Source of the DNA: Thermodesulfobacterium geofontis OPF15
GTDB taxonomy: Bacteria > Desulfobacterota > Thermodesulfobacteria > Thermodesulfobacteriales > Thermodesulfobacteriaceae
DNA length: 64,000 bases
Direction: 5' to 3'
NCBI RefSeq assembly: GCF_000215975.1
Contig: NC_015682.1
Coordinates: 372,001-436,000, forward strand
Both the position numbers and the translations under genes were made by a program. A model generated the notes under the pieces. That model searched no databases. It saw nothing but the letters and a program-made list of their open reading frames with translations, and had not been told where the DNA came from. The first letter of the stretch is position 1. Each line of letters starts with the position of its first letter. Below are positions 1 to 64,000 of the stretch, piece by piece.

Positions 1-333
1 ATGATGAGCCTTCAACTTTGGTCCAACCTTAGAGATCAAAAATTGGGTAAGCTTTTCTTCTTCTAAAATCTTTTCTAAGGAAGACAAAAGATGGCTTGAA
101 TCTGTTAGAGCGTTAGGGCAGGAATCAAAGCCAAAACACCCAGATACTTCATAGCCCTTTTCTGCTTCAGACATTTTACTGAGCAGAGCTTTCTTTGCCT
201 CTAAAAGGTCTTCAAGGGTAACCCTGTTCTTCCCCCTTTCCTGAAGATACTTTTCTACCTCCCTTTTTACCTTTTTTCTGACAAAGAAAGGAACCTTCTT
301 AAGGTAGGCTTCGGCATCAGGCGTCCACTCCAT
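1..333 (-). CDS. PCP-reductase-like domain protein (partial, runs off left edge)
   Basis: The 5' part of a gene is visible as 111 codons with no stop before the window edge. It begins MEWTPDAEAYLKKVPFFVRK and continues through an Arg/Lys-rich helical stretch and the segment RVTLEDLLEAKK. This is the pattern of the small PCP_red-type domain, named from the C-terminus of protochlorophyllide reductase subunit B but also found in many anaerobes without chlorophyll. A Cys pair follows (GCFGFDSC). The start ATG overlaps the TAA of the upstream ferredoxin-type gene (TAATG), so the two are almost certainly translationally coupled. A role in a redox complex with that ferredoxin is inference. The end of the protein is not seen. 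Confidence 0.72.
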   Translation of the reverse strand, partial: MEWTPDAEAYLKKVPFFVRKKVKREVEKYLQERGKNRVTLEDLLEAKKALLSKMSEAEKGYEVSGCFGFDSCPNALTDSSHLLSSLEKILEEEKLTQFLISKVGPKLKAHH

Positions 334-1070
334 TAAGCTTCCTCCGTCCTAAGGATTTCACCCTTAACTCCTATGGTGTGAACTTTAAATTTAAAATCTT
401 TATTGGCAAGCCTCCGCGCTTGGTCAAGAATAAAAAGAAGCCCTCGACAGCAGGGAACCTCCATTATGGCAAGCTCAAGCGACCTCAGAGGCACTTTGCT
501 AAAGATTTCCGCGAATTTTTCGATGTAAAGGTCTGCTGGGTCAAACTTTGGACAACCTATCATGATCTTTTTCCCGGGAAGAAGCTTGGTATGAAGCTCA
601 GGATAGGCAACGGCTACGCAGTCGGCACAGACTAAAAGCCGTGCATCCCTCAAGAAGGGGGCACTGCTTGGGATAAGCCTTATCTGGACCGGCCAATGGG
701 TAAGCGACGATGCTATATCATGAGGATAAGGAGCAGGCTTTTCCTCTGTTTCAAGGTTTCTTACCTGGGTTGATGGACAACCGCAAGCAAGAGTAGGATG
801 AAATGTTTCCTCGCTTTTCTTCATGCGATGCAGATGGTCTTCCACAGCCTCTTCATCAAAGGGCTCAGCTTCCTTTTCTACGATGCGAAGGACACCGGTT
901 GGACACTCCCCAATGCAAGCCCCTAAACCATCGCAAAGGACTTCGCTAACAAGCCTTGCCTTACCATCTATGATGGCTATCGCACCTTCTTGACAGGCAA
1001 GTACGCATTTGCCGCAGCCGTTACAAAGCTCTTCATCGATCTCGATGATTTTCCTTAGAACCTTCGGCAT
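333..1070 (-). CDS. Dicluster [4Fe-4S] ferredoxin-type protein with extra Cys motifs
   Basis: The 245-residue soluble protein opens with two ferredoxin motifs, CNGCGKCVLAC (about residues 17-27) and a second Cys set CDGLGACIGEC (about 46-56). Together they would bind two [4Fe-4S] clusters. The C-terminal two thirds contain CGCPS, a CADC pair, the segment IGCPKFDPADLY and EVPCCRG. The architecture is known from uncharacterised iron-sulfur proteins of strict anaerobes, often encoded near hemerythrin or hybrid-cluster proteins. It lies 3 bp downstream of the zinc-ribbon gene and overlaps the next gene by one base, so the three form an operon. Electron transfer is likely but the substrate is unknown. 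G+C is visibly higher than in the rest of the window. Confidence 0.8.
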   Translation of the reverse strand: MPKVLRKIIEIDEELCNGCGKCVLACQEGAIAIIDGKARLVSEVLCDGLGACIGECPTGVLRIVEKEAEPFDEEAVEDHLHRMKKSEETFHPTLACGCPSTQVRNLETEEKPAPYPHDIASSLTHWPVQIRLIPSSAPFLRDARLLVCADCVAVAYPELHTKLLPGKKIMIGCPKFDPADLYIEKFAEIFSKVPLRSLELAIMEVPCCRGLLFILDQARRLANKDFKFKVHTIGVKGEILRTEEA

Positions 1071-1073
1071 GTT

Positions 1074-1613
1074 TTACTCCTCCTCTTTTAAGGTTAAAGC
1101 TTCAAATAATTCCTTTGGGTTTAGCCCTTCTTTAAGCTCCTTAAGCTTAAGCCTTATGTCATCAAACACAGGCTCTGGCAGACGAACCTTCTCCGCAACT
1201 TCCTTTGAATCATCCTTTGGCAGATAATAAAAATAGAGAAGTAAAAGTTTTAAGCCTGGGGACTTCCCCACATCTTTAGCTTTTGCTTCCATTTCTATTA
1301 CTAAACTTGAGATTTCTTTAAAAAGCTCTTTGGGAAGCCTTTTTTCAACCTCAACTGCTATGCGCTCTTTAAGGAGGTTACTCCTTTCTCTCAAAACCTC
1401 CTTTGGCAGTTCACCAAAGCAAAGCTCAGCGTATTGGCAATAGAGGGCGCACCCAAAATCCATCCTTGGATTGACAAGCACTCGCTTACAGCTTGGACAT
1501 TTCCTTGAGGTATCATCCTTGAAGAACTCAACAAGCGCCCCGCAATGGGGACATTTAACCTCAAAGATGGCATCTTCCTTCCAATAATGTGTATCTTGCC
1601 CTGGACATCTCAT
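1074..1613 (-). CDS. Zinc-ribbon protein of unknown function
   Basis: The 179-residue protein has an N-terminal zinc ribbon (CPHC at about residues 21-24 and CPSC at about 39-42), followed by a second Cys cluster (CALYCQYAELC, about 55-65) that could hold a metal or Fe-S centre. The remainder is helical and charged, with no membrane segment. I recognise the N-terminal pattern from uncharacterised proteins of anaerobic Desulfobacterota-like bacteria but cannot name a function. It is the first gene of a three-gene operon with the ferredoxin-type and PCP-reductase-like genes. Its base composition matches those genes and differs from the AT-rich genes that follow, so the operon may have been acquired as a unit. 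Confidence 0.65.
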   Translation of the reverse strand: MRCPGQDTHYWKEDAIFEVKCPHCGALVEFFKDDTSRKCPSCKRVLVNPRMDFGCALYCQYAELCFGELPKEVLRERSNLLKERIAVEVEKRLPKELFKEISSLVIEMEAKAKDVGKSPGLKLLLLYFYYLPKDDSKEVAEKVRLPEPVFDDIRLKLKELKEGLNPKELFEALTLKEEE

Positions 1614-1653
1614 TTTTTACTAAATTCTTAGCCTTTTGTATTTAGAAAATAAA

Positions 1654-2214
1654 TTAGTTGTTGTGGTGTAATAAAAAATAGGCTTCAAGTTCACAGATAA
1701 GTTTATGATATTGCTCATGAGAATCACCACCTATTTGTTCTTGTTCGTAGCTTTCAAAGCTTTTCTCTAATTCCATATCATCCGACTTATTTAATATCTG
1801 CTTTGCCATTTGAAAAAGTACATTATCTTCCTTCCAAATATGCTGGCTTAATAAAGTGATATATTCCCGAGCAGATGACACAAAATTTTGTCTGGCTTTA
1901 GCTTCTAAAAAATCACTAAGGGCTTGACGCATCTGTTCTTGCAATGTTCGTCCTTTTTCATGTTCATTTAACATTACGCCAATAGGACCACCTTCACGGG
2001 GGATTCCTCTTGTTTCTAATTTAGGGAATAATGCTTTTTCTTCTTTAATATGATGACACTTGTCAGCAAATACACGGAAAAAATCTAATAATGAGATTAC
2101 TTTTTCTATTGAGACCGACTCACCTCGCTCAAGTCTGTCAGCAATGTTTTTCAACAGTGCTAATCCACGCTCAATGAGACGATGTTCTTGCATCAATAAT
2201 TCTAATGATTTCAT
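1654..2214 (-). CDS. Hemerythrin-like domain protein
   Basis: A cytoplasmic 186-residue four-helix protein. The diiron ligand pattern of the hemerythrin HHE family is visible in order: EHRLIE near residue 10, CHHIKEEKALFP near 54-65, NEHEKGR near 88 and QHIWKEDNVLF near 128. HHE proteins bind O2 or NO through a non-heme diiron site and in anaerobes usually serve in O2 sensing, scavenging or nitrosative-stress defence. It lies on the same strand as the ferredoxin operon (40 bp upstream of the zinc-ribbon start) and downstream of the octaheme cytochrome, which makes a shared role in detoxifying oxygen or nitrogen oxides plausible but unproven. Composition is AT-rich like most of the window. Confidence 0.85.
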   Translation of the reverse strand: MKSLELLMQEHRLIERGLALLKNIADRLERGESVSIEKVISLLDFFRVFADKCHHIKEEKALFPKLETRGIPREGGPIGVMLNEHEKGRTLQEQMRQALSDFLEAKARQNFVSSAREYITLLSQHIWKEDNVLFQMAKQILNKSDDMELEKSFESYEQEQIGGDSHEQYHKLICELEAYFLLHHNN

Positions 2215-2387
2215 TGTTAACTTCCTTGTTAATTTAAAATTTCTTAGGTTTAAACTTCACCCAATAGAAAAGAATTTAGCTTCTTTTAATCCTCTACATA
2301 CATTGCAACAGAAGAGTGGAGTAATTAATTTTTAAATATTTAGTTAATCTTAATTTTTAAAGAAAATTCAGGTTCTATCAAAAAGAG

Positions 2388-3617
2388 CTATTTTTTTACT
2401 CTTTTTTTCACCTTTAATTTTTCAGCTTCATCTTTAATCTTTTGAAGGGTTTGCTTCATTGGTGCCCAGCCATACCAATGTGTGTAATCGGGATTCATAT
2501 GAAAGGCACCTTGGAATGTTCTCATCCTATACTCAAGGAACATCAAATAAAGATCTTGTTCTATAGAACTTTTTGCTTCATATAATTGAAGAAGGTCTGG
2601 CGCAAAAGTCCAGCCTTTAGGTTTTTTAAGTATACCTTCCTCATAGAGAGCCTTTACTTCTTTTATAGCCTCTGCAAATATTTTATCTACTTCCTTTATC
2701 ACCTGATCTGCAGCAGAGAGCTGTTTGTGAGCAAAATTTTCGCTATGACAATTGGCACATATTTTTATCATCTTTTCCCTTTCTGCTTGAAATTCCTCCT
2801 TTGTTAATCTTGCAACCTTACCAACCTTTACAATTTCAATTCTTGGGGTTGGTTTCCCTTTGTTATCAAGAATACCCAAGGCCTGAAGTATGGTAATTCT
2901 ATATTGAAGCCATTCTTTGTCATCCTCAGGGAGCCTTAGAGCAAGAAAGCCCCAAGCTGTCATTACCCTGTGATTTCCATTACTCATATGACACGTTTGA
3001 CAGGTTGGTACTCTTTTTGATTCCTTTCCTTCGATCTGCCATATAATACCATGTTTTGATGAAGACCACATCTCCCACTGAGGATGGTCAAATCCCATAT
3101 GGCATATTTGGCATGTCCTTGGATCTTGTGCTTCAGATTTTTTAAAGGAATGTCTTGTATGACAGTTATCGCATTGGGCATTACTATAACGAAAAGATTT
3201 CTTTTCTTCTTGCGATTTTTCTCCAATTTTATGACAATAAGAACAAGCTTTAATTCCTTCACCTATAATTACATTTGGTTGATGAGCCCACATAGGCATA
3301 GCTTTGGCAGCAACCCAGGCGAGATTGTGTTTTCCTTCTCTGAATTGTTTTACTTGATTTGGATGGCAATTTGCGCATGTTTCAGGAGTTGGCAATATAG
3401 CCTTTTGGCTATCGTTCATGCTTTTATGTTCCGAACCGTGACAGGTAGAGCAGTCTAATCCTGCTTTTGACATTTTTCCTTCAAAATATTGTTCAACTAT
3501 ACCCGGTGTGATCTTTTGGTGGCACTCAATACAGGTTGATTTATTAATTGCCCAAGTTTTAATGTTCCAGAGAAATATCCCTAACAGTATAAAAACTAAT
3601 AAATAAATTCGATACAT
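2388..3617 (-). CDS. Octaheme cytochrome c, hydroxylamine-oxidoreductase (HAO) family-like
   Basis: The 409-residue protein starts with an uncleaved or cleavable signal segment (hydrophobic residues 3-22), so it works in the periplasm. Eight CxxCH heme motifs are present in order: CIECH, CSTCH, CANCH, CSYCH, CDNCH, CQICH, CQTCH and CANCH. They are followed by a helical C-terminal domain without hemes that ends with a Tyr/Trp-rich stretch (NPDYTHWYGW). Eight hemes with a helical tail is the layout of octaheme HAO-type enzymes. In non-nitrifiers these act on hydroxylamine or nitrite in the reductive direction. Whether the active-site crosslinking Tyr is conserved cannot be judged without an alignment. 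The gene has its own strong promoter and stands alone. Other multiheme nitrite, tetrathionate or sulfite reductase types remain possible. Confidence 0.75.
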   Translation of the reverse strand: MYRIYLLVFILLGIFLWNIKTWAINKSTCIECHQKITPGIVEQYFEGKMSKAGLDCSTCHGSEHKSMNDSQKAILPTPETCANCHPNQVKQFREGKHNLAWVAAKAMPMWAHQPNVIIGEGIKACSYCHKIGEKSQEEKKSFRYSNAQCDNCHTRHSFKKSEAQDPRTCQICHMGFDHPQWEMWSSSKHGIIWQIEGKESKRVPTCQTCHMSNGNHRVMTAWGFLALRLPEDDKEWLQYRITILQALGILDNKGKPTPRIEIVKVGKVARLTKEEFQAEREKMIKICANCHSENFAHKQLSAADQVIKEVDKIFAEAIKEVKALYEEGILKKPKGWTFAPDLLQLYEAKSSIEQDLYLMFLEYRMRTFQGAFHMNPDYTHWYGWAPMKQTLQKIKDEAEKLKVKKRVKK

Positions 3618-3670
3618 AAGAATTTCTTCCTTTTCAATTTTTAATTTTAAAGGATTAATGATTATTTATA

Positions 3671-3698
3671 ATTATATTATATTATTTTATAAAGTCAA
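3671..3698 (-). promoter_or_regulatory. Sigma-70-type promoter of the octaheme cytochrome gene
   Basis: Read on the minus strand there is a -35 TTGACT (3698-3693), a 16-bp spacer and a -10 TATAAT (3676-3671), about 55 bp upstream of the cytochrome start. The core CTTGACTTTATAAAA is identical to the core of the promoter before the second octaheme cytochrome gene (see 40861). Confidence 0.65.
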
Positions 3699-3752
3699 GA
3701 AATTTTGTAAGAAATTATTAGGGATAACAGAAAAAGTACGGATTTTTTACTC

Positions 3753-3781
3753 TTGCCTATACTTTTTATTCAGTCTAAAAT
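3753..3781 (+). promoter_or_regulatory. Sigma-70-type promoter of the DUF996 gene
   Basis: TTGCCT (3753-3758), a 17-bp spacer and TAAAAT (3776-3781) lie 30 bp upstream of the ATG. An AGGAGG ribosome-binding site sits close to the start. It is divergent from the cytochrome promoter. Confidence 0.5.
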
Positions 3782-3811
3782 AGTTTTAATTATATTTAGG
3801 AGGAAAAAGCT

Positions 3812-4360
3812 ATGAATGGAGGGTTATCAACTCCTAAACTATTAGGAGGGATTGGTTCAATTCTTTTGGTTTTAACAGTAACTCCCTATTTAGGTAGTAT
3901 AGCGGGATTGGTAGGCATAATTCTTATTCTCATTTCTCTTAACATGTTTTCTAAAATTTTTAATGATCCTCAAATATTTCGTAACGCTCTTATTTCATTT
4001 ATTCTTGCCATAATCGGAGTTTTTGTAATTATGTTAACCATAGGAATAACCTTTTTTTCATTTTTTACTATGATGGGATCTTACCACCTTCATATGTTTT
4101 CAAGTATAGGTATAGGAACCATTTTTTCTTTTATAGTAACTTATCTTTTATTAATAATTAGTGCCCACTATTTAAAATCTTCTTTTTATTTACTTTCTTC
4201 TTATACAGGAATTAATCTTTATAAAACCGGGGGCTTTTGGTATTTTATAGGGACTTTATTAATCATTGTAGTAATTGGTTTTTTAATAAATTTAGTTGCT
4301 TGGGTATTAATTGCGGTAGCTTTTTTCACTACCCCTGAAGAAATAAAAAGCACTGCTTAA
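3812..4360 (+). CDS. DUF996-type integral membrane protein
   Basis: A 182-residue, very hydrophobic protein with about five predicted membrane helices. The start is marked by an AGGAGG sequence just upstream. It begins with a Gly-rich segment (TPKLLGGIGSILLVL), then a repeated small-residue membrane pattern and a C-terminal helix ending in AFFTTPEE. This pattern matches the DUF996 family, known mostly from archaea and thermophilic bacteria, with no known function. It is transcribed divergently from the octaheme cytochrome and is followed by the separately promoted YkgJ-type gene, so the surroundings give no functional clue. Confidence 0.65.
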   Translation: MNGGLSTPKLLGGIGSILLVLTVTPYLGSIAGLVGIILILISLNMFSKIFNDPQIFRNALISFILAIIGVFVIMLTIGITFFSFFTMMGSYHLHMFSSIGIGTIFSFIVTYLLLIISAHYLKSSFYLLSSYTGINLYKTGGFWYFIGTLLIIVVIGFLINLVAWVLIAVAFFTTPEEIKSTA

Positions 4361-4420
4361 AATTTTTAGAATTTGAACCTCCATTTCTAAGATTTTAAGA
4401 GAAGCCAAAAATCTTAAAGT

Positions 4421-4449
4421 TTGAAATAATTTTATTTATAAGATATAAT
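4421..4449 (+). promoter_or_regulatory. Sigma-70-type promoter of the YkgJ-ispG transcript
   Basis: TTGAAA (4421-4426), a 17-bp spacer and a perfect TATAAT (4444-4449) lie 30 bp before the ATG at 4480. This is one of the best consensus promoters in the window. Confidence 0.65.
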
Positions 4450-4479
4450 TAATTTAAAACCAAAAGAGTGGAGTAAAAA

Positions 4480-5292
4480 ATGGATGCTATTACTAATTTA
4501 AGAGGATTAGACAAAATAATTGTTCCTATTAGACTTACTTCCAGTTCTAAAATTAGATTTCAATGTTATCCAGGGGTTCCTTGTTTTAAACTTTGTTGTT
4601 CAGACCTATTTTTACCACTTACCCCTTATGACATTATAAGAATTCGAGATAGACTTGGACTAACAACTGATGAATTTTTACTTCTTTATACAGAACCATT
4701 TATATTACCTAAGTCAGGATTACCTATTGTTAGACTTAAGATGAGAGAAGATGAGGAAAAGACTTGTCCATTTTTAGGTGAAGGGGGTTGCACAATTTAT
4801 GAAGTAAGACCTCTTGCTTGTAGATATTATCCTCTTGGTTTTGGAATGTTTAGAAATAGAGACGAAGGAAAAAATGAAGATATTTATTACCTTGTAAAGG
4901 AGGGGTTTTGTCAAGGTCTTGATTCAGGAGAAGAAATGACTGTAGAGGAATATAGAATTTCTCAAGGTATCCCAGAACTTGAAGAACCCATTAAAGAATG
5001 GGGAGAAATTATAATGAGAAAAGAATCTTTTGGTCCTATGGAGGTTCCTGAAAAAAGTTTGCAACTTTTTTTTATGGTAAGTAGCAACCCAGAAAGATTT
5101 AGAGCTTTTGTTTTTGAATCAAAATTTTTAGATATGTTTGAAGTTCCAGAGGAAACCTTAGAAGAAATTAAAAAAGATGATTTAAAACTTTTACAGTTTG
5201 GTTTTAAATGGCTTAAAACAGTTCTTTTTGGAGACAAATTAGTTAAGCGGAAAAAAGAAGGTCCTTCAGTTAAAAAGATAAAACCCTTTTAA
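4480..5292 (+). CDS. YkgJ-family cysteine-cluster protein
   Basis: A soluble 270-residue protein with the Cys pattern of the YkgJ (CxxCxxxxC zinc/iron-chelating) family. The N-terminal part has CYPGVPCFKLCC (about residues 28-39), and a second set lies at about 97-116: CPFLGEGGC followed by TIYEVRPLACRYYPLG. Such proteins are presumed to bind a metal or an Fe-S cluster. No enzyme activity is firmly assigned. It has its own promoter and ends 13 bp before ispG, so the two are probably co-transcribed. A second protein with a related but divergent Cys layout is encoded at 38218-38793. The exact function is unknown. Confidence 0.75.
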   Translation: MDAITNLRGLDKIIVPIRLTSSSKIRFQCYPGVPCFKLCCSDLFLPLTPYDIIRIRDRLGLTTDEFLLLYTEPFILPKSGLPIVRLKMREDEEKTCPFLGEGGCTIYEVRPLACRYYPLGFGMFRNRDEGKNEDIYYLVKEGFCQGLDSGEEMTVEEYRISQGIPELEEPIKEWGEIIMRKESFGPMEVPEKSLQLFFMVSSNPERFRAFVFESKFLDMFEVPEETLEEIKKDDLKLLQFGFKWLKTVLFGDKLVKRKKEGPSVKKIKPF

Positions 5293-5305
5293 TTTTTCAA
5301 ATTAA

Positions 5306-6403
5306 ATGTTTCCCAAAATCAAAAGAAAAAAGACCAAAGTTGTTAAAGTAGGTAGCGTCTTAATAGGTGGGGAAAATCCTATTCGTGTTCAAAGCATGAC
5401 AAATACAGATACAAGAGATGTAAAAGCAACCTTAGAACAAATATATAAACTTCATTATGCAGGATGTGAAATAATTAGAGTAACAATCCCCGATGAAAAA
5501 GCAGTTTCAGCTTTAAAAGAAATAACAAAAAAAAGCCCTATGCCTGTTATTGCAGATTTACATTTTGTTACTTCTCTTGGTGAAAAAGCAGTGAAAGCAG
5601 GAATTGCAGGAATAAGAATTAATCCTGGGACCTTTAAAAATCTTAAAAATCTTGATAGACTGATTGAGGTTTGTAAAGATTATGGAGTTTGTATAAGAAT
5701 AGGGATAAACGCAGGATCTTTAGAAACAAAAATTTTAAAAAAATATAAAACTCCTACTCCTTCTGCAATGGTTGAAAGCGCTATAAATTGGGTTAATTAT
5801 ATAGTAGAAAAATTTGATTATCAGAATATTAAAGTTTCTTTAAAATCTTCTAATTGGTGGGACACTGTTAAGGCTTATGAACTTTTTTCTAAAAAATCTG
5901 ATTTTCCTTTACATATAGGTGTTACAGAAGCAGGAGGACTCATTCCAGGAACTATTAAAAATACCATGGCTATTACTTATCTGCTTTTAAAAGGGATTGG
6001 AGATACTTTGAGAGTATCTTTAACTGCGGATCCAGTAGAGGAGGTATATGTAGCTTATGAGATTTTGAGAAATCTTGGTTTAAGAACTCTTCATCCTGAT
6101 ATAATAGCTTGTCCTATGTGTGGAAGATGTGAAATAGATCTGATGAAACTTTATAGGGAAGTTGAAAATTGGGCTAAAAATGTTAAAGCAAATCTTAGAC
6201 TTGCTGTTATGGGATGTATAGTTAATGGACCTGGAGAAGCAAAACATGCAGATCTTGGAATAACAGGAGGGAAAGGGGTAGGAATAATTTTTAGAGAGGG
6301 GAAAATCATTAAAAAAGTTCCTGAGGATCAGCTACTTAATGAATTTTTTAAAGAGATTGAAACCTTTTTAAAAGAACACCCTGAAAGATTGATTAATCTT
6401 TAG
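5306..6403 (+). CDS. ispG: 4-hydroxy-3-methylbut-2-en-1-yl diphosphate synthase
   Basis: IspG (GcpE) converts methylerythritol cyclodiphosphate to HMBPP in the penultimate step of the MEP isoprenoid pathway, using a [4Fe-4S] cluster. The 365 residues match the short bacterial form. The N-terminal TIM-barrel start (GGENPIRVQSMTNTDTRD) is diagnostic. The C-terminal cluster motifs are CPMCGRCE near residue 269 and MGCIVNGPGEA near 306. The 3' end overlaps the convergent rsmI by 11 bp, and the gene follows the YkgJ-type gene closely. All expected Cys ligands are present, so a working enzyme is very likely. Confidence 0.95.
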   Translation: MFPKIKRKKTKVVKVGSVLIGGENPIRVQSMTNTDTRDVKATLEQIYKLHYAGCEIIRVTIPDEKAVSALKEITKKSPMPVIADLHFVTSLGEKAVKAGIAGIRINPGTFKNLKNLDRLIEVCKDYGVCIRIGINAGSLETKILKKYKTPTPSAMVESAINWVNYIVEKFDYQNIKVSLKSSNWWDTVKAYELFSKKSDFPLHIGVTEAGGLIPGTIKNTMAITYLLLKGIGDTLRVSLTADPVEEVYVAYEILRNLGLRTLHPDIIACPMCGRCEIDLMKLYREVENWAKNVKANLRLAVMGCIVNGPGEAKHADLGITGGKGVGIIFREGKIIKKVPEDQLLNEFFKEIETFLKEHPERLINL

Positions 6404-7241
6404 TGATAAGTTTATAAATATCTTTAGCAGAAAGCTTATATTCTTCTGCTAAGATTTTAGCTATTTCTTTAGGTTTAAGCCCACTATTTTTAAGTTCTTC
6501 TATCTTCTTTTTAAGATCAGAAATCTCTTTTTTTATTGGTAATTTTTCAATTTTAGGTTTAGGAAGGATTATAAGAGTAATTTCTCCTAAAAAGTTTTCT
6601 CTTTTAGCTAAAGTTTCTAAATCTGTCCATAGGAGCTCTTCGTGAAGTTTAGTTAATTCACGAGCTAAAAAACATTCACAATTTCCAAGAATTTCAAGAA
6701 GATTTTTGGCAGTTTTTACCATTCTGTGAGGGCTTTCAAAAATAACAATAGGTAGATTTCTGGGTAGATTTTCTAATACCCTTTTCTGTTCTGTTTTTTT
6801 CCGAGGTAAAAAACCAAGAAAAATAAACCCAGAGCTAAGATTAACCCCAGAAACGCTAAGAGCACAAGTAAGGGCAGAAACCCCAGGAACAGGAACAACT
6901 TTAATTCCTTTTTTGTAGGCTTCTCTTACTAAGTAAGCTCCTGGATCTGAAATAAGGGGACAACCAGCTTCACTGGTGAGAACTACATCCTCTCCTTCCT
7001 CTAAAAACTTAAGCACTTTATGACTTCTTTCTATCTCTACATCTTTATAAAGACTTATTAATTTTTTGGAGCCACATCTATAATGGTTAAGAAGTTTTTT
7101 AACAGACCTTGTATCCTCAGAAGCTATGATTTTTACGTTTTTTAAAACTTCTAAGGCTCTTAAGGTGATGTCTTCAAGGTTACCTATAGGAACCCCAACT
7201 ACATAAAGCTTCCCTTTTGTTTTTTCCATCTTTAAAAACAC
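6393..7241 (-). CDS. rsmI: 16S rRNA (cytidine-1402-2'-O)-methyltransferase
   Basis: RsmI methylates the ribose of C1402 in the ribosomal P site using SAM. The 282-residue protein has the tetrapyrrole-methylase-like fold signatures: GVPIGNLEDITLRALEVL near the N-terminus, EDTRSVKKLLNHY, EAGCPLISDPGAYL and the segment VVPVPGVSALTCALSVSG. A C-terminal Lys/Leu helix bundle (about residues 230-282) is also typical. It lies downstream of btuB on the same strand, but a terminator separates the two, so it is probably transcribed separately. Its end overlaps ispG convergently. The assignment is secure from motif order and length. Confidence 0.94.
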   Translation of the reverse strand: MFLKMEKTKGKLYVVGVPIGNLEDITLRALEVLKNVKIIASEDTRSVKKLLNHYRCGSKKLISLYKDVEIERSHKVLKFLEEGEDVVLTSEAGCPLISDPGAYLVREAYKKGIKVVPVPGVSALTCALSVSGVNLSSGFIFLGFLPRKKTEQKRVLENLPRNLPIVIFESPHRMVKTAKNLLEILGNCECFLARELTKLHEELLWTDLETLAKRENFLGEITLIILPKPKIEKLPIKKEISDLKKKIEELKNSGLKPKEIAKILAEEYKLSAKDIYKLITKD

Positions 7242-7306
7242 CTTTATTTGAACTAATTTTTAGCACAAACCAGAAAAAAGGACAACCAATTGTTAGAAGA
7301 TATTGT

Positions 7307-7345
7307 AAAAATAGAAAGACCCAAGAGGGATAAACCCTCTGGGTT
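7307..7345 (-). terminator. Rho-independent terminator of btuB
   Basis: On the minus strand a stem of AACCCAGAGGG and CCCTCTTGGGT (one bulged base) closes a short loop and is followed by a T-rich tract, TTTCTATTTTT. It begins about 30 bp after the btuB stop codon. Confidence 0.75.
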
Positions 7346-7372
7346 TCATCCAAAGGATATACTCAGCATAAT

Positions 7373-9232
7373 TTAGTAATTAAATTTTATGCCAGCATAA
7401 AAAGATCTATCAGGGGTTCCATAGTCTTTTACTTCTTCATAATTAGCGTTAAAAAGATTTTCTACCTTGAGATAAAACTTAATTTTGGGATTGAAAGAAT
7501 AATTAGTAGATAGATTAAAAAGAGAGTAGGATTTTAACTTCTGAGTATTTAAAGGATTTGCAAATCTTTCTCCAGTATAAACATAATCAGCAATAACAGA
7601 AAGGTTTTTGAGAGAGTACTCTAAGGTAGCTTCAGCTTTATGAGAAGGCTTATAAATAAGATATTTTTCTTTATCCCTGTCTTCTGAATCTAAATAGGTA
7701 TAATTAGCTTTTAGGCTTAAGTTTTGAGTAAGTTTTAGGGTAAGATAGACTTCAGCCCCTTTTATAACAGCTTTTCCGATGTTTTGGGGTTGCCAGGTTT
7801 GAAGGTCAAACTGGATAAGATCTTTATATCTTTGGTAAAAAACAGAACCACCTAAAATTAGCTTATTTTCTAAAAAAGTCTTTTCAAATCCAAGATCCCA
7901 CCCTTTTGATTCTTCAGGTTTAAGGTTAGGATTGCTAAAGATGGGATAATAAAGGTCATCAAAAGTAGGAACTCTAAAACTTGTCCCATAGTTAGCTTTA
8001 AGCTTTACATCAATCTTAGGAATTATATAGCTAATTCCTAATCTGTAAGTAGTTTTTTCTCCAAGATTTTTATAATTATCATATCTTAACCCTGCAGTTA
8101 AAAGAAGTTCATTTTCTAAAAGGTAAAGCTTGTTGTTAAGAAAAATCCCAGTATATTCCCTTTTTTTATCATAGCTTGAAGATCCCCAGCTACTTTCAGA
8201 GAGCATTTCTACTTCCTCTCTTTTAAAGTCTAAACCAAAAACCAAAGAATAAGTCTTCCCTAAGTTTAAAAAATTTTCCCAAGAAAAACCCTCTGTAGAA
8301 GGTGTATATCGGGTATAAGGAGACCAACTAATAGGTTCATAATATTTTCTTTGGGAGTAATTCTTATAGATAGAGAAAGTTTGCTTAAATTGTTCAAAAA
8401 GGTCTAAGTTAAGTTTGGCACCAACAAGGTAATTATAGTCTTTTCTAAGGTTTTCTGCATCTTCATCCCAGCCGTCATACTCTATCCTTCCGTAGTTATA
8501 TCTTCCCAAAAATTCAAATCTTACCTTAGGTAAAAGATTAAGCCCTATCTTAGCAGAAGCAAAGGAATTCTTAAACCCGTCTTTTTCCTTTCCATAACGA
8601 TAGGCAGAAAAGCCATCTGTATAGTAATAAAAGGTATTTAACCTAAAGTCAATATTTTTAAGTTCTCCTGATAGTTCAAAAGAGGGTTTATAGGTTCCGT
8701 AAGAACCACCTTCAAGGTAAAGACCGATTTTTGGTCTTCCTTTACCCTTTTTAGTAATAATATTTATTACCCCGGCTACAGCCTCAGACCCATAAAGTGT
8801 GCTTTGAGGTCCTTCAATGATTTCAATCCTTTCTATGTCATCAACCGTTAAACTTCCAAGGTCAACTTGTCCAGAAGAAGGATCGTTGATTTTAAATCCA
8901 TCTATCAAAACTAAGGTGTGAGCTGATTTAACTCCTCTTGGAAGAATAGCTCCTGCTGTCTGACCAGGACCGCCGTTTGCTCTAATGTATAGTTGAGGAA
9001 GGGTTCGTAAAACATCAGTGAGAAAGATAAAATTTTTCTTTTCAAGCTCCTCTTTGGTTATAACGGTTACTTGTGAAGTTACCTCTTTTAAGGGCTCTTC
9101 AATTCTGTCTGCTGAAACTACTACTTCAGGAATTTCTTTAACCTCTTTACTTTCTTCTGCACCAAAAGAAGGAGAAACCAAAGTTCCTAATAAAAAAAGA
9201 AAGCTGAGTTTGTGGAAGACCTTTTTGCTCAT
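7373..9232 (-). CDS. btuB: TonB-dependent outer-membrane corrinoid receptor (BtuB-like)
   Basis: The 619-residue protein has a Sec signal peptide (residues 1-24, ending SFGA), a TonB-box-like segment EVVVSADR near residue 36, and a plug domain with LPRGVKSAHTLVLIDG and IEIIEGPQSTLYGSEAVAGVINI. A 22-strand-type beta-barrel follows and ends in an aromatic-terminated strand (YAGIKFNY), as required for BAM insertion. The plug and length fit the BtuB branch of TonB receptors. The strongest functional evidence is the cobalamin riboswitch directly upstream, which makes vitamin B12 or another corrinoid the expected cargo. It is followed by its own terminator. No BtuCDF genes are in the window. The corrinoid supply is relevant to the AcsC/AcsD corrinoid protein encoded nearby. 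Confidence 0.9.
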   Translation of the reverse strand: MSKKVFHKLSFLFLLGTLVSPSFGAEESKEVKEIPEVVVSADRIEEPLKEVTSQVTVITKEELEKKNFIFLTDVLRTLPQLYIRANGGPGQTAGAILPRGVKSAHTLVLIDGFKINDPSSGQVDLGSLTVDDIERIEIIEGPQSTLYGSEAVAGVINIITKKGKGRPKIGLYLEGGSYGTYKPSFELSGELKNIDFRLNTFYYYTDGFSAYRYGKEKDGFKNSFASAKIGLNLLPKVRFEFLGRYNYGRIEYDGWDEDAENLRKDYNYLVGAKLNLDLFEQFKQTFSIYKNYSQRKYYEPISWSPYTRYTPSTEGFSWENFLNLGKTYSLVFGLDFKREEVEMLSESSWGSSSYDKKREYTGIFLNNKLYLLENELLLTAGLRYDNYKNLGEKTTYRLGISYIIPKIDVKLKANYGTSFRVPTFDDLYYPIFSNPNLKPEESKGWDLGFEKTFLENKLILGGSVFYQRYKDLIQFDLQTWQPQNIGKAVIKGAEVYLTLKLTQNLSLKANYTYLDSEDRDKEKYLIYKPSHKAEATLEYSLKNLSVIADYVYTGERFANPLNTQKLKSYSLFNLSTNYSFNPKIKFYLKVENLFNANYEEVKDYGTPDRSFYAGIKFNY

Positions 9233-9244
9233 GACTCACCCCCT

Positions 9245-9510
9245 CGGGTTTTTTGGGGCTGGAGCGGTCTTCCGGCTTCCGGATCGTCCTACTCGCCGCA
9301 CCTTCCCGGTGCCTTTCGGCACCAGTGGTCTGTCGGCTAAGAGCTTTAAAAAAGAAAAGCTCTTAGCCCAAGAAAGGAAGCCTCCTTTCGGGGAATACCC
9401 TACTTGGGACCTCCTTTCCCATCCGCATAAAAGCGGACAAGCGGCTTTCGTCCCCGGTCACGGCTGCGGGGCAGCGGGGGATTTTCACCCCACTTCCACA
9501 ACTCCGGCCC
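9245..9510 (-). promoter_or_regulatory. Cobalamin (AdoCbl-type) riboswitch
   Basis: Read on the minus strand, the leader holds the conserved core blocks in order: GGAAGTGGGGTGAAAATCC, the B12-box region GCTGCCCCGCAGCCGTGA, a long variable arm with a 12-bp GC-poor hairpin (AAGAGCTTT...AAAGCTCTT), GACCACTGGTGCC...GGCACCGGGAAGG, and the final CGGAAGACC element. The 3' part has a CCCC run, six A residues and then CCCGAGGGGGTGA just before the ATG. The ribosome-binding site GAGGGGG could be sequestered by the upstream C-rich segments, which suggests translational control. High G+C against an AT-rich background is normal for a thermophile's structured RNA. Confidence 0.93.
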
Positions 9511-9517
9511 ACAACCT

Positions 9518-9545
9518 AATATATCATCCCTCTTTAAAAAATCAA
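9518..9545 (-). promoter_or_regulatory. Promoter of the riboswitch-btuB transcript
   Basis: On the minus strand: TTGATT (9545-9540), a 16-bp spacer and TATATT (9523-9518). Transcription would start just before the first conserved riboswitch block. Confidence 0.55.
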
Positions 9546-9604
9546 TCTAATTTTTTCTTTTTTTAAATTGTTTAGAGATTGTATATATGTTGTTTATTGT
9601 AGGT

Positions 9605-10703
9605 AGTGTCTCATTAATTGTGTAAATACTTGAAAAGTAAAATGGGCATGGTAGCTTCCCCAATGCTTAATAACCAAAACTACCAGAAAGGAGTGGAAGC
9701 TACCATGAAAGAAAAAACTAAAACTTTAACAAAACAACCTATGGAAGAAATTTTAAACTTTTTTTTCAGCAGGAAGTCAATAATCTTATTAAAAACCTTT
9801 TAGAAAAGCTTATGCTTGAAAAAAGAAAAATTTATTTAGAAGAGATAGAAGATTATGCAAACGGTTTTTATATCAGAGATTTACTTACAAAGTATGGGAA
9901 GGTTCAAGACTTAAAAGTGCCTCGGGTCAGGAATGGTGGTTTTCGTCCTGCTATACTTGTATTCACCCCAAAGCGTTTCTCGGTTAATAAAGGTGACCGA
10001 AGATGAAGTAAGGAGTTGGAAAGAAAAAGCACTTTCAGAGGAATATTTGGCAATATTTTTAGATGGAACTTATTTACCTATTCGTCGAAATGAGGTAGCA
10101 AAGGAACCAGTTTATTTAGCTTTGAGGATAAAGCTTGATGGAAGAAGGGAAATACTTGGATTTTGATTATTTGGATCTGAAGGGGAATGATTTACCTGGG
10201 ATAGAAAATGCCATAAAGATGGTTTATCCGTCTTCAGAATGGCAACTTTGTGTATTACATACTGTAAGGAATTCTTTAAATAAGGTGCGGGTAAAAGATA
10301 GAGGTTTATTTGCAGAAGATTTAAAAAGGATATACAGAGCAGAAACAAAAGAAAAAGCTAAGGAGGGGATATTAAGATTAAAGGAAAGATGGGGTAAGAT
10401 ATATCCTAAGGTAGTGAAAAAATGGGAGGATAAAGCGTATGCATTATTAACCTTTTTGAGGTATCCGAAGGAGATAAGGCAGTTTATTTATACAACTAAT
10501 CAGCTTAAAAGATTAGCAAAGGAGATAAAAAGGAGGATAAAGGTAATTTCCGGATGAAGGATCAGCTGAAAGATTGTTATATTTGATCTTGAAAGAGATG
10601 AATGAGAGGTTAAACTCAAAGAGGTTAAGGGGATTTAACGAGATTGAATTGGGGAACTACCATGCCCTTCCCGGAGAAATTTTTACACAATAAAAAAGAC
10701 ACT
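9605..10703 (+). mobile_element. Decayed IS256-family insertion sequence
   Basis: A roughly 1.1-kb element is bounded by imperfect terminal inverted repeats of about 27 bp. The left end starts AGTGTCTCATTAATTGTGTA and the right end, read inward, starts AGTGTCTTTTTTATTGTGTA. A second conserved block just inside each end (GGGCATGGTAG, then TTCCCCAA) supports the boundaries. The element carries one broken IS256-type transposase gene and is shorter than the usual 1.2-1.4 kb because of internal deletions. No clear target-site duplication is seen. The right end abuts a tyrosine recombinase fragment. Confidence 0.88.
9704..10664 (+). pseudogene. IS256-family transposase, multiply frameshifted and deleted
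   Basis: Pieces of one transposase appear in different frames: the start KEKTKTLTKQPMEEIL at 9704; then, after a slip at an eight-T run (9759-9766), the DNA-binding part with YANGFYIRDLLTKYGK and VPRVRNGGFRPAIL; then, after a deletion, SPQSVSRLIKVTEDEV and the catalytic-region piece AIFLDGTYLPIRRNEVAKEP. An in-frame TGA replaces the Trp of the usual ILGFWLFG motif near 10164. Another deletion leads to DLPGIENAIKMVYPSSEWQL and TTNQLKRLAKEIKRR, and a last shift at about 10550 gives AERLLYLILKEMNERL. Of the DDE catalytic residues, the first Asp region and the final Glu region survive, but the stretch with the second Asp is partly deleted. It cannot make a working transposase. Confidence 0.9.
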
Positions 10704-10704
10704 G

Positions 10705-11108
10705 TGTTTAAATCTAACTTGGGATGACATTTTCTTTGAACATAATCTTATCAGAATTAGAAAAGCAAAAAGAATAAAGAAAGATTTGTTCCTATGAGTA
10801 AGATGCTGAAAAAAGCTCTCTTACATTTAAAAACAACAAGAACTGATGACAACCCATTTGTTTTCCCATCACCTAAGACAGGAAAACCTTTAAACGATAT
10901 CAGAAGAGTAATTTTGAAAATAGCAAAAAGAGCAGGAATTGAAAGGAAAATAACACCACATCAGTTAAGGCTTAGCTTTGCAACTCATCTTTTAGAAGCT
11001 GGAGTTGACTTGAGAACCATTCAAGCACTTTTGGGGCATGAAGATATTAAAACAACTCAAATTTATACAAAAGTTGCAATGCCAGTTCTTTACAGAGCTA
11101 TTAATTAA
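10705..11108 (+). pseudogene. Tyrosine recombinase/integrase, 3' fragment
   Basis: Only the C-terminal catalytic half remains. From 10705 the frame reads [21 protein letters not shown]. After a one-frame shift near 10785 it continues [17 protein letters not shown] to the stop at 11108. Catalytic residues still visible are in [22 protein letters not shown] and the final IYTK Tyr. The first catalytic Arg lies upstream in recombinases and is missing because the IS256 right end sits immediately before the fragment. The intact protein would resemble XerC/D or phage-type integrases. It sits 75 bp from the 3' end of tRNA-Thr, the classical place for an integrase gene of an element inserted at a tRNA, so this is probably the scar of such an element. 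Confidence 0.85.
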
Positions 11109-11127
11109 AATTCTTGAAGCTCAAACA

Positions 11128-11149
11128 TGTCGTCACTATGTCGTCACTA
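11128..11149. repeat. 11-bp perfect tandem repeat between integrase fragment and tRNA-Thr
   Basis: TGTCGTCACTA is present twice head to tail, 20 bp after the integrase stop and 35 bp before the tRNA 3' end. It could be part of an old attachment or recombinase arm site, or a simple duplication. Confidence 0.6.
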
Positions 11150-11183
11150 ATGACCCCCTACCCCTATCAAAAGCTTGAAAATA

Positions 11184-11255
11184 AGCCGGCGATGGGATTC
11201 GAACCCATGGCCTGCTGATTACGAATCAGCTGCTCTACCCCTGAGCTACGCCGGC
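11184..11255 (-). tRNA. tRNA-Thr (anticodon CGU)
   Basis: A full cloverleaf is present on the minus strand: acceptor GCCGGCG paired with CGCCGGC, D arm GCTCAGGGGTAGAGC, anticodon stem GCTGA/TCAGC around the loop TTCGTAA (anticodon CGT, reads ACG) and T arm with GGTTCGAATCC. CCA is not encoded. It lies 57 bp downstream of the flavoprotein gene on the same strand and faces the integrase fragment with its 3' end. Confidence 0.95.
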
Positions 11256-11312
11256 TTAAATAAATTATAAATTCTTATTTTAAAAATTTCAAATATTTGA
11301 ACTTACTTAGTT

Positions 11313-12275
11313 TTATGTTGAAAGATATTTTTCTTTTATTCTTTTGATTACTATATGAGCTGAATTAAAAGCTTTCATTATACTTCCTTGTTTAAAGGCT
11401 ATATCCCCAACTAAAAAAATCTTTGGTAAATTGGTTTCAAAAAATTCATCTATCAGGGGATTCCCTTTTTCATCAAAATTAATTCCTATTCTTCTTAAAA
11501 AACTCTCCGGGGTTGTTCCTCCTAAACAATAATAAATTAAATCATAAAAATCTTCCTTTCCGTCTTTAAAATAAACCCTTACTTTTTCATTATAGGGTTC
11601 TATTTTTTCTATATCTGTTGCCATGAGAAGCTTTAATTTACCTTGTTTTTCTTTTTCTTCTAAATTTTTTAAATTAATCTCATTTATTCTAAAAAATTGG
11701 GGTCTCCTATAAGAAAGATAAACATCGTTTACTTCACAGAGACAACAAGCAACCTCTGCTGCGGTATTTCCTCCACCAACCACTAAAATTTTTTTATTTT
11801 CTGGTATCTCAAGAGGAGGTTCAAAAAATACCTTATTTTTTAATTCCTCAGGAATAGAATATGATGGTTTATTAGGTTTACCAAAAATACCAATAGCTAT
11901 GATCACAAATTCAGCTAAATATTCTGGCTTATCTTTTACAAAAATTTCGTATTCTTCATCTGTTTTTCTTATTTCTGTAACCTCTGAATTTAACCTTATA
12001 TCTAATTTCCATTTATTAATCCAATCTTCTATCCTTTTAAGAAACTCTTCTTTAGTTTCAGTTTCAAAGGAGCATATTCCAATAGGTTTTATATCTTTCT
12101 CTCTATAATTAGCATCTACTCTTTTACCAGGTTTATAAAATTTTACTATAGTACTACAGACAGTTTCTCCTTTTTCCAAAACTACAACAGGTTCTATATT
12201 ATTTGCTTTTGCTTCTATAGCTGAAGCAATCCCAGCTGGTCCTGCTCCTATAATAGCAATTTTAACTTTTTCCAT
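11313..12275 (-). CDS. FAD/NAD(P)-dependent oxidoreductase (YpdA/thioredoxin-reductase-like)
   Basis: The 320-residue flavoprotein has two dinucleotide-binding motifs: IIGAGPAGIASAIEA at residues 8-22 for FAD, and VVGGGNTAAEVACCL at about 164-178 for NAD(P)H. The C-terminal FAD motif IFLVGDIA is near 290. The redox-active CxxC of true thioredoxin reductases is not at its usual place. The layout is closer to YpdA-type reductases. It is the last protein gene of the Wood-Ljungdahl operon, 2 bp after the small Cys-rich ORF, so it is co-transcribed with acsC-E, acsB and the rest. A role as electron donor for methylene-THF reduction or for reactivation of the corrinoid protein is attractive but only inference from position. 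Confidence 0.8.
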   Translation of the reverse strand: MEKVKIAIIGAGPAGIASAIEAKANNIEPVVVLEKGETVCSTIVKFYKPGKRVDANYREKDIKPIGICSFETETKEEFLKRIEDWINKWKLDIRLNSEVTEIRKTDEEYEIFVKDKPEYLAEFVIIAIGIFGKPNKPSYSIPEELKNKVFFEPPLEIPENKKILVVGGGNTAAEVACCLCEVNDVYLSYRRPQFFRINEINLKNLEEKEKQGKLKLLMATDIEKIEPYNEKVRVYFKDGKEDFYDLIYYCLGGTTPESFLRRIGINFDEKGNPLIDEFFETNLPKIFLVGDIAFKQGSIMKAFNSAHIVIKRIKEKYLST

Positions 12276-12277
12276 TT

Positions 12278-12445
12278 TTAAAATTCCTTTAATTTAGATT
12301 GTAAAAAAATTAAGCACCTATTTCTATAAGGGCAAAAACCTTGAAAATGTTTACATCCTTCTTCTATATTTACATATTCTTTAAACTTTTCACACCAAAT
12401 TTTTTTATTTTCTCCTTTTTCTTTTTTATTTTTATATTCTTTCAA
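12278..12445 (-). CDS. Small Cys-rich protein at the end of the acetyl-CoA pathway operon
   Basis: An ORF of 55 codons fills the gap between the acsC-acsE fusion (11 bp upstream) and the flavoprotein gene (2 bp downstream). It begins with a TTG codon. An AAAGGAG sequence further in (about 12410-12416) could instead serve an internal ATT start and give a protein of about 40 residues. The C-terminal 40 residues carry four Cys in the order WCEKF, GCKHF, FCPYRNRC and end LQSKLKEF, a pattern that suggests a metal or small Fe-S site. The tight spacing on both sides and the conserved-looking Cys/aromatic pattern argue that it is a real gene. I do not recognise the family. No function is assigned. 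Confidence 0.55.
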   Translation of the reverse strand: MKEYKNKKEKGENKKIWCEKFKEYVNIEEGCKHFQGFCPYRNRCLIFLQSKLKEF

Positions 12446-12456
12446 TTTTTATTATT

Positions 12457-14847
12457 TCAAACTTCAAGCCAAGATTCAGAAAATATAATTTCTCCTGTTA
12501 AAACTTTTACAGTTTTATATATTTCAAGTTCTTTAGAAGAAAGTGACTGGATATCTATTTTTTCTCCATCCATTATTTTATGAACTAAAGAGACCCATTC
12601 AGGATGTTTACCTTTTGCAATTTCTACTAATTCTTTATCGTATATATCAAGTATTGCACTGTAAAGATTATATTTCATAAGCATCATAAGCATTACTCTA
12701 TTTAAATAAGGTCTTAAATGGGAGGCTACACCATTTGAAACATTTGAAAGACCTACAATTGTTTTAACTCCTGGTGTAATTTCTTGAAGTATAGAAAGAA
12801 ATTTAAGTACCTCTTTAATTTGTTGCACATCAAGGGTTATAGGAGTAAGAACTGGATCTACCCAAATTTTTTCATTGGGTATACCATATTCATTGAGTTT
12901 ATTTACAAGATCCAATGCAAGATCAGCTCTTTCATTAGCATCTCTAAGAAGCCCTTTTTCTCCCCAAAGAAGTGCTACCACATCACAACCAATTTCAGCA
13001 GCAAAAGGAGCAAGTTTATCCAATTTATCTTTATGAATGGTAACTGAATTTATAAGTGCCTTTGAAGGTTGTTTAGAAGCTTTTATTCCTGCAATCATTG
13101 CTTCTGGATTTGTAGTATCAAGAGAAATAGGAATATCTACTACCTCTTCTACAATTTTAACTATCCAAGGAGCAAGTTCTAAAGCATCCTTTTTTGCAGG
13201 TCCAATATTAAGATCTAAATAATCTGCTCCTAACTTAACTCCATCCTTAGCCATTTGTTGAATAGGTTGAGGATTGCGTTCTTTTATAGCTTTACCTATC
13301 CTTTTTGACATTATGTTTATATTTTCAGCAATACAAATTACTTTATAACCGCTTTCTTCTTTTTCCTTTTCAAGTTTTTCCTTTTTTTCTTTTATAGTTT
13401 TTTCTTCTTTTAAAATTTCTATTTTTTCGAATGTCTTTTTCTCTTCTTTTATTTCCCTCTTCTCAGAAACCTTTTCCTCTTTTTTTAATTCTTCTTTCAA
13501 TTCTTCATAAAATTTTTTAAAAAATGAAGGAATCCCGCTTGCCTCTCTTGGCCCAACAATGATTTTCCAGTCAGGAAGTTCATCTTCAAGTTCTCCCTTT
13601 ATTCCTGCTAAATAACCAGGAATTATAAGATTTCTATGTTTAACTTTTTCTTCAATCCCACACTTTTTAACAAAAGGGGCAATGGTATCAGCACCAAATT
13701 TACCTGCTGCCCAAGCTGTAAGAACTGATAAACCATCAGTATCTTTTATGAGAAGCCAAGTAGGAACTCTACTTGCCTCTATTTCCCCACTTACGATAAA
13801 ATAAGTAAGGGCAAAATTGCAGGTTATAGCTACCAGCGAATTTTCATCAGGACCATTAATAGGATAAATCCCCTCTTCAACAACCATAGGTTTTTGAGGA
13901 TCTGTATAAATATTCATTCTTTCTATTAAAAGATTAAATAAAGCTTCTGGCTTAAGATCTGAAAGAATAATAATACTTCCATATTTGCAGATAATCATAC
14001 TTGCAATAAGAATTTCTAATAAATCAGAATCTGTATATCGATAAGGAAAAGTTATAACAGGAAATCCTAAGAGTTTAAATCTACTTTTAATAGCTGATTT
14101 TCTTATAATTACTAAATCTTCAAACAACTCTCTTAATACTTGAGAACCTGGATCAAGAACTAATTCTTTTAAACCTTTTTTAAAAGCCTTTTCAGAAAGA
14201 CTACAAACTTCATCTAAGGATTCTCCAATTATAGTAAGAGGAACCTTTGTTGAAAGAGAGAAATTAGCAAAATCTTCAAAATTTTGAGAATTTGCACCAT
14301 AAATTAAAGGTTTAAAATTATTACATATTTCTATTGCTTTTTTTAGGGTTCCCACATCTGAAGAAGCTAAAACTAAGGCTACCCAAGGAAGTTCATTTCT
14401 TACTTTTTTCACAATCTCTATAAATCTTTCCTCAGAGCCTTCATCTTGCAAAAACAGAGTATCTAATCTTAAAATAGTTCCTACCCTTTCCCATTGAAGT
14501 TTTTTATACAATCCTATTCTTCTTGAAATTTCCTCATCCTTCATATTAGTGGAAATGAGAGTTCCTATAAGAGGAGGATTTTCAAAACGTTTGTCATGCC
14601 TAAATAGAACACTTTCCCCACCCAAAAAATAGACGTAATTACCTCCTCCCAATTCTACTTTTCTAATAGGAGGTGCTAAAGCTTCAGCTATTTCTTCTTT
14701 AATCTTTGGATCAATATAGGGACAAGCATCTATCTCTGCCTGACCAGAAGCTACTTTCATAGCAAAGGCCATACAAGTAGAAAAACCACATTCTTTACAA
14801 TTTGTTTTAGGTAAATACTTTAGTATTTGAATTCCTGTAAGAGCCAC
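12457..14847 (-). CDS. acsC-acsE: Fused corrinoid iron-sulfur protein large subunit (AcsC) and methyl-THF methyltransferase (AcsE)
   Basis: The 796-residue protein joins two enzymes that are normally separate. Residues 1 to about 449 are AcsC (CdhE, gamma subunit). They include the N-terminal [4Fe-4S] motif CKECGFSTC with a fourth Cys in IDACPY, then the TIM-barrel and the C-terminal corrinoid-binding region (GLSVLTAWAAGKFGAD and the VGPREASGIPSF end). A highly charged Lys/Glu linker spans about 450-500. Residues 501-796 are a complete AcsE pterin-binding barrel (ENINIMSKRIGKAI, DYLDLNIGP, SLDTTNPEAM, GLSNVSNG). AcsE moves the methyl group from methyl-THF to the cobalt of AcsCD, so the fusion puts donor site and acceptor in one chain. 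It lies 24 bp after acsB in the same operon. No frameshift or internal stop is present. Confidence 0.92.
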   Translation of the reverse strand: MALTGIQILKYLPKTNCKECGFSTCMAFAMKVASGQAEIDACPYIDPKIKEEIAEALAPPIRKVELGGGNYVYFLGGESVLFRHDKRFENPPLIGTLISTNMKDEEISRRIGLYKKLQWERVGTILRLDTLFLQDEGSEERFIEIVKKVRNELPWVALVLASSDVGTLKKAIEICNNFKPLIYGANSQNFEDFANFSLSTKVPLTIIGESLDEVCSLSEKAFKKGLKELVLDPGSQVLRELFEDLVIIRKSAIKSRFKLLGFPVITFPYRYTDSDLLEILIASMIICKYGSIIILSDLKPEALFNLLIERMNIYTDPQKPMVVEEGIYPINGPDENSLVAITCNFALTYFIVSGEIEASRVPTWLLIKDTDGLSVLTAWAAGKFGADTIAPFVKKCGIEEKVKHRNLIIPGYLAGIKGELEDELPDWKIIVGPREASGIPSFFKKFYEELKEELKKEEKVSEKREIKEEKKTFEKIEILKEEKTIKEKKEKLEKEKEESGYKVICIAENINIMSKRIGKAIKERNPQPIQQMAKDGVKLGADYLDLNIGPAKKDALELAPWIVKIVEEVVDIPISLDTTNPEAMIAGIKASKQPSKALINSVTIHKDKLDKLAPFAAEIGCDVVALLWGEKGLLRDANERADLALDLVNKLNEYGIPNEKIWVDPVLTPITLDVQQIKEVLKFLSILQEITPGVKTIVGLSNVSNGVASHLRPYLNRVMLMMLMKYNLYSAILDIYDKELVEIAKGKHPEWVSLVHKIMDGEKIDIQSLSSKELEIYKTVKVLTGEIIFSESWLEV

Positions 14848-14871
14848 CTTAATTCTCCTTTTTTATGAAAT

Positions 14872-17160
14872 TTAGGTAAGGGGAGGTAATTTTAAAACCG
14901 GATGATTCACTTTTTTTACCCAATTAAAAAGTTCTTCCTCTGTATTGACTACACTTTCATCGGCTATTTTTTCAAGAAAATCAGGAACTCCTAACTCTTC
15001 TGCCCTTTTTTGAAGTTTTTCCTTTAACTCTTCTTTAAGTATTTTAGGCATCCAAACAATTCTCAAAAATCCATCTTCTGCGGATATAAATTTTTTAGAA
15101 ATAATATATTGCTTAGAAATACCTAAAAACCCTGGAGTAACTTGTCCTCCTCCTATCATTCCTGCAAGGGTAGAGAATTTAAGTCCTATTGGAGTTTCTT
15201 TATCAAATTCTCGATTTACTATAATGATTCCATTTACTGGTGCAGAAATTGCTGCAATAGCCTCCATACAACCGCATACAGTCATAGGATCATTCATAAT
15301 ACTATATAAACTTACCCTTTCTACTTTCCCTTTTGAGGCTTTTTTAACGAATTCATTTACTCCTTTAAATTGTCCTAATTTTAAATCTATAATCTCTCCT
15401 TTTAAAATGGGCTGATTTGGACCAGCTGGATTAATCTGATAATAAGCTTTTCCATCAAGCCAGCTATAAGCACCACAAGGCCCTCCTCTTTCAGGAGTAA
15501 TTACACAAACATGAGTAGGGGCAAAACTTTGACAAAGGGTACAAGAATAAAATTCTTCTACATTTTCATCTACCATCCCAGCGAGTCTTGCATCTCTTTT
15601 CTCATATATACTTTTTGCTTTTTCTATTAATTTTTTTACCATTTCTTCATCTGTAAAAATCTCTACTTCACATTTATCTACAATGCTACTAAATTCTTGT
15701 TTTATTCTGTTATATAAAATCTCTCCTATATGTTTCAAAAGGAATCCCTTTTCTACTGCCTGTTTACTAATTCTTATCCATACTATATTTCTTTGTCCTA
15801 TATGCATAATACCCTGGGCATAATTGATAAAATAATGAATTTGTCTTTCCATAATAGGTTCAAAATCTTCTTGCATATTAGTGCCAGCTACTTTTATTAC
15901 AATAGCAAGCGGAAGTCTATAAGGTGGACCTTTTTTATCTATTTTGGGAAGATCAGAAATTTCCGGCCCTATCACCCTTATTTCTCCATCTTTAACTTCC
16001 TCAAAAGATGAAGATATTAATAATTCTAAGGCTGATGTTCTCCCTCCTCCACATTCTAAATAAAGATCTTCTTTTCTTACTCTTTCTCCCTCAAAAGCAG
16101 GGGCATAAGAAACTGGGATATTAAGTTTTGTTTTGGTAATTTTTAATCCCCTTACTTCTAAAGCCTTTTCTATTAATTCTTGAGAAGCAATTTCTGGAAC
16201 GGAACTCCTGTAAAACTCTTGATTTTCCATTATTACCTGAAAATAGCAATGAGTAGGTTTGGAAATTAAAGCTTCATAAATACAAATCCCAGGAATTTTG
16301 ATTTCAGGTACAGCCCAATCACAAATTATAGGAATCCCCCAATTTAAAGCTCCTAAACCATTAGCTACCCATTCCTCTGTAGGTGGACCAAAGGTTATTA
16401 CAAAAGCAAAGGTTTTATATTTATTAAAAAGTAAATTATTTATATAATCCCCCGGCTTTACCCCACCAAAAGACATAGCAACTCTACAAGCAAAACCAAT
16501 AGCAAAAACTATACTAGTATAGTGAGGACCAAAAGGTACTAATCTTACTGGCCAACCAAGTTGTAATCCTGCCTCTCTTAAAAGATAGGGCATATAAACA
16601 CCATTGGTTTGATCATGCATAAATACATAAAGTCCTTTTTCAAGAAGGTCTTGAACAATATTTTTAGCTGTTTCTTTATCTGGAGGTGAACCAAGTAAAA
16701 CTGCAAAACCAGGAGAACTTCCATCAACAAATTCTACCCCTCTCTTTCTAAAGATAACATCATCTGCTGCTCCAAGCCAAATATTATCTTCTGTAGGCTC
16801 TTCTGTTTTTGTATATAAATTAGGCTCTTCCAAATATCTTATAGCTTCAACTACTTCTTCAGCAAAAAGAGTTGCCATTCCTGCATCAAGTGCTAACCCT
16901 AAATAAAGAAGACCATTTTTAGATGAAGATAAATCAGGCAGAAGTTTTTTTGCCTCTTGTAAAACTTCTTCACAATCTCCAAGTTTTTTAACAGGATATC
17001 CTAATATGGCATAAATAATAGGTAAATAATAGGCTGTGTTTGGAAATCCTACATTTACTTCTTTACCAAAATTTTTAATAGCCCTTTCATACCTTTCCCA
17101 GGCTTTTTCTAAAATTTTATATGCTCCTTTAATAGCTAAATCAAAAATTATTTTTGACAT
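14872..17160 (-). CDS. acsB: Acetyl-CoA synthase (CODH/ACS beta subunit)
   Basis: AcsB condenses a methyl group from the corrinoid protein, CO and CoA into acetyl-CoA at the Ni-Ni-[4Fe-4S] A-cluster. The 762 residues include the full N-terminal domain that in bacterial enzymes docks onto CODH and carries the CO tunnel; archaeal forms lack it. All A-cluster ligands are present: Cys540, Cys543, Cys552 and Cys562 (in YSCTLCQSF, HVCVI and GGPCGAY) for the [4Fe-4S] unit, and the CGC motif at 629-631 for the distal Ni. It lies between acsD (15 bp) and the acsC-acsE fusion (24 bp). The enzyme looks fully functional, which contrasts with the altered CODH-like partner in the same operon. Confidence 0.96.
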   Translation of the reverse strand: MSKIIFDLAIKGAYKILEKAWERYERAIKNFGKEVNVGFPNTAYYLPIIYAILGYPVKKLGDCEEVLQEAKKLLPDLSSSKNGLLYLGLALDAGMATLFAEEVVEAIRYLEEPNLYTKTEEPTEDNIWLGAADDVIFRKRGVEFVDGSSPGFAVLLGSPPDKETAKNIVQDLLEKGLYVFMHDQTNGVYMPYLLREAGLQLGWPVRLVPFGPHYTSIVFAIGFACRVAMSFGGVKPGDYINNLLFNKYKTFAFVITFGPPTEEWVANGLGALNWGIPIICDWAVPEIKIPGICIYEALISKPTHCYFQVIMENQEFYRSSVPEIASQELIEKALEVRGLKITKTKLNIPVSYAPAFEGERVRKEDLYLECGGGRTSALELLISSSFEEVKDGEIRVIGPEISDLPKIDKKGPPYRLPLAIVIKVAGTNMQEDFEPIMERQIHYFINYAQGIMHIGQRNIVWIRISKQAVEKGFLLKHIGEILYNRIKQEFSSIVDKCEVEIFTDEEMVKKLIEKAKSIYEKRDARLAGMVDENVEEFYSCTLCQSFAPTHVCVITPERGGPCGAYSWLDGKAYYQINPAGPNQPILKGEIIDLKLGQFKGVNEFVKKASKGKVERVSLYSIMNDPMTVCGCMEAIAAISAPVNGIIIVNREFDKETPIGLKFSTLAGMIGGGQVTPGFLGISKQYIISKKFISAEDGFLRIVWMPKILKEELKEKLQKRAEELGVPDFLEKIADESVVNTEEELFNWVKKVNHPVLKLPPLT

Positions 17161-17175
17161 ATAATTATCACCTCT

Positions 17176-18396
17176 TTAACTCATGCTTAAAATATTAAAA
17201 AAAGATTTACAGAGTTCTATAGCTTTTGGATGCCTCATTATTAATAAATTCCCTCCTGCTAAAGCTAATACTACAGCTGTAATTGCCTCCATTAATATAC
17301 CCCTTCCTTCTTGATCTCCAAAAATTTCATCTGTAGGAAGTTGAACTTCTTTTGTACCCCAAACTTCTCTTCCAATAGCACAAACAAAAGGAGACTGTAA
17401 AGCTGTATCTTTATAATAAAGCGCAGCAATTCTTATTCTTTCCATAACAGAATAGGCATATTCAATTCCATATCCCAAAGCACCTATTGAGGGATCTATA
17501 ATTATCTTATCTAACGGAACCCCCATATTTTCAAGAAGTATATTAAGTTGCTTAGCTAAATTTACATCAATAGGAGTTGAAGCAATTATTGGCAAATTAT
17601 ATCCCATAGCAATAGCTCCTAAGGTTCTGTAATTAGTATCTAAGACAGGACCTATAACTGCACCTCTTTCTCCTATTAGTTCTGCAACTTCTTTTAAAAT
17701 CTCTACATCTTTTTCTGAATTTCCAGAACCCCAAATAATAAGTGGGACCTCTATAGCATCCCTTACTTTTTTCACTACCTCCTTTGCATGATTTACATCA
17801 AGATCTAAATAATTAGGATCTGTTCCCTGTAAATAAAGACAAATTGCTTCTGCTTTATAAACTTCAACACACTTTTTCGCCCACAAAGCTGGATCATGAA
17901 AAACATCAGAAAAATATTTAGCTAAACTTTGAGGCCACTCTTCTGGTTTTACATCTAAAATTTCCATAGCAATCTTTATTTCATTTCCCATAGAACCTTC
18001 GAAAAAATAAAAAGGCAAAATGTTTTCTCCACCTATCTTTATAGCTTTTTCTCCTTTTCCAATGACTACTTCTCTTATTTTTTCTGTAGAAATATCTTTA
18101 TATAAATTTTCAGGAATATTTTTTGCCCTCTCTGATAAAGGTCTATATTTAGTTTTAATTTCAATTTTAGGAACTTCAATTTTTACTTTTTCAGGCTTTA
18201 CAATTAATGGTTTTTCCTCTTCTTTTTTCTCTATTATTAAAAGTTTTTTACTAAAAATTTCTGTTTCGAGTTTTTCTATCCCTTCCTCTAAATTTTTAAT
18301 TCCTTCGCTAATACTTTTTAAACTGGACTTCAAATCTGACAAAATATCTATTAAGATTTTCAAAAGTTCTTTTTCATTTTGCATTCTTTCCCCCAA
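17176..18396 (-). CDS. acsD: Corrinoid iron-sulfur protein small subunit with N-terminal coiled-coil extension
   Basis: Residues from about 100 to 406 are the AcsD (CdhD, delta) TIM barrel that pairs with AcsC to hold the methyl-carrying corrinoid. Recognisable segments are GGENILPFYFFEGSMGN, ALWAKKCVEVYKAEAICL, DPNYLDLDVNHA and IDPSIGALGYGIEY. The usual subunit is about 310 residues; this one has roughly 95 extra at the N-terminus. The extension has a heptad-like coiled coil (about residues 8-45, containing LKSISEGIKNLEEGIEKLE) and then a Lys/Glu/Pro-rich tether. The coiled coil resembles the extension on the CooS-like protein of this operon. It is preceded by metF (3 bp) and followed by acsB (15 bp). 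An alternative start at Met5 changes little. Confidence 0.93.
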   Translation of the reverse strand: MGERMQNEKELLKILIDILSDLKSSLKSISEGIKNLEEGIEKLETEIFSKKLLIIEKKEEEKPLIVKPEKVKIEVPKIEIKTKYRPLSERAKNIPENLYKDISTEKIREVVIGKGEKAIKIGGENILPFYFFEGSMGNEIKIAMEILDVKPEEWPQSLAKYFSDVFHDPALWAKKCVEVYKAEAICLYLQGTDPNYLDLDVNHAKEVVKKVRDAIEVPLIIWGSGNSEKDVEILKEVAELIGERGAVIGPVLDTNYRTLGAIAMGYNLPIIASTPIDVNLAKQLNILLENMGVPLDKIIIDPSIGALGYGIEYAYSVMERIRIAALYYKDTALQSPFVCAIGREVWGTKEVQLPTDEIFGDQEGRGILMEAITAVVLALAGGNLLIMRHPKAIELCKSFFNILSMS

Positions 18397-18399
18397 TTT

Positions 18400-19320
18400 T
18401 TATAACACTGGTCTGGGATAAAGTTTTGCTCTTTTAATTATTTCAGGAACAATATATTCCCAGCCTATTGCCATTATGTGAACTCCTTTAATACCTGACA
18501 TTTCTTTAACTCTTTCTATAATCTCTACTGCAATATTTATTCCTTCTTCTTTTTCATCTTTTGCAGAATCCATTCTTTTTATCAATTCATCTGGAACTTC
18601 AATTCCAGGCACTTTGTTTTCTTTTATAAATTTAAGCATCTTTGAAGATTTGGGTGGCATTATACCAGCAAGTATATTAACCTTTTCCAAGATGCCTAAT
18701 TCTTCGCATAAATTTAAAAATTTTTTAAATCTTTCTAAATTATAAACTATTTGAGTTTGAATAAATTTTGCCCCAGCTTTTATTTTTTTTGCCAATCTAA
18801 GGGGCCTAAATTCTAAAGGGTCTGCAAAAGGATTTTCTACTGCCCCTATAAAAAAACAGGGTTTTTTTCCTTTTATCTCATCCCCATTAAAAAATTTTCC
18901 TTCATTTAGAGTTTTTACTAAACTTAAAAGCTGAATTGAGTCTAAATCAAAAACGGGTTTTGCTTGTGGATGATTACCTAAACTTATATGATCTCCAGTT
19001 AAACATAAAACATTCCTTATTCCAAGGGCATAAGCCCCTAAAAGATCGGATTGAATAGCTAATCTATTTCTGTCTCTACAGGTAATATGCATTATAGGTT
19101 CTATACCTTCTTTTATCAAAATAATTGCTCCTGCAAAACTTGACATTTTTACAGTTGCTCTTGGGTTATCTGTAATATTTACTGCATCTACATAACCTTT
19201 TAACCATTTTGCCTTTTCCTTTATGATTTCAGGATCTGCATTTTTAGGAGGTCCAATTTCTGCTGTAACTGCGAATTCCCCTGATTCAAGAATTTTTTGA
19301 AGATTGGTCTTATTTTCCAA
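18400..19320 (-). CDS. metF: 5,10-methylenetetrahydrofolate reductase (large subunit)
   Basis: MetF reduces methylene-THF to methyl-THF, the last step of the methyl branch. The 306-residue FAD-binding TIM barrel begins with the family pattern (FAVTAEIGPPKNADPE) and has the catalytic-region motifs VNITDNPRA, MHITCRDRNR, CLTGDH and a barrel strand QTQIVYN that carries substrate-binding Gln. The start lies 3 bp after the metV stop, so the two are clearly co-translated as a MetVF pair. That arrangement is used by several acetogens and sulfate reducers. The electron source is not visible. The operon's terminal flavoprotein is a candidate but unproven. Length and motifs are normal. Confidence 0.95.
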   Translation of the reverse strand: MENKTNLQKILESGEFAVTAEIGPPKNADPEIIKEKAKWLKGYVDAVNITDNPRATVKMSSFAGAIILIKEGIEPIMHITCRDRNRLAIQSDLLGAYALGIRNVLCLTGDHISLGNHPQAKPVFDLDSIQLLSLVKTLNEGKFFNGDEIKGKKPCFFIGAVENPFADPLEFRPLRLAKKIKAGAKFIQTQIVYNLERFKKFLNLCEELGILEKVNILAGIMPPKSSKMLKFIKENKVPGIEVPDELIKRMDSAKDEKEEGINIAVEIIERVKEMSGIKGVHIMAIGWEYIVPEIIKRAKLYPRPVL

Positions 19321-19323
19321 TCT

Positions 19324-19980
19324 TTACTCCTCTCTTAGCTCTCTTACACCCTCACCACCAGCTAATCTCCAATCTTTTGCTTCCCAAATTTTCATTAAAT
19401 TTTCTAATTTACCTCTGTTTTTAAGCCTCATTACTATTTTATACCATATACAGGGTAAAGTTTTTTTCACTTCACATATACCATTTTTAACCCCTCCGCA
19501 AGGACCATTAAGTAAATTTTTTGGACATCTGGTAATTGGACAAAGACCTGCTGTATATCCGATTATACAATCCCCACAGGCTCTACATTTCTCAACCCAG
19601 TATCCTTCTTTTATCTTTGCTCCTAAAAAAAAGGTGTTAACTCCTGGATATACTTCCATTTTAGGGTATAAATCTGCTATTAAGTTCACTCCTACCCCAC
19701 AACCTAAACTTATTATTGCTGAAACTTTATCCTTAAAATCCTCAATAGGCTTAAGTGCAGATGAATCACATTGCTTAGTTAGGATTTTTTTTAATATTTT
19801 TACTGGTTTCCCAAGTTTTTCTCTTTCCTCTTTTATTTTTTTCGCAAACTTTTTTACTTCTTTCTCAACACCGGTTGAACATCCAAAATCACATTCACTA
19901 CACCCAAGCAAAAGAATTTTATCATAGCTTTCTATATATTCCAAAATTTCATCTAAAGGCTTAATTTTAGTTATTACCAT
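19324..19980 (-). CDS. metV: Methylenetetrahydrofolate reductase zinc/Fe-S subunit MetV
   Basis: MetV (MTHFR C-terminal-type domain) is the small partner of MetF in acetogens and related anaerobes and probably feeds it electrons. The 218-residue protein has an N-terminal Cys set (GCSECDFGCSTG, about residues 26-37) and a dense C-terminal cluster (KCRACGDC, GLCPITRCP, NGPCGG, GICEV) for Fe-S clusters and zinc. It lies 6 bp after the cooS-like gene and 3 bp before metF. The order cooS-like, metV, metF, acsD ties methyl production directly to the acetyl-CoA synthase genes. The assignment is secure from the motif set and its neighbour. Confidence 0.92.
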   Translation of the reverse strand: MVITKIKPLDEILEYIESYDKILLLGCSECDFGCSTGVEKEVKKFAKKIKEEREKLGKPVKILKKILTKQCDSSALKPIEDFKDKVSAIISLGCGVGVNLIADLYPKMEVYPGVNTFFLGAKIKEGYWVEKCRACGDCIIGYTAGLCPITRCPKNLLNGPCGGVKNGICEVKKTLPCIWYKIVMRLKNRGKLENLMKIWEAKDWRLAGGEGVRELREE

Positions 19981-19986
19981 TTTCTT

Positions 19987-22194
19987 TTAAATTCCTAATC
20001 TGTGAATTATGGGAATGTATATTTTTTCATCAAGAGCTCTTCTCATAGCCATATCATAGAAAATTCTTGGTTTAGGCTTATCAATACCATGCTCCTTTCT
20101 TTTCTGCCAAATTCTATCTATTACCATATTTACAAAATCACTTGCTTTAGATGCTATTTTAAAAGTTCCTCCAAAATAATTTTCCATCTCATTAAATAGA
20201 AAATTGGTAGTTTTTTTACTTTCTATGAATGGAAAATCTGCTCCAAAAATAACCTGTACCCCACTTGCGGAAAAATACATTCCTACAGATAGTGCTTTTT
20301 TATTTATCCACTGAGGAATACATACTACAACAGGTAGATCACTTATATCTTTCCCTAAATCCCCTGTATTAATTAATTCTATTAAGGTTTGAAGAACTCT
20401 TGAGTTATCTACCAAAGAACCCATGTGTAAAACTGGGGGACAACCTATCCCTTCTATAACTTCTCTCAATCCTTCTCCTGCCAATTTTGTAGCTTCTTCT
20501 GTTAATAGACCTGCCATCCCTAATTTTATGGCTGAACAACCTGTAGTTAAGACTAATATATTATTAGCTATAAGTTCCTTAGTAAGTTCTACTTCAATAT
20601 TTTCTTTTGTTCCAAAATAATCACATCCTGTGATAACTGCTATTCCTAAAATTTTACCATTAACAAGATTTTCCTTTAAAATCTCTAACCCTGCCCTAAA
20701 TCTACCACCCATAATATACATAAGTGCTTCCAAACTAAATCCTGATATCACTTCTATGCTATCCTCAGGGATATATATTTCTGAATTTTTTCTTTCTTTA
20801 TATTTTGAAAGGGCGATTTTTAAAATTTCTTTTGCACTTTCTAAAGGATAATTTTTATTAAACTCAACATAAATAGCCCCTTCTATAAGAGATTGAGGAT
20901 TAGTAGTAATAATTGTTGTATGGAATTGATTAGCTATTTGAACTATATTTGGTACCACACATTCTCCATCTATTACTATTGCTTCTATAGCTCCAGTTGC
21001 TATAACTGCTTCTTGATGAATAAATGTTCCTAAAACTGGAATTCCTCTTCTCATAAGAAGTTCATTACCTGTATCACAAAGACCTACAAGGTTAATCCCT
21101 TTAGCTCCAATTTCTTTAGTAAGCTCAATTATTTCTGAATTAAAAGAAGCCTCTCTTAATAAATCCGCCATTATAAAATCTTGCCCATGAACTATAACAT
21201 TTACCATATCCTTAAAAATTACGTTTTCCCCAATATTAATGAAAGATCTAACAGGTTGGGGGGTTCCGAAAAGAATATCCTGTAAGTCTGTTGCTATTAA
21301 TGAACTCCCCCAACCATCAGAAAGAGAACATCTTACTGCAGAAAGCAATATATTTTTATAATAGAGATCAACTATAGTAGAGGTTTTATAAAAAAGCTCT
21401 AAAATTTCTTTCTCTATGCCTCTTGGTATAACTTTATATTTTCTCCATTTTTCAATTAAATTTTGTGGAGCCCTATGAATTGAAATTAATTCTCCTTCTT
21501 GTTGGGAAAATATTTGAAATATTTTTTTTACAGTTTCTTCAAGAATTTTTTCTTCTGGAAGATTTAAATCTATTCCTAAGCTATAGGCAAATAATTTAAG
21601 TTTCTTTTTATCTTTTATTTGAAAGGGTATCTCTTTTGTAACAGCTCCTCTAAAAATTTCTGCTATTTTTCTTGCATGTTCTAAATTTGTAGCTGCACCT
21701 TCTGCAATTAATCTTGCAAAATCTTTTGCAGAAACTGCACTTACATCTATCCCACAAATTCCTTTTAAATCTTCTCTATTTTCTATTATTTCACAAGGTC
21801 CTAAATTACAAAGTGTACAAGTTGTTTCTTCTTTTCTGATTTTAACAGACCCTCTTTTTTCTATTCCTTTAGGAATAGTATAAAGGGTAGGCTTTTCTTT
21901 ATGAATTTTTTCATAAAGACTTTCTAAAGTTTTGTTTGAAAGTTCAAAAGTTATTTCTTTCAGAGGTCTTTTATGAATTTTTTCTAAACTTTCTATTTCT
22001 TCAGGTTCCTTTTCCCTTTCAATCTTTTCTACCTTTATCTCTACTTTTACAACCTCTTTAGTGATCTCTAAAATCTTTTCTTCTAATTTTTTGATCCCAC
22101 TTTCTAACAATTCCATTCCTGATTTTAAAGCCTTTGTACCGGTTTTAAGATTTAAAAATATTTCTTTTAGTTTTTCTTCTGAACTTTCTATCAT
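19987..22194 (-). CDS. CooS-like CO dehydrogenase homologue lacking half of the C-cluster ligands
   Basis: The 735-residue protein aligns by eye along its whole core with Ni-CODH (CooS). B-cluster cysteines are intact (C126, C129, C134, C147, from CTLCNLGPC and KGICG). D-cluster cysteines are absent. Of the six C-cluster ligands of Carboxydothermus CODH-II, three core Cys remain (C412 in GEC, C524 in TGCDYFG, C553 in TTGCSA). His261 is Gln338 (VHGQD), Cys295 is Asp374 (GLCDTGNE) and the Ni ligand Cys526 is Leu594 (HMGSLVDNSR). Catalytic His93 is Asn170, while the Lys563 equivalent is kept (K633). Residues 1 to about 100 are an added coiled coil plus tether similar to that of AcsD. A canonical CO2-reducing site cannot form, so the role may be structural, electron-transferring or novel. 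Confidence 0.9.
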   Translation of the reverse strand: MIESSEEKLKEIFLNLKTGTKALKSGMELLESGIKKLEEKILEITKEVVKVEIKVEKIEREKEPEEIESLEKIHKRPLKEITFELSNKTLESLYEKIHKEKPTLYTIPKGIEKRGSVKIRKEETTCTLCNLGPCEIIENREDLKGICGIDVSAVSAKDFARLIAEGAATNLEHARKIAEIFRGAVTKEIPFQIKDKKKLKLFAYSLGIDLNLPEEKILEETVKKIFQIFSQQEGELISIHRAPQNLIEKWRKYKVIPRGIEKEILELFYKTSTIVDLYYKNILLSAVRCSLSDGWGSSLIATDLQDILFGTPQPVRSFINIGENVIFKDMVNVIVHGQDFIMADLLREASFNSEIIELTKEIGAKGINLVGLCDTGNELLMRRGIPVLGTFIHQEAVIATGAIEAIVIDGECVVPNIVQIANQFHTTIITTNPQSLIEGAIYVEFNKNYPLESAKEILKIALSKYKERKNSEIYIPEDSIEVISGFSLEALMYIMGGRFRAGLEILKENLVNGKILGIAVITGCDYFGTKENIEVELTKELIANNILVLTTGCSAIKLGMAGLLTEEATKLAGEGLREVIEGIGCPPVLHMGSLVDNSRVLQTLIELINTGDLGKDISDLPVVVCIPQWINKKALSVGMYFSASGVQVIFGADFPFIESKKTTNFLFNEMENYFGGTFKIASKASDFVNMVIDRIWQKRKEHGIDKPKPRIFYDMAMRRALDEKIYIPIIHRLGI

Positions 22195-22232
22195 CTTTTC
22201 CTCTGATTTTAAAATTATTTAATTTGAATCCT

Positions 22233-23135
22233 TTATTCTATTTCATTTGGAAGACCATTCCACATTTTCGCAGATTCTAAAGTATTTTTCATTAACATAG
22301 TAACTGTCATTGGACCAACTCCACCTGGAACAGGAGTAATTGCCCCTGCTTTTTGTTTTACATTTTCAAAATCAACATCTCCACAAAGAATAGCCTTTCC
22401 TTCAGGGGTAATTCCTATTCTATTTATTCCTACATCAATTACTACAGCACCTTCTTTTATCATATCTGCAGTAATAAATTTGGGTTTTCCTATTGCAACA
22501 ATTAAAATATCTGCTCTTTTGGTATGAAAAACTATATCCCGGGTTCCTGTATGACATACTGTAACAGTTGCATTTCCTATAAATTTTCTTTTTTGCATAA
22601 GAAGGTTAGCAATGGGCTTCCCAACAATATTACTTCTTCCTAAGACAACCACCTCTGCTCCTTCAACTGGACAGCCAATTTTTTCTAAAAGTACAAGTAT
22701 TCCGTAGGGAGTACAAGGTAAAAAACAGGGTTCTCCCATAACCATTTTACCTACATTAATTGGATGAAAACCATCTACATCTTTTTTAGGGTCTATAGCG
22801 TTTATAATCTTTCTCTCATTTATATGTTTTGGTAAAGGAAGTTGAACTAATATACCATGAATTTTGGGATCCTTATTATATTTTTCAATTAGTTTTAATA
22901 ATTCATTTTCTGAAACATTTTCTGGAAGCTTTTCTTCAATAGAATAAAACCCAAGACTTTGAGAGACTTTTTGTTTTCCTTTAACATAGGAAATGGAAGC
23001 AGGATCTTCTCCTACTAAGATAGTAACTAATCCAGGAACAATATTGTATTTTTCTTTCAATTCTTGAACTTCCCTTTTGATATTCTCTCTTATTTCCTGA
23101 GCTATAGCTTTACCATCTATTATTTTGGCTGACAT
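22233..23135 (-). CDS. folD: Bifunctional methylene-THF dehydrogenase/methenyl-THF cyclohydrolase
   Basis: FolD interconverts formyl-, methenyl- and methylene-THF, here the middle steps of the methyl branch. The 300-residue protein has the substrate motif with catalytic Tyr and Lys (SISYVKGKQK near residue 48), VQLPLPKHI, the DVDGFHP signature, the NAD(P)-binding GRSNIVGKP segment, and the C-terminal PVPGGVGPMTVTML. Everything expected of a working enzyme is present. It lies 14 bp after fhs and 38 bp before the cooS-like gene on the same strand, so it belongs to the same transcript. Confidence 0.96.
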   Translation of the reverse strand: MSAKIIDGKAIAQEIRENIKREVQELKEKYNIVPGLVTILVGEDPASISYVKGKQKVSQSLGFYSIEEKLPENVSENELLKLIEKYNKDPKIHGILVQLPLPKHINERKIINAIDPKKDVDGFHPINVGKMVMGEPCFLPCTPYGILVLLEKIGCPVEGAEVVVLGRSNIVGKPIANLLMQKRKFIGNATVTVCHTGTRDIVFHTKRADILIVAIGKPKFITADMIKEGAVVIDVGINRIGITPEGKAILCGDVDFENVKQKAGAITPVPGGVGPMTVTMLMKNTLESAKMWNGLPNEIE

Positions 23136-23149
23136 TTTAACTCCTAAAG

Positions 23150-24937
23150 CTAAAATAGACCTTTTACTCTTCCTGTATTTACATCCACATCAATTCTTCT
23201 ATAAGCTGGATCTGAACCAGTACCAGGCATAAGTTTTATCTCCCCTGCAACAGGTACTATAAAACCTGAGCCTTTATATATAAGAATATCTCTAATTCTA
23301 AGATTCCATCCCTTAGGAACTCCCTTTTTGCCTGGATCATCAGAAAGGGAAAGATGTGTTTTTACCATACATATAGGAAATTTTTTAATTTCTTCATTAG
23401 CTTCTATTAATTTAATTTTTTCCTCTGCGGTAGCGGAATAAATAACTTCATCTGCTTTATAAACTTCTTTTGCTATCTTTTCAATTCTTTCTTTAACCGG
23501 TTCATTTAAATCATAAAGATGTTTAAATTCATTTTTTTCTTCACAAGCTTCGATCACTGCATCTGCAAGTTCTAAAGCTCCTTCCCCTCCTTTTAGCCAA
23601 TGATCAGATATAGCAACCCTTACTTTTGCATTTTCACATATTTTTTTTACAAGGTTTAGTTCATTTTTAGTATCTGTATAAAATCTATTAATACACACTA
23701 CTGGAATAGTACCACTTTTCTTTACAATCTCTATGCAATGTAAAAGATTTTCACATCCTCTTTCTACCCAAGAAAGATTTTCTTCATAGTATTCTTTTGG
23801 GATAGAAGCACCAGGTTTAAGCTCAGGTGCCCCTCCGTGATATTTAAGTGCTTTTATAGTTACTACTATTACTGCTGCATTAGGCTTAAGCCCAGAAATT
23901 CTACATTTAACATTCCAAAATTTTTCAAAACCTATCTCTGCACCAAATCCAGACTCAGTAATTACATAGTCTGCAAGTTTTAAAGCTGTATAGTCAGCTA
24001 TAATAGAAGATTGTCCTAAAGCAATATTACCAAAAGGAGAGGTATGAACCAAAATAGGATTCCCTTCTATAGTTTGTACAAGATTAGGATTAAGGGCATC
24101 AACCAGTAAAACTGTCATAGCTCCTGCAACTTCTAAATCTTCTGTAGTAATTGGATTACCGCGTTTATCAAAGGCAACTACAATTTTCCCTATTCTTTCT
24201 CTTAAATCTTTTAAATCCTTAGCTACTGATAATATAGCCATTACTTCTGAAGCTCCAGAAATATAAAATTTGCTTTCCATTAGATATCCATCCATTTTAC
24301 CACCAAGCCCAATAACTATATTTCTTAATGCTTGGGCACAAAAATCCATTACCCATCCCATTTCAACTCTTTTAGGATCTATATTAAGCCTTTTTAATCC
24401 TTTTTTGATCAAAATTTCATCATCATAATTTGCTTCATGTTGCATTCTTGCTGTAAGAGCAACCATAGCAAGATTATGAGCATTCATCACTGCATTTATA
24501 TCTCCTGTAAGTCCCAAAGAAATTTTATCTAAGGGAATAATTTGAGAAAGCCCTCCACCTCCTGCACTTCCTTTAATATTAAAAACAGGTCCGCTTGAAG
24601 GTTGTCTTATAGTACCTATAACTTTTTTACCTCTTCTCCCAAACCCCTGAACTAAACCAATTAAGGTGGTAGTTTTTCCTTCACCTAAGGGAGTTGGAGT
24701 TATAGCTGTGATATCTATGTATTTCCCATTAGATTTGTTTTTAAATCTTTCCAAAACCTTTTTATAATCAATTTTACCAATATAATGCCCATAAGGTATA
24801 AGTTCTTCTTTTATTAAACCTATTTCTTCAGCTAATTCATATAGAGTTTTCATATTTTTTTCTGCTTCATAGGCTATTTCCCAGTCTTTCATTTTTGTAG
24901 GATCAAGTTTTATTTTTGTTTTAGCTCCCATTTCCAA
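23150..24937 (-). CDS. fhs: Formate--tetrahydrofolate ligase
   Basis: FTHFS activates formate onto THF with ATP, the entry of CO2-derived formate into the methyl branch. The 595-residue protein has the P-loop TPLGEGKTTT near residue 81, RQPSSGPVFNIKGSAGGGG, and the C-terminal metal and THF regions (CMVKTHLSLSDDP, PVAGEIKLMPGTG). It is slightly longer than the usual 555-560 through an N-terminal start that overlaps the end of galE by 28 bp. A second Met two codons in (24931) is equally possible. Formate dehydrogenase is not in the window. Position and motifs make the call secure. Confidence 0.96.
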   Translation of the reverse strand: MEMGAKTKIKLDPTKMKDWEIAYEAEKNMKTLYELAEEIGLIKEELIPYGHYIGKIDYKKVLERFKNKSNGKYIDITAITPTPLGEGKTTTLIGLVQGFGRRGKKVIGTIRQPSSGPVFNIKGSAGGGGLSQIIPLDKISLGLTGDINAVMNAHNLAMVALTARMQHEANYDDEILIKKGLKRLNIDPKRVEMGWVMDFCAQALRNIVIGLGGKMDGYLMESKFYISGASEVMAILSVAKDLKDLRERIGKIVVAFDKRGNPITTEDLEVAGAMTVLLVDALNPNLVQTIEGNPILVHTSPFGNIALGQSSIIADYTALKLADYVITESGFGAEIGFEKFWNVKCRISGLKPNAAVIVVTIKALKYHGGAPELKPGASIPKEYYEENLSWVERGCENLLHCIEIVKKSGTIPVVCINRFYTDTKNELNLVKKICENAKVRVAISDHWLKGGEGALELADAVIEACEEKNEFKHLYDLNEPVKERIEKIAKEVYKADEVIYSATAEEKIKLIEANEEIKKFPICMVKTHLSLSDDPGKKGVPKGWNLRIRDILIYKGSGFIVPVAGEIKLMPGTGSDPAYRRIDVDVNTGRVKGLF

Positions 24938-25893
24938 GAATCCTTTATAATAGTTTCAAGGGAATCATATTTGGGTTCCCACTTTAATATCTTTTTAATC
25001 CTTGTATTATCAGCAATTAAAATAGGTGGATCTCCTGCTCTTCTTTTGGTCTCTATCACCTTAAAATCAATTCCTGTTACTTTTTTAACTACAGAAATTA
25101 CTTCTCTTACTGAAAATCCCCTTCCATAACCACAATTTAAAACAATACTTTCACCTTTAGAAAGAAGATACTCTAAAGCTAAAAGGTGAGCAGTTGCTAA
25201 ATCCATTACATGAATATAATCTCTTATGCAAGTTCCATCAGGTGTGGGATAATCGGTTCCATAGATTTCTAAATAGGGAATTTCCCCTTTTGCTACTTTT
25301 AAAGCTCTTATTATTAAATGAGTTGGTTGTTTGTAGTTAGGACCTATTTCTCCTTCTGGATCAGCTCCTGCTACATTAAAATATCTTAAAGAGATATAAT
25401 TTATCTCTCCAGCTTCTGCCATATCTCTTAAGATTTTTTCTATTATAGCTTTAGTTTCTCCGTAGGGATTAATGGGTTTAAGCTCAGCTGTTTCTGGGAC
25501 AGGAATAATATCAGGAATACCATATACAGCAGCTGAGGAAGAAAAAAGAAAATTTTTAACCCCAGCCTTTTTCATAGCTGAAAGTAGCTTAATTGTATTC
25601 CCTACATTATTTTCATAATACAAAAAGGGCTTTTCTATACTTTCAGGTACACTTATAAAACTTGCAAAATGTAAAACTATATCTGGTTTTTCTTTTTTAA
25701 TTATTTCTAAAAGCTTTCCTTCCTCTCTTAAATCTGATTTATAAAACCTTCCGTAAACTTTTTGAGGTTGAGAAGAAAATAAGTTATCTATTATAATTAC
25801 CTCATAGTCGTATTTAGTTAAAAGTTTTGCTACATGAGAACCTATGTAGCCTGCCCCACCAGTAAGTAATACCTTTACTTTTGAGCTTATCAT
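24910..25893 (-). CDS. galE: UDP-glucose 4-epimerase
   Basis: The 327-residue extended short-chain dehydrogenase binds NAD through GGAGYIGSHVAKLL at the N-terminus and has the catalytic Ser/Tyr-Lys motif (SSAAVYG and NPYGETKA near residue 147). The C-terminal UDP-sugar region (NCGYGRGFSVREV, RRAGDPPILIAD) is typical of GalE. It supplies UDP-galactose for envelope glycans. It is unusual as the first gene of the Wood-Ljungdahl operon: its 3' end overlaps fhs, so the two are translationally coupled. A 15-bp direct repeat spans its start region. No metabolic link to the acetyl-CoA pathway is apparent. Confidence 0.93.
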   Translation of the reverse strand: MISSKVKVLLTGGAGYIGSHVAKLLTKYDYEVIIIDNLFSSQPQKVYGRFYKSDLREEGKLLEIIKKEKPDIVLHFASFISVPESIEKPFLYYENNVGNTIKLLSAMKKAGVKNFLFSSSAAVYGIPDIIPVPETAELKPINPYGETKAIIEKILRDMAEAGEINYISLRYFNVAGADPEGEIGPNYKQPTHLIIRALKVAKGEIPYLEIYGTDYPTPDGTCIRDYIHVMDLATAHLLALEYLLSKGESIVLNCGYGRGFSVREVISVVKKVTGIDFKVIETKRRAGDPPILIADNTRIKKILKWEPKYDSLETIIKDSWKWELKQK

Positions 25894-25945
25894 TTTTGTT
25901 TAATTTAATTTACTTTTGAGCTTGATATGATACAATAAAATTTAT

Positions 25946-27625
25946 ATGACGTCAACCAAGCTTTGGATTAATAAGGTCCCTAATCAAGAACTCTTTCAAG
26001 AATTTGTTACTCAAGGCTTCTTTACTCCTCTTTTAGCAAAGATTCTTATTAATAAAGGATTTTCAGATATAAAATCTGCCTATTCTTTTCTTTATCCTCA
26101 ACTTTCTGACTTTTCCAATCCTTTTATAATTCCTGATATGAAGCTTGCAGTTGAAAGGATCTTTAAAGCTATTAAAGCTAAAGAAAAAATAGTTATTTAC
26201 GGAGATTCTGATGCAGATGGGATTATAGGAACTTTCATCCTTTATGATTTTCTTAAAAATTTTACTCCCTATGTAGATTGGTTAATTCCAAGTAAAACTG
26301 AAGAAGGATACGGATTTCATGCTAAATTCCTACCCTATTTTAAAGCTAAGGGTATAAGTTTAATTATAACTGTTGATGTGGGAATATCTGCTTATCACAC
26401 AGTAAATTCAGCTAAAGCTTTAAACATAGATGTAATTGTAACTGATCATCATGAAATAATCTCTAAACCAGAAACTATTACTATAAGTGGTAAACTTACA
26501 CAGCCTTCTTCTCCTCTTTATTATTTATGCGGTGCTGGAGTTGTTTTTGCCTTAATAAGAGCTTTAAGATCTTATCTTTTGTCTCAAGGATTCTTTGTAG
26601 ATAAAGAACCACCTTTTTTAAGAAAATATTTGGAACTTGTTTCCCTTGCAACTTTAGCAGATATGGTACCTTTAATTGGAGAAAATCGTCTTATTACTTT
26701 TTTTGGATTTAGAGACCTTTTAAATCCTTATTTCCCCTGTACAAAAATTTTACTTGAAAGAGAAAATCTAAAATATGGTTTATCTGAAGAGGATCTCTAT
26801 TATAAAATCATTCCTAAATTCAATTCTGCTGGAAGGCTTGGCAAACCTGAGATAGTTTTCGAATTCCTTTCATCAGTAGATAAGGTTTCTGCAGAAAAAA
26901 CCCTTTCTCAAATCGAAAACTTAAATCAAGAAAGACAAACTCTGGAAGAAGAAATTCTAAAAACTCTTAATTTCCAGCTTAATAATGTTTGTGAAGATTC
27001 TAAATTTTTATTTTTAACTTTTGAAAACATTCCCAAAGGTTTACTTGGGCTCATTGCTAATAGATTTAAAAATTTATATAATTTGCCCACCATAGTTATT
27101 TCTCAAGAAGATGAAATAGCTCATGGTTCAATACGCTCACCCTCTGAAATAAATTTTCTAAAAATTTTATCTCAATGTGAAGATCTTTTAATCCAATTTG
27201 GTGGACATAAATATGCTTTAGGTTTCAAAATACACAAAAATCTTATTCCTGAATTTAAAATACGCCTTGAAAAAATTTTAAAATCTAATCATATCCCCTC
27301 TTCTTCTAATTTAATTTATATTGATGCTGAGACAAATTTATCAGAGCTTTTATATAGGGAAAATCTTTTTGCCTTTGAAGCATTTCATCCTTATGGAGAA
27401 GGACATTCACCTCCTGCTCTTCTTCTTAAAAATTTTGAAATAAAAGAAATAAAAATTTTAAAGGAAAAACATTCAAAACTCATTTTGCAAAAAGAGGATA
27501 AAGAACTTTCTGCCATATTTTTTAATAAGCTTTTAGAAAAGAAAGAAATAAATTTAATTGTAGGAACTCCTTTTATAAATAGTTTTACGGGAAATTTGGA
27601 GTTAAAAATAGAAGATGTTAAATGA
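25946..27625 (+). CDS. recJ: Single-stranded-DNA-specific 5'-3' exonuclease
   Basis: RecJ degrades ssDNA in recombination and mismatch repair. The 559-residue DHH-family protein shows motif I ([12 protein letters not shown] near residue 91), the DHH motif (VTDHHEII near 170), the DHHA1-linked [11 protein letters not shown] and ADMVPL segments, and a C-terminal GSIRSP and [10 protein letters not shown] region. Length is usual for the family. It starts only about 50 bp from the divergent galE, and its 3' end overlaps the dgt-like gene by 11 bp. The run recJ, dgt, formyltransferase, cpoB therefore forms one tightly packed operon. Confidence 0.92.
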
Positions 27626-28694
27626 TTCTATAAGAAAGGAAAAGGAAGATTTGGAAGAAAAGCTTCTTTCTCCTTTTGCTGCGAAAGCTAAATATTCAAA
27701 AGGAAGACTTCGTCCTGAAGAGGAATGTGAAATTAGAACTTGTTTTGAAAGGGATAGAGATCGAATTATCCATTCCAAAGCATTTAGAAGACTTAAACAC
27801 AAAACCCAAGTTTTTTTAGCTCCTAAAGGAGATCATTATAGAACAAGGCTTACTCATACTTTAGAGGTTTCTCAAATCGCAAGAACTATTGCAAAAGCTT
27901 TAAAATTAAATGAGGATTTAACTGAAGCTATAGCTCTTGGACATGACCTTGGGCACACACCTTTTGGGCATGCAGGAGAAGAAGTATTAAATGAACTTTT
28001 GCCAGAAGGATTTAGACACAATGAACAAAGTTTAAGAGTAGTTGATCTTTTAGAAAAAGATGGGAAAGGACTTAATTTAACTTTAGAAGTTAGAGACGGA
28101 ATTTTAAATCATTCAAAGGGTAAAGGACCAATTCTTTTTGAAAAAGAAAGACCTCTTACCTTAGAAGCTGAAGTAGTTAGAATCTCTGATATCATTGCTT
28201 ATGTTAATCATGATGTAGATGATGCTATAAGAGCTGGTTTAATAACTATCGATGACCTTCCTTCCTTAGTTAAAAAAAAATTAGGACTTTCTCATTCTGA
28301 AAGAATAAATAATTTAGTAAAAAATGTAATTTTAACTACTAAATCTGCTAATAAAAATGCTATTTTAATGGATGAAAAATGTTTAGAAGCCCTTACTCTT
28401 TTAAGAGATTTTCTTTTTGAGAAGATATATTTTTCTCCTGTAGTAAGGAAAGAATTTGAAAAGGCAAAGAAAATTTTGTCTTCACTTTTTGAATTTTATT
28501 ATAAAAATTTTGAAAAAATAGAGTATTTTCAAAAGGCAAGCCAGATTTTTACTAATGCTTCAAAAGAAAGAATTATCGCAGATTACATTTCAGGAATGAC
28601 TGATAGGTTTGCACTTTATCAGTATTTTGAATTTTTTATTCCTAAACCTGTTGGGATAAACTTTGAAATTGGGAGTTTTCTCTATGAAATTTAA
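27615..28694 (+). CDS. dgt: dGTPase-like dNTP triphosphohydrolase
   Basis: The 359-residue HD-domain protein has the metal-binding H...HD...D pattern of dNTP triphosphohydrolases: [16 protein letters not shown] near residue 77, [14 protein letters not shown] near 109, and [13 protein letters not shown] near 195. The N-terminal [22 protein letters not shown] is typical of the short (type 2) dGTPase-like group found in many bacteria. It probably trims dNTP pools or removes dGTP. It overlaps recJ at the 5' end and the formyltransferase at the 3' end. Exact nucleotide preference cannot be read from sequence. Confidence 0.9.
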
Positions 28695-29487
28695 AAAAAT
28701 AGGCTGGTTTACTACAGGAGGAGATTCTGCAGCTATAGATCTTTTAAAAATTGTATATTCAGAAATAAAATCTGGTTTTTTACCCTTAAAAATAGCTTAT
28801 GTTTTTATAAGTAAGGAGCCTGGAGAAGGTTTTTTTTCAGATAAGTTAATACAAATTGCAAAAGAAGAGATGGGCCTTAACGTTATTTCCTTTTCTGCTT
28901 TAAAATTTGAACCTGAATTAAGGAAAAAAGATAAGGAAACCTGGAGAGAAATTTATCATGAAGAAATTTTAAAAAGGCTTGATGAAGATATCGATTTTGG
29001 TGTTCTTGCAGGTTATATGTGGATTACATCTTCAAAATTTTGTAATTCTCTAAAACTTATTAATCTTCATCCTGCTCTTCCCGGAGGTCCAAAAGGTTCT
29101 TGGCAAGAGGTTATGTGGCAACTTATTAGCGCAAGAGCTGCAGAAACTGGAGCAATGATGCATCTTGTTACTCCTGAGCTTGATGAAGGTCCACCTATTA
29201 GTTATTTTAGATTTTCCTTAAGAACTCCTGAATTTATACCACTCTGGGAAGAAACAGAAAAGAAACTTCTAAAATATCACCTAACTGGTCTTAAAAAACT
29301 TGAAGGAGAAGAAAATAAACTTTTTAAAAAAATAAGAGAAGAGGAAGTAAAAAGGGAATTGCCTTTAATTGTTTACACCTTAAAATATTTGGGAGAAGAT
29401 AAAATAGTTTTCGGAAGCGATGATCTACCCTTAGATTTAACAAGGGAAATAGAAAATTATATAAAGACAGGAGGCTATCATGAATAG
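28684..29487 (+). CDS. Formyltransferase-family protein (PurN-like) of unknown substrate
   Basis: The start at 28684 is preferred over an in-frame one at 28663 because GGGAG lies 8 bp upstream and the overlap with dgt is then only 11 bp. The protein (267 residues) has the formyltransferase Rossmann core: an N-terminal GGDSAA segment, the catalytic motif [10 protein letters not shown] near residue 124 with Asn and His, and the distal catalytic Asp in ELDEGPPI. The core resembles PurN (GAR transformylase), but the protein is about 60-80 residues longer, with a charged C-terminal part. The substrate could be GAR or an amino-sugar nucleotide. THF dependence is inferred from the fold. Confidence 0.75.
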
Positions 29488-30385
29488 ATTTTTTCTTTTA
29501 TTTTTATTACCCTTTATATTATTTGGTTGTATAGCAAGCCAAGATGAAATTCAAACCCTTAAAATAAAAGTTATCAATCTTGAAACTACCCTAAATAAAC
29601 AAAGTCAAAAATCTGAAGAATTAGAAAAAAAATTGGATGAATTAAATAAAAAGATAATTTCTTTAGAAAACAAATTGTCTAAGGATTTGATGGTAGAAAT
29701 GAAAACCCAAGTTCTTTCTGAATTAGATGAAATTAAAAAGGAACAAGCTCAATTGTCCTCTCAAATAGAAGAAATTAAATTTTCACAAGAGGAGAGTGAA
29801 AAAAACTTTAAAACTCAATTAGAAAATTTAGCTACCCAAACCCAAGCTTTAGAATTAAAAATAAAAGAGTTAGAAAAAAAATTAGAGGTAGCTCCAAAGG
29901 AACTTCCTAAGGAAACACCTCCTCCTTCCAATGCTACTTTAATCTATACTGAGAATGCTACAAAAACTTCAGCTATAAAACCTGAAGAGAAACGCGAAGA
30001 GAAACCTGAGGAAAAACCTTTAAATGAAGCTCAACTTTATGAAAAGGCTTATTCTTATTATCAAAAAGGTGATCTTAAAAATGCTAAAAAGTTCTTTGAA
30101 GAATATATTAAAAATTTCCCCAAAGGAAAGTGGATAGGGCAAGCTTACTTCTGGATTGGAGAGATTTATTTTAAAGAAAAAAACTATGAAGAAGCTATTT
30201 TAAACTATCAAAAATTAATTGAACTTCCGGGATTGCATCCTTTAAAACCAAGTGCTATGCTTAAACAAGCCCAAGCTTTTAAAGCACTTGGTGATATAGA
30301 GGCTTATAAAATCCTTTTGAAAAAATTAATTAATCAATATCCTCAGAGTAAAGAAGCTGAGGTAGCTAAAAAATTGTTGAAATAA
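29480..30385 (+). CDS. Coiled-coil/TPR lipoprotein, CpoB (YbgF)-like
   Basis: The 301-residue protein has a lipoprotein signal (LLPFILFGC, lipobox Cys at residue 17), a long coiled coil (about 25-135), a Pro/Glu-rich linker, and a C-terminal TPR region (about 180-300, YEKAYSYYQKGDLKNAKKFF, WIGEIYFKEKNYEEAI). This is the layout of CpoB/YbgF, which works with Tol-Pal to coordinate peptidoglycan synthesis and outer-membrane constriction. CpoB normally has a cleavable signal, so the lipid anchor is a variation. pal itself is 7 kb away at 37619. The gene overlaps the formyltransferase end by 8 bp. Confidence 0.82.
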   Translation: MNRFFLLFLLPFILFGCIASQDEIQTLKIKVINLETTLNKQSQKSEELEKKLDELNKKIISLENKLSKDLMVEMKTQVLSELDEIKKEQAQLSSQIEEIKFSQEESEKNFKTQLENLATQTQALELKIKELEKKLEVAPKELPKETPPPSNATLIYTENATKTSAIKPEEKREEKPEEKPLNEAQLYEKAYSYYQKGDLKNAKKFFEEYIKNFPKGKWIGQAYFWIGEIYFKEKNYEEAILNYQKLIELPGLHPLKPSAMLKQAQAFKALGDIEAYKILLKKLINQYPQSKEAEVAKKLLK

Positions 30386-30387
30386 CT

Positions 30388-30846
30388 TTATTTTTCTTTT
30401 ATCCTGTAAGGATTTATAGTTACTACTGGAATAGGTGAATATTTTACTATTCCCTCTGCTACGCTTCCAAAAATGATTTTATCCAAACCTTTTTTCCCGT
30501 GGGTCCCCATTACAATAAGGTCTGCTTTATTTTCTTTAGCAACTTCTATTATTTTTTCTACTATCTTTCCTTTTACGATAATTGGTTTTACATTTGGGAA
30601 ATCAGAAAAATGTTTATTTAAAAGGCTTTGCATGTATTCTCTTGCTCCTTCAAAAAGTGTCTTTTCTAACTCCTGTAAGGTTTTAGCATCTATAGACATA
30701 TCTCCAAATGTGAATATTTCTTCTATCACGTTAATAAGAATTATCTGAGCACCTAATTTTTTTGCTAACGCTTTCCCCCATTCTACAATAATCGGGGTTG
30801 CTTCAGAAAAATCAACAGGAATAGCTATGGTTTTAATCTCTATCAT
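30388..30846 (-). CDS. Universal stress protein (UspA family)
   Basis: The 152-residue cytoplasmic protein has the UspA alpha/beta fold start (IKTIAIPVDFSEAT) and the ATP-binding motif MGTHGKKGLDKIIFGS near residue 113, where the G-x2-G-x9-G(S) pattern is complete. It is therefore an ATP-binding class Usp, usually involved in stress or energy-limitation survival. It is convergent with cpoB (2-bp gap) and divergent from pncA. Nothing in the neighbourhood suggests a specific role. Confidence 0.92.
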   Translation of the reverse strand: MIEIKTIAIPVDFSEATPIIVEWGKALAKKLGAQIILINVIEEIFTFGDMSIDAKTLQELEKTLFEGAREYMQSLLNKHFSDFPNVKPIIVKGKIVEKIIEVAKENKADLIVMGTHGKKGLDKIIFGSVAEGIVKYSPIPVVTINPYRIKEK

Positions 30847-31024
30847 TTGTATCTCCTACAATTTTTAATTTTACTGCACATTAATCTTATCCAAGCTCTG
30901 ATGTTGAGTTCTTCTTTTAAATATTCTATTTTTAATAAACTTTTATTTTCAAGTCAAGTTAAATTTTATTAAAATTTACTTTTATATTGATTTTTTTAAA
31001 TTTTCGTCTAATTTTAATAAGCAA

Positions 31025-31543
31025 ATGAAAGCACTTCTTATTATAGATATGTTAAATGATTTTATTAAACCTGATGGAGCCTTATATTGTGGTAAAAAAG
31101 CTGAAGAAATCATTCCAGAAATAGAAAGACTTAAAAAGGAATTTAAAGAAAAAGGTTATCCAATAATTTATTTGTGTGATGCCCACGATCAAAATGATGA
31201 AGAATTTTCTGCTTTTACACCACACTGTATAAAAGGCACTAAAGGCGCCCAAGTAGTTGATGAACTTTCTCCAGCAGGAGATGATCTTGTAATTTATAAA
31301 ACCCGTTTTTCGGGATTTTATAGGACTAATCTTGAAGCTGTTTTAAGAAGTCTTGGTGTAAAAGAATTATACTTAACTGGGGTTTGTACAAGTATTTGTG
31401 TAATGGATACAGCTGCTGATGCTTTTTATAGAGGATTTAAAATTAAAATACCAGTTAAAGCTGTTGCTGATTTTGATGAAGAATTTCATAATTTCGCTCT
31501 TAAACGTTTAGAAAAAGTTTATAAAGCTGAATTAATTTATTAG
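31025..31543 (+). CDS. pncA: Nicotinamidase / isochorismatase-family hydrolase
   Basis: The 172-residue protein has the catalytic triad pattern of nicotinamidases: Asp in LLIIDMLNDF (residue 8), Lys in the KTRFSGF region (about residue 97) and Cys in GVCTSICVMDTA (about residue 119). It is followed 4 bp later by pncB. The pair converts nicotinamide to nicotinate and then to NaMN, so salvage through the Preiss-Handler route is very likely. Its start has no clear ribosome-binding site and lies close to a possible TAATTT -10 element, so a nearly leaderless mRNA is possible. Confidence 0.88.
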   Translation: MKALLIIDMLNDFIKPDGALYCGKKAEEIIPEIERLKKEFKEKGYPIIYLCDAHDQNDEEFSAFTPHCIKGTKGAQVVDELSPAGDDLVIYKTRFSGFYRTNLEAVLRSLGVKELYLTGVCTSICVMDTAADAFYRGFKIKIPVKAVADFDEEFHNFALKRLEKVYKAELIY

Positions 31544-31547
31544 TCTC

Positions 31548-32882
31548 ATGCTCTTTAATACATCAATAGGGCTTTTCTTAGATCTCTATGAACTAACCAT
31601 GGCTCAGGTTTATTTTGAAAAAAATCTTTTTGGGAAAGCAACTTTTTCCCTTTCTATAAGAAATCGTCCCAAGAATAGACCCTTTTTTCTTTTTGCAGGG
31701 TTAGATCCTTTTTTAAAACTTCTTAAAAATTTTAAATTTAATGAATCTGATCTTGAATATTTAGAAAGCCTAAAAATTTTTAAACCCTTCTTTCTTGATT
31801 ATCTTAAGAATTTTTCTTTTAAAGGTTCTATAAGATGTTTACCTGAGGGGACTATCTTTTTTGAAAATGAACCTATATGCGAAGTTGAAAGTGATCTTAT
31901 CTCTGCTCAAATTATAGAAACTCTTATAATAAATACTTTACATATAGAAACTCTTATAGCAACTAAAGCTCTTCTTTGCGTAAAATCTGCTAAAGGCATT
32001 CCTATATTTGATTTTTCTGCCAGAAGAACTCATGGAATTGATAGTAGTCTTCATGTGGCAAGAGCTTCTTATATAGCTGGTTTTTCCGGAACAAGTAATG
32101 TTCTTGCAGGAAAATTGTGGAATATACCAGTTGTAGGAACTATGGCTCATTCTTTTGTTGAAGTTTTTCCTTCAGAAGAAGAGGCTTTTAAGGCTTTTTC
32201 TGAAACATACCCTGATAGAGCTATCCTTCTTATTGATACTTATGATACTATTGGTGCTGCCCAAAAGATTGTAAAATTAAAAAACTTCTTTGAAGAAAAC
32301 AAAATATCCTTAAAAGGGGTAAGAATCGACAGTGGAGACCTTGCAGAATTTTCTAAAAAAGTGAGGAAAATATTAGATAAAGGTAACTTAAAAGAGGTTC
32401 AAATCTTTTTAAGCGGAAGTTTGGATGAAAAAGAAATCAAAAAACTTTTAAAAGCAAAGGTCCCAGTTTCTGGATTTGGGGTAGGAACAAGAATGGGGGT
32501 TTCTGAGGATGCTCCCTACTTTGAAATGGGCTATAAATTAGTAGAGTATGAAGGTAAACCTTGTTTTAAACTTTCTCCAAAAAAAGAACTTTTACCAGGA
32601 TCTAAAAACCTTTATAGAATTTGGGATGAAAAAGATCAGTTTCTTTTTGATTTAATCACACTCAAAAATGAACCTGTAGATCTCTCTTCTTATCCAAAAA
32701 GTACAAATCTCTTAAAGCTGGTATATGAAGAGGATAAAATCCTTTATCAAGAATCTTTAGAAGATATAAGAGCAAGAGTAAAAGAGGAATTAAAAAGAAA
32801 ATATAAAAGGCATATTAAAATTTCTAAAACTATAAAGGAGCTTTACAGAGATTTAAAAAGAAAATTTTTATATTCTAAATAG
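31548..32882 (+). CDS. pncB: Nicotinate phosphoribosyltransferase
   Basis: The 444-residue enzyme makes nicotinate mononucleotide from nicotinate and PRPP. It has the type II phosphoribosyltransferase patterns: LYELTMAQVYFE near the N-terminus, IFDFSARRTHGID, TMAHSFVEVF, LIDTYDTIGA, VRIDSGDLAEFS and GFGVGTRMGVSEDAP. It is coupled to pncA upstream (4-bp gap). nadD, which takes NaMN to the dinucleotide, is also in this window (51970). Length and motif order are those of a complete enzyme. Confidence 0.93.
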   Translation: MLFNTSIGLFLDLYELTMAQVYFEKNLFGKATFSLSIRNRPKNRPFFLFAGLDPFLKLLKNFKFNESDLEYLESLKIFKPFFLDYLKNFSFKGSIRCLPEGTIFFENEPICEVESDLISAQIIETLIINTLHIETLIATKALLCVKSAKGIPIFDFSARRTHGIDSSLHVARASYIAGFSGTSNVLAGKLWNIPVVGTMAHSFVEVFPSEEEAFKAFSETYPDRAILLIDTYDTIGAAQKIVKLKNFFEENKISLKGVRIDSGDLAEFSKKVRKILDKGNLKEVQIFLSGSLDEKEIKKLLKAKVPVSGFGVGTRMGVSEDAPYFEMGYKLVEYEGKPCFKLSPKKELLPGSKNLYRIWDEKDQFLFDLITLKNEPVDLSSYPKSTNLLKLVYEEDKILYQESLEDIRARVKEELKRKYKRHIKISKTIKELYRDLKRKFLYSK

Positions 32883-32902
32883 CATCATATGTTTTTTTCC
32901 TC

Positions 32903-32931
32903 TTGACAATCCTTAAAATATTAAATATTAT
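32903..32931 (+). promoter_or_regulatory. Promoter of tRNA-Gln
   Basis: A perfect -35 TTGACA (32903-32908), a 17-bp spacer and TATTAT (32926-32931) end 13 bp before the first tRNA base, as expected for a stable-RNA promoter. Confidence 0.75.
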
Positions 32932-32944
32932 TTATTATAGCTCT

Positions 32945-33019
32945 TGGGGGATCGTCTAATTGGCAGGACAGTGGACTCTGGATCCACGAGTGGAGGTTCG
33001 AGTCCTCCTCCCCCAGCCA
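32945..33019 (+). tRNA. tRNA-Gln (anticodon CUG)
   Basis: The cloverleaf starts TGGGGGATCGTCTAATTGG and has an anticodon stem GTGGA/TCCAC around the loop CTCTGGA (anticodon CTG, reads CAG). The T arm is GGAGGTTCGAGTCCTCC, and a genomically encoded CCA follows. The U1 start is typical of tRNA-Gln. Confidence 0.95.
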
Positions 33020-33063
33020 TTTAAATTTAAAAAAATCTATTCTATAGCTCATATTATTTCTAT

Positions 33064-35718
33064 ATGTCTAAATTTTTAACTTCTTTTATTTTTGCCTTTG
33101 TCTTTTTCTTTACATATTTTATTTTTTTCTCCTTAGGGGGCTTTTCTATGGAAAATAGGAACCAAACTTTAGAGCTTTTAGTCTCTAAAGTGAAAGAAAA
33201 GAAACTTCAAAATGGGCTTACAGTTCTTTTTTACCCTTATAAAAGAGAAGATGTAGTTACTGTAAAACTTTGTGTCAAAGTAGGAAGTGCCTATGAAAAG
33301 GAATCTGAAGCTGGAATAACCCATCTAATTGAACATATGATTTTTAAAGGAACCGAAACCAAAAAACCAGAAGATATTGTAGGAGTTATTGAAGCTTTAG
33401 GTGGTTATATGAATGCCTTTACTTCTTATGATTATACCTGTTATTATGTAGCTGGTCCTTCTACAGTTGCTGAAAAAGCATTGGATATTCTTTCAGATGT
33501 AGTTTTTCATCCCTATTTTGATCCATTAGAATTAGAAAGAGAAAAAGAAGTTGTTATAGAAGAAATGAAAATGCGGCTTGATAACCCCTTTGTCGTTCTC
33601 TTTGAGAATTTAATGAAAGCTTCTTATAAAAAATATCCCTACAGAAGACCGATAATTGGTTATGAAAATACAGTAAAATCTTTTAAAAGGGAAGATCTTT
33701 TAAATTTTCTCAATCATTTTTATACTCCTAAAAATATGATCCTTATTGTGGTAGGAAATTTAGAAGAAAATAAACTTTTTTCTCTTATTAACAAGTATTT
33801 TTCTTTTTTACCAAAAAGAAAACTTAAAAAAGTTATTTTTCCGAAAGAGACTTATACTGAAGAACCTTCTCTTATATGGATAGAAAGACCTGTCAAGGAA
33901 GGCTATTTTGCTTTTACTTTGCCTGGAGCCTCTTTTAGGGATGAAGATGCACCTTATTTAGATTTGCTTTCAGAAATTCTTGGCGGTGGAGAATCTTCAA
34001 GATTATATAAAAGACTAAAAAGGGATTTAAATTTAGTAAAAACTATTTCTGCTTCTTCTTACACTCCTTACGGACCTGGGCTTTTTGAAATATATGGAAC
34101 TGCTGATCCTCAAAATTTTAAAGAAATTATTAAAGAGACTCTTTTAGAACTTGAAAAAATTAAACTTTTGGGTGTTAGTAGTGAAGAATTAAATAAAGCA
34201 AAAACTCAAATTCTTTCTGATTTTGTCTTTTCATCAGAAACTTCGGAAGGACTTTCAAGTACCTTAGGTAGTTTTCAACTTGTCCGTGGCTCTTATAAAG
34301 ATATTCTTTGGTATCAGAAAAAAATAGAAACCGCAACAATCGAAGATTTGATAAGGGTTTCAAAAAAATATTTTAATCCTCAAAAATTGGTTGTTTCTTT
34401 TCTTTCAGAAAAAAAGCTTTTTGATAATACTGAACTTAAAAAAATAATTTCAACCTTTGGACATAACATTCAATTACCTGAAATATTTACTTTAAACAAT
34501 AATTTAAAAGTAATTTTGTATCCTCAAAATGATATCCCTTCAGTAGGGGTGACCCTTGCTTTCCCAGGTGGTTTAAGATTTGAAACTAAAGAGACTAATG
34601 GAGTTTTTCAAGCACTTTCTCTTTTATGGACGAGAGGAACTAAAAATTATACAGCTGAAGAGCTTGCAGAAAAACTTGAATCTATTGGAACAACTATTAA
34701 GGGTTTTACAGGAAGAAACACTTTTGGATTAAAAATGCTCTCTTTATCTTCAAAATTAGATGAATCTTTAGAATATTTTAAAGAGATACTTATTTATCCT
34801 TCCTTTGAAGAAAAAGAATGTGAGAAAGCTAAACCTGAATTATATTCCCTATTATTAAGACAGCAAGATCAACCTATATCCTTAGCAGTGAATGAATTTT
34901 TGAAAGTCCTTTTCCCAGATCATCCTTATGGTTTGAATTCTGCGGGAAGTTTAGAATTTTATCAAAAATTTACTTGTGAAGATTTAAAAACTATTTATAA
35001 AAAGTTTGTAAGACCTGAAAGGGGTGTTTTAGTAATTACAGGAAATTTTGAACTAACCTCTGTTAAAGAAAAAATTAAAAATCTTTTTAACGATTGGAAA
35101 TCTGAAACCCAAGAAACTATTCTGGAAGAACCAGAACCAATCTTCCCTAAAAATCTTTTTACTCGTATAGAAAAAGAAACTTTCCAAACTCAAATTTTGC
35201 TTGGATTTCAAACTCCGGGATTAAATGCTAAAGAAAAGGTCGCTTTAGAAATATTAAATAGTGCCCTTTCAGGGCAAAACGGAAGACTTTTTAGAATACT
35301 TAGAGATGAAAAATCTTTAGCCTATTCAGTAACCTCCTTTTTAATTTTCTATCCTAAAAAATCTGCTTTTGTTTTATATATAGGTTGTTCTCCTAAAAAG
35401 GAAAAATCTGCTATTACAGGTTTTTGGGAAATTTTAGAAGAAATTAAAACCCATGGTCTTTTACCTGAAGAAATAGAAAGGGCAAAAAATAGATTAATAG
35501 GTAGTTTGAAATTGGAATTACAAAGCAATCTATCTATATCTGAAGAAATGGCAATAAATGAAGTTTTAGGGTTGGGATGGAATTATAGTCTTCTCTATGA
35601 AAATTTAGTAAAATCTGTTACCGATGAAGATATTAAAAACTTAATTGAAACTTTTTTTAAAAGGGAAAATGCTGTATTATTTATCTTAGGAAAAAATGAA
35701 AATAGAAACCATAAGTAA
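33064..35718 (+). CDS. Double-domain M16 zinc metalloprotease, exported
   Basis: The 884-residue protein has a hydrophobic signal segment (residues 4-27) and two M16 halves. The first half carries the inverted zinc motif HLIEH (residues 87-91) and the distal Glu in the EREKEVVIEEMK segment. The second half (from about residue 470, LNNNLKVILYPQ) lacks the zinc motif and should be the inactive clam-shell partner, with the R/Y-type pattern (FRILRDEKSLAYSV) near 750. M16 enzymes degrade small peptides or signal peptides; this one would act in the periplasm. It ends with a 23-bp overlap into tsaE. Confidence 0.92.
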   Translation: MSKFLTSFIFAFVFFFTYFIFFSLGGFSMENRNQTLELLVSKVKEKKLQNGLTVLFYPYKREDVVTVKLCVKVGSAYEKESEAGITHLIEHMIFKGTETKKPEDIVGVIEALGGYMNAFTSYDYTCYYVAGPSTVAEKALDILSDVVFHPYFDPLELEREKEVVIEEMKMRLDNPFVVLFENLMKASYKKYPYRRPIIGYENTVKSFKREDLLNFLNHFYTPKNMILIVVGNLEENKLFSLINKYFSFLPKRKLKKVIFPKETYTEEPSLIWIERPVKEGYFAFTLPGASFRDEDAPYLDLLSEILGGGESSRLYKRLKRDLNLVKTISASSYTPYGPGLFEIYGTADPQNFKEIIKETLLELEKIKLLGVSSEELNKAKTQILSDFVFSSETSEGLSSTLGSFQLVRGSYKDILWYQKKIETATIEDLIRVSKKYFNPQKLVVSFLSEKKLFDNTELKKIISTFGHNIQLPEIFTLNNNLKVILYPQNDIPSVGVTLAFPGGLRFETKETNGVFQALSLLWTRGTKNYTAEELAEKLESIGTTIKGFTGRNTFGLKMLSLSSKLDESLEYFKEILIYPSFEEKECEKAKPELYSLLLRQQDQPISLAVNEFLKVLFPDHPYGLNSAGSLEFYQKFTCEDLKTIYKKFVRPERGVLVITGNFELTSVKEKIKNLFNDWKSETQETILEEPEPIFPKNLFTRIEKETFQTQILLGFQTPGLNAKEKVALEILNSALSGQNGRLFRILRDEKSLAYSVTSFLIFYPKKSAFVLYIGCSPKKEKSAITGFWEILEEIKTHGLLPEEIERAKNRLIGSLKLELQSNLSISEEMAINEVLGLGWNYSLLYENLVKSVTDEDIKNLIETFFKRENAVLFILGKNENRNHK

Positions 35719-36166
35719 CTCTGAAGAAGACACCATTAATTTTGGAAAAAAATTAGGATTTCTTCTTAAACCTGGAGACTTAATTCTCCTTTATGGAGAT
35801 TTAGGTTCTGGAAAAACTACTTTTGTAAAGGGCTTAGCTGAAAGCTTAGAAGTTAATCAAGATTTTTATATAACCAGTCCCTCATTTTCCCTTATAAATG
35901 TTTATGAAGGAAAATATACTATTTATCATGTAGATCTTTATAGACTTGATACTTTAGAAGTTGAGGATTTAGGTCTTTGGGAATACTTAAATGAGGGCAT
36001 AGTAATTATTGAATGGGCTGATAGATTAAAAACACCTCTTAAAGACGATTATATAGAGATTTTTTTTGAATTTTTAGATTATTCAAAAAGAAAAATCACT
36101 TTTGTTGGTTATGGAGAATGGCAAGAGCTCCTAAAAGGCTTGGATTGGGATGAAGAATCACATTAA
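35696..36166 (+). CDS. tsaE: tRNA threonylcarbamoyladenosine biosynthesis ATPase
   Basis: TsaE is the small ATPase that works with TsaB/D to attach the t6A modification to ANN-decoding tRNAs. The 156-residue protein has Walker A GDLGSGKTTFVKG (near residue 34), the switch-like TSPSFSLINVYEG and the Walker-B-like HVDLYRL and IIEWADR segments. Its start overlaps the M16 gene by 23 bp, and its 3' end overlaps the convergent glk by 71 bp. The last 20 or so residues therefore lie opposite glk codons. The core domain is complete before the overlap. Confidence 0.93.
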   Translation: MKIETISNSEEDTINFGKKLGFLLKPGDLILLYGDLGSGKTTFVKGLAESLEVNQDFYITSPSFSLINVYEGKYTIYHVDLYRLDTLEVEDLGLWEYLNEGIVIIEWADRLKTPLKDDYIEIFFEFLDYSKRKITFVGYGEWQELLKGLDWDEESH

Positions 36167-37037
36167 GAGAAAATTTATCTAAAAGTCCTTTTAATTTTTC
36201 ATTTTTAAAATAACCCCTTAAAAGTACCTCTTTAAATTCTTGCTCTTCTAAAAACTCTTTTAAGGCTTGAATGACTCCTCCTGTTATATAAATTCCTCCT
36301 TCTGGTAAGCTGTAAAGTGCAAGTTGGGAAATCTTTCTTCCTAAAAGCTCAAAAAATTTTTTAATTACTTTTAATGCCTTTGGATCTTTTTTTCTTGCAA
36401 GTTCTGTAACTTTTTCAGGAGGAAGAACTTCATTAAAATAGTATTCATACCAATAACTAATAGCTTTTCCTGAAAGCGCCTTCTCCCAACTTAATTCTTC
36501 TTCTTTATTTTCTAAAAATTTTAAATATTTAAACTCTTCTTCATTTAAAGGAGAAAAAAATATATGCCCTCCTTCTGTAGGAAGTATCGTTAAAGGTTTT
36601 TCTTTTACCAGAATAGCTTCTCCTAATCCTGTTCCAGGAGCAATAAATGCCTTTGGCTCCTTTTTTAAAGTTTTTTTACCTTTTATATTTAAAATTTCAC
36701 TTTTTTTTAAAAGCAATATACTTGCAGATAAAGCTTGTAAATCATTTAACAGAATAACTTCTTTAAACCCAAAAAATTTTTTTAATTTATACTTTGAAAC
36801 CTCCCAATTTAGATTTGTTAAATAGGCTCGATCCTTAATAACAGGACCTGCTAAAGCAAATACTGCTACATTTGGAATTTTTTTTAAATCTAAATCTGAA
36901 AAATAACTTCCAACTACTTCATAAATATTTCTAAAATTTTTACTTTTATAAATTTTTAGATTTATAAAATTTTTACTTTTTTTTCTAACTAAAGCTAATC
37001 TTGAGTTTGTTCCCCCTATATCTGCAATTAAAATCAT
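36096..37037 (-). CDS. glk: Glucokinase (ROK-independent Glk type)
   Basis: The 313-residue sugar kinase has the ATP-binding start LIADIGGTNSRLAL (residues 3-16), the sugar-binding region NWEVSKYKLKKFFGF and LNDLQALSA, and APGTGLGEAIL near residue 131. The C-terminal NPSLLGALAIL is typical of Glk. It would phosphorylate glucose for glycogen or trehalose turnover, or for glycan recycling. It lies 4 bp after skp on the minus strand and overlaps tsaE tail to tail by 71 bp, an unusually long convergent overlap. Both readings look genuine. Confidence 0.9.
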   Translation of the reverse strand: MILIADIGGTNSRLALVRKKSKNFINLKIYKSKNFRNIYEVVGSYFSDLDLKKIPNVAVFALAGPVIKDRAYLTNLNWEVSKYKLKKFFGFKEVILLNDLQALSASILLLKKSEILNIKGKKTLKKEPKAFIAPGTGLGEAILVKEKPLTILPTEGGHIFFSPLNEEEFKYLKFLENKEEELSWEKALSGKAISYWYEYYFNEVLPPEKVTELARKKDPKALKVIKKFFELLGRKISQLALYSLPEGGIYITGGVIQALKEFLEEQEFKEVLLRGYFKNEKLKGLLDKFSLNVILHPNPSLLGALAILHNQQK

Positions 37038-37041
37038 TAAA

Positions 37042-37596
37042 TTATTTTTTTGGTTGTTTTATCGTAGCATAATGCTCATCAAAAAGTTTAATTATCTTTT
37101 GAGTAATATCTATTTCAGGAGAAGCATAATAGATACCTGGTTGATTTTTTTCTAAAATAAGATCGTATTTTTCTGTACTAACAAACTTGTCTATAACCTT
37201 TTCTAATTCTTTAAAAACTGGATCTAACATCTTTTTTTCATATTCTTTCATTTCATATTGTGCATCTTCTTGCATACTTTTAAGTTCTCTAAGTAATTTT
37301 TGATATTCTGATTGTTTCTTTTCTTTTACTTCTTGAGACCAAAGGGAGCTTTTTTTCTCTATTTCATCTTTTAAAGCTTGTAATTCTTCTGCCTTTTTTT
37401 GTATCTTAGCTGATAACTCATCATATTTTTGCTGTAACTGAGCCATTACTTCTTGACCATATTTTGAAGTATTAATTACTTTTTTAATATCTATAACCCC
37501 TATTTTAAAAGTATTAACACTTTGAGCATATCCATATTTTATCATCCCCAAAAAAATAATCATAATCAAAAATGCTCTTATATGAATTTTATCCAT
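37042..37596 (-). CDS. skp: Skp/OmpH-family periplasmic chaperone
   Basis: The 184-residue protein has a signal peptide (about residues 1-24, ending YGYAQ), followed by the OmpH start FKIGVIDIKKVINTS and a long, strongly charged coiled coil (about 50-130), as in the tentacles of Skp. Skp guards unfolded outer-membrane proteins such as the BtuB receptor in this window. It lies between pal (22 bp upstream) and glk (4 bp downstream) on one strand. It is not in the usual bamA-lpxD context. Confidence 0.88.
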   Translation of the reverse strand: MDKIHIRAFLIMIIFLGMIKYGYAQSVNTFKIGVIDIKKVINTSKYGQEVMAQLQQKYDELSAKIQKKAEELQALKDEIEKKSSLWSQEVKEKKQSEYQKLLRELKSMQEDAQYEMKEYEKKMLDPVFKELEKVIDKFVSTEKYDLILEKNQPGIYYASPEIDITQKIIKLFDEHYATIKQPKK

Positions 37597-37618
37597 TTTT
37601 TATAACCCCCTCACGATT

Positions 37619-38209
37619 TTATTTTATAATTACAAAATCAACCCTTCTATTTATTGCCCAACATTTTTCATTGCTTTCTTTACAAAGTGGTTTTTCTTCA
37701 CCAAAACTTACAGTACTAATTCTATTTTCTTCTATCCCAAGTTTTACAAGAACTTTTTTAACTTCTAAAGCTCTTTTTGCTCCTAATGCCATATTATATT
37801 CGTTTGTCCCTCTTTCATCACAATTTCCTTGAAGTTCAATTTTTACTTCAGGATGATTTAAAAGATATTTAACATTTTCTTTTAATCTATCCCACATATC
37901 CTCTCTAATAGAGTATTCATCAAAATCAAAAAATATAGCTAAAAGCGGTGCAGAACCTCTTCCATAAAGTTTCCAATATTCTTTATCTTCTTTTTGAGAA
38001 GGAATTTCTTCAGGTTTAAAAACTTCTTCAGTTGCTTTAGAAATCTCCTCTTTTTCTTTAACAGCTTTTTCTACTTTTTCAGGTTTTTTAACTTCCTCTT
38101 TTGGTTTTTCTACAACAGGTGGTGGAATTTCAACCACAGGTGGAACTTCTTTTTTTGCACAGCTAAATAAAAAAACACAAATTATACTTAAATATAAAAT
38201 TTTTTTCAT
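37619..38209 (-). CDS. pal: Peptidoglycan-associated lipoprotein
   Basis: The 196-residue lipoprotein has the lipobox LFSC (Cys at residue 17), a Pro/Glu/Lys-rich tether (about 20-85) and an OmpA-type peptidoglycan-binding domain. That domain has DFDEYSIREDMWDRL and the diagnostic GNCDERGTNEYNMALGAKRA motif, with NRRVDFVI at the end. It anchors the outer membrane to peptidoglycan as part of Tol-Pal. Tol genes are not in the window. It lies 8 bp after the Cys-cluster gene and before skp. Confidence 0.94.
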   Translation of the reverse strand: MKKILYLSIICVFLFSCAKKEVPPVVEIPPPVVEKPKEEVKKPEKVEKAVKEKEEISKATEEVFKPEEIPSQKEDKEYWKLYGRGSAPLLAIFFDFDEYSIREDMWDRLKENVKYLLNHPEVKIELQGNCDERGTNEYNMALGAKRALEVKKVLVKLGIEENRISTVSFGEEKPLCKESNEKCWAINRRVDFVIIK

Positions 38210-38217
38210 AAAGCCTC

Positions 38218-38793
38218 CTAACTATATCCTGCTATATCTAACTCTAAAAGAAAATCTCCTAATAAATATTCAAGTTCCTTTCTAATATATACACAAATCT
38301 TATAAAGTAAAGTTAATTCATATGAAATAGTTTGAGTTAGTAAAGCATATTCTTCTGGAGAAAAAAGTCTTAAAAGTCTATTACAAAAAAATTCTCTACA
38401 TAAATAAGGTCTTGCAAAAATTTTACAACCCCTTGGACCAACAAAAAAACATCTTCCAGGAACTTCTCTCTCTTGAGGAATGAGTGTTTTAAAAAACATA
38501 TTAATTAGTAATATATTGATAGTTACTTCATTTTCTAATCCTATCTTACAACAACCTTTATTTTCTTCTACAGAACATCTATAGCATTCTTTAAAGGAAC
38601 CTAAATTTTCCATTAATTCATTTGATTTAAGTATAGCAATTTTATAATCCTCTAAAAGATTAATAAACTTTTCATCTCCTAAAAAATATTCTCCCCAGTC
38701 TTTAAAAAGATTTTCTGCAATTCTTATTTTTTCTAAAATAAGCGCTGTAGGATCAGGATCTATAACTCTTAAATACTTTAAATTTTTTAACAT
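38218..38793 (-). CDS. Cysteine-cluster protein (YkgJ-like), unknown function
   Basis: A soluble 191-residue protein with nine Cys in a tight central block: ECYRCSVEENKGCCKIG (about residues 69-85), then GRCFFVGPRGCKIFARPYLCREFFC (split set, about 111-136). The spacing resembles YkgJ-type metal or Fe-S binding proteins such as the one at 4480, but the overall sequence differs. The N- and C-terminal parts are helical. It heads the minus-strand group with pal, skp and glk and has a promoter-like element 20 bp upstream. No function is assigned. Confidence 0.7.
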   Translation of the reverse strand: MLKNLKYLRVIDPDPTALILEKIRIAENLFKDWGEYFLGDEKFINLLEDYKIAILKSNELMENLGSFKECYRCSVEENKGCCKIGLENEVTINILLINMFFKTLIPQEREVPGRCFFVGPRGCKIFARPYLCREFFCNRLLRLFSPEEYALLTQTISYELTLLYKICVYIRKELEYLLGDFLLELDIAGYS

Positions 38794-38814
38794 AAATTTT
38801 TAATAAATTAGTTG

Positions 38815-38843
38815 TGTATAGTAAGTAAAGTAAAATTAAACAA
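38815..38843 (-). promoter_or_regulatory. Putative promoter of the Cys-cluster/pal/skp/glk group
   Basis: On the minus strand TTGTTT (38843-38838), a 17-bp spacer and TATACA (38820-38815) lie 21 bp upstream of the first gene. The match is moderate and the region is AT-rich, so a chance hit is possible. The rest of the 165-bp gap (38794-38958) shows nothing else. Confidence 0.4.
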
Positions 38844-38958
38844 AATACTCATAAACAAAAAATCGCCTTATTTTAAAGGTTTAAAAGTTTTATTAAAAAT
38901 TCTGAAATAATATATTAAAAATCAGATTTAAAATTTTAAAAGTTTTCTACATAAAATT

Positions 38959-39741
38959 CTACATAGTTTTTAATATTTTAAAATTTTTAAGAATCCATAG
39001 AGCATGATAGGTACTTTCTAAAAAGGAGACTCCTTGTGAATTCCTCCCAAATCCTCCATCAGAATTCCAACAAGACAAAATAAAATCTTTTAATTTAGTT
39101 AAATTTTTTGGTTTTAAATTAGAATGATAAAGAATGTAGCAGGCATAATAAGTAGAATCCATATAAGAGGTAGTATCTTTAAGGATCCCAAATCCTCCAT
39201 CAGGATTTTGAGCTTCTAAGATAACATTTATAAATTCTGAAGGGAAATTATTTCTAAGAATTTTGTAAAGATAATAATAAGCTTCAAGGGATTTTAAATT
39301 AAAAGATGAGAAATTATTCGAAACAAAATTCTTTATTGATAAAGTAGAGTCATTTTCATTTAGTATTTCAAATATTTCCATAATAAAACATAATTTTTCA
39401 AGATTATTTGAACTTTTAGTTAAGTTTTTTCTTAAATTGTTTTTATAAATATTTATAGTTTGTGGAGAAAGAGAATTAAGAAGGTTTAAATACTTTAATA
39501 ATTTAGAAAATTTAGCTAAGGGTTTAAGGGAAAGTTCTAAAGGATTTTGATGGAGAAGAAAATTTTTAAGCTTTTCTTTGTTTTTGTTTAAAGAGAACTC
39601 ACATAAATAAAGGATTTTTACAGCATAATAAGTATCTTCTATAGTTGGAGGAAGTAAGTGTGTTGCTCCAAAGCCTCCTTCATCTTTTTCTTTTTTTAAA
39701 ACAAAATCTATTACTTTATTTAGATCAATTTCAGAGAGCAT
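38959..39741 (-). CDS. Prenyltransferase/squalene-cyclase-type repeat protein
   Basis: The 260-residue protein has alpha-helical repeats with the GGFG signature of prenyltransferase beta subunits and terpene cyclases. Examples are EGGFGATHLLPPTIEDTYYA near the start, NPDGGFGILKDT near residue 188 and NSDGGFGRN near 226, each followed by a STYYA/STYHA helix. It lacks a DxDD or DCTAE cyclase motif and is too short for a hopene cyclase. It therefore more likely binds peptides or lipids or is a regulatory alpha/alpha-barrel protein. It lies 3 bp after ftsY and is presumably co-transcribed. No true function is known to me. Confidence 0.75.
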   Translation of the reverse strand: MLSEIDLNKVIDFVLKKEKDEGGFGATHLLPPTIEDTYYAVKILYLCEFSLNKNKEKLKNFLLHQNPLELSLKPLAKFSKLLKYLNLLNSLSPQTINIYKNNLRKNLTKSSNNLEKLCFIMEIFEILNENDSTLSIKNFVSNNFSSFNLKSLEAYYYLYKILRNNFPSEFINVILEAQNPDGGFGILKDTTSYMDSTYYACYILYHSNLKPKNLTKLKDFILSCWNSDGGFGRNSQGVSFLESTYHALWILKNFKILKTM

Positions 39742-39744
39742 TAT

Positions 39745-40677
39745 TTAATCAGGTAATATAGCTGAAACAAAGGAATTTTTATCAAAAGGAATAAGATCTT
39801 CTGGTTTTTCTCCCAAACCTATAAATCTTATTGGTAAATTATATTTATGGGATACAGCTATAGCTATTCCTCCTTTTGCAGTTCCATCCATTTTAGTAAT
39901 AATTACACTATGAATAGGTATTGCAGAAGAAAAGTGTTGAGCTTGACTTAAAGCATTTTGTCCTGTAGTTGCATCAAGAACCAAAATATTTTCTTGAGAT
40001 TCTTGAGGAACAAGTTTATTTATAACTTTTACCATTTTCTTTAGTTCCTCAATAAGATTATATTTAGTGTGGAGTCTTCCTGCAGTATCAATAAGGACTA
40101 CATCTATTTTATTTTTTTGTGCATAGCTAATTCCTTGATAAATTACAGCTCCAGGGTCAGCTCCTTCTTGAAGAGCACAAACAGGTGCCTCTATTCTTTC
40201 TCCCCAAGTTTTTAATTGATCTATAGCAGCAGCTCTAAAGGTATCTGCAGCAACTAATAAAACTGAATAACCATTATTTTTCAATATTTTCCCCAATTTA
40301 GCAATAGTAGTAGTTTTACCAACACCATTAACCCCTAAAAAAAAGAGAACAGAAGGGTTTCCAGGTGGAGGGAAGGGCTTATTTGTATCTTTGAGAAAAG
40401 AAATTAATTGCTCTTTTAAGAAGGATTTTAACTCTTTAACAGTAAGTGTTTCTCCTTGAAGAATTTTTGTTTTAATAGGATCGAGTAAGGCTAAGGTTGT
40501 TTCAACTCCTACATCTGCTAAAATGAGAGTTTCTTCTAATTCTTCTATAGTTTTAAGATCAACGATTTTGTCAATTTCAAAGATTTCTGAAAATTTTTCA
40601 GATAAAAATTTTTTAGTCTTAGAAAGTCCTGATTTAAACTTATCTAAAAGGTTTTCTTTTTTAAAGAAATTGAACAC
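39745..40677 (-). CDS. ftsY: Signal recognition particle receptor
   Basis: FtsY is the SRP receptor GTPase that delivers ribosomes to the Sec translocon. The 310-residue protein has the N domain (helical, about 1-95) and the G domain with GVNGVGKTTTIAKL (P-loop, near residue 114), DTFRAAAIDQL, DTAGRL, ITKMDGTAKGG and the closing GLGEKPEDLIPF. The acidic A domain of larger FtsY proteins is missing, as is common in many bacteria. It is preceded by tRNA-Ser on the same strand and followed by the repeat protein. Confidence 0.95.
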   Translation of the reverse strand: MFNFFKKENLLDKFKSGLSKTKKFLSEKFSEIFEIDKIVDLKTIEELEETLILADVGVETTLALLDPIKTKILQGETLTVKELKSFLKEQLISFLKDTNKPFPPPGNPSVLFFLGVNGVGKTTTIAKLGKILKNNGYSVLLVAADTFRAAAIDQLKTWGERIEAPVCALQEGADPGAVIYQGISYAQKNKIDVVLIDTAGRLHTKYNLIEELKKMVKVINKLVPQESQENILVLDATTGQNALSQAQHFSSAIPIHSVIITKMDGTAKGGIAIAVSHKYNLPIRFIGLGEKPEDLIPFDKNSFVSAILPD

Positions 40678-40700
40678 TTTTTAAGAACCTGATAAAAATA

Positions 40701-40791
40701 CGGAGGAGGAGGGATTCGAACCCCCGGAGGGAGAGCGAGCTCCCTCAACGGCTTTCAAGGCCGCCCCCTTCGTCCACTCGGGCACTCCTCC
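40701..40791 (-). tRNA. tRNA-Ser (anticodon UGA)
   Basis: A class II tRNA of 91 nt with acceptor GGAGGAG/CTCCTCC, anticodon loop CTTGAAA (anticodon TGA, reads TCA), a long GC-rich variable arm (GAGGGAGC...GCTCTCCCTC) and T arm GGGGGTTCGAATCCC. The discriminator base is G, typical of tRNA-Ser. CCA is not encoded. Confidence 0.95.
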
Positions 40792-40799
40792 GAATATAA

Positions 40800-40828
40800 A
40801 ATATACTACAAAACTTAACAAATGTAAA
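40800..40828 (-). promoter_or_regulatory. Promoter of tRNA-Ser
   Basis: On the minus strand TTTACA (40828-40823), a 17-bp spacer and TATATT (40805-40800) end 8 bp before the tRNA 5' base. Confidence 0.55.
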
Positions 40829-40860
40829 GATTAAAGCTATTATCGTAAAAAATAAAAAAC

Positions 40861-40889
40861 TTGACTTTATAAAAGTGGTTCGATAAAAT
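40861..40889 (+). promoter_or_regulatory. Promoter of the second octaheme cytochrome gene
   Basis: TTGACT (40861-40866), a 17-bp spacer and TAAAAT (40884-40889) lie 36 bp upstream of the ATG. The core CTTGACTTTATAAAA is identical over 15 bases to the promoter of the HAO-like cytochrome at 3671-3698. Confidence 0.65.
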
Positions 40890-40925
40890 TCTTAAAAAAT
40901 TAAAAATTAAAATCGGGAGATTGAA

Positions 40926-41999
40926 ATGAAAAAAATAAAAAATTTAAAATCCTTAGGAATGTTAATTTTATTAGGGTTTTTATTTGGGATAATAGGCTTT
41001 TTAAATAAAGGTATTACTCAGGAAACTAAAACTGAAAGGTCCTTTTATGAATCAAGTTTACACTATTATGCTCACGGGATGGCCTATTGGTATAGTAAAG
41101 AAAATGGAGGTTTAGAAACCCTTACAGGGATACCCTATGATAACCTTGCCTGTAATCAATGTCATGCAAAAACCTGTGATAGATGTCATAAAGTAGAGAT
41201 GGACGGGAAATTAGCTTATTCAGTTAAAAAAGCAAAATCTACGGAAAATTGCCTTAGTTGCCATGGAAGACATAAAACAATGTTAAGTATATTAAAAAGT
41301 GAAGAAGTTAAAGATGTACACTTTTCAAAAGGAATGGAATGTATGAATTGTCATACTCAAAAAGACATTCATGGAGATGGCAAAAGATATATATCTATGA
41401 GAGAAAAAGGAGCAATGGATATAAAATGTGAAAATTGTCATCCAGAAAGACCTGAAACAATCTCTCATAAAATTCATAAAGACAAACTTGACTGTACAGC
41501 CTGCCATGTTCGTCAGGTTATAACCTGTGCAAGTTGTCATATGGATACATTTATAAAAACAGGTAAAAGAGTTTCTATACCTCTTAAGAATTGGGTTTTC
41601 CTTATAAATTACGATGGAAAGGTTGTCTCTGGGAATATTCAAACCTTTGTAGTTAACAAAAATAAAACCTTTATAATCTTTGCTCCCTATTATAGTCATG
41701 ATGCAGTTAAACAAGGAAGAAAATGTGAAGAATGCCATGCAACAGATATAGTAAAAAAAGTTAATACTGGAGAAATAGAAATTACTTGGATTGAAAATGG
41801 GAACCTAACTAATTTAAAAGGTGTTATTCCTATAGTAGAAGGTGTTGAATATAAAAATGCCTATATGGAATATGTAGATGGAAAATGGATTCCTTTAAAG
41901 GATCCAGAAAAGCCTTTATCTCAATTTGTAGTTTTTGGGAAGCCACTAACAAAAGATCAATTAAAAAAATTAATGCTTCCCTTTAAAAGTGAAAAGTAG
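40926..41999 (+). CDS. Octaheme c-type cytochrome, periplasmic, function unknown
   Basis: The 357-residue protein has an N-terminal signal or anchor segment (residues 11-29) and eight CxxCH motifs: CNQCH, CDRCH, CLSCH, CMNCH, CENCH, CTACH, CASCH and CEECH. Seven are packed in residues 75-210. The eighth is separated by a 60-residue stretch without hemes (IPLKNWVFLINYDGK...), and a heme-free tail of about 95 residues follows. The spacing differs from the HAO-like cytochrome, NrfA and tetrathionate reductases, so it is probably an electron carrier or a reductase of an unassigned family. It stands alone under its own promoter between tRNA-Ser and hypF. Partner quinol oxidases are not in the window. 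Confidence 0.8.
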   Translation: MKKIKNLKSLGMLILLGFLFGIIGFLNKGITQETKTERSFYESSLHYYAHGMAYWYSKENGGLETLTGIPYDNLACNQCHAKTCDRCHKVEMDGKLAYSVKKAKSTENCLSCHGRHKTMLSILKSEEVKDVHFSKGMECMNCHTQKDIHGDGKRYISMREKGAMDIKCENCHPERPETISHKIHKDKLDCTACHVRQVITCASCHMDTFIKTGKRVSIPLKNWVFLINYDGKVVSGNIQTFVVNKNKTFIIFAPYYSHDAVKQGRKCEECHATDIVKKVNTGEIEITWIENGNLTNLKGVIPIVEGVEYKNAYMEYVDGKWIPLKDPEKPLSQFVVFGKPLTKDQLKKLMLPFKSEK

Positions 42000-42067
42000 A
42001 ACTTACTTTTAAATTGATTTTCTTTCAACTTTATAAACCCTAAATCCGGTATTATTATATAAAAAAT

Positions 42068-44338
42068 ATGAAGAGGCATTTTAATATAAGAGTTAATGGT
42101 ATTGTCCAAGGAGTAGGTTTTCGTCCATTTATTTATCGTCTTGCTCTTGAAAATAATATAAAGGGTTATGTTTTAAATGATACAGAAGGGGTTACTATAG
42201 AGGCAGAAGGAGAAGAAAAAGAATTAGAAAAATTTATAAAAGCAATTAGAGAAAACTTTCCTCCACTTGCTATTGTTCAAGAAATAAAAATAGAAGAAAA
42301 AGAAGTAAATAATTTTAAAAGTTTTTGGATAGAAAAAAGCAGAAAAACAGAAAAAAAGATAACCTTTATTCCTCCAGATACAAATATATGTAAAGATTGT
42401 TTGAAAGAGTTTTTTGATCCCCAAAATAGACGCTATCATTATCCATTTATAGTTTGCACTCATTGTGGACCAAGATTTAGTATAGTTAAAGATATTCCCT
42501 ATGATAGGCACAATACTTCTATGGCCGAATTTCCTATGTGTGAAGACTGTAAGAAAGAATATGAAGACCCCCTTGATAGAAGATTTCATACACAACCTAC
42601 AGCTTGTCCAGTGTGTGGTCCAAAGCTCTTTTTATATAAAAATGACAAAACTCTTATTTCTGAAAATATAAATGAGATAGTAGAAAAAGTTTATCAATAT
42701 TTAAAAGAGGGGCATATTGTTGCTATAAAAGGAGTTGGCGGATATCATTTAGCGTGTGATGCAACAAAAGATGAACCTGTTTTAAAGTTAAGAGAAAGAA
42801 AAAGAAGACCCTTTAAACCTTTTGCTTTAATGGCAGGCTCTATAGAAAAAGTAGAAGAATTTTTATATTTATCTCCGAAAGAAAAAGAGATTCTTCTTTC
42901 AAAAGAAAGACCTATATTAATTTTAAAAGAAAAAAAATCTATAATTAGTAAATACGTAGCTCCTTATCTTTCTTATATTGGCATAATGCTTCCTTATACA
43001 CCCTTTCAATATCTCCTTTTTTCTTTGGATAGGGATTTAATTCTTGTAATGACAAGTGGGAATTTATCCGAAGAACCTATTTGTTTTAAAGATAATGAAG
43101 CCTTTGAACGTCTTTCTCATATTGCAGATTATTTTGTAACTTATAACCGAGAAATAATTGCTCACAGTGATGATAGTGTAATGTTTGTTATTAAGGAAAA
43201 ACCCTTTTTTATAAGAAGATCCAAGGGGTTTGTTCCAGCTCCAATTCTTCTTAAAAAAACTTTTCCAGTTCATCTTTTTGCTTCAGGGGGAGACTTAAAA
43301 AATTCTTTTGCCATTGCTAAAGATAAAGTGGTTATCTTGAGCCAGTATTTAGGAGATTTAGAATCACCTATTACCCAGAGGGTTTATCAATCCACTGTAG
43401 AACACTTTTTAAAAGTTTTTGATGTTAATCCAGAAGTATATATATCTGACATGCACCCTCATTATTTTACTACAGCAATAACAGATAAACTTGCAGGAGG
43501 GAAACCAAGAATTAAGGTTCAGCATCACCATGCTCATATTGTAGCTGTTATGGCTGAGTATGAAATTGAAGAGCCAGTAATTGGAGTTTCCTTTGATGGA
43601 ACAGGATTTGGGACAGATCATAAAATTTGGGGAAGTGAGTTTTTAATTGCAGATAGAAAAGAATTTAAAAGAATGGGGCATTTTTCTTATTTTATGCTTC
43701 CTGGAGGAGAAAAAGCTATAAAAGAAGTTTGGCGTATAGGACTTTCCCTTCTTTATCAAGCAGAACTTTCTATAGATTATTTACCCTTTAAAGAAGGCAA
43801 ACCTTTGAATATTATTTTGCAAATGTTAGAAAAAAAGCTCAATTGTCCTTTTGCTTGTAGCATAGGAAGAATTTTTGACGGTGTTTCAGCTCTTTTAGGT
43901 ATTTGTGAAACTATTAGTACAGAAGCAGAGGCAGCACAAAAACTTGAAGAGAAAGCATTAAAAACAGAAAAATTTCATAAAATAGAATTAGAAATTGAAG
44001 AAAGAGAAAACCAAATTATTGTTTCAACAGAAGATCTTATAAGAAAAATTATAGAATTAAAAGAAAAAAAAATACCTATTCCAGAAATAGCTCTTTCTTT
44101 TCATTGGGCAATCATAGAGGCAAGCTTTAAAGTTGTAGAAAGAATAAAAGAAAAAAGTGGTATTAAAAAAGTAATTTTAAATGGCGGGGCCTTTCAAAAT
44201 AGAATCCTTTTAAAAGGTCTCTGGGAAAAACTTGAAAAAGCAGGTTTTGAAGTGTTTTTACCTCAAAAAACCCCTTTAAATGATGGTGGAATAGCTTTAG
44301 GACAAATAATCATAGGTAGAGAAAATCTATCCTTTTGA
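42068..44338 (+). CDS. hypF: [NiFe]-hydrogenase maturation carbamoyltransferase
   Basis: HypF makes the thiocyanate-bound cyanide precursor for the Fe ligands of [NiFe] hydrogenases. The 756-residue protein has all four parts: an acylphosphatase domain (VNGIVQGVGFRPFIYRLA, residues 8-25), two zinc fingers (CKDCLKEFFD with CTHCGPRF, and CEDCKKEY with CPVCGP, about 105-185), a YrdC domain (KGVGGYHLACDA, LRERKRRPFKPFALM), and a Kae1-like domain with the metal site (VQHHHAHIVAVMAEY, SFDGTGFG, LNGGAFQN). The other hyp genes and the hydrogenase must lie elsewhere. It is followed 1 bp later by the phosphoesterase gene. Confidence 0.96.
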   Translation: MKRHFNIRVNGIVQGVGFRPFIYRLALENNIKGYVLNDTEGVTIEAEGEEKELEKFIKAIRENFPPLAIVQEIKIEEKEVNNFKSFWIEKSRKTEKKITFIPPDTNICKDCLKEFFDPQNRRYHYPFIVCTHCGPRFSIVKDIPYDRHNTSMAEFPMCEDCKKEYEDPLDRRFHTQPTACPVCGPKLFLYKNDKTLISENINEIVEKVYQYLKEGHIVAIKGVGGYHLACDATKDEPVLKLRERKRRPFKPFALMAGSIEKVEEFLYLSPKEKEILLSKERPILILKEKKSIISKYVAPYLSYIGIMLPYTPFQYLLFSLDRDLILVMTSGNLSEEPICFKDNEAFERLSHIADYFVTYNREIIAHSDDSVMFVIKEKPFFIRRSKGFVPAPILLKKTFPVHLFASGGDLKNSFAIAKDKVVILSQYLGDLESPITQRVYQSTVEHFLKVFDVNPEVYISDMHPHYFTTAITDKLAGGKPRIKVQHHHAHIVAVMAEYEIEEPVIGVSFDGTGFGTDHKIWGSEFLIADRKEFKRMGHFSYFMLPGGEKAIKEVWRIGLSLLYQAELSIDYLPFKEGKPLNIILQMLEKKLNCPFACSIGRIFDGVSALLGICETISTEAEAAQKLEEKALKTEKFHKIELEIEERENQIIVSTEDLIRKIIELKEKKIPIPEIALSFHWAIIEASFKVVERIKEKSGIKKVILNGGAFQNRILLKGLWEKLEKAGFEVFLPQKTPLNDGGIALGQIIIGRENLSF

Positions 44339-44339
44339 T

Positions 44340-45482
44340 ATGCTCTGGTTCATTTTAACCTTTTTCCTTATCTATTCTCTTATGCATTTTTATATATTTT
44401 ATACAAAAATTAGTCCCCTTATTTCAGAAAAAAAATTAAAAAAAATTCTCTTTGTAGTAATACTAATTTTAATTTCCTCTCCAATCTTTTTGAGGTATGC
44501 TGATAAATATGCCTCTTCACAAGTTTCTTATTTAGTTGCTCTATTTGTTTTATTTTGGATGGGGATTTTAATTTATTTAGTCTTTTTTAGTTTAATTTGG
44601 GATGCTTTTAAGTGGTTTATTAAAAAAATTTTTAATTGTCATTTTTCCAAAAATAAAGAAATTTTCTTTTTATTTTTTCTTTCTTTAGGTTTTTCAATTT
44701 ATAGCTATTTGGAAACTAAAAATTTAGAACTAATTCATATTAAAATTAGGAGCTGTAAATTACCAAAAAGTGTTAAGAAAATTAAAATTCTTCAAATATC
44801 AGATTTGCATTTAGGGCCCTTGATGGGCATGGATAAAATAAATTTAGTAAAAGAAGTATGGGAAAAAGAAAAACCAGACTTAGTGGTTTCTACAGGAGAT
44901 CTTGTGGATGGAAATATGAGGAAAAAGGATGAATTTGCTGAAAAGCTTAAAGAATTAAAAGCGCCCTTAGGTAAATATGCAATTTTAGGTAACCATGAAT
45001 ATTATAGAGGATGGAAACAGGCTATAGATTTTACCCAAAAAGCAGGCTTTAGATTATTGAAAGATGAATTTATAGATGTGGAAAATATTTTATATATAGT
45101 GGGGATGGATGATAAGACCTGTAAATATTTTAATGCCTGTGATTCTAATTTTGATGAAGTAAGCTTTTTAAGAGAAATTCCTAAAGACAAATTTATTTTA
45201 CTTTTAAAGCATCAACCAGAGATTAAAAAAGAAGCTATTGGACTTTTTGATATTATGCTTTCTGGACATACTCATGGTGGGCTTTATAAACCCTTAGGTG
45301 CTATTATTATGAAAAAAATATATGAAACAGATAGAGGATTAAAATATCTTGGGAAGGGTTCTTATCTTTTTGTTTCAAAAGGAGTAGGAACAGGAGGGCC
45401 ACCAATGAGATTTTTGACTCCTCCAGATGTAGGTATAATAGAACTTATAAATTGTAAAAATTATGAAAATAAGGTAGAATAG
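44340..45482 (+). CDS. Membrane-anchored metallophosphoesterase
   Basis: The 380-residue protein has three or four N-terminal membrane helices (about residues 1-120) and then a calcineurin-type phosphoesterase domain. The dimetal motifs are ISDLHLGPL (near residue 153), STGDLVDG (near 184), LGNHEYYRG (near 219), HQP (near 295) and SGHTHGGL (near 310). This layout matches YaeI/YkuE-like and LpxG-like enzymes, which cleave phosphodiester or pyrophosphate bonds at the membrane. It is tightly linked to hypF upstream and to the FAH-family gene downstream (6 bp). The substrate is unknown. Confidence 0.85.
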   Translation: MLWFILTFFLIYSLMHFYIFYTKISPLISEKKLKKILFVVILILISSPIFLRYADKYASSQVSYLVALFVLFWMGILIYLVFFSLIWDAFKWFIKKIFNCHFSKNKEIFFLFFLSLGFSIYSYLETKNLELIHIKIRSCKLPKSVKKIKILQISDLHLGPLMGMDKINLVKEVWEKEKPDLVVSTGDLVDGNMRKKDEFAEKLKELKAPLGKYAILGNHEYYRGWKQAIDFTQKAGFRLLKDEFIDVENILYIVGMDDKTCKYFNACDSNFDEVSFLREIPKDKFILLLKHQPEIKKEAIGLFDIMLSGHTHGGLYKPLGAIIMKKIYETDRGLKYLGKGSYLFVSKGVGTGGPPMRFLTPPDVGIIELINCKNYENKVE

Positions 45483-45488
45483 AAACTT

Positions 45489-46253
45489 ATGAAAATTGGA
45501 AAGTTTCTTTGCAAGAAAAAAATCTTTTTTGGAATTTTTAAAGAGGATAAAATTTTAGAAATAAAAAATCCCTTTAACTTAGAAAAACTCACTGGAAAGG
45601 AATATAAATTAGAGGAGGTAAAAATTCTTTCCCCTTGTCTACCTTCAAAAATTATAGCTGTTGGGCTTAATTATAGAGACCATGCAAAAGAACTTAACAT
45701 GAAAATACCAGAGGAGCCTATTATTTTTTTAAAGCCTCCCACTGCAGTTATAGGACCTGAAGAGAATATAATATTGCCTCCTGAAAGTAAAGAAGTACAC
45801 TACGAAGGAGAATTAGCAGTAGTTATAGGGAAAACTATTTATCGACCTAAAAATTTTAAAGACATAGAATCTGCTATATTAGGCTATACATGTTTTAATG
45901 ATGTTACAGCAAGAGATTTACAAAGAAAAGATGGACAGTGGACAAGAAGTAAAAGTTTTAATACTTTTGCACCTTTAGGTCCATTTATTGAAACTGAAAT
46001 TGATCCAAGTAACTTGAAAATAGAAACTAAGGTTAATGGAGAAATAAGACAAAGTAGTTCAACTAAAGAATTGATTTTTAATGTTTTTGAACTTGTAAAA
46101 TTCGTTTCCAATATAATGACTCTTTTTCCGGGAGATGTTATAGCAACAGGAACCCCACCAGGAGTAGGAATATTAAAAGAAGGAGACGTAGTTGAAATTT
46201 TTATTGAGAAAATAGGAGTTTTAAGAAATGGGGTTAAAAGAAATGAATATTAA
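45489..46253 (+). CDS. Fumarylacetoacetate-hydrolase-family protein
   Basis: The 254-residue protein has the FAH fold signatures: VGLNYRDHAKELNMKIP, the metal-binding EGELAVVIGK (ExE) and the Asp in CFNDVTARDLQ, followed by GQWTRSKSFNTFAPLGP and TGTPPGVG. Members hydrolyse or decarboxylate 2-keto acids. This short form often acts as an acylpyruvase or oxaloacetate decarboxylase. Its 3' end overlaps ahbD by 26 bp, so the two are co-translated, although no metabolic link is obvious. Confidence 0.88.
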   Translation: MKIGKFLCKKKIFFGIFKEDKILEIKNPFNLEKLTGKEYKLEEVKILSPCLPSKIIAVGLNYRDHAKELNMKIPEEPIIFLKPPTAVIGPEENIILPPESKEVHYEGELAVVIGKTIYRPKNFKDIESAILGYTCFNDVTARDLQRKDGQWTRSKSFNTFAPLGPFIETEIDPSNLKIETKVNGEIRQSSSTKELIFNVFELVKFVSNIMTLFPGDVIATGTPPGVGILKEGDVVEIFIEKIGVLRNGVKRNEY

Positions 46254-47322
46254 AGAAGATAAATTTTTGCCAAGGTTAATAGCTTTTGAAGTAACAAGAA
46301 CTTGTAATCTCGATTGTATTCATTGTAGAGCTGCAGCATCAAAAGGACCTTATGAAGGGGAACTTACAACTGAAGAAATATTTAGAATACTTGAAGAAAT
46401 AAGAGAAGTTTCCCAACCTATAATAATATTAACAGGAGGAGAACCCCTTTTAAGAGAAGATATTTTTGATATAGCAAAAAAATGTATAGAACTGAAATTA
46501 AAGCCAGTTTTAGCAACAAATGGGACCCTTATTACTGAAAAGATAGCTCAAAAAATTAAAAACTCCAAGATAGCAAGGGTGAGTATAAGTCTTGATGGGG
46601 CAACCAAAGAAACTCATGATAATTTTAGAAAAATGCCAGGTGCTTTTGAAGGGGCTATAAGAGGTATAGAAATATTAAAAAAACAGGGTATTCCCTTTCA
46701 AATTAATACCACTATCACAGGGATAAATGTTGAAGAACTTCCTAAAATTCATGAACTGGTGATTAATTTAGGTGCGATTGCCCATCATATTTTTGTTCTT
46801 GTTCCTGTAGGAAGAGGAAAAGAGATAAGTAAAGAAAGCATAACCCCAGAAAAATATGAAGAAATTCTTACCTGGTTTTATGGAAGAAGAGAAAAATCCC
46901 ATCTTCAGCTAAAAGCTACCTGTGCTCCCACTTATTATAGAATTTTAAGAGAAAAAGCAAAGGCAGAAGGGAAAAAAGTTACCTTTGAAACCTTTGGGCT
47001 TGATGCTATAACAAGAGGGTGTCTTGCTGGTACAGGATTTTGTTTTATTTCCCATATTGGTATAGTTCAACCTTGCGGGTATTTAGAAATATCTTGCGGA
47101 GATTTAAGGAAACAAACTTTTAAAGAAGTTTGGGAAAGTTCAGAGATATTTAATAATTTAAGAGATTTTACAAAATATAAAGGAAAATGCGGAAAATGTG
47201 AATATATAAGAATTTGTGGTGGTTGTAGAGCAAGGGCTTATGAAGCAACTGGAGACTATTTGGAAGAAGAGCCACTCTGTCTTTATGAACCAATAAGATC
47301 AAAAATAATCTTTGCCAATTGA
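46228..47322 (+). CDS. ahbD: Radical SAM heme b synthase of the siroheme pathway (AhbD)
   Basis: AhbD converts iron-coproporphyrin III to heme in the siroheme-dependent route of sulfate reducers and archaea. The 364-residue protein has the radical-SAM motif CNLDCIHC (near residue 31) within FEVTRTCNL, ILTGGEPLLRED, SISLDGATKETHD and GVPVGRG-like VLVPVGRGKEI. The C-terminal Cys cluster for the second Fe-S centre is CGKCEYIRICGGCRARAYEA. These match AhbD better than AhbC or NirJ. The heme is needed for the two octaheme cytochromes. Start at 46228 or 46243 (Met6) is undecided. The 3' end overlaps the convergent coaBC by 40 bp. Confidence 0.85.
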   Translation: MGLKEMNIKEDKFLPRLIAFEVTRTCNLDCIHCRAAASKGPYEGELTTEEIFRILEEIREVSQPIIILTGGEPLLREDIFDIAKKCIELKLKPVLATNGTLITEKIAQKIKNSKIARVSISLDGATKETHDNFRKMPGAFEGAIRGIEILKKQGIPFQINTTITGINVEELPKIHELVINLGAIAHHIFVLVPVGRGKEISKESITPEKYEEILTWFYGRREKSHLQLKATCAPTYYRILREKAKAEGKKVTFETFGLDAITRGCLAGTGFCFISHIGIVQPCGYLEISCGDLRKQTFKEVWESSEIFNNLRDFTKYKGKCGKCEYIRICGGCRARAYEATGDYLEEEPLCLYEPIRSKIIFAN

Positions 47323-48497
47323 GCTTTTGGTAGATTTTCAAATTCAAGTACTTCCTTAGGAGTAAAAATTATATAATCACTTTGATCTTTACCTGCAGAA
47401 CTTAAAGGGTTAGCAATTAAAATATCAAAAAATTTTTCCTTTTTCTTTGCTTTTCCATAATTTAAAAGCTTTTCTTTTTCCTCTAAAGCAAAACCTATGG
47501 TAAATTGCCATTCAGATTTGTAAGAATTCAATGTTTTAGCAATATCCTCTGTAAGTTCTAACTCTATAGTTAATTCTTCCTTTTTCTTAAGTTTTCCTTT
47601 AAAAGGTGCTTTTGGTCTAAAATCACATGGAGCTCCTGCAAAAATAGAAATTTCACATTGAGGGAAAAGGGATTTAGCAGTTTCAAACATCTCTCTTGTG
47701 GTTTTTACAAAATAAATGTTAGGAAAGGGAATATTGGAAAAATAATTTAACTTAGGGAGTACATAAGGAAAAGCATCTAATCCCCATATAAGATGAACTT
47801 CAGCCCCTCTATAATAAGCCTCTTTAGCAAGAAAGAAGGCTGTTTTTCCAGAAGAGGCATTAGTAATAAATCTAACCTCATCTATGTATTCTCTTGTTGG
47901 TCCTCCTGTTATTAAAACTCTTTTTCCTAAGAGATTTTTTTCTGTAAAATGAGCCTTAATTACTTCTAAAATTTCTTCAACTTCAGGAAGTCTTCCTTTA
48001 CCAAATTCTCCGCAGGCAAGAGTTCCTTCAGCTGGCTCATAAATAAGGTATCCGTATTTCCTTAATTTCTCAACATTTTCTTTAGTTGCAGGATGTTCCC
48101 ACATAGAAGCATTCATAGAAGGAAAAATATAAACAGGGGCTTTGGTTGAGAGTAAAATAGCAAGTAATAGTTCACTTGCTGATCCAACTGCTAATTTAGA
48201 AATAAAAGAAGCAGTTGCTGGGATAATTAAAATTAAATCAGGATATTTACTAAGTTCAATATGAAGAATGCTTCCTTCAGATTTAAAAAAATCTTCATTA
48301 GTATAAGTTTTATTTTCACTTAAAGAAGAGAAAAGTAAGGGATTTATAAACTTTTCTGCTCCAGTGGTTAAAACAACTTTTACCTCCGCTTCTTCTTTTT
48401 TAAGACCCCTTATCAATTCACAAACTTTATAAAGCGCTATACCTCCACAAACACCTATAAGTATTTTTTTTTCTTTTAAGATTCCTGAAAAAGACAT
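47283..48497 (-). CDS. coaBC: Bifunctional phosphopantothenoylcysteine decarboxylase/ligase
   Basis: CoaBC makes 4'-phosphopantetheine for coenzyme A, here also the acceptor of acetyl-CoA synthase. The 404-residue protein has the FMN-binding CoaC half (GVCGGIALYKVCELIR, the His in ILHIELSKYPD, PSMNASMWEHPA, and the catalytic Cys in LACGEFGKGRLPE). The CoaB half has ITGGPTREYIDEVRFITNASSGK, the FAGAPCDFRP segment and a Lys-rich KLKKKEE motif. It is complete and of usual length. It overlaps ahbD convergently by 40 bp. Confidence 0.95.
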   Translation of the reverse strand: MSFSGILKEKKILIGVCGGIALYKVCELIRGLKKEEAEVKVVLTTGAEKFINPLLFSSLSENKTYTNEDFFKSEGSILHIELSKYPDLILIIPATASFISKLAVGSASELLLAILLSTKAPVYIFPSMNASMWEHPATKENVEKLRKYGYLIYEPAEGTLACGEFGKGRLPEVEEILEVIKAHFTEKNLLGKRVLITGGPTREYIDEVRFITNASSGKTAFFLAKEAYYRGAEVHLIWGLDAFPYVLPKLNYFSNIPFPNIYFVKTTREMFETAKSLFPQCEISIFAGAPCDFRPKAPFKGKLKKKEELTIELELTEDIAKTLNSYKSEWQFTIGFALEEKEKLLNYGKAKKKEKFFDILIANPLSSAGKDQSDYIIFTPKEVLEFENLPKAQLAKIIFDLIGS

Positions 48498-48506
48498 AAG
48501 GCACTT

Positions 48507-48953
48507 TTAAATCTTTATTTGAGATAGCATTACCACAATTCTTAATTCAGTATAATACCATCCTTCAGAAATACTTATAAAAGCTGTTCCTTCAGGTCTT
48601 TTGTAAGCTAAAAAGGTAATTTTTGAGGAAAAAGACCCTATTTCTTCCCACCCTTGATTCACCATTTGGACCTTATAAAATTCTACCAGGGATTTAGGAC
48701 TATAATTTCCTCTAAAAACAAGCATTCCTGTAAGAACATTACCTGTGCGCAAAAGAGCACTTTTTTCTGATTGATAATCTAAATCTTTTAATACAGGAAT
48801 AAAAGGAACTGGGAAATAGGTTAAATCTTTTTTTTCTTGCGATTTAACTTCTTCTGCCTGAGGAGTTACTACTTCAACTTTTGGTTTTTCTTGAGCAAAA
48901 GCAAATGAAATAATTAAAAAATTAATAAATAAAATAATTAAAAAATTTTTCAT
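48507..48953 (-). CDS. Secreted protein of unknown function
   Basis: The 148-residue protein has a clear signal peptide (residues 1-20, ending AFAQ), a low-complexity Glu/Lys/Val stretch, and a compact C-terminal domain with VEFYKVQMVNQGWEEIGSF and a beta-rich end (AFISISEGWYYTELRIVV). The domain pattern (a strand, a helix FYKxxMxxxGW and strands) is seen in small periplasmic or lipoprotein domains of uncharacterised proteins from thermophiles. It lies 9 bp upstream of coaBC and is probably co-transcribed with it. No function is assigned. Confidence 0.6.
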   Translation of the reverse strand: MKNFLIILFINFLIISFAFAQEKPKVEVVTPQAEEVKSQEKKDLTYFPVPFIPVLKDLDYQSEKSALLRTGNVLTGMLVFRGNYSPKSLVEFYKVQMVNQGWEEIGSFSSKITFLAYKRPEGTAFISISEGWYYTELRIVVMLSQIKI

Positions 48954-49033
48954 ATCTTTACCCCCTTATAAAAAGTTTGAATCCATTATTCAATGTAAAG
49001 AAAACCTACTAAAAGTCAAGATATTAAGTCTTA

Positions 49034-50626
49034 TTAAAAGAAATTATTCTTGCTGAGATCTAAGTCTTTGTCTATTAAAACAGGCAAAATTCTTTTTTGT
49101 CTTCTCAATTTTAAAAGTTCAAGCCCATTTTTAAGGATAATTAAAATACTTTCTATTTTTGGTTCTATTTTGGGGTCTATTTTTGATGGATCGTAAGACA
49201 CAATACTTACATAAGAAGAAGGTGTTTTTTTATATTGTTTATAAAGGATATTTTCTATAATTTTTAAAATTCTTCTTGCAACAACTATAGCTCCAGATAA
49301 GGATGTTTCAGGCAATATAATAGCAAAATGTTCTGGTTTAGAAAGTTTAGCCAATATATCAACCCTTCTTAAGTTTTTACGAAGTTCTTGAGCTAAAAGA
49401 TAGAGAAGCTTTTCTTCCTCTTCTAAACCATAAAGTTCTACTATTTGTGAAAAGTTATTTATTTCCATTAAAAGAATACTTAAAATTCTTTTGTATCTTT
49501 TAGCTCTTAAAAGTTCTTCCTTTAATCTTTTTAAAAAATAATCTTCATTATAAAGTCCAGTTAAGGGATCTAAAATAGAACTTTCTTTAAGCTTTTTCTT
49601 TAAAACTTCTATCTCTTCAATAAGAGCTTCTTTTTCTCTGATAACTTTTATCAACTCATTTTTATATAACTCTATAAGAGTTTCTTCTTTTTCTTTTTTT
49701 TCTTCAAGGGTTTTTAAGGTTTCTTTTAGTTTCTCTTCATGAGTTTTAACACTTTGGCTATAGGGAGTAAGAGAATAGTTTTGATAGTTTAAAAATTCAT
49801 AAAGAGGATTTGTATACTGGGGAAGAGTATCTAACATAGATTCTACTTGGGGCTCTTCTAAATTAAAATAAAGTTTTGCTATAGTTTTAAATTCTTTAAA
49901 TTTTATCTCTTTTTCTGTACTAAAGTAGCATCCCACTCCAAGATCTATAAAATTTAAAATTTTAATATCTTCAAAAACTTGAGGAGGAATATCTTCAGGT
50001 AAATCTGGAATTTGGTGGTGATGTTGAATATTAAGAATAAATCTACGAGGGAAATTGTAAGTTTCAAAATATTCTCCACCTATAACTGCATGATCAACTC
50101 CAAAAACTTCTCTTTCAGCCTGATAGGTAGACAAACCTAAATTTTTAAGTTTTAAAACTTTTAAATACCCTTCAGGAAAAAGAGAATATAGAATAATGAT
50201 ACCAAAATCCATAAGATAAGAAGATATAGGTAAATGAGGAGGAAAGGTTTCTAAATAGGAAGCACAAATAAAGGAAAAGCATAAGTTAGCAATGGCTCTT
50301 GCCCAAAAATAATGAAAATTAAATTCATTAAAAGTAACTTTACAAAGTTTTGTAGAAATAAAACTTAAGACCAAAATTTTTACTAAGTCTTCTCCAAGAA
50401 TTAGCAAAGCTAATCTTACATCTTGGACAGGGGGATTATCTTTTCTATATCTTGGGTGATTAGCTACAGAAATAATAAGTGAGGAAATCTCCTTATTATT
50501 AGTGATAAGTTCTGTAAATTCTCTATCACTTTTTAACAAAAGAGTTTCTAAAATATCTTTACCTACTTTTGGTAAAGGAACTAAATTTCTTGAAGAAAGT
50601 TTTAAGAGTCTATCTAACTCTCCCAT
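49034..50626 (-). CDS. HDOD domain protein with degenerate GGDEF domain
   Basis: The 530-residue cytoplasmic protein has an HDOD domain (about residues 10-230, LVPLPKVGKDILETLL and NIQHHHQIP), a coiled coil (about 285-345) and a GGDEF domain. The latter is recognisable by LDPLTGLYNEDYFLKRL and LLMEINNFSQIVELYG. The catalytic signature is not GGDEF but SKPEHF (in AKLSKPEHFAIILPETSL), and the usual Asp of the FDxDxFK segment is Glu. It should not make cyclic-di-GMP but could bind GTP or act as a partner. It stands alone, divergent from proA, with a GTG-free ATG start. Confidence 0.85.
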   Translation of the reverse strand: MGELDRLLKLSSRNLVPLPKVGKDILETLLLKSDREFTELITNNKEISSLIISVANHPRYRKDNPPVQDVRLALLILGEDLVKILVLSFISTKLCKVTFNEFNFHYFWARAIANLCFSFICASYLETFPPHLPISSYLMDFGIIILYSLFPEGYLKVLKLKNLGLSTYQAEREVFGVDHAVIGGEYFETYNFPRRFILNIQHHHQIPDLPEDIPPQVFEDIKILNFIDLGVGCYFSTEKEIKFKEFKTIAKLYFNLEEPQVESMLDTLPQYTNPLYEFLNYQNYSLTPYSQSVKTHEEKLKETLKTLEEKKEKEETLIELYKNELIKVIREKEALIEEIEVLKKKLKESSILDPLTGLYNEDYFLKRLKEELLRAKRYKRILSILLMEINNFSQIVELYGLEEEEKLLYLLAQELRKNLRRVDILAKLSKPEHFAIILPETSLSGAIVVARRILKIIENILYKQYKKTPSSYVSIVSYDPSKIDPKIEPKIESILIILKNGLELLKLRRQKRILPVLIDKDLDLSKNNFF

Positions 50627-50632
50627 TTTTTC

Positions 50633-50661
50633 TTGTTTAAGTTAAAATATTAAGTTAATAT
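50633..50661 (+). promoter_or_regulatory. Putative promoter of the proA-to-dnaE run
   Basis: TTGTTT (50633-50638), a 17-bp spacer and TAATAT (50656-50661) lie 62 bp upstream of proA, which has a good AGGAGG site just before its ATG. The -35 match is only moderate. Confidence 0.4.
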
Positions 50662-50723
50662 TAGCAGAAGTTTTTATTTTGGAAAGGCGTTAATTTTCGA
50701 ATATTTTTAATTAGGAGGGTAGA

Positions 50724-51989
50724 ATGGGAGAGGGAAGGTTTAAGGAGATGATCTTAGAAATAGCAAAAAAGGCTAAAATAGCCTCAAAAAATTTAGTAAC
50801 TCTTTCTTCTAATACCAAAAATGAAGTTTTAAAAAGAGTTGCCCAAAAATTGAGAGAAAGAAAAGAAGAATTAAAAAGGATAAATGAAAAGGATGTGAAT
50901 CAAGCCCTAATTCAAGGACATACCAAAGCTTTCATTGATCGCTTAACCTTAACAGATAAAATAATAGAAGGAATGGCTAAAGGATTAGAAGAAGTTGCAG
51001 CTTTACCTGATCCAGTTGGAGAAGTAGTTAAAATGTGGAAAAGACCTAATGGACTTTGGGTAGGAAGGATGAGAATACCTTTAGGAGTAATAGCTATAAT
51101 TTATGAGAGTAGACCTAATGTGACTATTGATGCAGCAGGACTTTGTTTTAAAAGCGGGAATGCAGTGATTTTAAGAGGAGGAAAAGAAGCCCTAAATTCA
51201 AATATAGCTCTTGGTGAAATCTTTAGAGAAACTTTAAAAGAATTTAATGTTCCAGAAGATGCAGTACAAGTTATTCCTACTCCAGAAAGAAAATTAATGG
51301 AATACATGTTAGAACTTGAAGAATATATAGATCTTGTAATTCCAAGAGGTGGAGAAGGTCTTATAAGATTTGTTACTGAAAAAGCAAGAATGCCAGTTAT
51401 AAAGCACTATAAGGGTGTATGTCATGTATATGTGGATAATGAAGCCGATTTGGAGATGGCTAAAATTATAGCTATAAATGCTAAGTGTCAAAGGCCAGGA
51501 GTTTGTAATGCCATGGAAACCTTGCTTGTTCATAAAGATATTGCAGAAAAGTTTTTACCAGATTTGGCAGAGGAATATAAAAAATATGGAGTAGAGTTAA
51601 GAGGATGTCCAGAAACTTTAAAATATATACCTTGGGCAAAGGAAGCAACTGAGGAAGACTGGTATGCAGAATATTTAGATTTAATCTTAGCTATAAAAGT
51701 GGTTAATTCTTTAGAAGAAGCAATAGAGCATATTTCTAAATATGGAAGCAATCATACAGAAGCAATAGTTACAGAAAACTATTCAAAGGCTATGAAATTT
51801 TTAAAAGAGGTTGATGCAAGTGTAGTTTTAGTGAATGCCTCAACAAGGTTTAATGATGGTGGAGAATTAGGGCTTGGAGCTGAAATTGGTATTTCTACAA
51901 CTAAAATTCATGCTTACGGTCCTATGGGGCTTGAGGAATTAACTACAACTAAATTTATTGTATTTGGTAATGGACAAATCCGAACTTAA
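50724..51989 (+). CDS. proA: Glutamate-5-semialdehyde dehydrogenase (gamma-glutamyl phosphate reductase)
   Basis: ProA reduces glutamyl-5-phosphate in proline synthesis. The 421-residue aldehyde-dehydrogenase-fold protein has the family patterns [35 protein letters not shown], the catalytic Cys in [15 protein letters not shown], and the end [12 protein letters not shown]-like [12 protein letters not shown] with [20 protein letters not shown]. The start has an AGGAGG site. It opens the nine-gene plus-strand run. The partner proB is seven genes further on (60831). Confidence 0.96.
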
Positions 51990-52605
51990 AAAATTTGGAA
52001 TATTAGGAGGAACTTTTGATCCACCCCATTTAGCCCATTTAAGAATAGCTGAAGAAGTAAGAGAAAATTGGGAACTTGATAAAGTTTTTTTCATCCCTGC
52101 AGGGATTCCTCCTCATAAAAAAGAGGGGTCTTTTTCTTCTTTTGAAGATAGATTACAAATGGTTAAACTTGCGATTGAGGGGAATCCCTATTTTGAAGTT
52201 CTTGACATAGAAAGGGTTATTATTCCTTCTTATACCTTAAAAACTCTTCAAAGATTAAAAGAAATCTATCCAGAAAGTGAGAAATATCTAATTATTGGGT
52301 GGGATAGTTTTTGTGAATTTGAAACTTGGTGGAATTATGAGGAATTTTTAGATTATACAAATATTATAGTTGTACCAAGAGGGATAAAAGACTGGGACTC
52401 AGCTTTAGGATACTTCCATAATAAAATTAGAGAACTTTGGAAAGATAACGACAAAGCGCTTAAGAAAGTATTTTTTGGTAAAACCACATTATTTGATATT
52501 TCAAGTACTTTAATAAGAAAATTGGTAAGTCAAAAAAGATCGATTAGATATTTAGTTCCTGAAAAGGTATATTGGTATATCAAAGAAAAGGGGCTTTATA
52601 GGTAA
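51970..52605 (+). CDS. nadD: Nicotinate-nucleotide adenylyltransferase
   Basis: NadD turns NaMN into NaAD in NAD synthesis and so follows pncB (31548) in the pathway. The protein (211 residues from the ATG at 51970; a TTG at 51958 in the same frame would add four) has the nucleotidyltransferase motif [18 protein letters not shown] near residue 13, [25 protein letters not shown], and [10 protein letters not shown] at the C-terminus. It overlaps proA and is followed by mutS with overlapping stop and start codons (TAATG). Confidence 0.94.
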
Positions 52606-55202
52606 TGAGAGGAAGTATAAAAGTAGAAATAACTCCTATGTTTAAGCAGTATTTTGAAATCAAAAGTAAATATCCTGATACTATTCTCTTTTTTAGATTA
52701 GGTGATTTTTATGAGATGTTTTTTGAAGATGCAGAAACAGTTGCTCCACTCTTAGGGCTTGTTCTTACAAAAAGGGAAGCAGGCAAAGATTTGATAGCAC
52801 CTATGTGTGGTGTCCCTGCAGATAAAAGTTCAATTTACATACAGAAATTGGTTGATATGGGATTTAAAGTAGCTATTTGTGAACAAATAGAAGAGACAAC
52901 CACAAAAGGATTATTTAAAAGAGAAGTAGTAAAAATATATACTCCAGGACTTCTTACAGATCTTTCCGCTTTATCAGAAAAAGAGAAAAATTATTTGGCA
53001 AGTCTATTTATAGAAAAAAAAGCAGGGTTGAGTTTTTTAGAACTTTCTTGTGGAGAATACATTTTTACAGAACTTAAAAAAGATGAAATACTTTCTGAAA
53101 TTTTAAAAAGAGAACCTAAGGAAATAATATTAAGTAAAAAATTAGAAAATTCAGAATTAGTAAAAATAATTAAACAGAATATTCCTAAAACCCATTTAAG
53201 TTTTGTAGAAGAAAATTTTTTCAAAAAAGAGGGGTTAAAAAATTTTAATTTAGAAATTTTTGAATTTAAAAAATATGAAGAAGGTTTAAAAGCAGCTAAT
53301 GCAATTTTAGAATACTTAAAAATCTACCAACCCTATTTGGTAGATAAAATTTCTGCGCCTCAGTTTTATTATCCAGAAGAATTCCTATTTTTGGATGAAT
53401 CTACTAAAAGGAACTTAGAGCTTATAAGAAATCTTTGGGATGGAAGCGAAAAATACTCCTTATTCTGGGTTCTTGACAAAACCCAAACTCCAATGGGGGC
53501 AAGACTTCTAAAAGAGTGGATACTATATCCTTTAAAGGATATTAAAAAAATCCAAGAAAGGCAAGAAGTAGTAAAGTTTTTTGTGGAAAATAAGACTTTA
53601 AGAGAGGAATTAAAAAAAATTTTAAGAAAGATTTCTGATCTTGAAAGATTAAGTACAAGATGCGCACTAAAATTAGCTAATCCCAAAGAAATGGGATTGC
53701 TAAGAGAAAGTTTAAAATATCTTCCTGAAATAAAAGATATTTTAGAAAAGGAAAACCCCTTATTTTTTCCTAAAAAACTTGAGGAACTTTTAAAAGCTAT
53801 AGAAGATTTTTCAGAACTTTATGAGCTTTTAAATGCTTGGCTTGTTGAAGATCCACCTACAACTTTAAAGGAGGGAGGAATAATAAAAAAAGGGGTTAGC
53901 CAAGAGCTTGATGAACTTTTAGATTTGAAAGAAAATGCAGTTTATTATCTTTCTGAGTTAGAGAAAAGGGAAAAAGAAAAAACAGGGATTCCTAATTTAA
54001 GAATAGGTTATAATAAAGTTTTTGGATATTATTTTGAAGTTTCTAAAAGTTATCTAAAAAGAGTTCCTGTATATTTTGAAAGAAAACAAACTTTAACTAA
54101 TGTAGAAAGATTTGTTACTCCTGAATTAAAAGAACTTGAAAATAAAATTCTTTCTTCAGAAGAAAAAATAAGAAATTTGGAATATGAGTTATTTTTGGAA
54201 TTAAGAGAAAAGGTGGCTTTATATAAAGAAAAACTTAAAACCACAGCTAAGGCATTAGCAGAACTTGATGTTTTTCTTTCTTTAGCATCCGTTGCTATAG
54301 AAAATGATTACACTATGCCAGAAATAACAGAAGAACCAATATTTATAGTAGAAGAGGGAAGGCATCCTGTTTTAGAACAAATCCAAGGTAAGGAAAAATT
54401 TGTTCCTAATTCTTTAGAAATGAATAAAGAGGATGCTACAGTTTTAATTGTTACCGGGCCAAATATGGGTGGGAAATCTACATTTTTAAGACAAAATGCC
54501 TTAATAGCTATAATGGCACAAATGGGAAGTTTTGTTCCTGCAAAATCAGCAAAAGTAGGTATTTTTGACAAAATTTTTAGTCGTATAGGAGCAGGAGATG
54601 AACTCATAAAAGGAAGAAGTACATTTATGGTTGAAATGAGCGAATGTGCATACATTTTAAAAAATGCAACCTCTAAAAGTTTAGTTATTCTTGATGAAGT
54701 TGGGAGAGGAACAAGCACCTTTGACGGTATGTCTCTTGCTTGGGCTATAGCTGAAAATTTATATAAAAAAAGAGTTTTTACTCTTCTTGCTACTCACTAC
54801 ATTGAACTTACAGAACTTGCTAAGCTCTATTCAGGGATTAAAAATTATCGTGTAACTGTAAAGGAATGGAATGGAGAAGTAATATTTTTATATAAGGTTT
54901 TACCAGGGGTTGCTAATCAATCTTATGGAATAGAAGTTGCCAAATTAGCAGGAATTCCTCAAGAAGTTGTTGACAGAGCAAAAGAAATACTTTATAAATT
55001 AGAGAGTAAAAGTTTAAAAGAAACTAAAGAATTAACCTTAGCTCCTAAAAAGGTTTTACAATTGTCTATATTTGAAATGACAAATCCTATAATTGAAAAG
55101 ATTAAAAATCTAAATATAGAGGAAATGACACCCATTTCAGCTCTAAATTTTCTCTGGGAATTAAAAAAAGAAATTTTAGAAAAAGAAAAAAGAGAAAAAT
55201 AA
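52605..55202 (+). CDS. mutS: DNA mismatch repair protein MutS
   Basis: MutS recognises mismatches. The 865-residue protein is full length. The mismatch-reading Phe-x-Glu motif is in RLGDFYEMFFED (near residue 31), the connector and core/lever domains follow, and the ATPase carries GPNMGGKSTFLRQNA (Walker A, near 620), the ST-motif, and LVILDEVGRGTSTFDGMS (Walker B, near 700), then ATHYIELTELA. The start overlaps the nadD stop, and the 3' end overlaps the amidase gene by one base. Nothing suggests a MutS2-type Smr domain. Its partner mutL is not in the window. Confidence 0.96.
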   Translation: MRGSIKVEITPMFKQYFEIKSKYPDTILFFRLGDFYEMFFEDAETVAPLLGLVLTKREAGKDLIAPMCGVPADKSSIYIQKLVDMGFKVAICEQIEETTTKGLFKREVVKIYTPGLLTDLSALSEKEKNYLASLFIEKKAGLSFLELSCGEYIFTELKKDEILSEILKREPKEIILSKKLENSELVKIIKQNIPKTHLSFVEENFFKKEGLKNFNLEIFEFKKYEEGLKAANAILEYLKIYQPYLVDKISAPQFYYPEEFLFLDESTKRNLELIRNLWDGSEKYSLFWVLDKTQTPMGARLLKEWILYPLKDIKKIQERQEVVKFFVENKTLREELKKILRKISDLERLSTRCALKLANPKEMGLLRESLKYLPEIKDILEKENPLFFPKKLEELLKAIEDFSELYELLNAWLVEDPPTTLKEGGIIKKGVSQELDELLDLKENAVYYLSELEKREKEKTGIPNLRIGYNKVFGYYFEVSKSYLKRVPVYFERKQTLTNVERFVTPELKELENKILSSEEKIRNLEYELFLELREKVALYKEKLKTTAKALAELDVFLSLASVAIENDYTMPEITEEPIFIVEEGRHPVLEQIQGKEKFVPNSLEMNKEDATVLIVTGPNMGGKSTFLRQNALIAIMAQMGSFVPAKSAKVGIFDKIFSRIGAGDELIKGRSTFMVEMSECAYILKNATSKSLVILDEVGRGTSTFDGMSLAWAIAENLYKKRVFTLLATHYIELTELAKLYSGIKNYRVTVKEWNGEVIFLYKVLPGVANQSYGIEVAKLAGIPQEVVDRAKEILYKLESKSLKETKELTLAPKKVLQLSIFEMTNPIIEKIKNLNIEEMTPISALNFLWELKKEILEKEKREK

Positions 55203-57601
55203 TGAAAAATATTTTAAAAATTCTATTTTTGATATTATTTTTGGGTTATTTTTTTGTTTTTAATTCTTCAATTTTATTAGCTAAAACTAAATCTTCAAAT
55301 CTATCAAAAAATCCTTCCCAAGAATACATTTATCATACTGTTAGAAGAGGTGAGACTTTAGAGAGTATAGCAAAGAGATATGGTGTTAGTGTAAGTGAGA
55401 TAAGGAGGTGGAACAAATTAAGGAGGGGGAAAGTTAAGGTAGGTCAGAGATTGATAGTAGGGGTTAAGGAGGCAAAGGAGGAAGAAAAAGCAAAAAAAGA
55501 GGCAATAAAAAAAGAAGAAGCTAAAGAAGAGGCTATTTATCACATAGTAAAAAGAGGTGAAACCTTAGATAAGATTGCTAAAAAATATGGAATTTCTGTA
55601 AAGGAATTAAAAGAATTAAATAATTTAAAATCAAATAAAGTTTATGTAGGACAAAAACTAATTATTAAAAAGGAAGAAAAAATAGAGGTAAAAAAAACAA
55701 AAACTGAAAAAATTTCAGAAAAAGAATACATTTATCATACTGTTAGAAGAGGTGAGACTTTAGAGAGTATAGCAAAGAGATATGGTGTTAGTGTAAGTGA
55801 GATAAGGAGGTGGAACAAATTAAGGAGGGGGAAAGTTAAGGTAGGTCAGAGATTGATAGTAGGGGTTAAGGAGGCAAAGGAGGAAGAAAAAGCAAAAAAA
55901 GAGGCAATTGCTGTTTCAGATATAGAAAAAGCTTTTTCAGAGCTTGAAAGAAAATATGAATCATTCCTTTCAAATCCGCAGACTACAAGAACAGATTGGT
56001 TAAAGCTTTTAAGTGAATATAGAAGACTTTATTTATTATATCCAAGTAGTTATGTTGCACCGAAAGCTATATTAAAAACCGCAAATATTTATTTTCATCT
56101 TTATAAAAATTTTTCAGATTCAGAGTCACTTAATAAAGCAATAGAAAGATATAGGTTTTTAATAAGAAATCATCCCAGATCTTCAGAAGCAGAAGAAGCT
56201 TATTATAGACTAATCCAAATTTATAGAGAAGAAGTAAAAGATAAAGAGAAGGAAAAAAGTCTTACAGAAGAATTCAAAGCAAAATATCTAAAAAGTGTAT
56301 ATATTTCTAAACTTGAAGAAAGGGTAGAAGCAAAAGAGAAAGAATCTAAAAAAATAGAAAAAAAGTTAAAGACTAAAAAACCTCAAAAAGAGCTAGTAAA
56401 AAAGATAGCAAGAGAACCCCCAAAAGAAATACCTAAAGAAACAGCAAAAGAAAAAATAGCTTTATTAACTGTTACTCCTAAAAAGGTATTAGAAGTTCAT
56501 CCAATTACAGGAGAGGATTATAGCAGAGTTATTATAAATGTTTCTGATAATTTTGAATACCAGGCTAATATATTAAAAGGAGATAAAGAGAGACCACCAA
56601 GGATATATGTAGATATCTATCCAGCTATTCTTGATAGCAAGGTCTCTAAGGAGATAGACATAAAGGATGCCCTTTTAACAGGTATAAGGGTAGCTCAATT
56701 TGATGAAAAAACAGTAAGAGTAGTGTTAGATTTAAATAGTTTAACTTCCTATAAAATTTTTAAGTTAAGAGAGCCTTATCAATTAGTTTTAGATCTTATA
56801 GGAAAAGAAAAGATTCAAAAAAGTTATGCCAAAGAAGTTCCTAAAAAAGGAGAACCTAAAAAAGAGGAATATATTAATTTAGCCCGTCAATTTGGGTTAG
56901 GTATAAAAAGAATAGTTGTAGATCCAGGACATGGCGGAGAAGACCCAGGAGCAGTGGGTCCTTCAGGATTAAAAGAAAAAGAGGTGACCCTTACTTTAGC
57001 TAAAATGTTAGCGCAAAAATTAAGAAATCAATTAGGAATTGAAGTGATTTTAACCAGAGAAGAAGATAAATTTATTCCACTTATTCAAAGACCAGCTATA
57101 GCTAACAGCAAAAAAGCAGATCTTTTTATTTCTATCCATACAAATGCTTCTCCAGATTCTAAGGGTCGTGGGATTGAAACTTATTATCTTAATTTTACCA
57201 CAGACCCTGAGGCAATGAGAGTTGCAGCTTTAGAAAATGCTGCCTCAGATAAATCCTTAAGTGATCTGCAAGATCTAATAAAAGCAATATTAGTAAATAC
57301 TAAACTTTCAGAATCAAGAATGCTTGCAGAAAAAGTACAAAAAGAACTGGTAAAAACTTTAAGTAGATACTATCCAGATACTATAGATAGAGGAGTAAAA
57401 TCTGCACCTTTTCTTGTTCTTGTAGGAACGAGGATGCCTGCCATATTAGTAGAAGTAGGATTTATAAGCAATCCTGTAGAAGAAAAAAGATTGAAAGATC
57501 AGCAGTATTTAGAAATGGTTGTAGAGGGAATAGCAAAGGGAATAGAAATATATATGCAAAGTCTTAAATTTTCCCAAACTTATTATGAGAAAAAATCCTA
57601 A
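55202..57601 (+). CDS. amiC: Exported N-acetylmuramoyl-L-alanine amidase with three LysM domains
   Basis: The 799-residue protein has a signal segment (residues 4-27), three LysM domains (about 42-86, 111-155 and 176-220), a helical TPR-like part (about 235-340), a Lys-rich linker, an AMIN domain (about 420-540) and a C-terminal Amidase_3 catalytic domain. The zinc ligands are in VVDPGHGGEDPG, KEKEVTL and FISIHTNAS, and a catalytic Glu is in ILVEVGFISNP. It cleaves the stem peptide from peptidoglycan, probably for cell separation. LysM domains 1 and 3 are encoded by a perfect 187-bp repeat. It overlaps mutS and the NamZ-like gene. Confidence 0.93.
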   Translation: MKNILKILFLILFLGYFFVFNSSILLAKTKSSNLSKNPSQEYIYHTVRRGETLESIAKRYGVSVSEIRRWNKLRRGKVKVGQRLIVGVKEAKEEEKAKKEAIKKEEAKEEAIYHIVKRGETLDKIAKKYGISVKELKELNNLKSNKVYVGQKLIIKKEEKIEVKKTKTEKISEKEYIYHTVRRGETLESIAKRYGVSVSEIRRWNKLRRGKVKVGQRLIVGVKEAKEEEKAKKEAIAVSDIEKAFSELERKYESFLSNPQTTRTDWLKLLSEYRRLYLLYPSSYVAPKAILKTANIYFHLYKNFSDSESLNKAIERYRFLIRNHPRSSEAEEAYYRLIQIYREEVKDKEKEKSLTEEFKAKYLKSVYISKLEERVEAKEKESKKIEKKLKTKKPQKELVKKIAREPPKEIPKETAKEKIALLTVTPKKVLEVHPITGEDYSRVIINVSDNFEYQANILKGDKERPPRIYVDIYPAILDSKVSKEIDIKDALLTGIRVAQFDEKTVRVVLDLNSLTSYKIFKLREPYQLVLDLIGKEKIQKSYAKEVPKKGEPKKEEYINLARQFGLGIKRIVVDPGHGGEDPGAVGPSGLKEKEVTLTLAKMLAQKLRNQLGIEVILTREEDKFIPLIQRPAIANSKKADLFISIHTNASPDSKGRGIETYYLNFTTDPEAMRVAALENAASDKSLSDLQDLIKAILVNTKLSESRMLAEKVQKELVKTLSRYYPDTIDRGVKSAPFLVLVGTRMPAILVEVGFISNPVEEKRLKDQQYLEMVVEGIAKGIEIYMQSLKFSQTYYEKKS
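55320..55506 (+). repeat. Direct repeat copy 1 (LysM 1) within the amidase gene
   Basis: This 187-bp stretch is identical to 55722-55908, offset by exactly 402 bp (134 codons). It encodes LysM domain 1 and the following linker. Its codon use (many AGG and GTA-GGT codons) is GC-richer than the flanking sequence. Confidence 0.95.
55722..55908 (+). repeat. Direct repeat copy 2 (LysM 3) within the amidase gene
   Basis: This is identical over 187 bp to 55320-55506 and encodes LysM domain 3 and its linker. The LysM domain between the copies (about 55531-55668) is clearly diverged, so only the outer modules were copied or homogenised. Confidence 0.95.
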
Positions 57602-58769
57602 GGTAATATATGGTGTAGAAAGATTTTTTAAAGAGGAGATCTTTAAAAAATATAAGGGAAAAAGGGTTGCTCTTCTTTGTAATCAGGCTTCTGTAGATTA
57701 TAACTTTACTCCGGTATTTATTCTTTTTAAAAAGCAATTTAAAGGGGATTTTAAACTTATTTTTTCTCCTCAGCATGGTCTTTTTTCTGAAAAACAGGCA
57801 AATATGATATTTTCTGAAGATGAAATAGAACCGATTACTCAAACTCCTGTAATAAGTTTGTATGGAAAAAGATTAAAACCAGAAAAGGAGCATTTGGATG
57901 AAGTAGATATAGTTTTTGTAGATTTACAAGATGTGGGTTGTAGAGTTTATACCTATATATGGACTTTATACCTTTTAATGGAAGCCTGTGAGGAAAATGG
58001 TAAAAAAGTGGTAATATTTGATAGACCTAATCCAATTGGTGCTCAAATTGAGGGTCCTCTTTTAGAACCAAAATATTTTTCCTTTGTGGGAATGGATACA
58101 TTACCTTTGAGACATGGCTTAACTATAGGAGAAATAGCAAATTTATTTAAAAAAAGAAAATTTAAAAATCTTGACTTAGAAGTTATAAAAATGAAAGGAT
58201 ATAAAAAAAATTTTTTATATCCTGAAACTGGTCGTTCTTGGGTTTTTCCATCTCCTAACATACCTACTTGGGAAACAGCCTTAGTTTATCCAGGGCAAGT
58301 GTTATTAGAAGGAACCAATCTTTCTGAAGGAAGAGGAACTACTAATCCCTTTTTAATTTTTGGTGCTCCCTATTTAGAGCTAAAAAATCTTTTTACTTTA
58401 TTTAAAAAAATTTTTTCACCAGCAAAAGACGGTTTTATTCTCAGACCTGTTGTTTTTGAGCCAACTTTTGATAAATGGAAAGGAGAAAAATGTTATGGTT
58501 TCCAATTTCATATAGTAAATTATCATAAATTTAAACCAGTTAAAACAGCACTTTTAATAATTAAAACAATTAAAGAAAATTTTGAGAGCTTTAAATTTAT
58601 TGAGGGTCCCTATGAGTTCGAAGAAAGAAAAAAGCCTATAGAGATTCTTATTGGGAATTCAAAAATTCTTAAATGGTTAGAAGGAAAGGACGAAATTGAC
58701 CTTGATTTTTACTTGTATTATAATTTAAAAAATTATGAGGAGGAAATAGAGGGGTGTAAATTTTACTAA
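57585..58769 (+). CDS. DUF1343/NamZ-like exo-beta-N-acetylmuramidase homologue
   Basis: The 394-residue protein has the DUF1343 (NamZ) core: GKRVALLCNQASVD near residue 24, LIFSPQHGLFSEKQAN, VDIVFVDLQDVGCRVYTYIW, FDRPNPIGAQIEGP, GMDTLPLRHGLTIGEIA, and LEGTNLSEGRGTTNPF near 243. NamZ cleaves terminal MurNAc from glycan fragments in peptidoglycan recycling. There is no signal peptide, so it would act in the cytoplasm on imported fragments. It overlaps the amidase gene by 17 bp, an arrangement that fits peptidoglycan turnover. Confidence 0.88.
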   Translation: MRKNPKVIYGVERFFKEEIFKKYKGKRVALLCNQASVDYNFTPVFILFKKQFKGDFKLIFSPQHGLFSEKQANMIFSEDEIEPITQTPVISLYGKRLKPEKEHLDEVDIVFVDLQDVGCRVYTYIWTLYLLMEACEENGKKVVIFDRPNPIGAQIEGPLLEPKYFSFVGMDTLPLRHGLTIGEIANLFKKRKFKNLDLEVIKMKGYKKNFLYPETGRSWVFPSPNIPTWETALVYPGQVLLEGTNLSEGRGTTNPFLIFGAPYLELKNLFTLFKKIFSPAKDGFILRPVVFEPTFDKWKGEKCYGFQFHIVNYHKFKPVKTALLIIKTIKENFESFKFIEGPYEFEERKKPIEILIGNSKILKWLEGKDEIDLDFYLYYNLKNYEEEIEGCKFY

Positions 58770-58773
58770 CTTA

Positions 58774-60806
<2,033 letters not shown>

Positions 60807-60830
60807 AAAAAAGAACAAATATAGTTTAAT

Positions 60831-61943
60831 ATGGAAAGAAAGGAAAAAATTCAAAAATTACTGAATAAAGTAAAAAAAATAGTTTTGAAAGTAGGAAGTG
60901 CTGTTATTACAAAAGAAGATGAAGGACTTGATTATCAAGTTCTTCATAATTTGTCTTATGAAATTAATAGACTTTGTAAATCAGGCTATAAGGTAGTTTT
61001 AGTTTCCTCTGGAGCTATTGCTTGTGGGAGGGCTAAATTAAAATATTATAAGAAACCTATTTCATTAACAGAAAAGCAAGCATTAGCTGCAGTAGGTCAG
61101 GCAGCTTTAATTCAAGCTTATGAAAACATGTTTCAGCAATATGGAATCCAAGTTGCTCAGGTTTTATTGACTAATGAAGATTTGTCTCAAAGAGAAAGAT
61201 ATTTAAATGCTAAAAAAACTTTAGAAACACTTCTAAATTGGAAGATTATTCCCATTGTAAATGAAAATGATACAGTTACTACAGAAGGGATAAGATTTAG
61301 TGACAATGATATTTTATCAGCATTAGTAGCAGGGACTATAGAAGCTGATATTTTAATAGTTTTATCTGATGTAGATTCACTTTATAAAGAGGATCCAAGA
61401 ATTAATCCTCAAGCTGAAAGAATTAGCGAGGTTGAAGAAATAACCCCAGAAATAATGAATATGGCGGGAAAAAATCCAGGAAGATTAGGAAGAGGAGGTA
61501 TGTATTCTAAGCTTCTTTCTGCTCAAATGGTAAATTCAATGGGAATACCGATGGTTATTCTTCCAGGAAGAACCCCTCTTGTTATAGAAAAATTTTGGAG
61601 CGGAGAAGATATTGGGACCATATTTTGGGCAAAAGAAAGAAAACTCAATATGAGAAAACTTTGGATAAAATATTATATAAAACCAGAGGGTAAACTTTAT
61701 ATTGATCAAGGAGCAGAAAAAGCTATCTTAGAAAATGGAAAAAGTTTATTAATTGGAGGAATTGTAAGTGTGGAAGGTAATTTTCCCAAAGGTGCCTGTG
61801 TAGAATGTGTTAATCTTAAAGGAAAACCTTTAGCTAAGGGTTTAACCAATTTTTCAGCTCAAGAGCTTATCAATTTGAGAATAAATGAAGCTAAAATAAA
61901 TAGAGAAGTTATTCATAGAGATAATCTAGTTATCTTAGATTAA
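60831..61943 (+). CDS. proB: Glutamate 5-kinase
   Basis: ProB phosphorylates glutamate in proline synthesis, and ProA (50724) follows it in the pathway. The 370-residue protein has the amino-acid-kinase domain (VLKVGSAVITKEDE, VLVSSGAIACGRAKL, VNENDTVTTEGIRFSDND, LSDVDSLYKEDPR, GRGGMYSKLLSA) and a C-terminal PUA domain (about residues 280-360, GKLYIDQGAEKAIL, SLLIGGIVSVEG). Both parts are complete. It lies between obg and dnaE, with 34 bp to the latter. Confidence 0.95.
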   Translation: MERKEKIQKLLNKVKKIVLKVGSAVITKEDEGLDYQVLHNLSYEINRLCKSGYKVVLVSSGAIACGRAKLKYYKKPISLTEKQALAAVGQAALIQAYENMFQQYGIQVAQVLLTNEDLSQRERYLNAKKTLETLLNWKIIPIVNENDTVTTEGIRFSDNDILSALVAGTIEADILIVLSDVDSLYKEDPRINPQAERISEVEEITPEIMNMAGKNPGRLGRGGMYSKLLSAQMVNSMGIPMVILPGRTPLVIEKFWSGEDIGTIFWAKERKLNMRKLWIKYYIKPEGKLYIDQGAEKAILENGKSLLIGGIVSVEGNFPKGACVECVNLKGKPLAKGLTNFSAQELINLRINEAKINREVIHRDNLVILD

Positions 61944-61976
61944 TAATAGAATAATTCTTAAGGGGGTGTTTCTTTT

Positions 61977-64000
61977 ATGTCTGATTTTGTTCATCTCCAT
62001 CTTCATACAGAATGGAGTCTCCTTGATGGAGCTATAAGAATAGAAGATCTTACTAAAAGACTCATAGAATATGGAATGCCAGGGTGTGCTGTAACTGATC
62101 ATGGAACTTTATATGGAATTATTCATTTTTATACCAAGTTAAAAGAAGTAGGTCTTAAGCCCATTATAGGTTGCGAATTTTATGTAGCTGAGGGGTCTCG
62201 TTTTGAAAAAAAAGCATCAAAAAGAGGAGAAGCCGGGACACATTTAGTTTTGCTTGCCAAAAATAAAGAGGGTTATCAAAACCTTTTAAAATTAGCCTCA
62301 ATTGCATATTTAGAAGGATTTTACTATAGACCTCGCATAGATAAAGAAGTTCTTAAGCAATATCATCAAGGGCTTATAGCAATGAGTGCCTGTTTGGAAG
62401 GGGAAATTCCGAGACTTCTTTTAGCAGGAAATTTAAATAAGGCTATAGAAGTAGCCAAATGGTACAAAGAGTTATTTAAGGATGATTTTTATTTAGAACT
62501 TCAAAAAAATGATTTACCCGAACAAGACAAAGTTAACGAGGGGATTTTAGAGATAGCTGAAAAATTGAGAATTAAATGTGTTGCTACTGCAGATTGTCAT
62601 TACTTAGATAAAGAGGATGCTCTTGCTCATGAAGTCCTTTTATGTATTCAAACAGGACATAAACTTTCTGATCCCGATAGATTTAGGTTTAATACAGATA
62701 AGCTTTATTTTGCAAGTGCTGAAGAAATGAGAGAAAGATTCAAAAATTATCCTTTAGAAATTATTACTAATTCTATGGAAATTTTTGAAAAAATAGATTT
62801 AGAAATCAAAACTGATGAAATTTTATTTCCTAAGGCGAAAATTCCAGAAGGTGAAACTGTAGAAAGTTATTTTATTAAAAAAGCAAGAGAGGGTTTAGAA
62901 AGGAAACTTAAAGAACTTAAAGCCAAAGGTCAACTTGCAGAAGATGAAGAAAAATATTGGCAAAGATTAGAATATGAGATAGATACTATAATTGAAAAAG
63001 GGTATGCAAGTTATTTTTTAATTGTGGCGGACTTTGTAAATTGGGCAAAATCTCGTGGAATTCCTGTTGGTCCAGGAAGAGGTTCTGCTGCAGGTGCACT
63101 TACATCATATGCTCTTGGAATTACAAATTTAGATCCTTTGAGATGGGGACTTCTTTTTGAAAGATTCTTAAATAAAGAAAGGCCAAGTCTTCCTGATATA
63201 GATGTAGATTTTTGCATGGAAAGAAGAGATGAGGTTATAGAATATGTAGCTAATACTTACGGAAAGGAATATATTGCTAAAATTGCAACCTTCGGGCAAC
63301 TGAAAGCAAGACAAGTAGTAAGAGATGTAGGAAGGGTACTTGGATTTAAACCTAAGGAAATAGATCCTATAGCAAAGATGATAAGTCCTGGAATAAATGT
63401 AACCTTAGAAAAGGAATTACAAAGAGAGGAGTTTAAAGAATTAATTAAAAGATCTGAAAAAATAAAAAAACTTTTTGAACTTGCCAAAAAACTTGAAAGA
63501 TTACCAAGGCATGTAAGTCAACATGCAGCAGGAGTTATTATAGCAGGAAAACCAATTACAGAAGTTGCGCCTTTAATGAAAGGAGATGAAGGGGAAATTC
63601 TTGTTCAATTTGATATGAAAGCTTGTGAAGCTGTAGGACTAATAAAATTTGACTTTTTAGGTTTAAAAACCCTCACCATCATTGATCATACCTTAAAGCT
63701 TATAGAAAGATATGAAGGAATAAAAATAAATATTGATGATATCCCCTTAAATGATGAAAAAACTTATGAACTTTTAAGGAAAGGAGAAACTGATGGAGTA
63801 TTTCAATTAGAATCAGACGGAATGAAAGAGTTATTAAGGAGGCTTAAACCTACAGATTTTAACGATCTTATTGCAGTATTAGCTTTATATAGACCAGGCC
63901 CCTTAGAAGGAGGATTAGTTGATCAGTATATAGAAACAAAACATGGAAAAAGAAAACCAGAATATTTGCATCCACTTTTAGAGCCTATTTTAAAAGAAAC
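61977..64000 (+). CDS. dnaE: DNA polymerase III alpha subunit (partial, runs off right edge)
   Basis: The start ATG follows an AGGGGGTG ribosome-binding site by 8 bp. The first 674 codons are visible and open to the edge. The N-terminal PHP domain is seen in FVHLHLHTEWSLLDGAI and DHGTLYGIIHFY. The polymerase core has GIPVGPGRGSAAGALTSYALG and the catalytic Asp pair in PSLPDIDVDFCMERR, followed by YGKEYIAKIATFG and RLPRHVSQHAAGVIIA. This is the DnaE1-type replicative enzyme. The end lies beyond the window. Confidence 0.96.
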   Translation, partial: MSDFVHLHLHTEWSLLDGAIRIEDLTKRLIEYGMPGCAVTDHGTLYGIIHFYTKLKEVGLKPIIGCEFYVAEGSRFEKKASKRGEAGTHLVLLAKNKEGYQNLLKLASIAYLEGFYYRPRIDKEVLKQYHQGLIAMSACLEGEIPRLLLAGNLNKAIEVAKWYKELFKDDFYLELQKNDLPEQDKVNEGILEIAEKLRIKCVATADCHYLDKEDALAHEVLLCIQTGHKLSDPDRFRFNTDKLYFASAEEMRERFKNYPLEIITNSMEIFEKIDLEIKTDEILFPKAKIPEGETVESYFIKKAREGLERKLKELKAKGQLAEDEEKYWQRLEYEIDTIIEKGYASYFLIVADFVNWAKSRGIPVGPGRGSAAGALTSYALGITNLDPLRWGLLFERFLNKERPSLPDIDVDFCMERRDEVIEYVANTYGKEYIAKIATFGQLKARQVVRDVGRVLGFKPKEIDPIAKMISPGINVTLEKELQREEFKELIKRSEKIKKLFELAKKLERLPRHVSQHAAGVIIAGKPITEVAPLMKGDEGEILVQFDMKACEAVGLIKFDFLGLKTLTIIDHTLKLIERYEGIKINIDDIPLNDEKTYELLRKGETDGVFQLESDGMKELLRRLKPTDFNDLIAVLALYRPGPLEGGLVDQYIETKHGKRKPEYLHPLLEPILKE

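Follow-up and report, generated by a model that had tools for sequence, protein, structure and literature searches.

Degenerate carbon monoxide dehydrogenases (CODHs) encoded in acetyl-CoA synthase (ACS) gene clusters have already been listed as the Cdh-type structural groups A-4 and A-6 (Inoue et al. 2019, PMC6344411). In Dehalococcoides, ACS works without a CODH and the CO leaves the cell (PMC7005905). Clade D CODH-V and the hybrid cluster proteins have the CODH fold and are reported to be without CO2/CO activity (PMC13056359). Sequences gapped at cluster or acid-base positions were discarded in a recent genomic survey (PMC13056359), and AcsA was assigned by BLAST coverage in a survey of Desulfobacterota (PMC12827605); under such procedures, proteins like the one described here can be missed or miscounted. 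A literature search that covered few subscription papers found no relevant pairing of "pseudoenzyme" with CODH/ACS.

The window analyzed here is a stretch of 64,000 nucleotides from Thermodesulfobacterium geofontis OPF15 (NC_015682.1, positions 372,001 to 436,000), and coordinates refer to it unless another locus is named. It carries an ACS operon that encodes a degenerate CODH homologue. Judging from the residues lost, this protein very probably performs no CO2/CO catalysis. The preferred reading, to which we assign a probability of about 0.6, is that it serves as a non-catalytic ACS subunit (a pseudo-CODH).

The ACS operon and the ligand residues of its CODH homologue

The CODH gene (19987..22194, minus strand) encodes 735 aa in an intact reading frame. 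The Pfam Prismane family matched residues 125-680 with 410 bits, which places the protein in the Prismane/CO dehydrogenase fold family as a homologue of the CooS/AcsA-type Ni-CODHs. On the NCBIfam equivalog model CO_DH_cata (TIGR01702), it scored 474.3 bits, slightly below the curated cut-off of 478; the canonical orthologue of the congener G155 scored 579 bits. A phmmer comparison with solved CODHs (6t7j, 6b6v, and others) gave E-values down to 1e-132, and the ligand motifs aligned gap-free. A CODH/Prismane match was present in 28 of the 30 genomes compared in the family. The AlphaFold model built from four sequences had a mean pLDDT of 38.6.

The same strand carries genes for AcsC fused to AcsE (CFeSP large subunit and methyltransferase, 12457..14847), AcsB (acetyl-CoA synthase, 14872..17160), AcsD with an N-terminal coiled coil (17176..18396), MetF (18400..19320), MetV (19324..19980, 6 bp from the CODH gene), FolD (22233..23135), and the formate-THF ligase Fhs (23150..24937). 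AcsB contains the N-terminal CODH_A_N domain, and its A-cluster ligands (four Cys plus Cys-Gly-Cys) are intact, as in every AcsB of the family that covers the region, including those encoded beside degenerate CODHs. An AMP-forming acetyl-CoA synthetase is present in addition to the intact ACS, CFeSP, methyltransferase, MetVF, FolD, and Fhs. AcsC and AcsE form one ORF in the degenerate clade and are separate genes in most relatives; the reverse applies to MetF and AcsD, separate in OPF15 and fused in relatives. The AcsB proteins of OPF15 and G205 share an insertion of about 22 residues (around residues 303-325), which is absent in G213 and other relatives. Just downstream of the operon, fragments of a Mutator-family transposase and a phage-type integrase (10135-11108, plus strand) adjoin a tRNA gene (11184-11255, minus strand). 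A cobalamin riboswitch (Rfam, 48 bits; 9246-9521, minus strand) was found upstream of a TonB-dependent receptor gene (7373-9232, minus strand).

The preliminary description, with Carboxydothermus CODH-II as a reference, had reported the loss of three C-cluster ligands, of His93, and of the D-cluster, and our alignment and ligand table confirmed each of them. The C-cluster equivalents His261, Cys295, and Cys526 are replaced by Gln338 (VHGH to VHGQ338; 21181..21183, minus strand), Asp374 (GLCCTGNE to GLC373-D374-TGNE; 21073..21075, minus strand), and Leu594 (HMGSCVDNSR to HMGSL594VDNSR; 20413..20415, minus strand), respectively, so that three of the six ligands (His plus five Cys) are substituted. 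From the acid-base pair His93/Lys563, the lysine is kept (K633) and the base is replaced by Asn170 (GAAAHSDH to GAATN170LEH173; 21685..21687, minus strand). Both D-cluster cysteines of the dimer interface, located just ahead of the B-cluster Cys, are lost: the Cx7CC motif seen in relatives is missing, with V at residue 117 and T at residue 125. The residues described earlier as kept were found in the ligand table as well, namely C412, C524, and C553 (equivalents of C333, C446, and C476), the four B-cluster Cys (C126, C129, C134, and C147; 21754..21819, minus strand), and K633; the adjacent equivalents of Cys294 (C373) and His96 (H173) are also retained. Against the solved CODHs, the His/Cys ligands were still missing at the gap-free motifs.

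The general divergence of the protein was gauged on 198 positions invariant in 24 canonical relatives, of which it retains 151. Its losses are concentrated at the metal sites beyond this divergence, and chance is ruled out: 6 of the 9 C-cluster/D-cluster/His93 positions are lost versus 41 of the 189 other invariant positions (Fisher p = 0.006). The positions lost in all four degenerate orthologues described below gave a similar contrast (4/9 metal/His93 positions versus 13/189 others, p = 0.004).

Degenerate orthologues, selection, and associated gene losses

Degenerate orthologues of this type were found in four species of the genus: T. geofontis OPF15, G205 (69% identity), and the pair G213 and G208 (60%). 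All four frames are intact, without a stop or frameshift, and all remaining AcsA-type relatives whose sequence was read retain all ligands. The losses of the D-cluster (both Cys), His93, and His261 and the gain of an N-terminal extension are common to the four proteins, which also retain the B-cluster and the equivalents of C446, C476, and K563. They differ at the positions of Cys294 (C, G, G, G), Cys295 (D, E, C, C), Cys333 (C, C, deleted, deleted), and Cys526 (L, C, C, C, the loss being specific to OPF15), and the His261 position is occupied by Q, N, E, or K. Such varied losses after a common first step fit relaxed constraint on a dead site and argue against a conserved replacement cluster.

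A new cluster on the three remaining Cys plus Asp374, suggested in the preliminary description, was rejected because these residues are not conserved among the orthologues: Glu or Cys stands in place of Asp374, and two of them lack Cys412. In a broader version of this idea, the protein would still be a redox enzyme with a rebuilt metal site and altered chemistry, either like that of hybrid cluster proteins (HCP) or new. The residues C524, C553, C585, and C625, which are Cys in all four orthologues, the Glu at the Cys295 position of G205, resembling hybrid cluster proteins, and the existence of CODH groups with HCP-like active-site residues (PMC6344411) speak for it. Nevertheless, such a site is very unlikely given the varying ligand sets and the missing CooC-like chaperone (see below); 22/24 and 14/24 canonical members also have Cys at positions 585 and 625, respectively, and a newly gained Cys set in the degenerate clade was rejected on this ground.

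The pairwise dN/dS values of the degenerate CODH genes were 0.26 (OPF15-G205), 0.22 (G213-G208), and 0.28 (OPF15-G213), single values being rough as dS is high in some pairs. The values of the operon neighbours were mostly 0.06-0.16, with MetV reaching 0.26 in one pair. The gene is under purifying but relaxed selection, and in the sense of purifying selection on four intact orthologues, the earlier statement that it is not decaying holds.

Two further CODH-family loci were observed in the genus. Genome G155 encodes two CODHs in tandem (L032:10093-13900). The first is canonical; the second lacks His261, Cys294/295, and Lys563 and has kept the B- and D-cluster Cys. This second copy might be a third, independent degeneration or an intermediate step; it lies on a long branch in the CODH tree, where its placement is not trusted. 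In G210, a CODH-family protein (L059) resembling clade C has Tyr at the place of His93, Thr at that of Cys294, and Gln at that of Lys563.

The degenerate operons also lack genes found in the canonical ones. In canonical relatives, HdrA-MvhD-HdrC-MvhD2 separate CODH from MetV. The HdrA-MvhD-HdrC module was found at this place, ahead of metV, in 11/11 canonical and 0/8 degenerate operons (p = 1e-5, a value that ignores relatedness, since the eight degenerate operons fall in two clades and thus represent only about two independent losses). A small MvhD-like remnant persists in the operons of the second clade. A CooC-like P-loop ATPase, named here by its place beside canonical cooS and its GCxC motif rather than by a curated model, scored 154-223 bits in 18 of the 19 genomes with canonical AcsA, the exception being G222 (111 bits). 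In the six genomes with a degenerate CODH only, the same search gave at most 92 bits, from a different paralogue; as a guess, this widespread paralogue (83-92 bits) could serve ACS maturation. The formate dehydrogenase of the operon was dropped as a marker of co-loss: it is present in G155, G100, and G212 but was not seen after AcsE in the canonical G209 and G211, so the gene is not diagnostic.

With the ligands, the D-cluster, and the CooC-like Ni chaperone all lost, the absence of CO2/CO catalysis proposed in the preliminary description is the most economical reading. An ordinary active CODH with tolerated substitutions would agree with the location in an ACS operon, with the reported CO2 requirement of the organism, and with the lack of another fixation route among the markers tested. 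It is scarcely credible for a protein in which three of six C-cluster ligands (including Cys526), His93, the D-cluster, and the chaperone are lost, and mutations of the C-cluster and acid-base residues are reported to lower activity (PMC6344411).

A cluster-free remnant in a second clade and the proposed role

In four genomes (G065, G028, G206, and G214), AcsB and the same gene order are accompanied by a protein of 470-490 aa at the CODH place (L097:11943-13358, L098:12006-13475, L099:7055-8467, and L100:9876-11291). About 410 of its residues are CODH-related, the cluster Cys are missing, and a 2[4Fe-4S] ferredoxin domain is fused to the C-terminus. Neither the middle region (His261, Cys295, and Cys333) nor the N-terminal cluster region can be aligned to CODH; the C-terminal tail motif is retained. 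The fused ferredoxin may derive from the C-terminal ferredoxin of HdrA, the neighbour of CODH in canonical relatives. In both the AcsB tree and a five-gene tree, this clade is apart from the OPF15 clade, with canonical genomes between them. The AcsB branches of both degenerate clades are long, and a single origin was disfavoured only narrowly (AU p = 0.053 for AcsB and 0.048 for five genes). On the preferred reading, a dead CODH has been retained, probably twice, as a non-catalytic subunit of a CODH-independent ACS.

The remnant is weakly constrained, with dN/dS of 0.43-0.63 in close pairs, and this value, together with the reported CO2 need of T. geofontis, counts against a retained subunit. 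The carbonyl branch might instead be decaying in the genus, the OPF15 protein slowly dying without a function and staying in frame owing to its operon place or a recent loss. Both degenerate forms evolve faster than their neighbours, the Hdr module and the CooC-like chaperone are gone, the 99%-complete congener G210 has no AcsB and no ACS, and no cdh/acs genes were reported for Ca. T. torris (PMC9539880). An ongoing loss nonetheless appears unlikely, as dN/dS in the OPF15 clade is far below 1 across an amino-acid divergence of ~30-40% and none of the four species has acquired a stop or frameshift; 119 of the 198 invariant positions (~60%) are kept in every one of the four orthologues, a new N-terminal extension with a conserved core has been gained, and each of the two clades has held the gene in place.

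The N-terminal extension of about 85 residues (21940..22194, minus strand) is predicted to be helical and is not found in canonical CODHs; its core, EIFLxLKTGxKALKSG, is conserved in all four degenerate orthologues. The local score between the extension and the N-terminal coiled coil of AcsD was 84, versus 48 +/- 7.7 in 1000 shuffles, none of which scored as high; the shuffles preserved composition and ignored the heptad pattern, so the resemblance is suggestive only. The C-terminal tail KPRxxxDMxMRR (19990..20085, minus strand) is conserved in canonical, degenerate, and cluster-free remnant proteins and is a candidate docking element.

Under the preferred reading, a former AcsA-type Ni-CODH that no longer assembles a working C-cluster would bind and organize AcsB and the corrinoid protein, docking via its conserved core, the conserved C-terminal tail, and the new N-terminal coiled coil. 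The reason for keeping it would be that AcsB depends on a partner of CODH shape to assemble or to control its conformation. A scaffold for AcsB, among the functions considered in the preliminary description, is the best remaining one, and it is strengthened by the second clade, which keeps a cluster-free remnant beside acsB. The B-cluster and the C446, C476, and K563 equivalents are not required by a scaffold, and their retention counts against pure scaffolding.

An electron-transfer subunit, also considered earlier, would use the B-cluster for the reductive activation of ACS/CFeSP or for MetVF, the fused ferredoxin replacing it in the second clade. The part of this proposal that stood is the presence of all four B-cluster Cys in the four orthologues and the gain of the 2[4Fe-4S] domain by the remnant; the loss of the Hdr module also deprives MetVF of its usual partners. 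Against the electron path, all four proteins have lost the D-cluster, through which the B-cluster is known to connect to the surface, and with it the known exit route. The B-cluster may serve folding only, and with 60% of the invariant sites kept in all four proteins, four kept B-cluster Cys are not unusual. This role is therefore considered quite unlikely.

Carbon metabolism and comparison with known systems

A Prismane family search of the closed single-contig genome (1,634,377 bp) matched only the OPF15 homologue, leaving no place for the second canonical CODH supposed earlier; hybrid cluster proteins belong to the same Pfam family and are therefore also absent. The genome thus combines an AcsB having an intact A-cluster with no CODH that would be functional by its ligands. 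T. geofontis is reported to require CO2 and to use H2 or formate as donors (PMC3624685), and the Desulfobacterota survey cites its description together with those of chemolithoautotrophs (PMC12827605). The best matches to the glycine cleavage P-protein (glycine decarboxylase) were below the cut-off throughout the genus, with none in OPF15, and RuBisCO was not found in the genus. A citrate synthase/ATP-citrate lyase domain was absent from 14 genomes of the genus, in a search whose scope excluded Re-citrate synthase. With no marker found, the reductive glycine, citrate-based, and RuBisCO routes were rejected as replacements. For the close relative Ca. T. torris, a study reported no cdh/acs and suggested an rTCA cycle (PMC9539880); the lack of a citrate synthase-family domain makes this cycle doubtful for the genomes examined. 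The T. geofontis cultures may have contained acetate or some other source of carbon; otherwise, a route beyond the tested markers exists.

ACS itself is intact and would probably run without CODH. Acetate would be converted to acetyl-CoA by the AMP-forming acetyl-CoA synthetase, and ACS would then cleave acetyl-CoA as in Dehalococcoides, releasing CO and CoA and passing the methyl group to folate metabolism. The cleavage direction is proposed tentatively, with slightly less than even confidence; alternatively, ACS might build acetyl-CoA from methyl-THF and outside CO. Autotrophic acetyl-CoA synthesis by ACS without a canonical Ni-Fe C-cluster, with CO from a novel source or metal site (including a rebuilt site on C524, C553, C585, and C625), is highly improbable.

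If the preferred reading is correct, CODH also fulfils a second task in the CODH/ACS complex, a non-catalytic one that selection maintains after catalysis is lost. The genus would then provide a graded natural series for testing this task, from an active enzyme through a core without C- and D-clusters and a remnant fused to ferredoxin to complete loss. Surveys based on homology alone could count such genomes among those with a complete Wood-Ljungdahl (WL) pathway, and the carbon source of a species reported to require CO2 would come into question.

Clade D CODH-V and the hybrid cluster proteins resemble the OPF15 homologue in having a CODH fold without CO2/CO activity, which for the latter is predicted. 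Both retain a defined hybrid-type cluster and are not known to be encoded in ACS operons. The AcsA/CooS-type Ni-CODHs of CODH/ACS (Moorella 1mjg, C. autoethanogenum 6ytt, and the canonical orthologues) share with it the fold family, the operon position with AcsB, AcsCD, and AcsE, the B-cluster, Lys563, and three of five C-cluster Cys. Unlike them, the OPF15 homologue lacks the C-cluster His, two C-cluster Cys, His93, the D-cluster, and an adjoining Hdr module and has an 85-aa N-terminal extension. Dehalococcoides mccartyi has AcsB and AcsCD without CODH and uses acetyl-CoA as a methyl donor, the same chemistry as proposed for OPF15 (PMC7005905). According to the description of Dehalococcoides, CODH, AcsE, and MetF are absent there (PMC7005905), whereas OPF15 retains the other WL genes and a CODH-derived protein.

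Comparison with the published CODH clades, suggested in the preliminary description, showed that the residue pattern of the OPF15 homologue (D-cluster none; C-cluster Q,D,C,C,C,L; acid-base N,K) fits no listed group, corresponding to no row of Table 2 for groups A-1 to G-1 (PMC6344411). Groups A-4 and A-6 are the most similar in kind: they are encoded with ACS subunits and have no D-cluster, and both their C-cluster and their acid-base set are incomplete (PMC6344411). They differ in being Cdh-type (clade A) with E- and F-clusters (F incomplete in A-6), and their substitutions (D,P..Q,R and N,S..H,L) are functionally unexplained (PMC6344411). In contrast to these groups, the OPF15 homologue is of the CooS/AcsA type, occurs in a cultured species, and belongs to a traceable series of losses.
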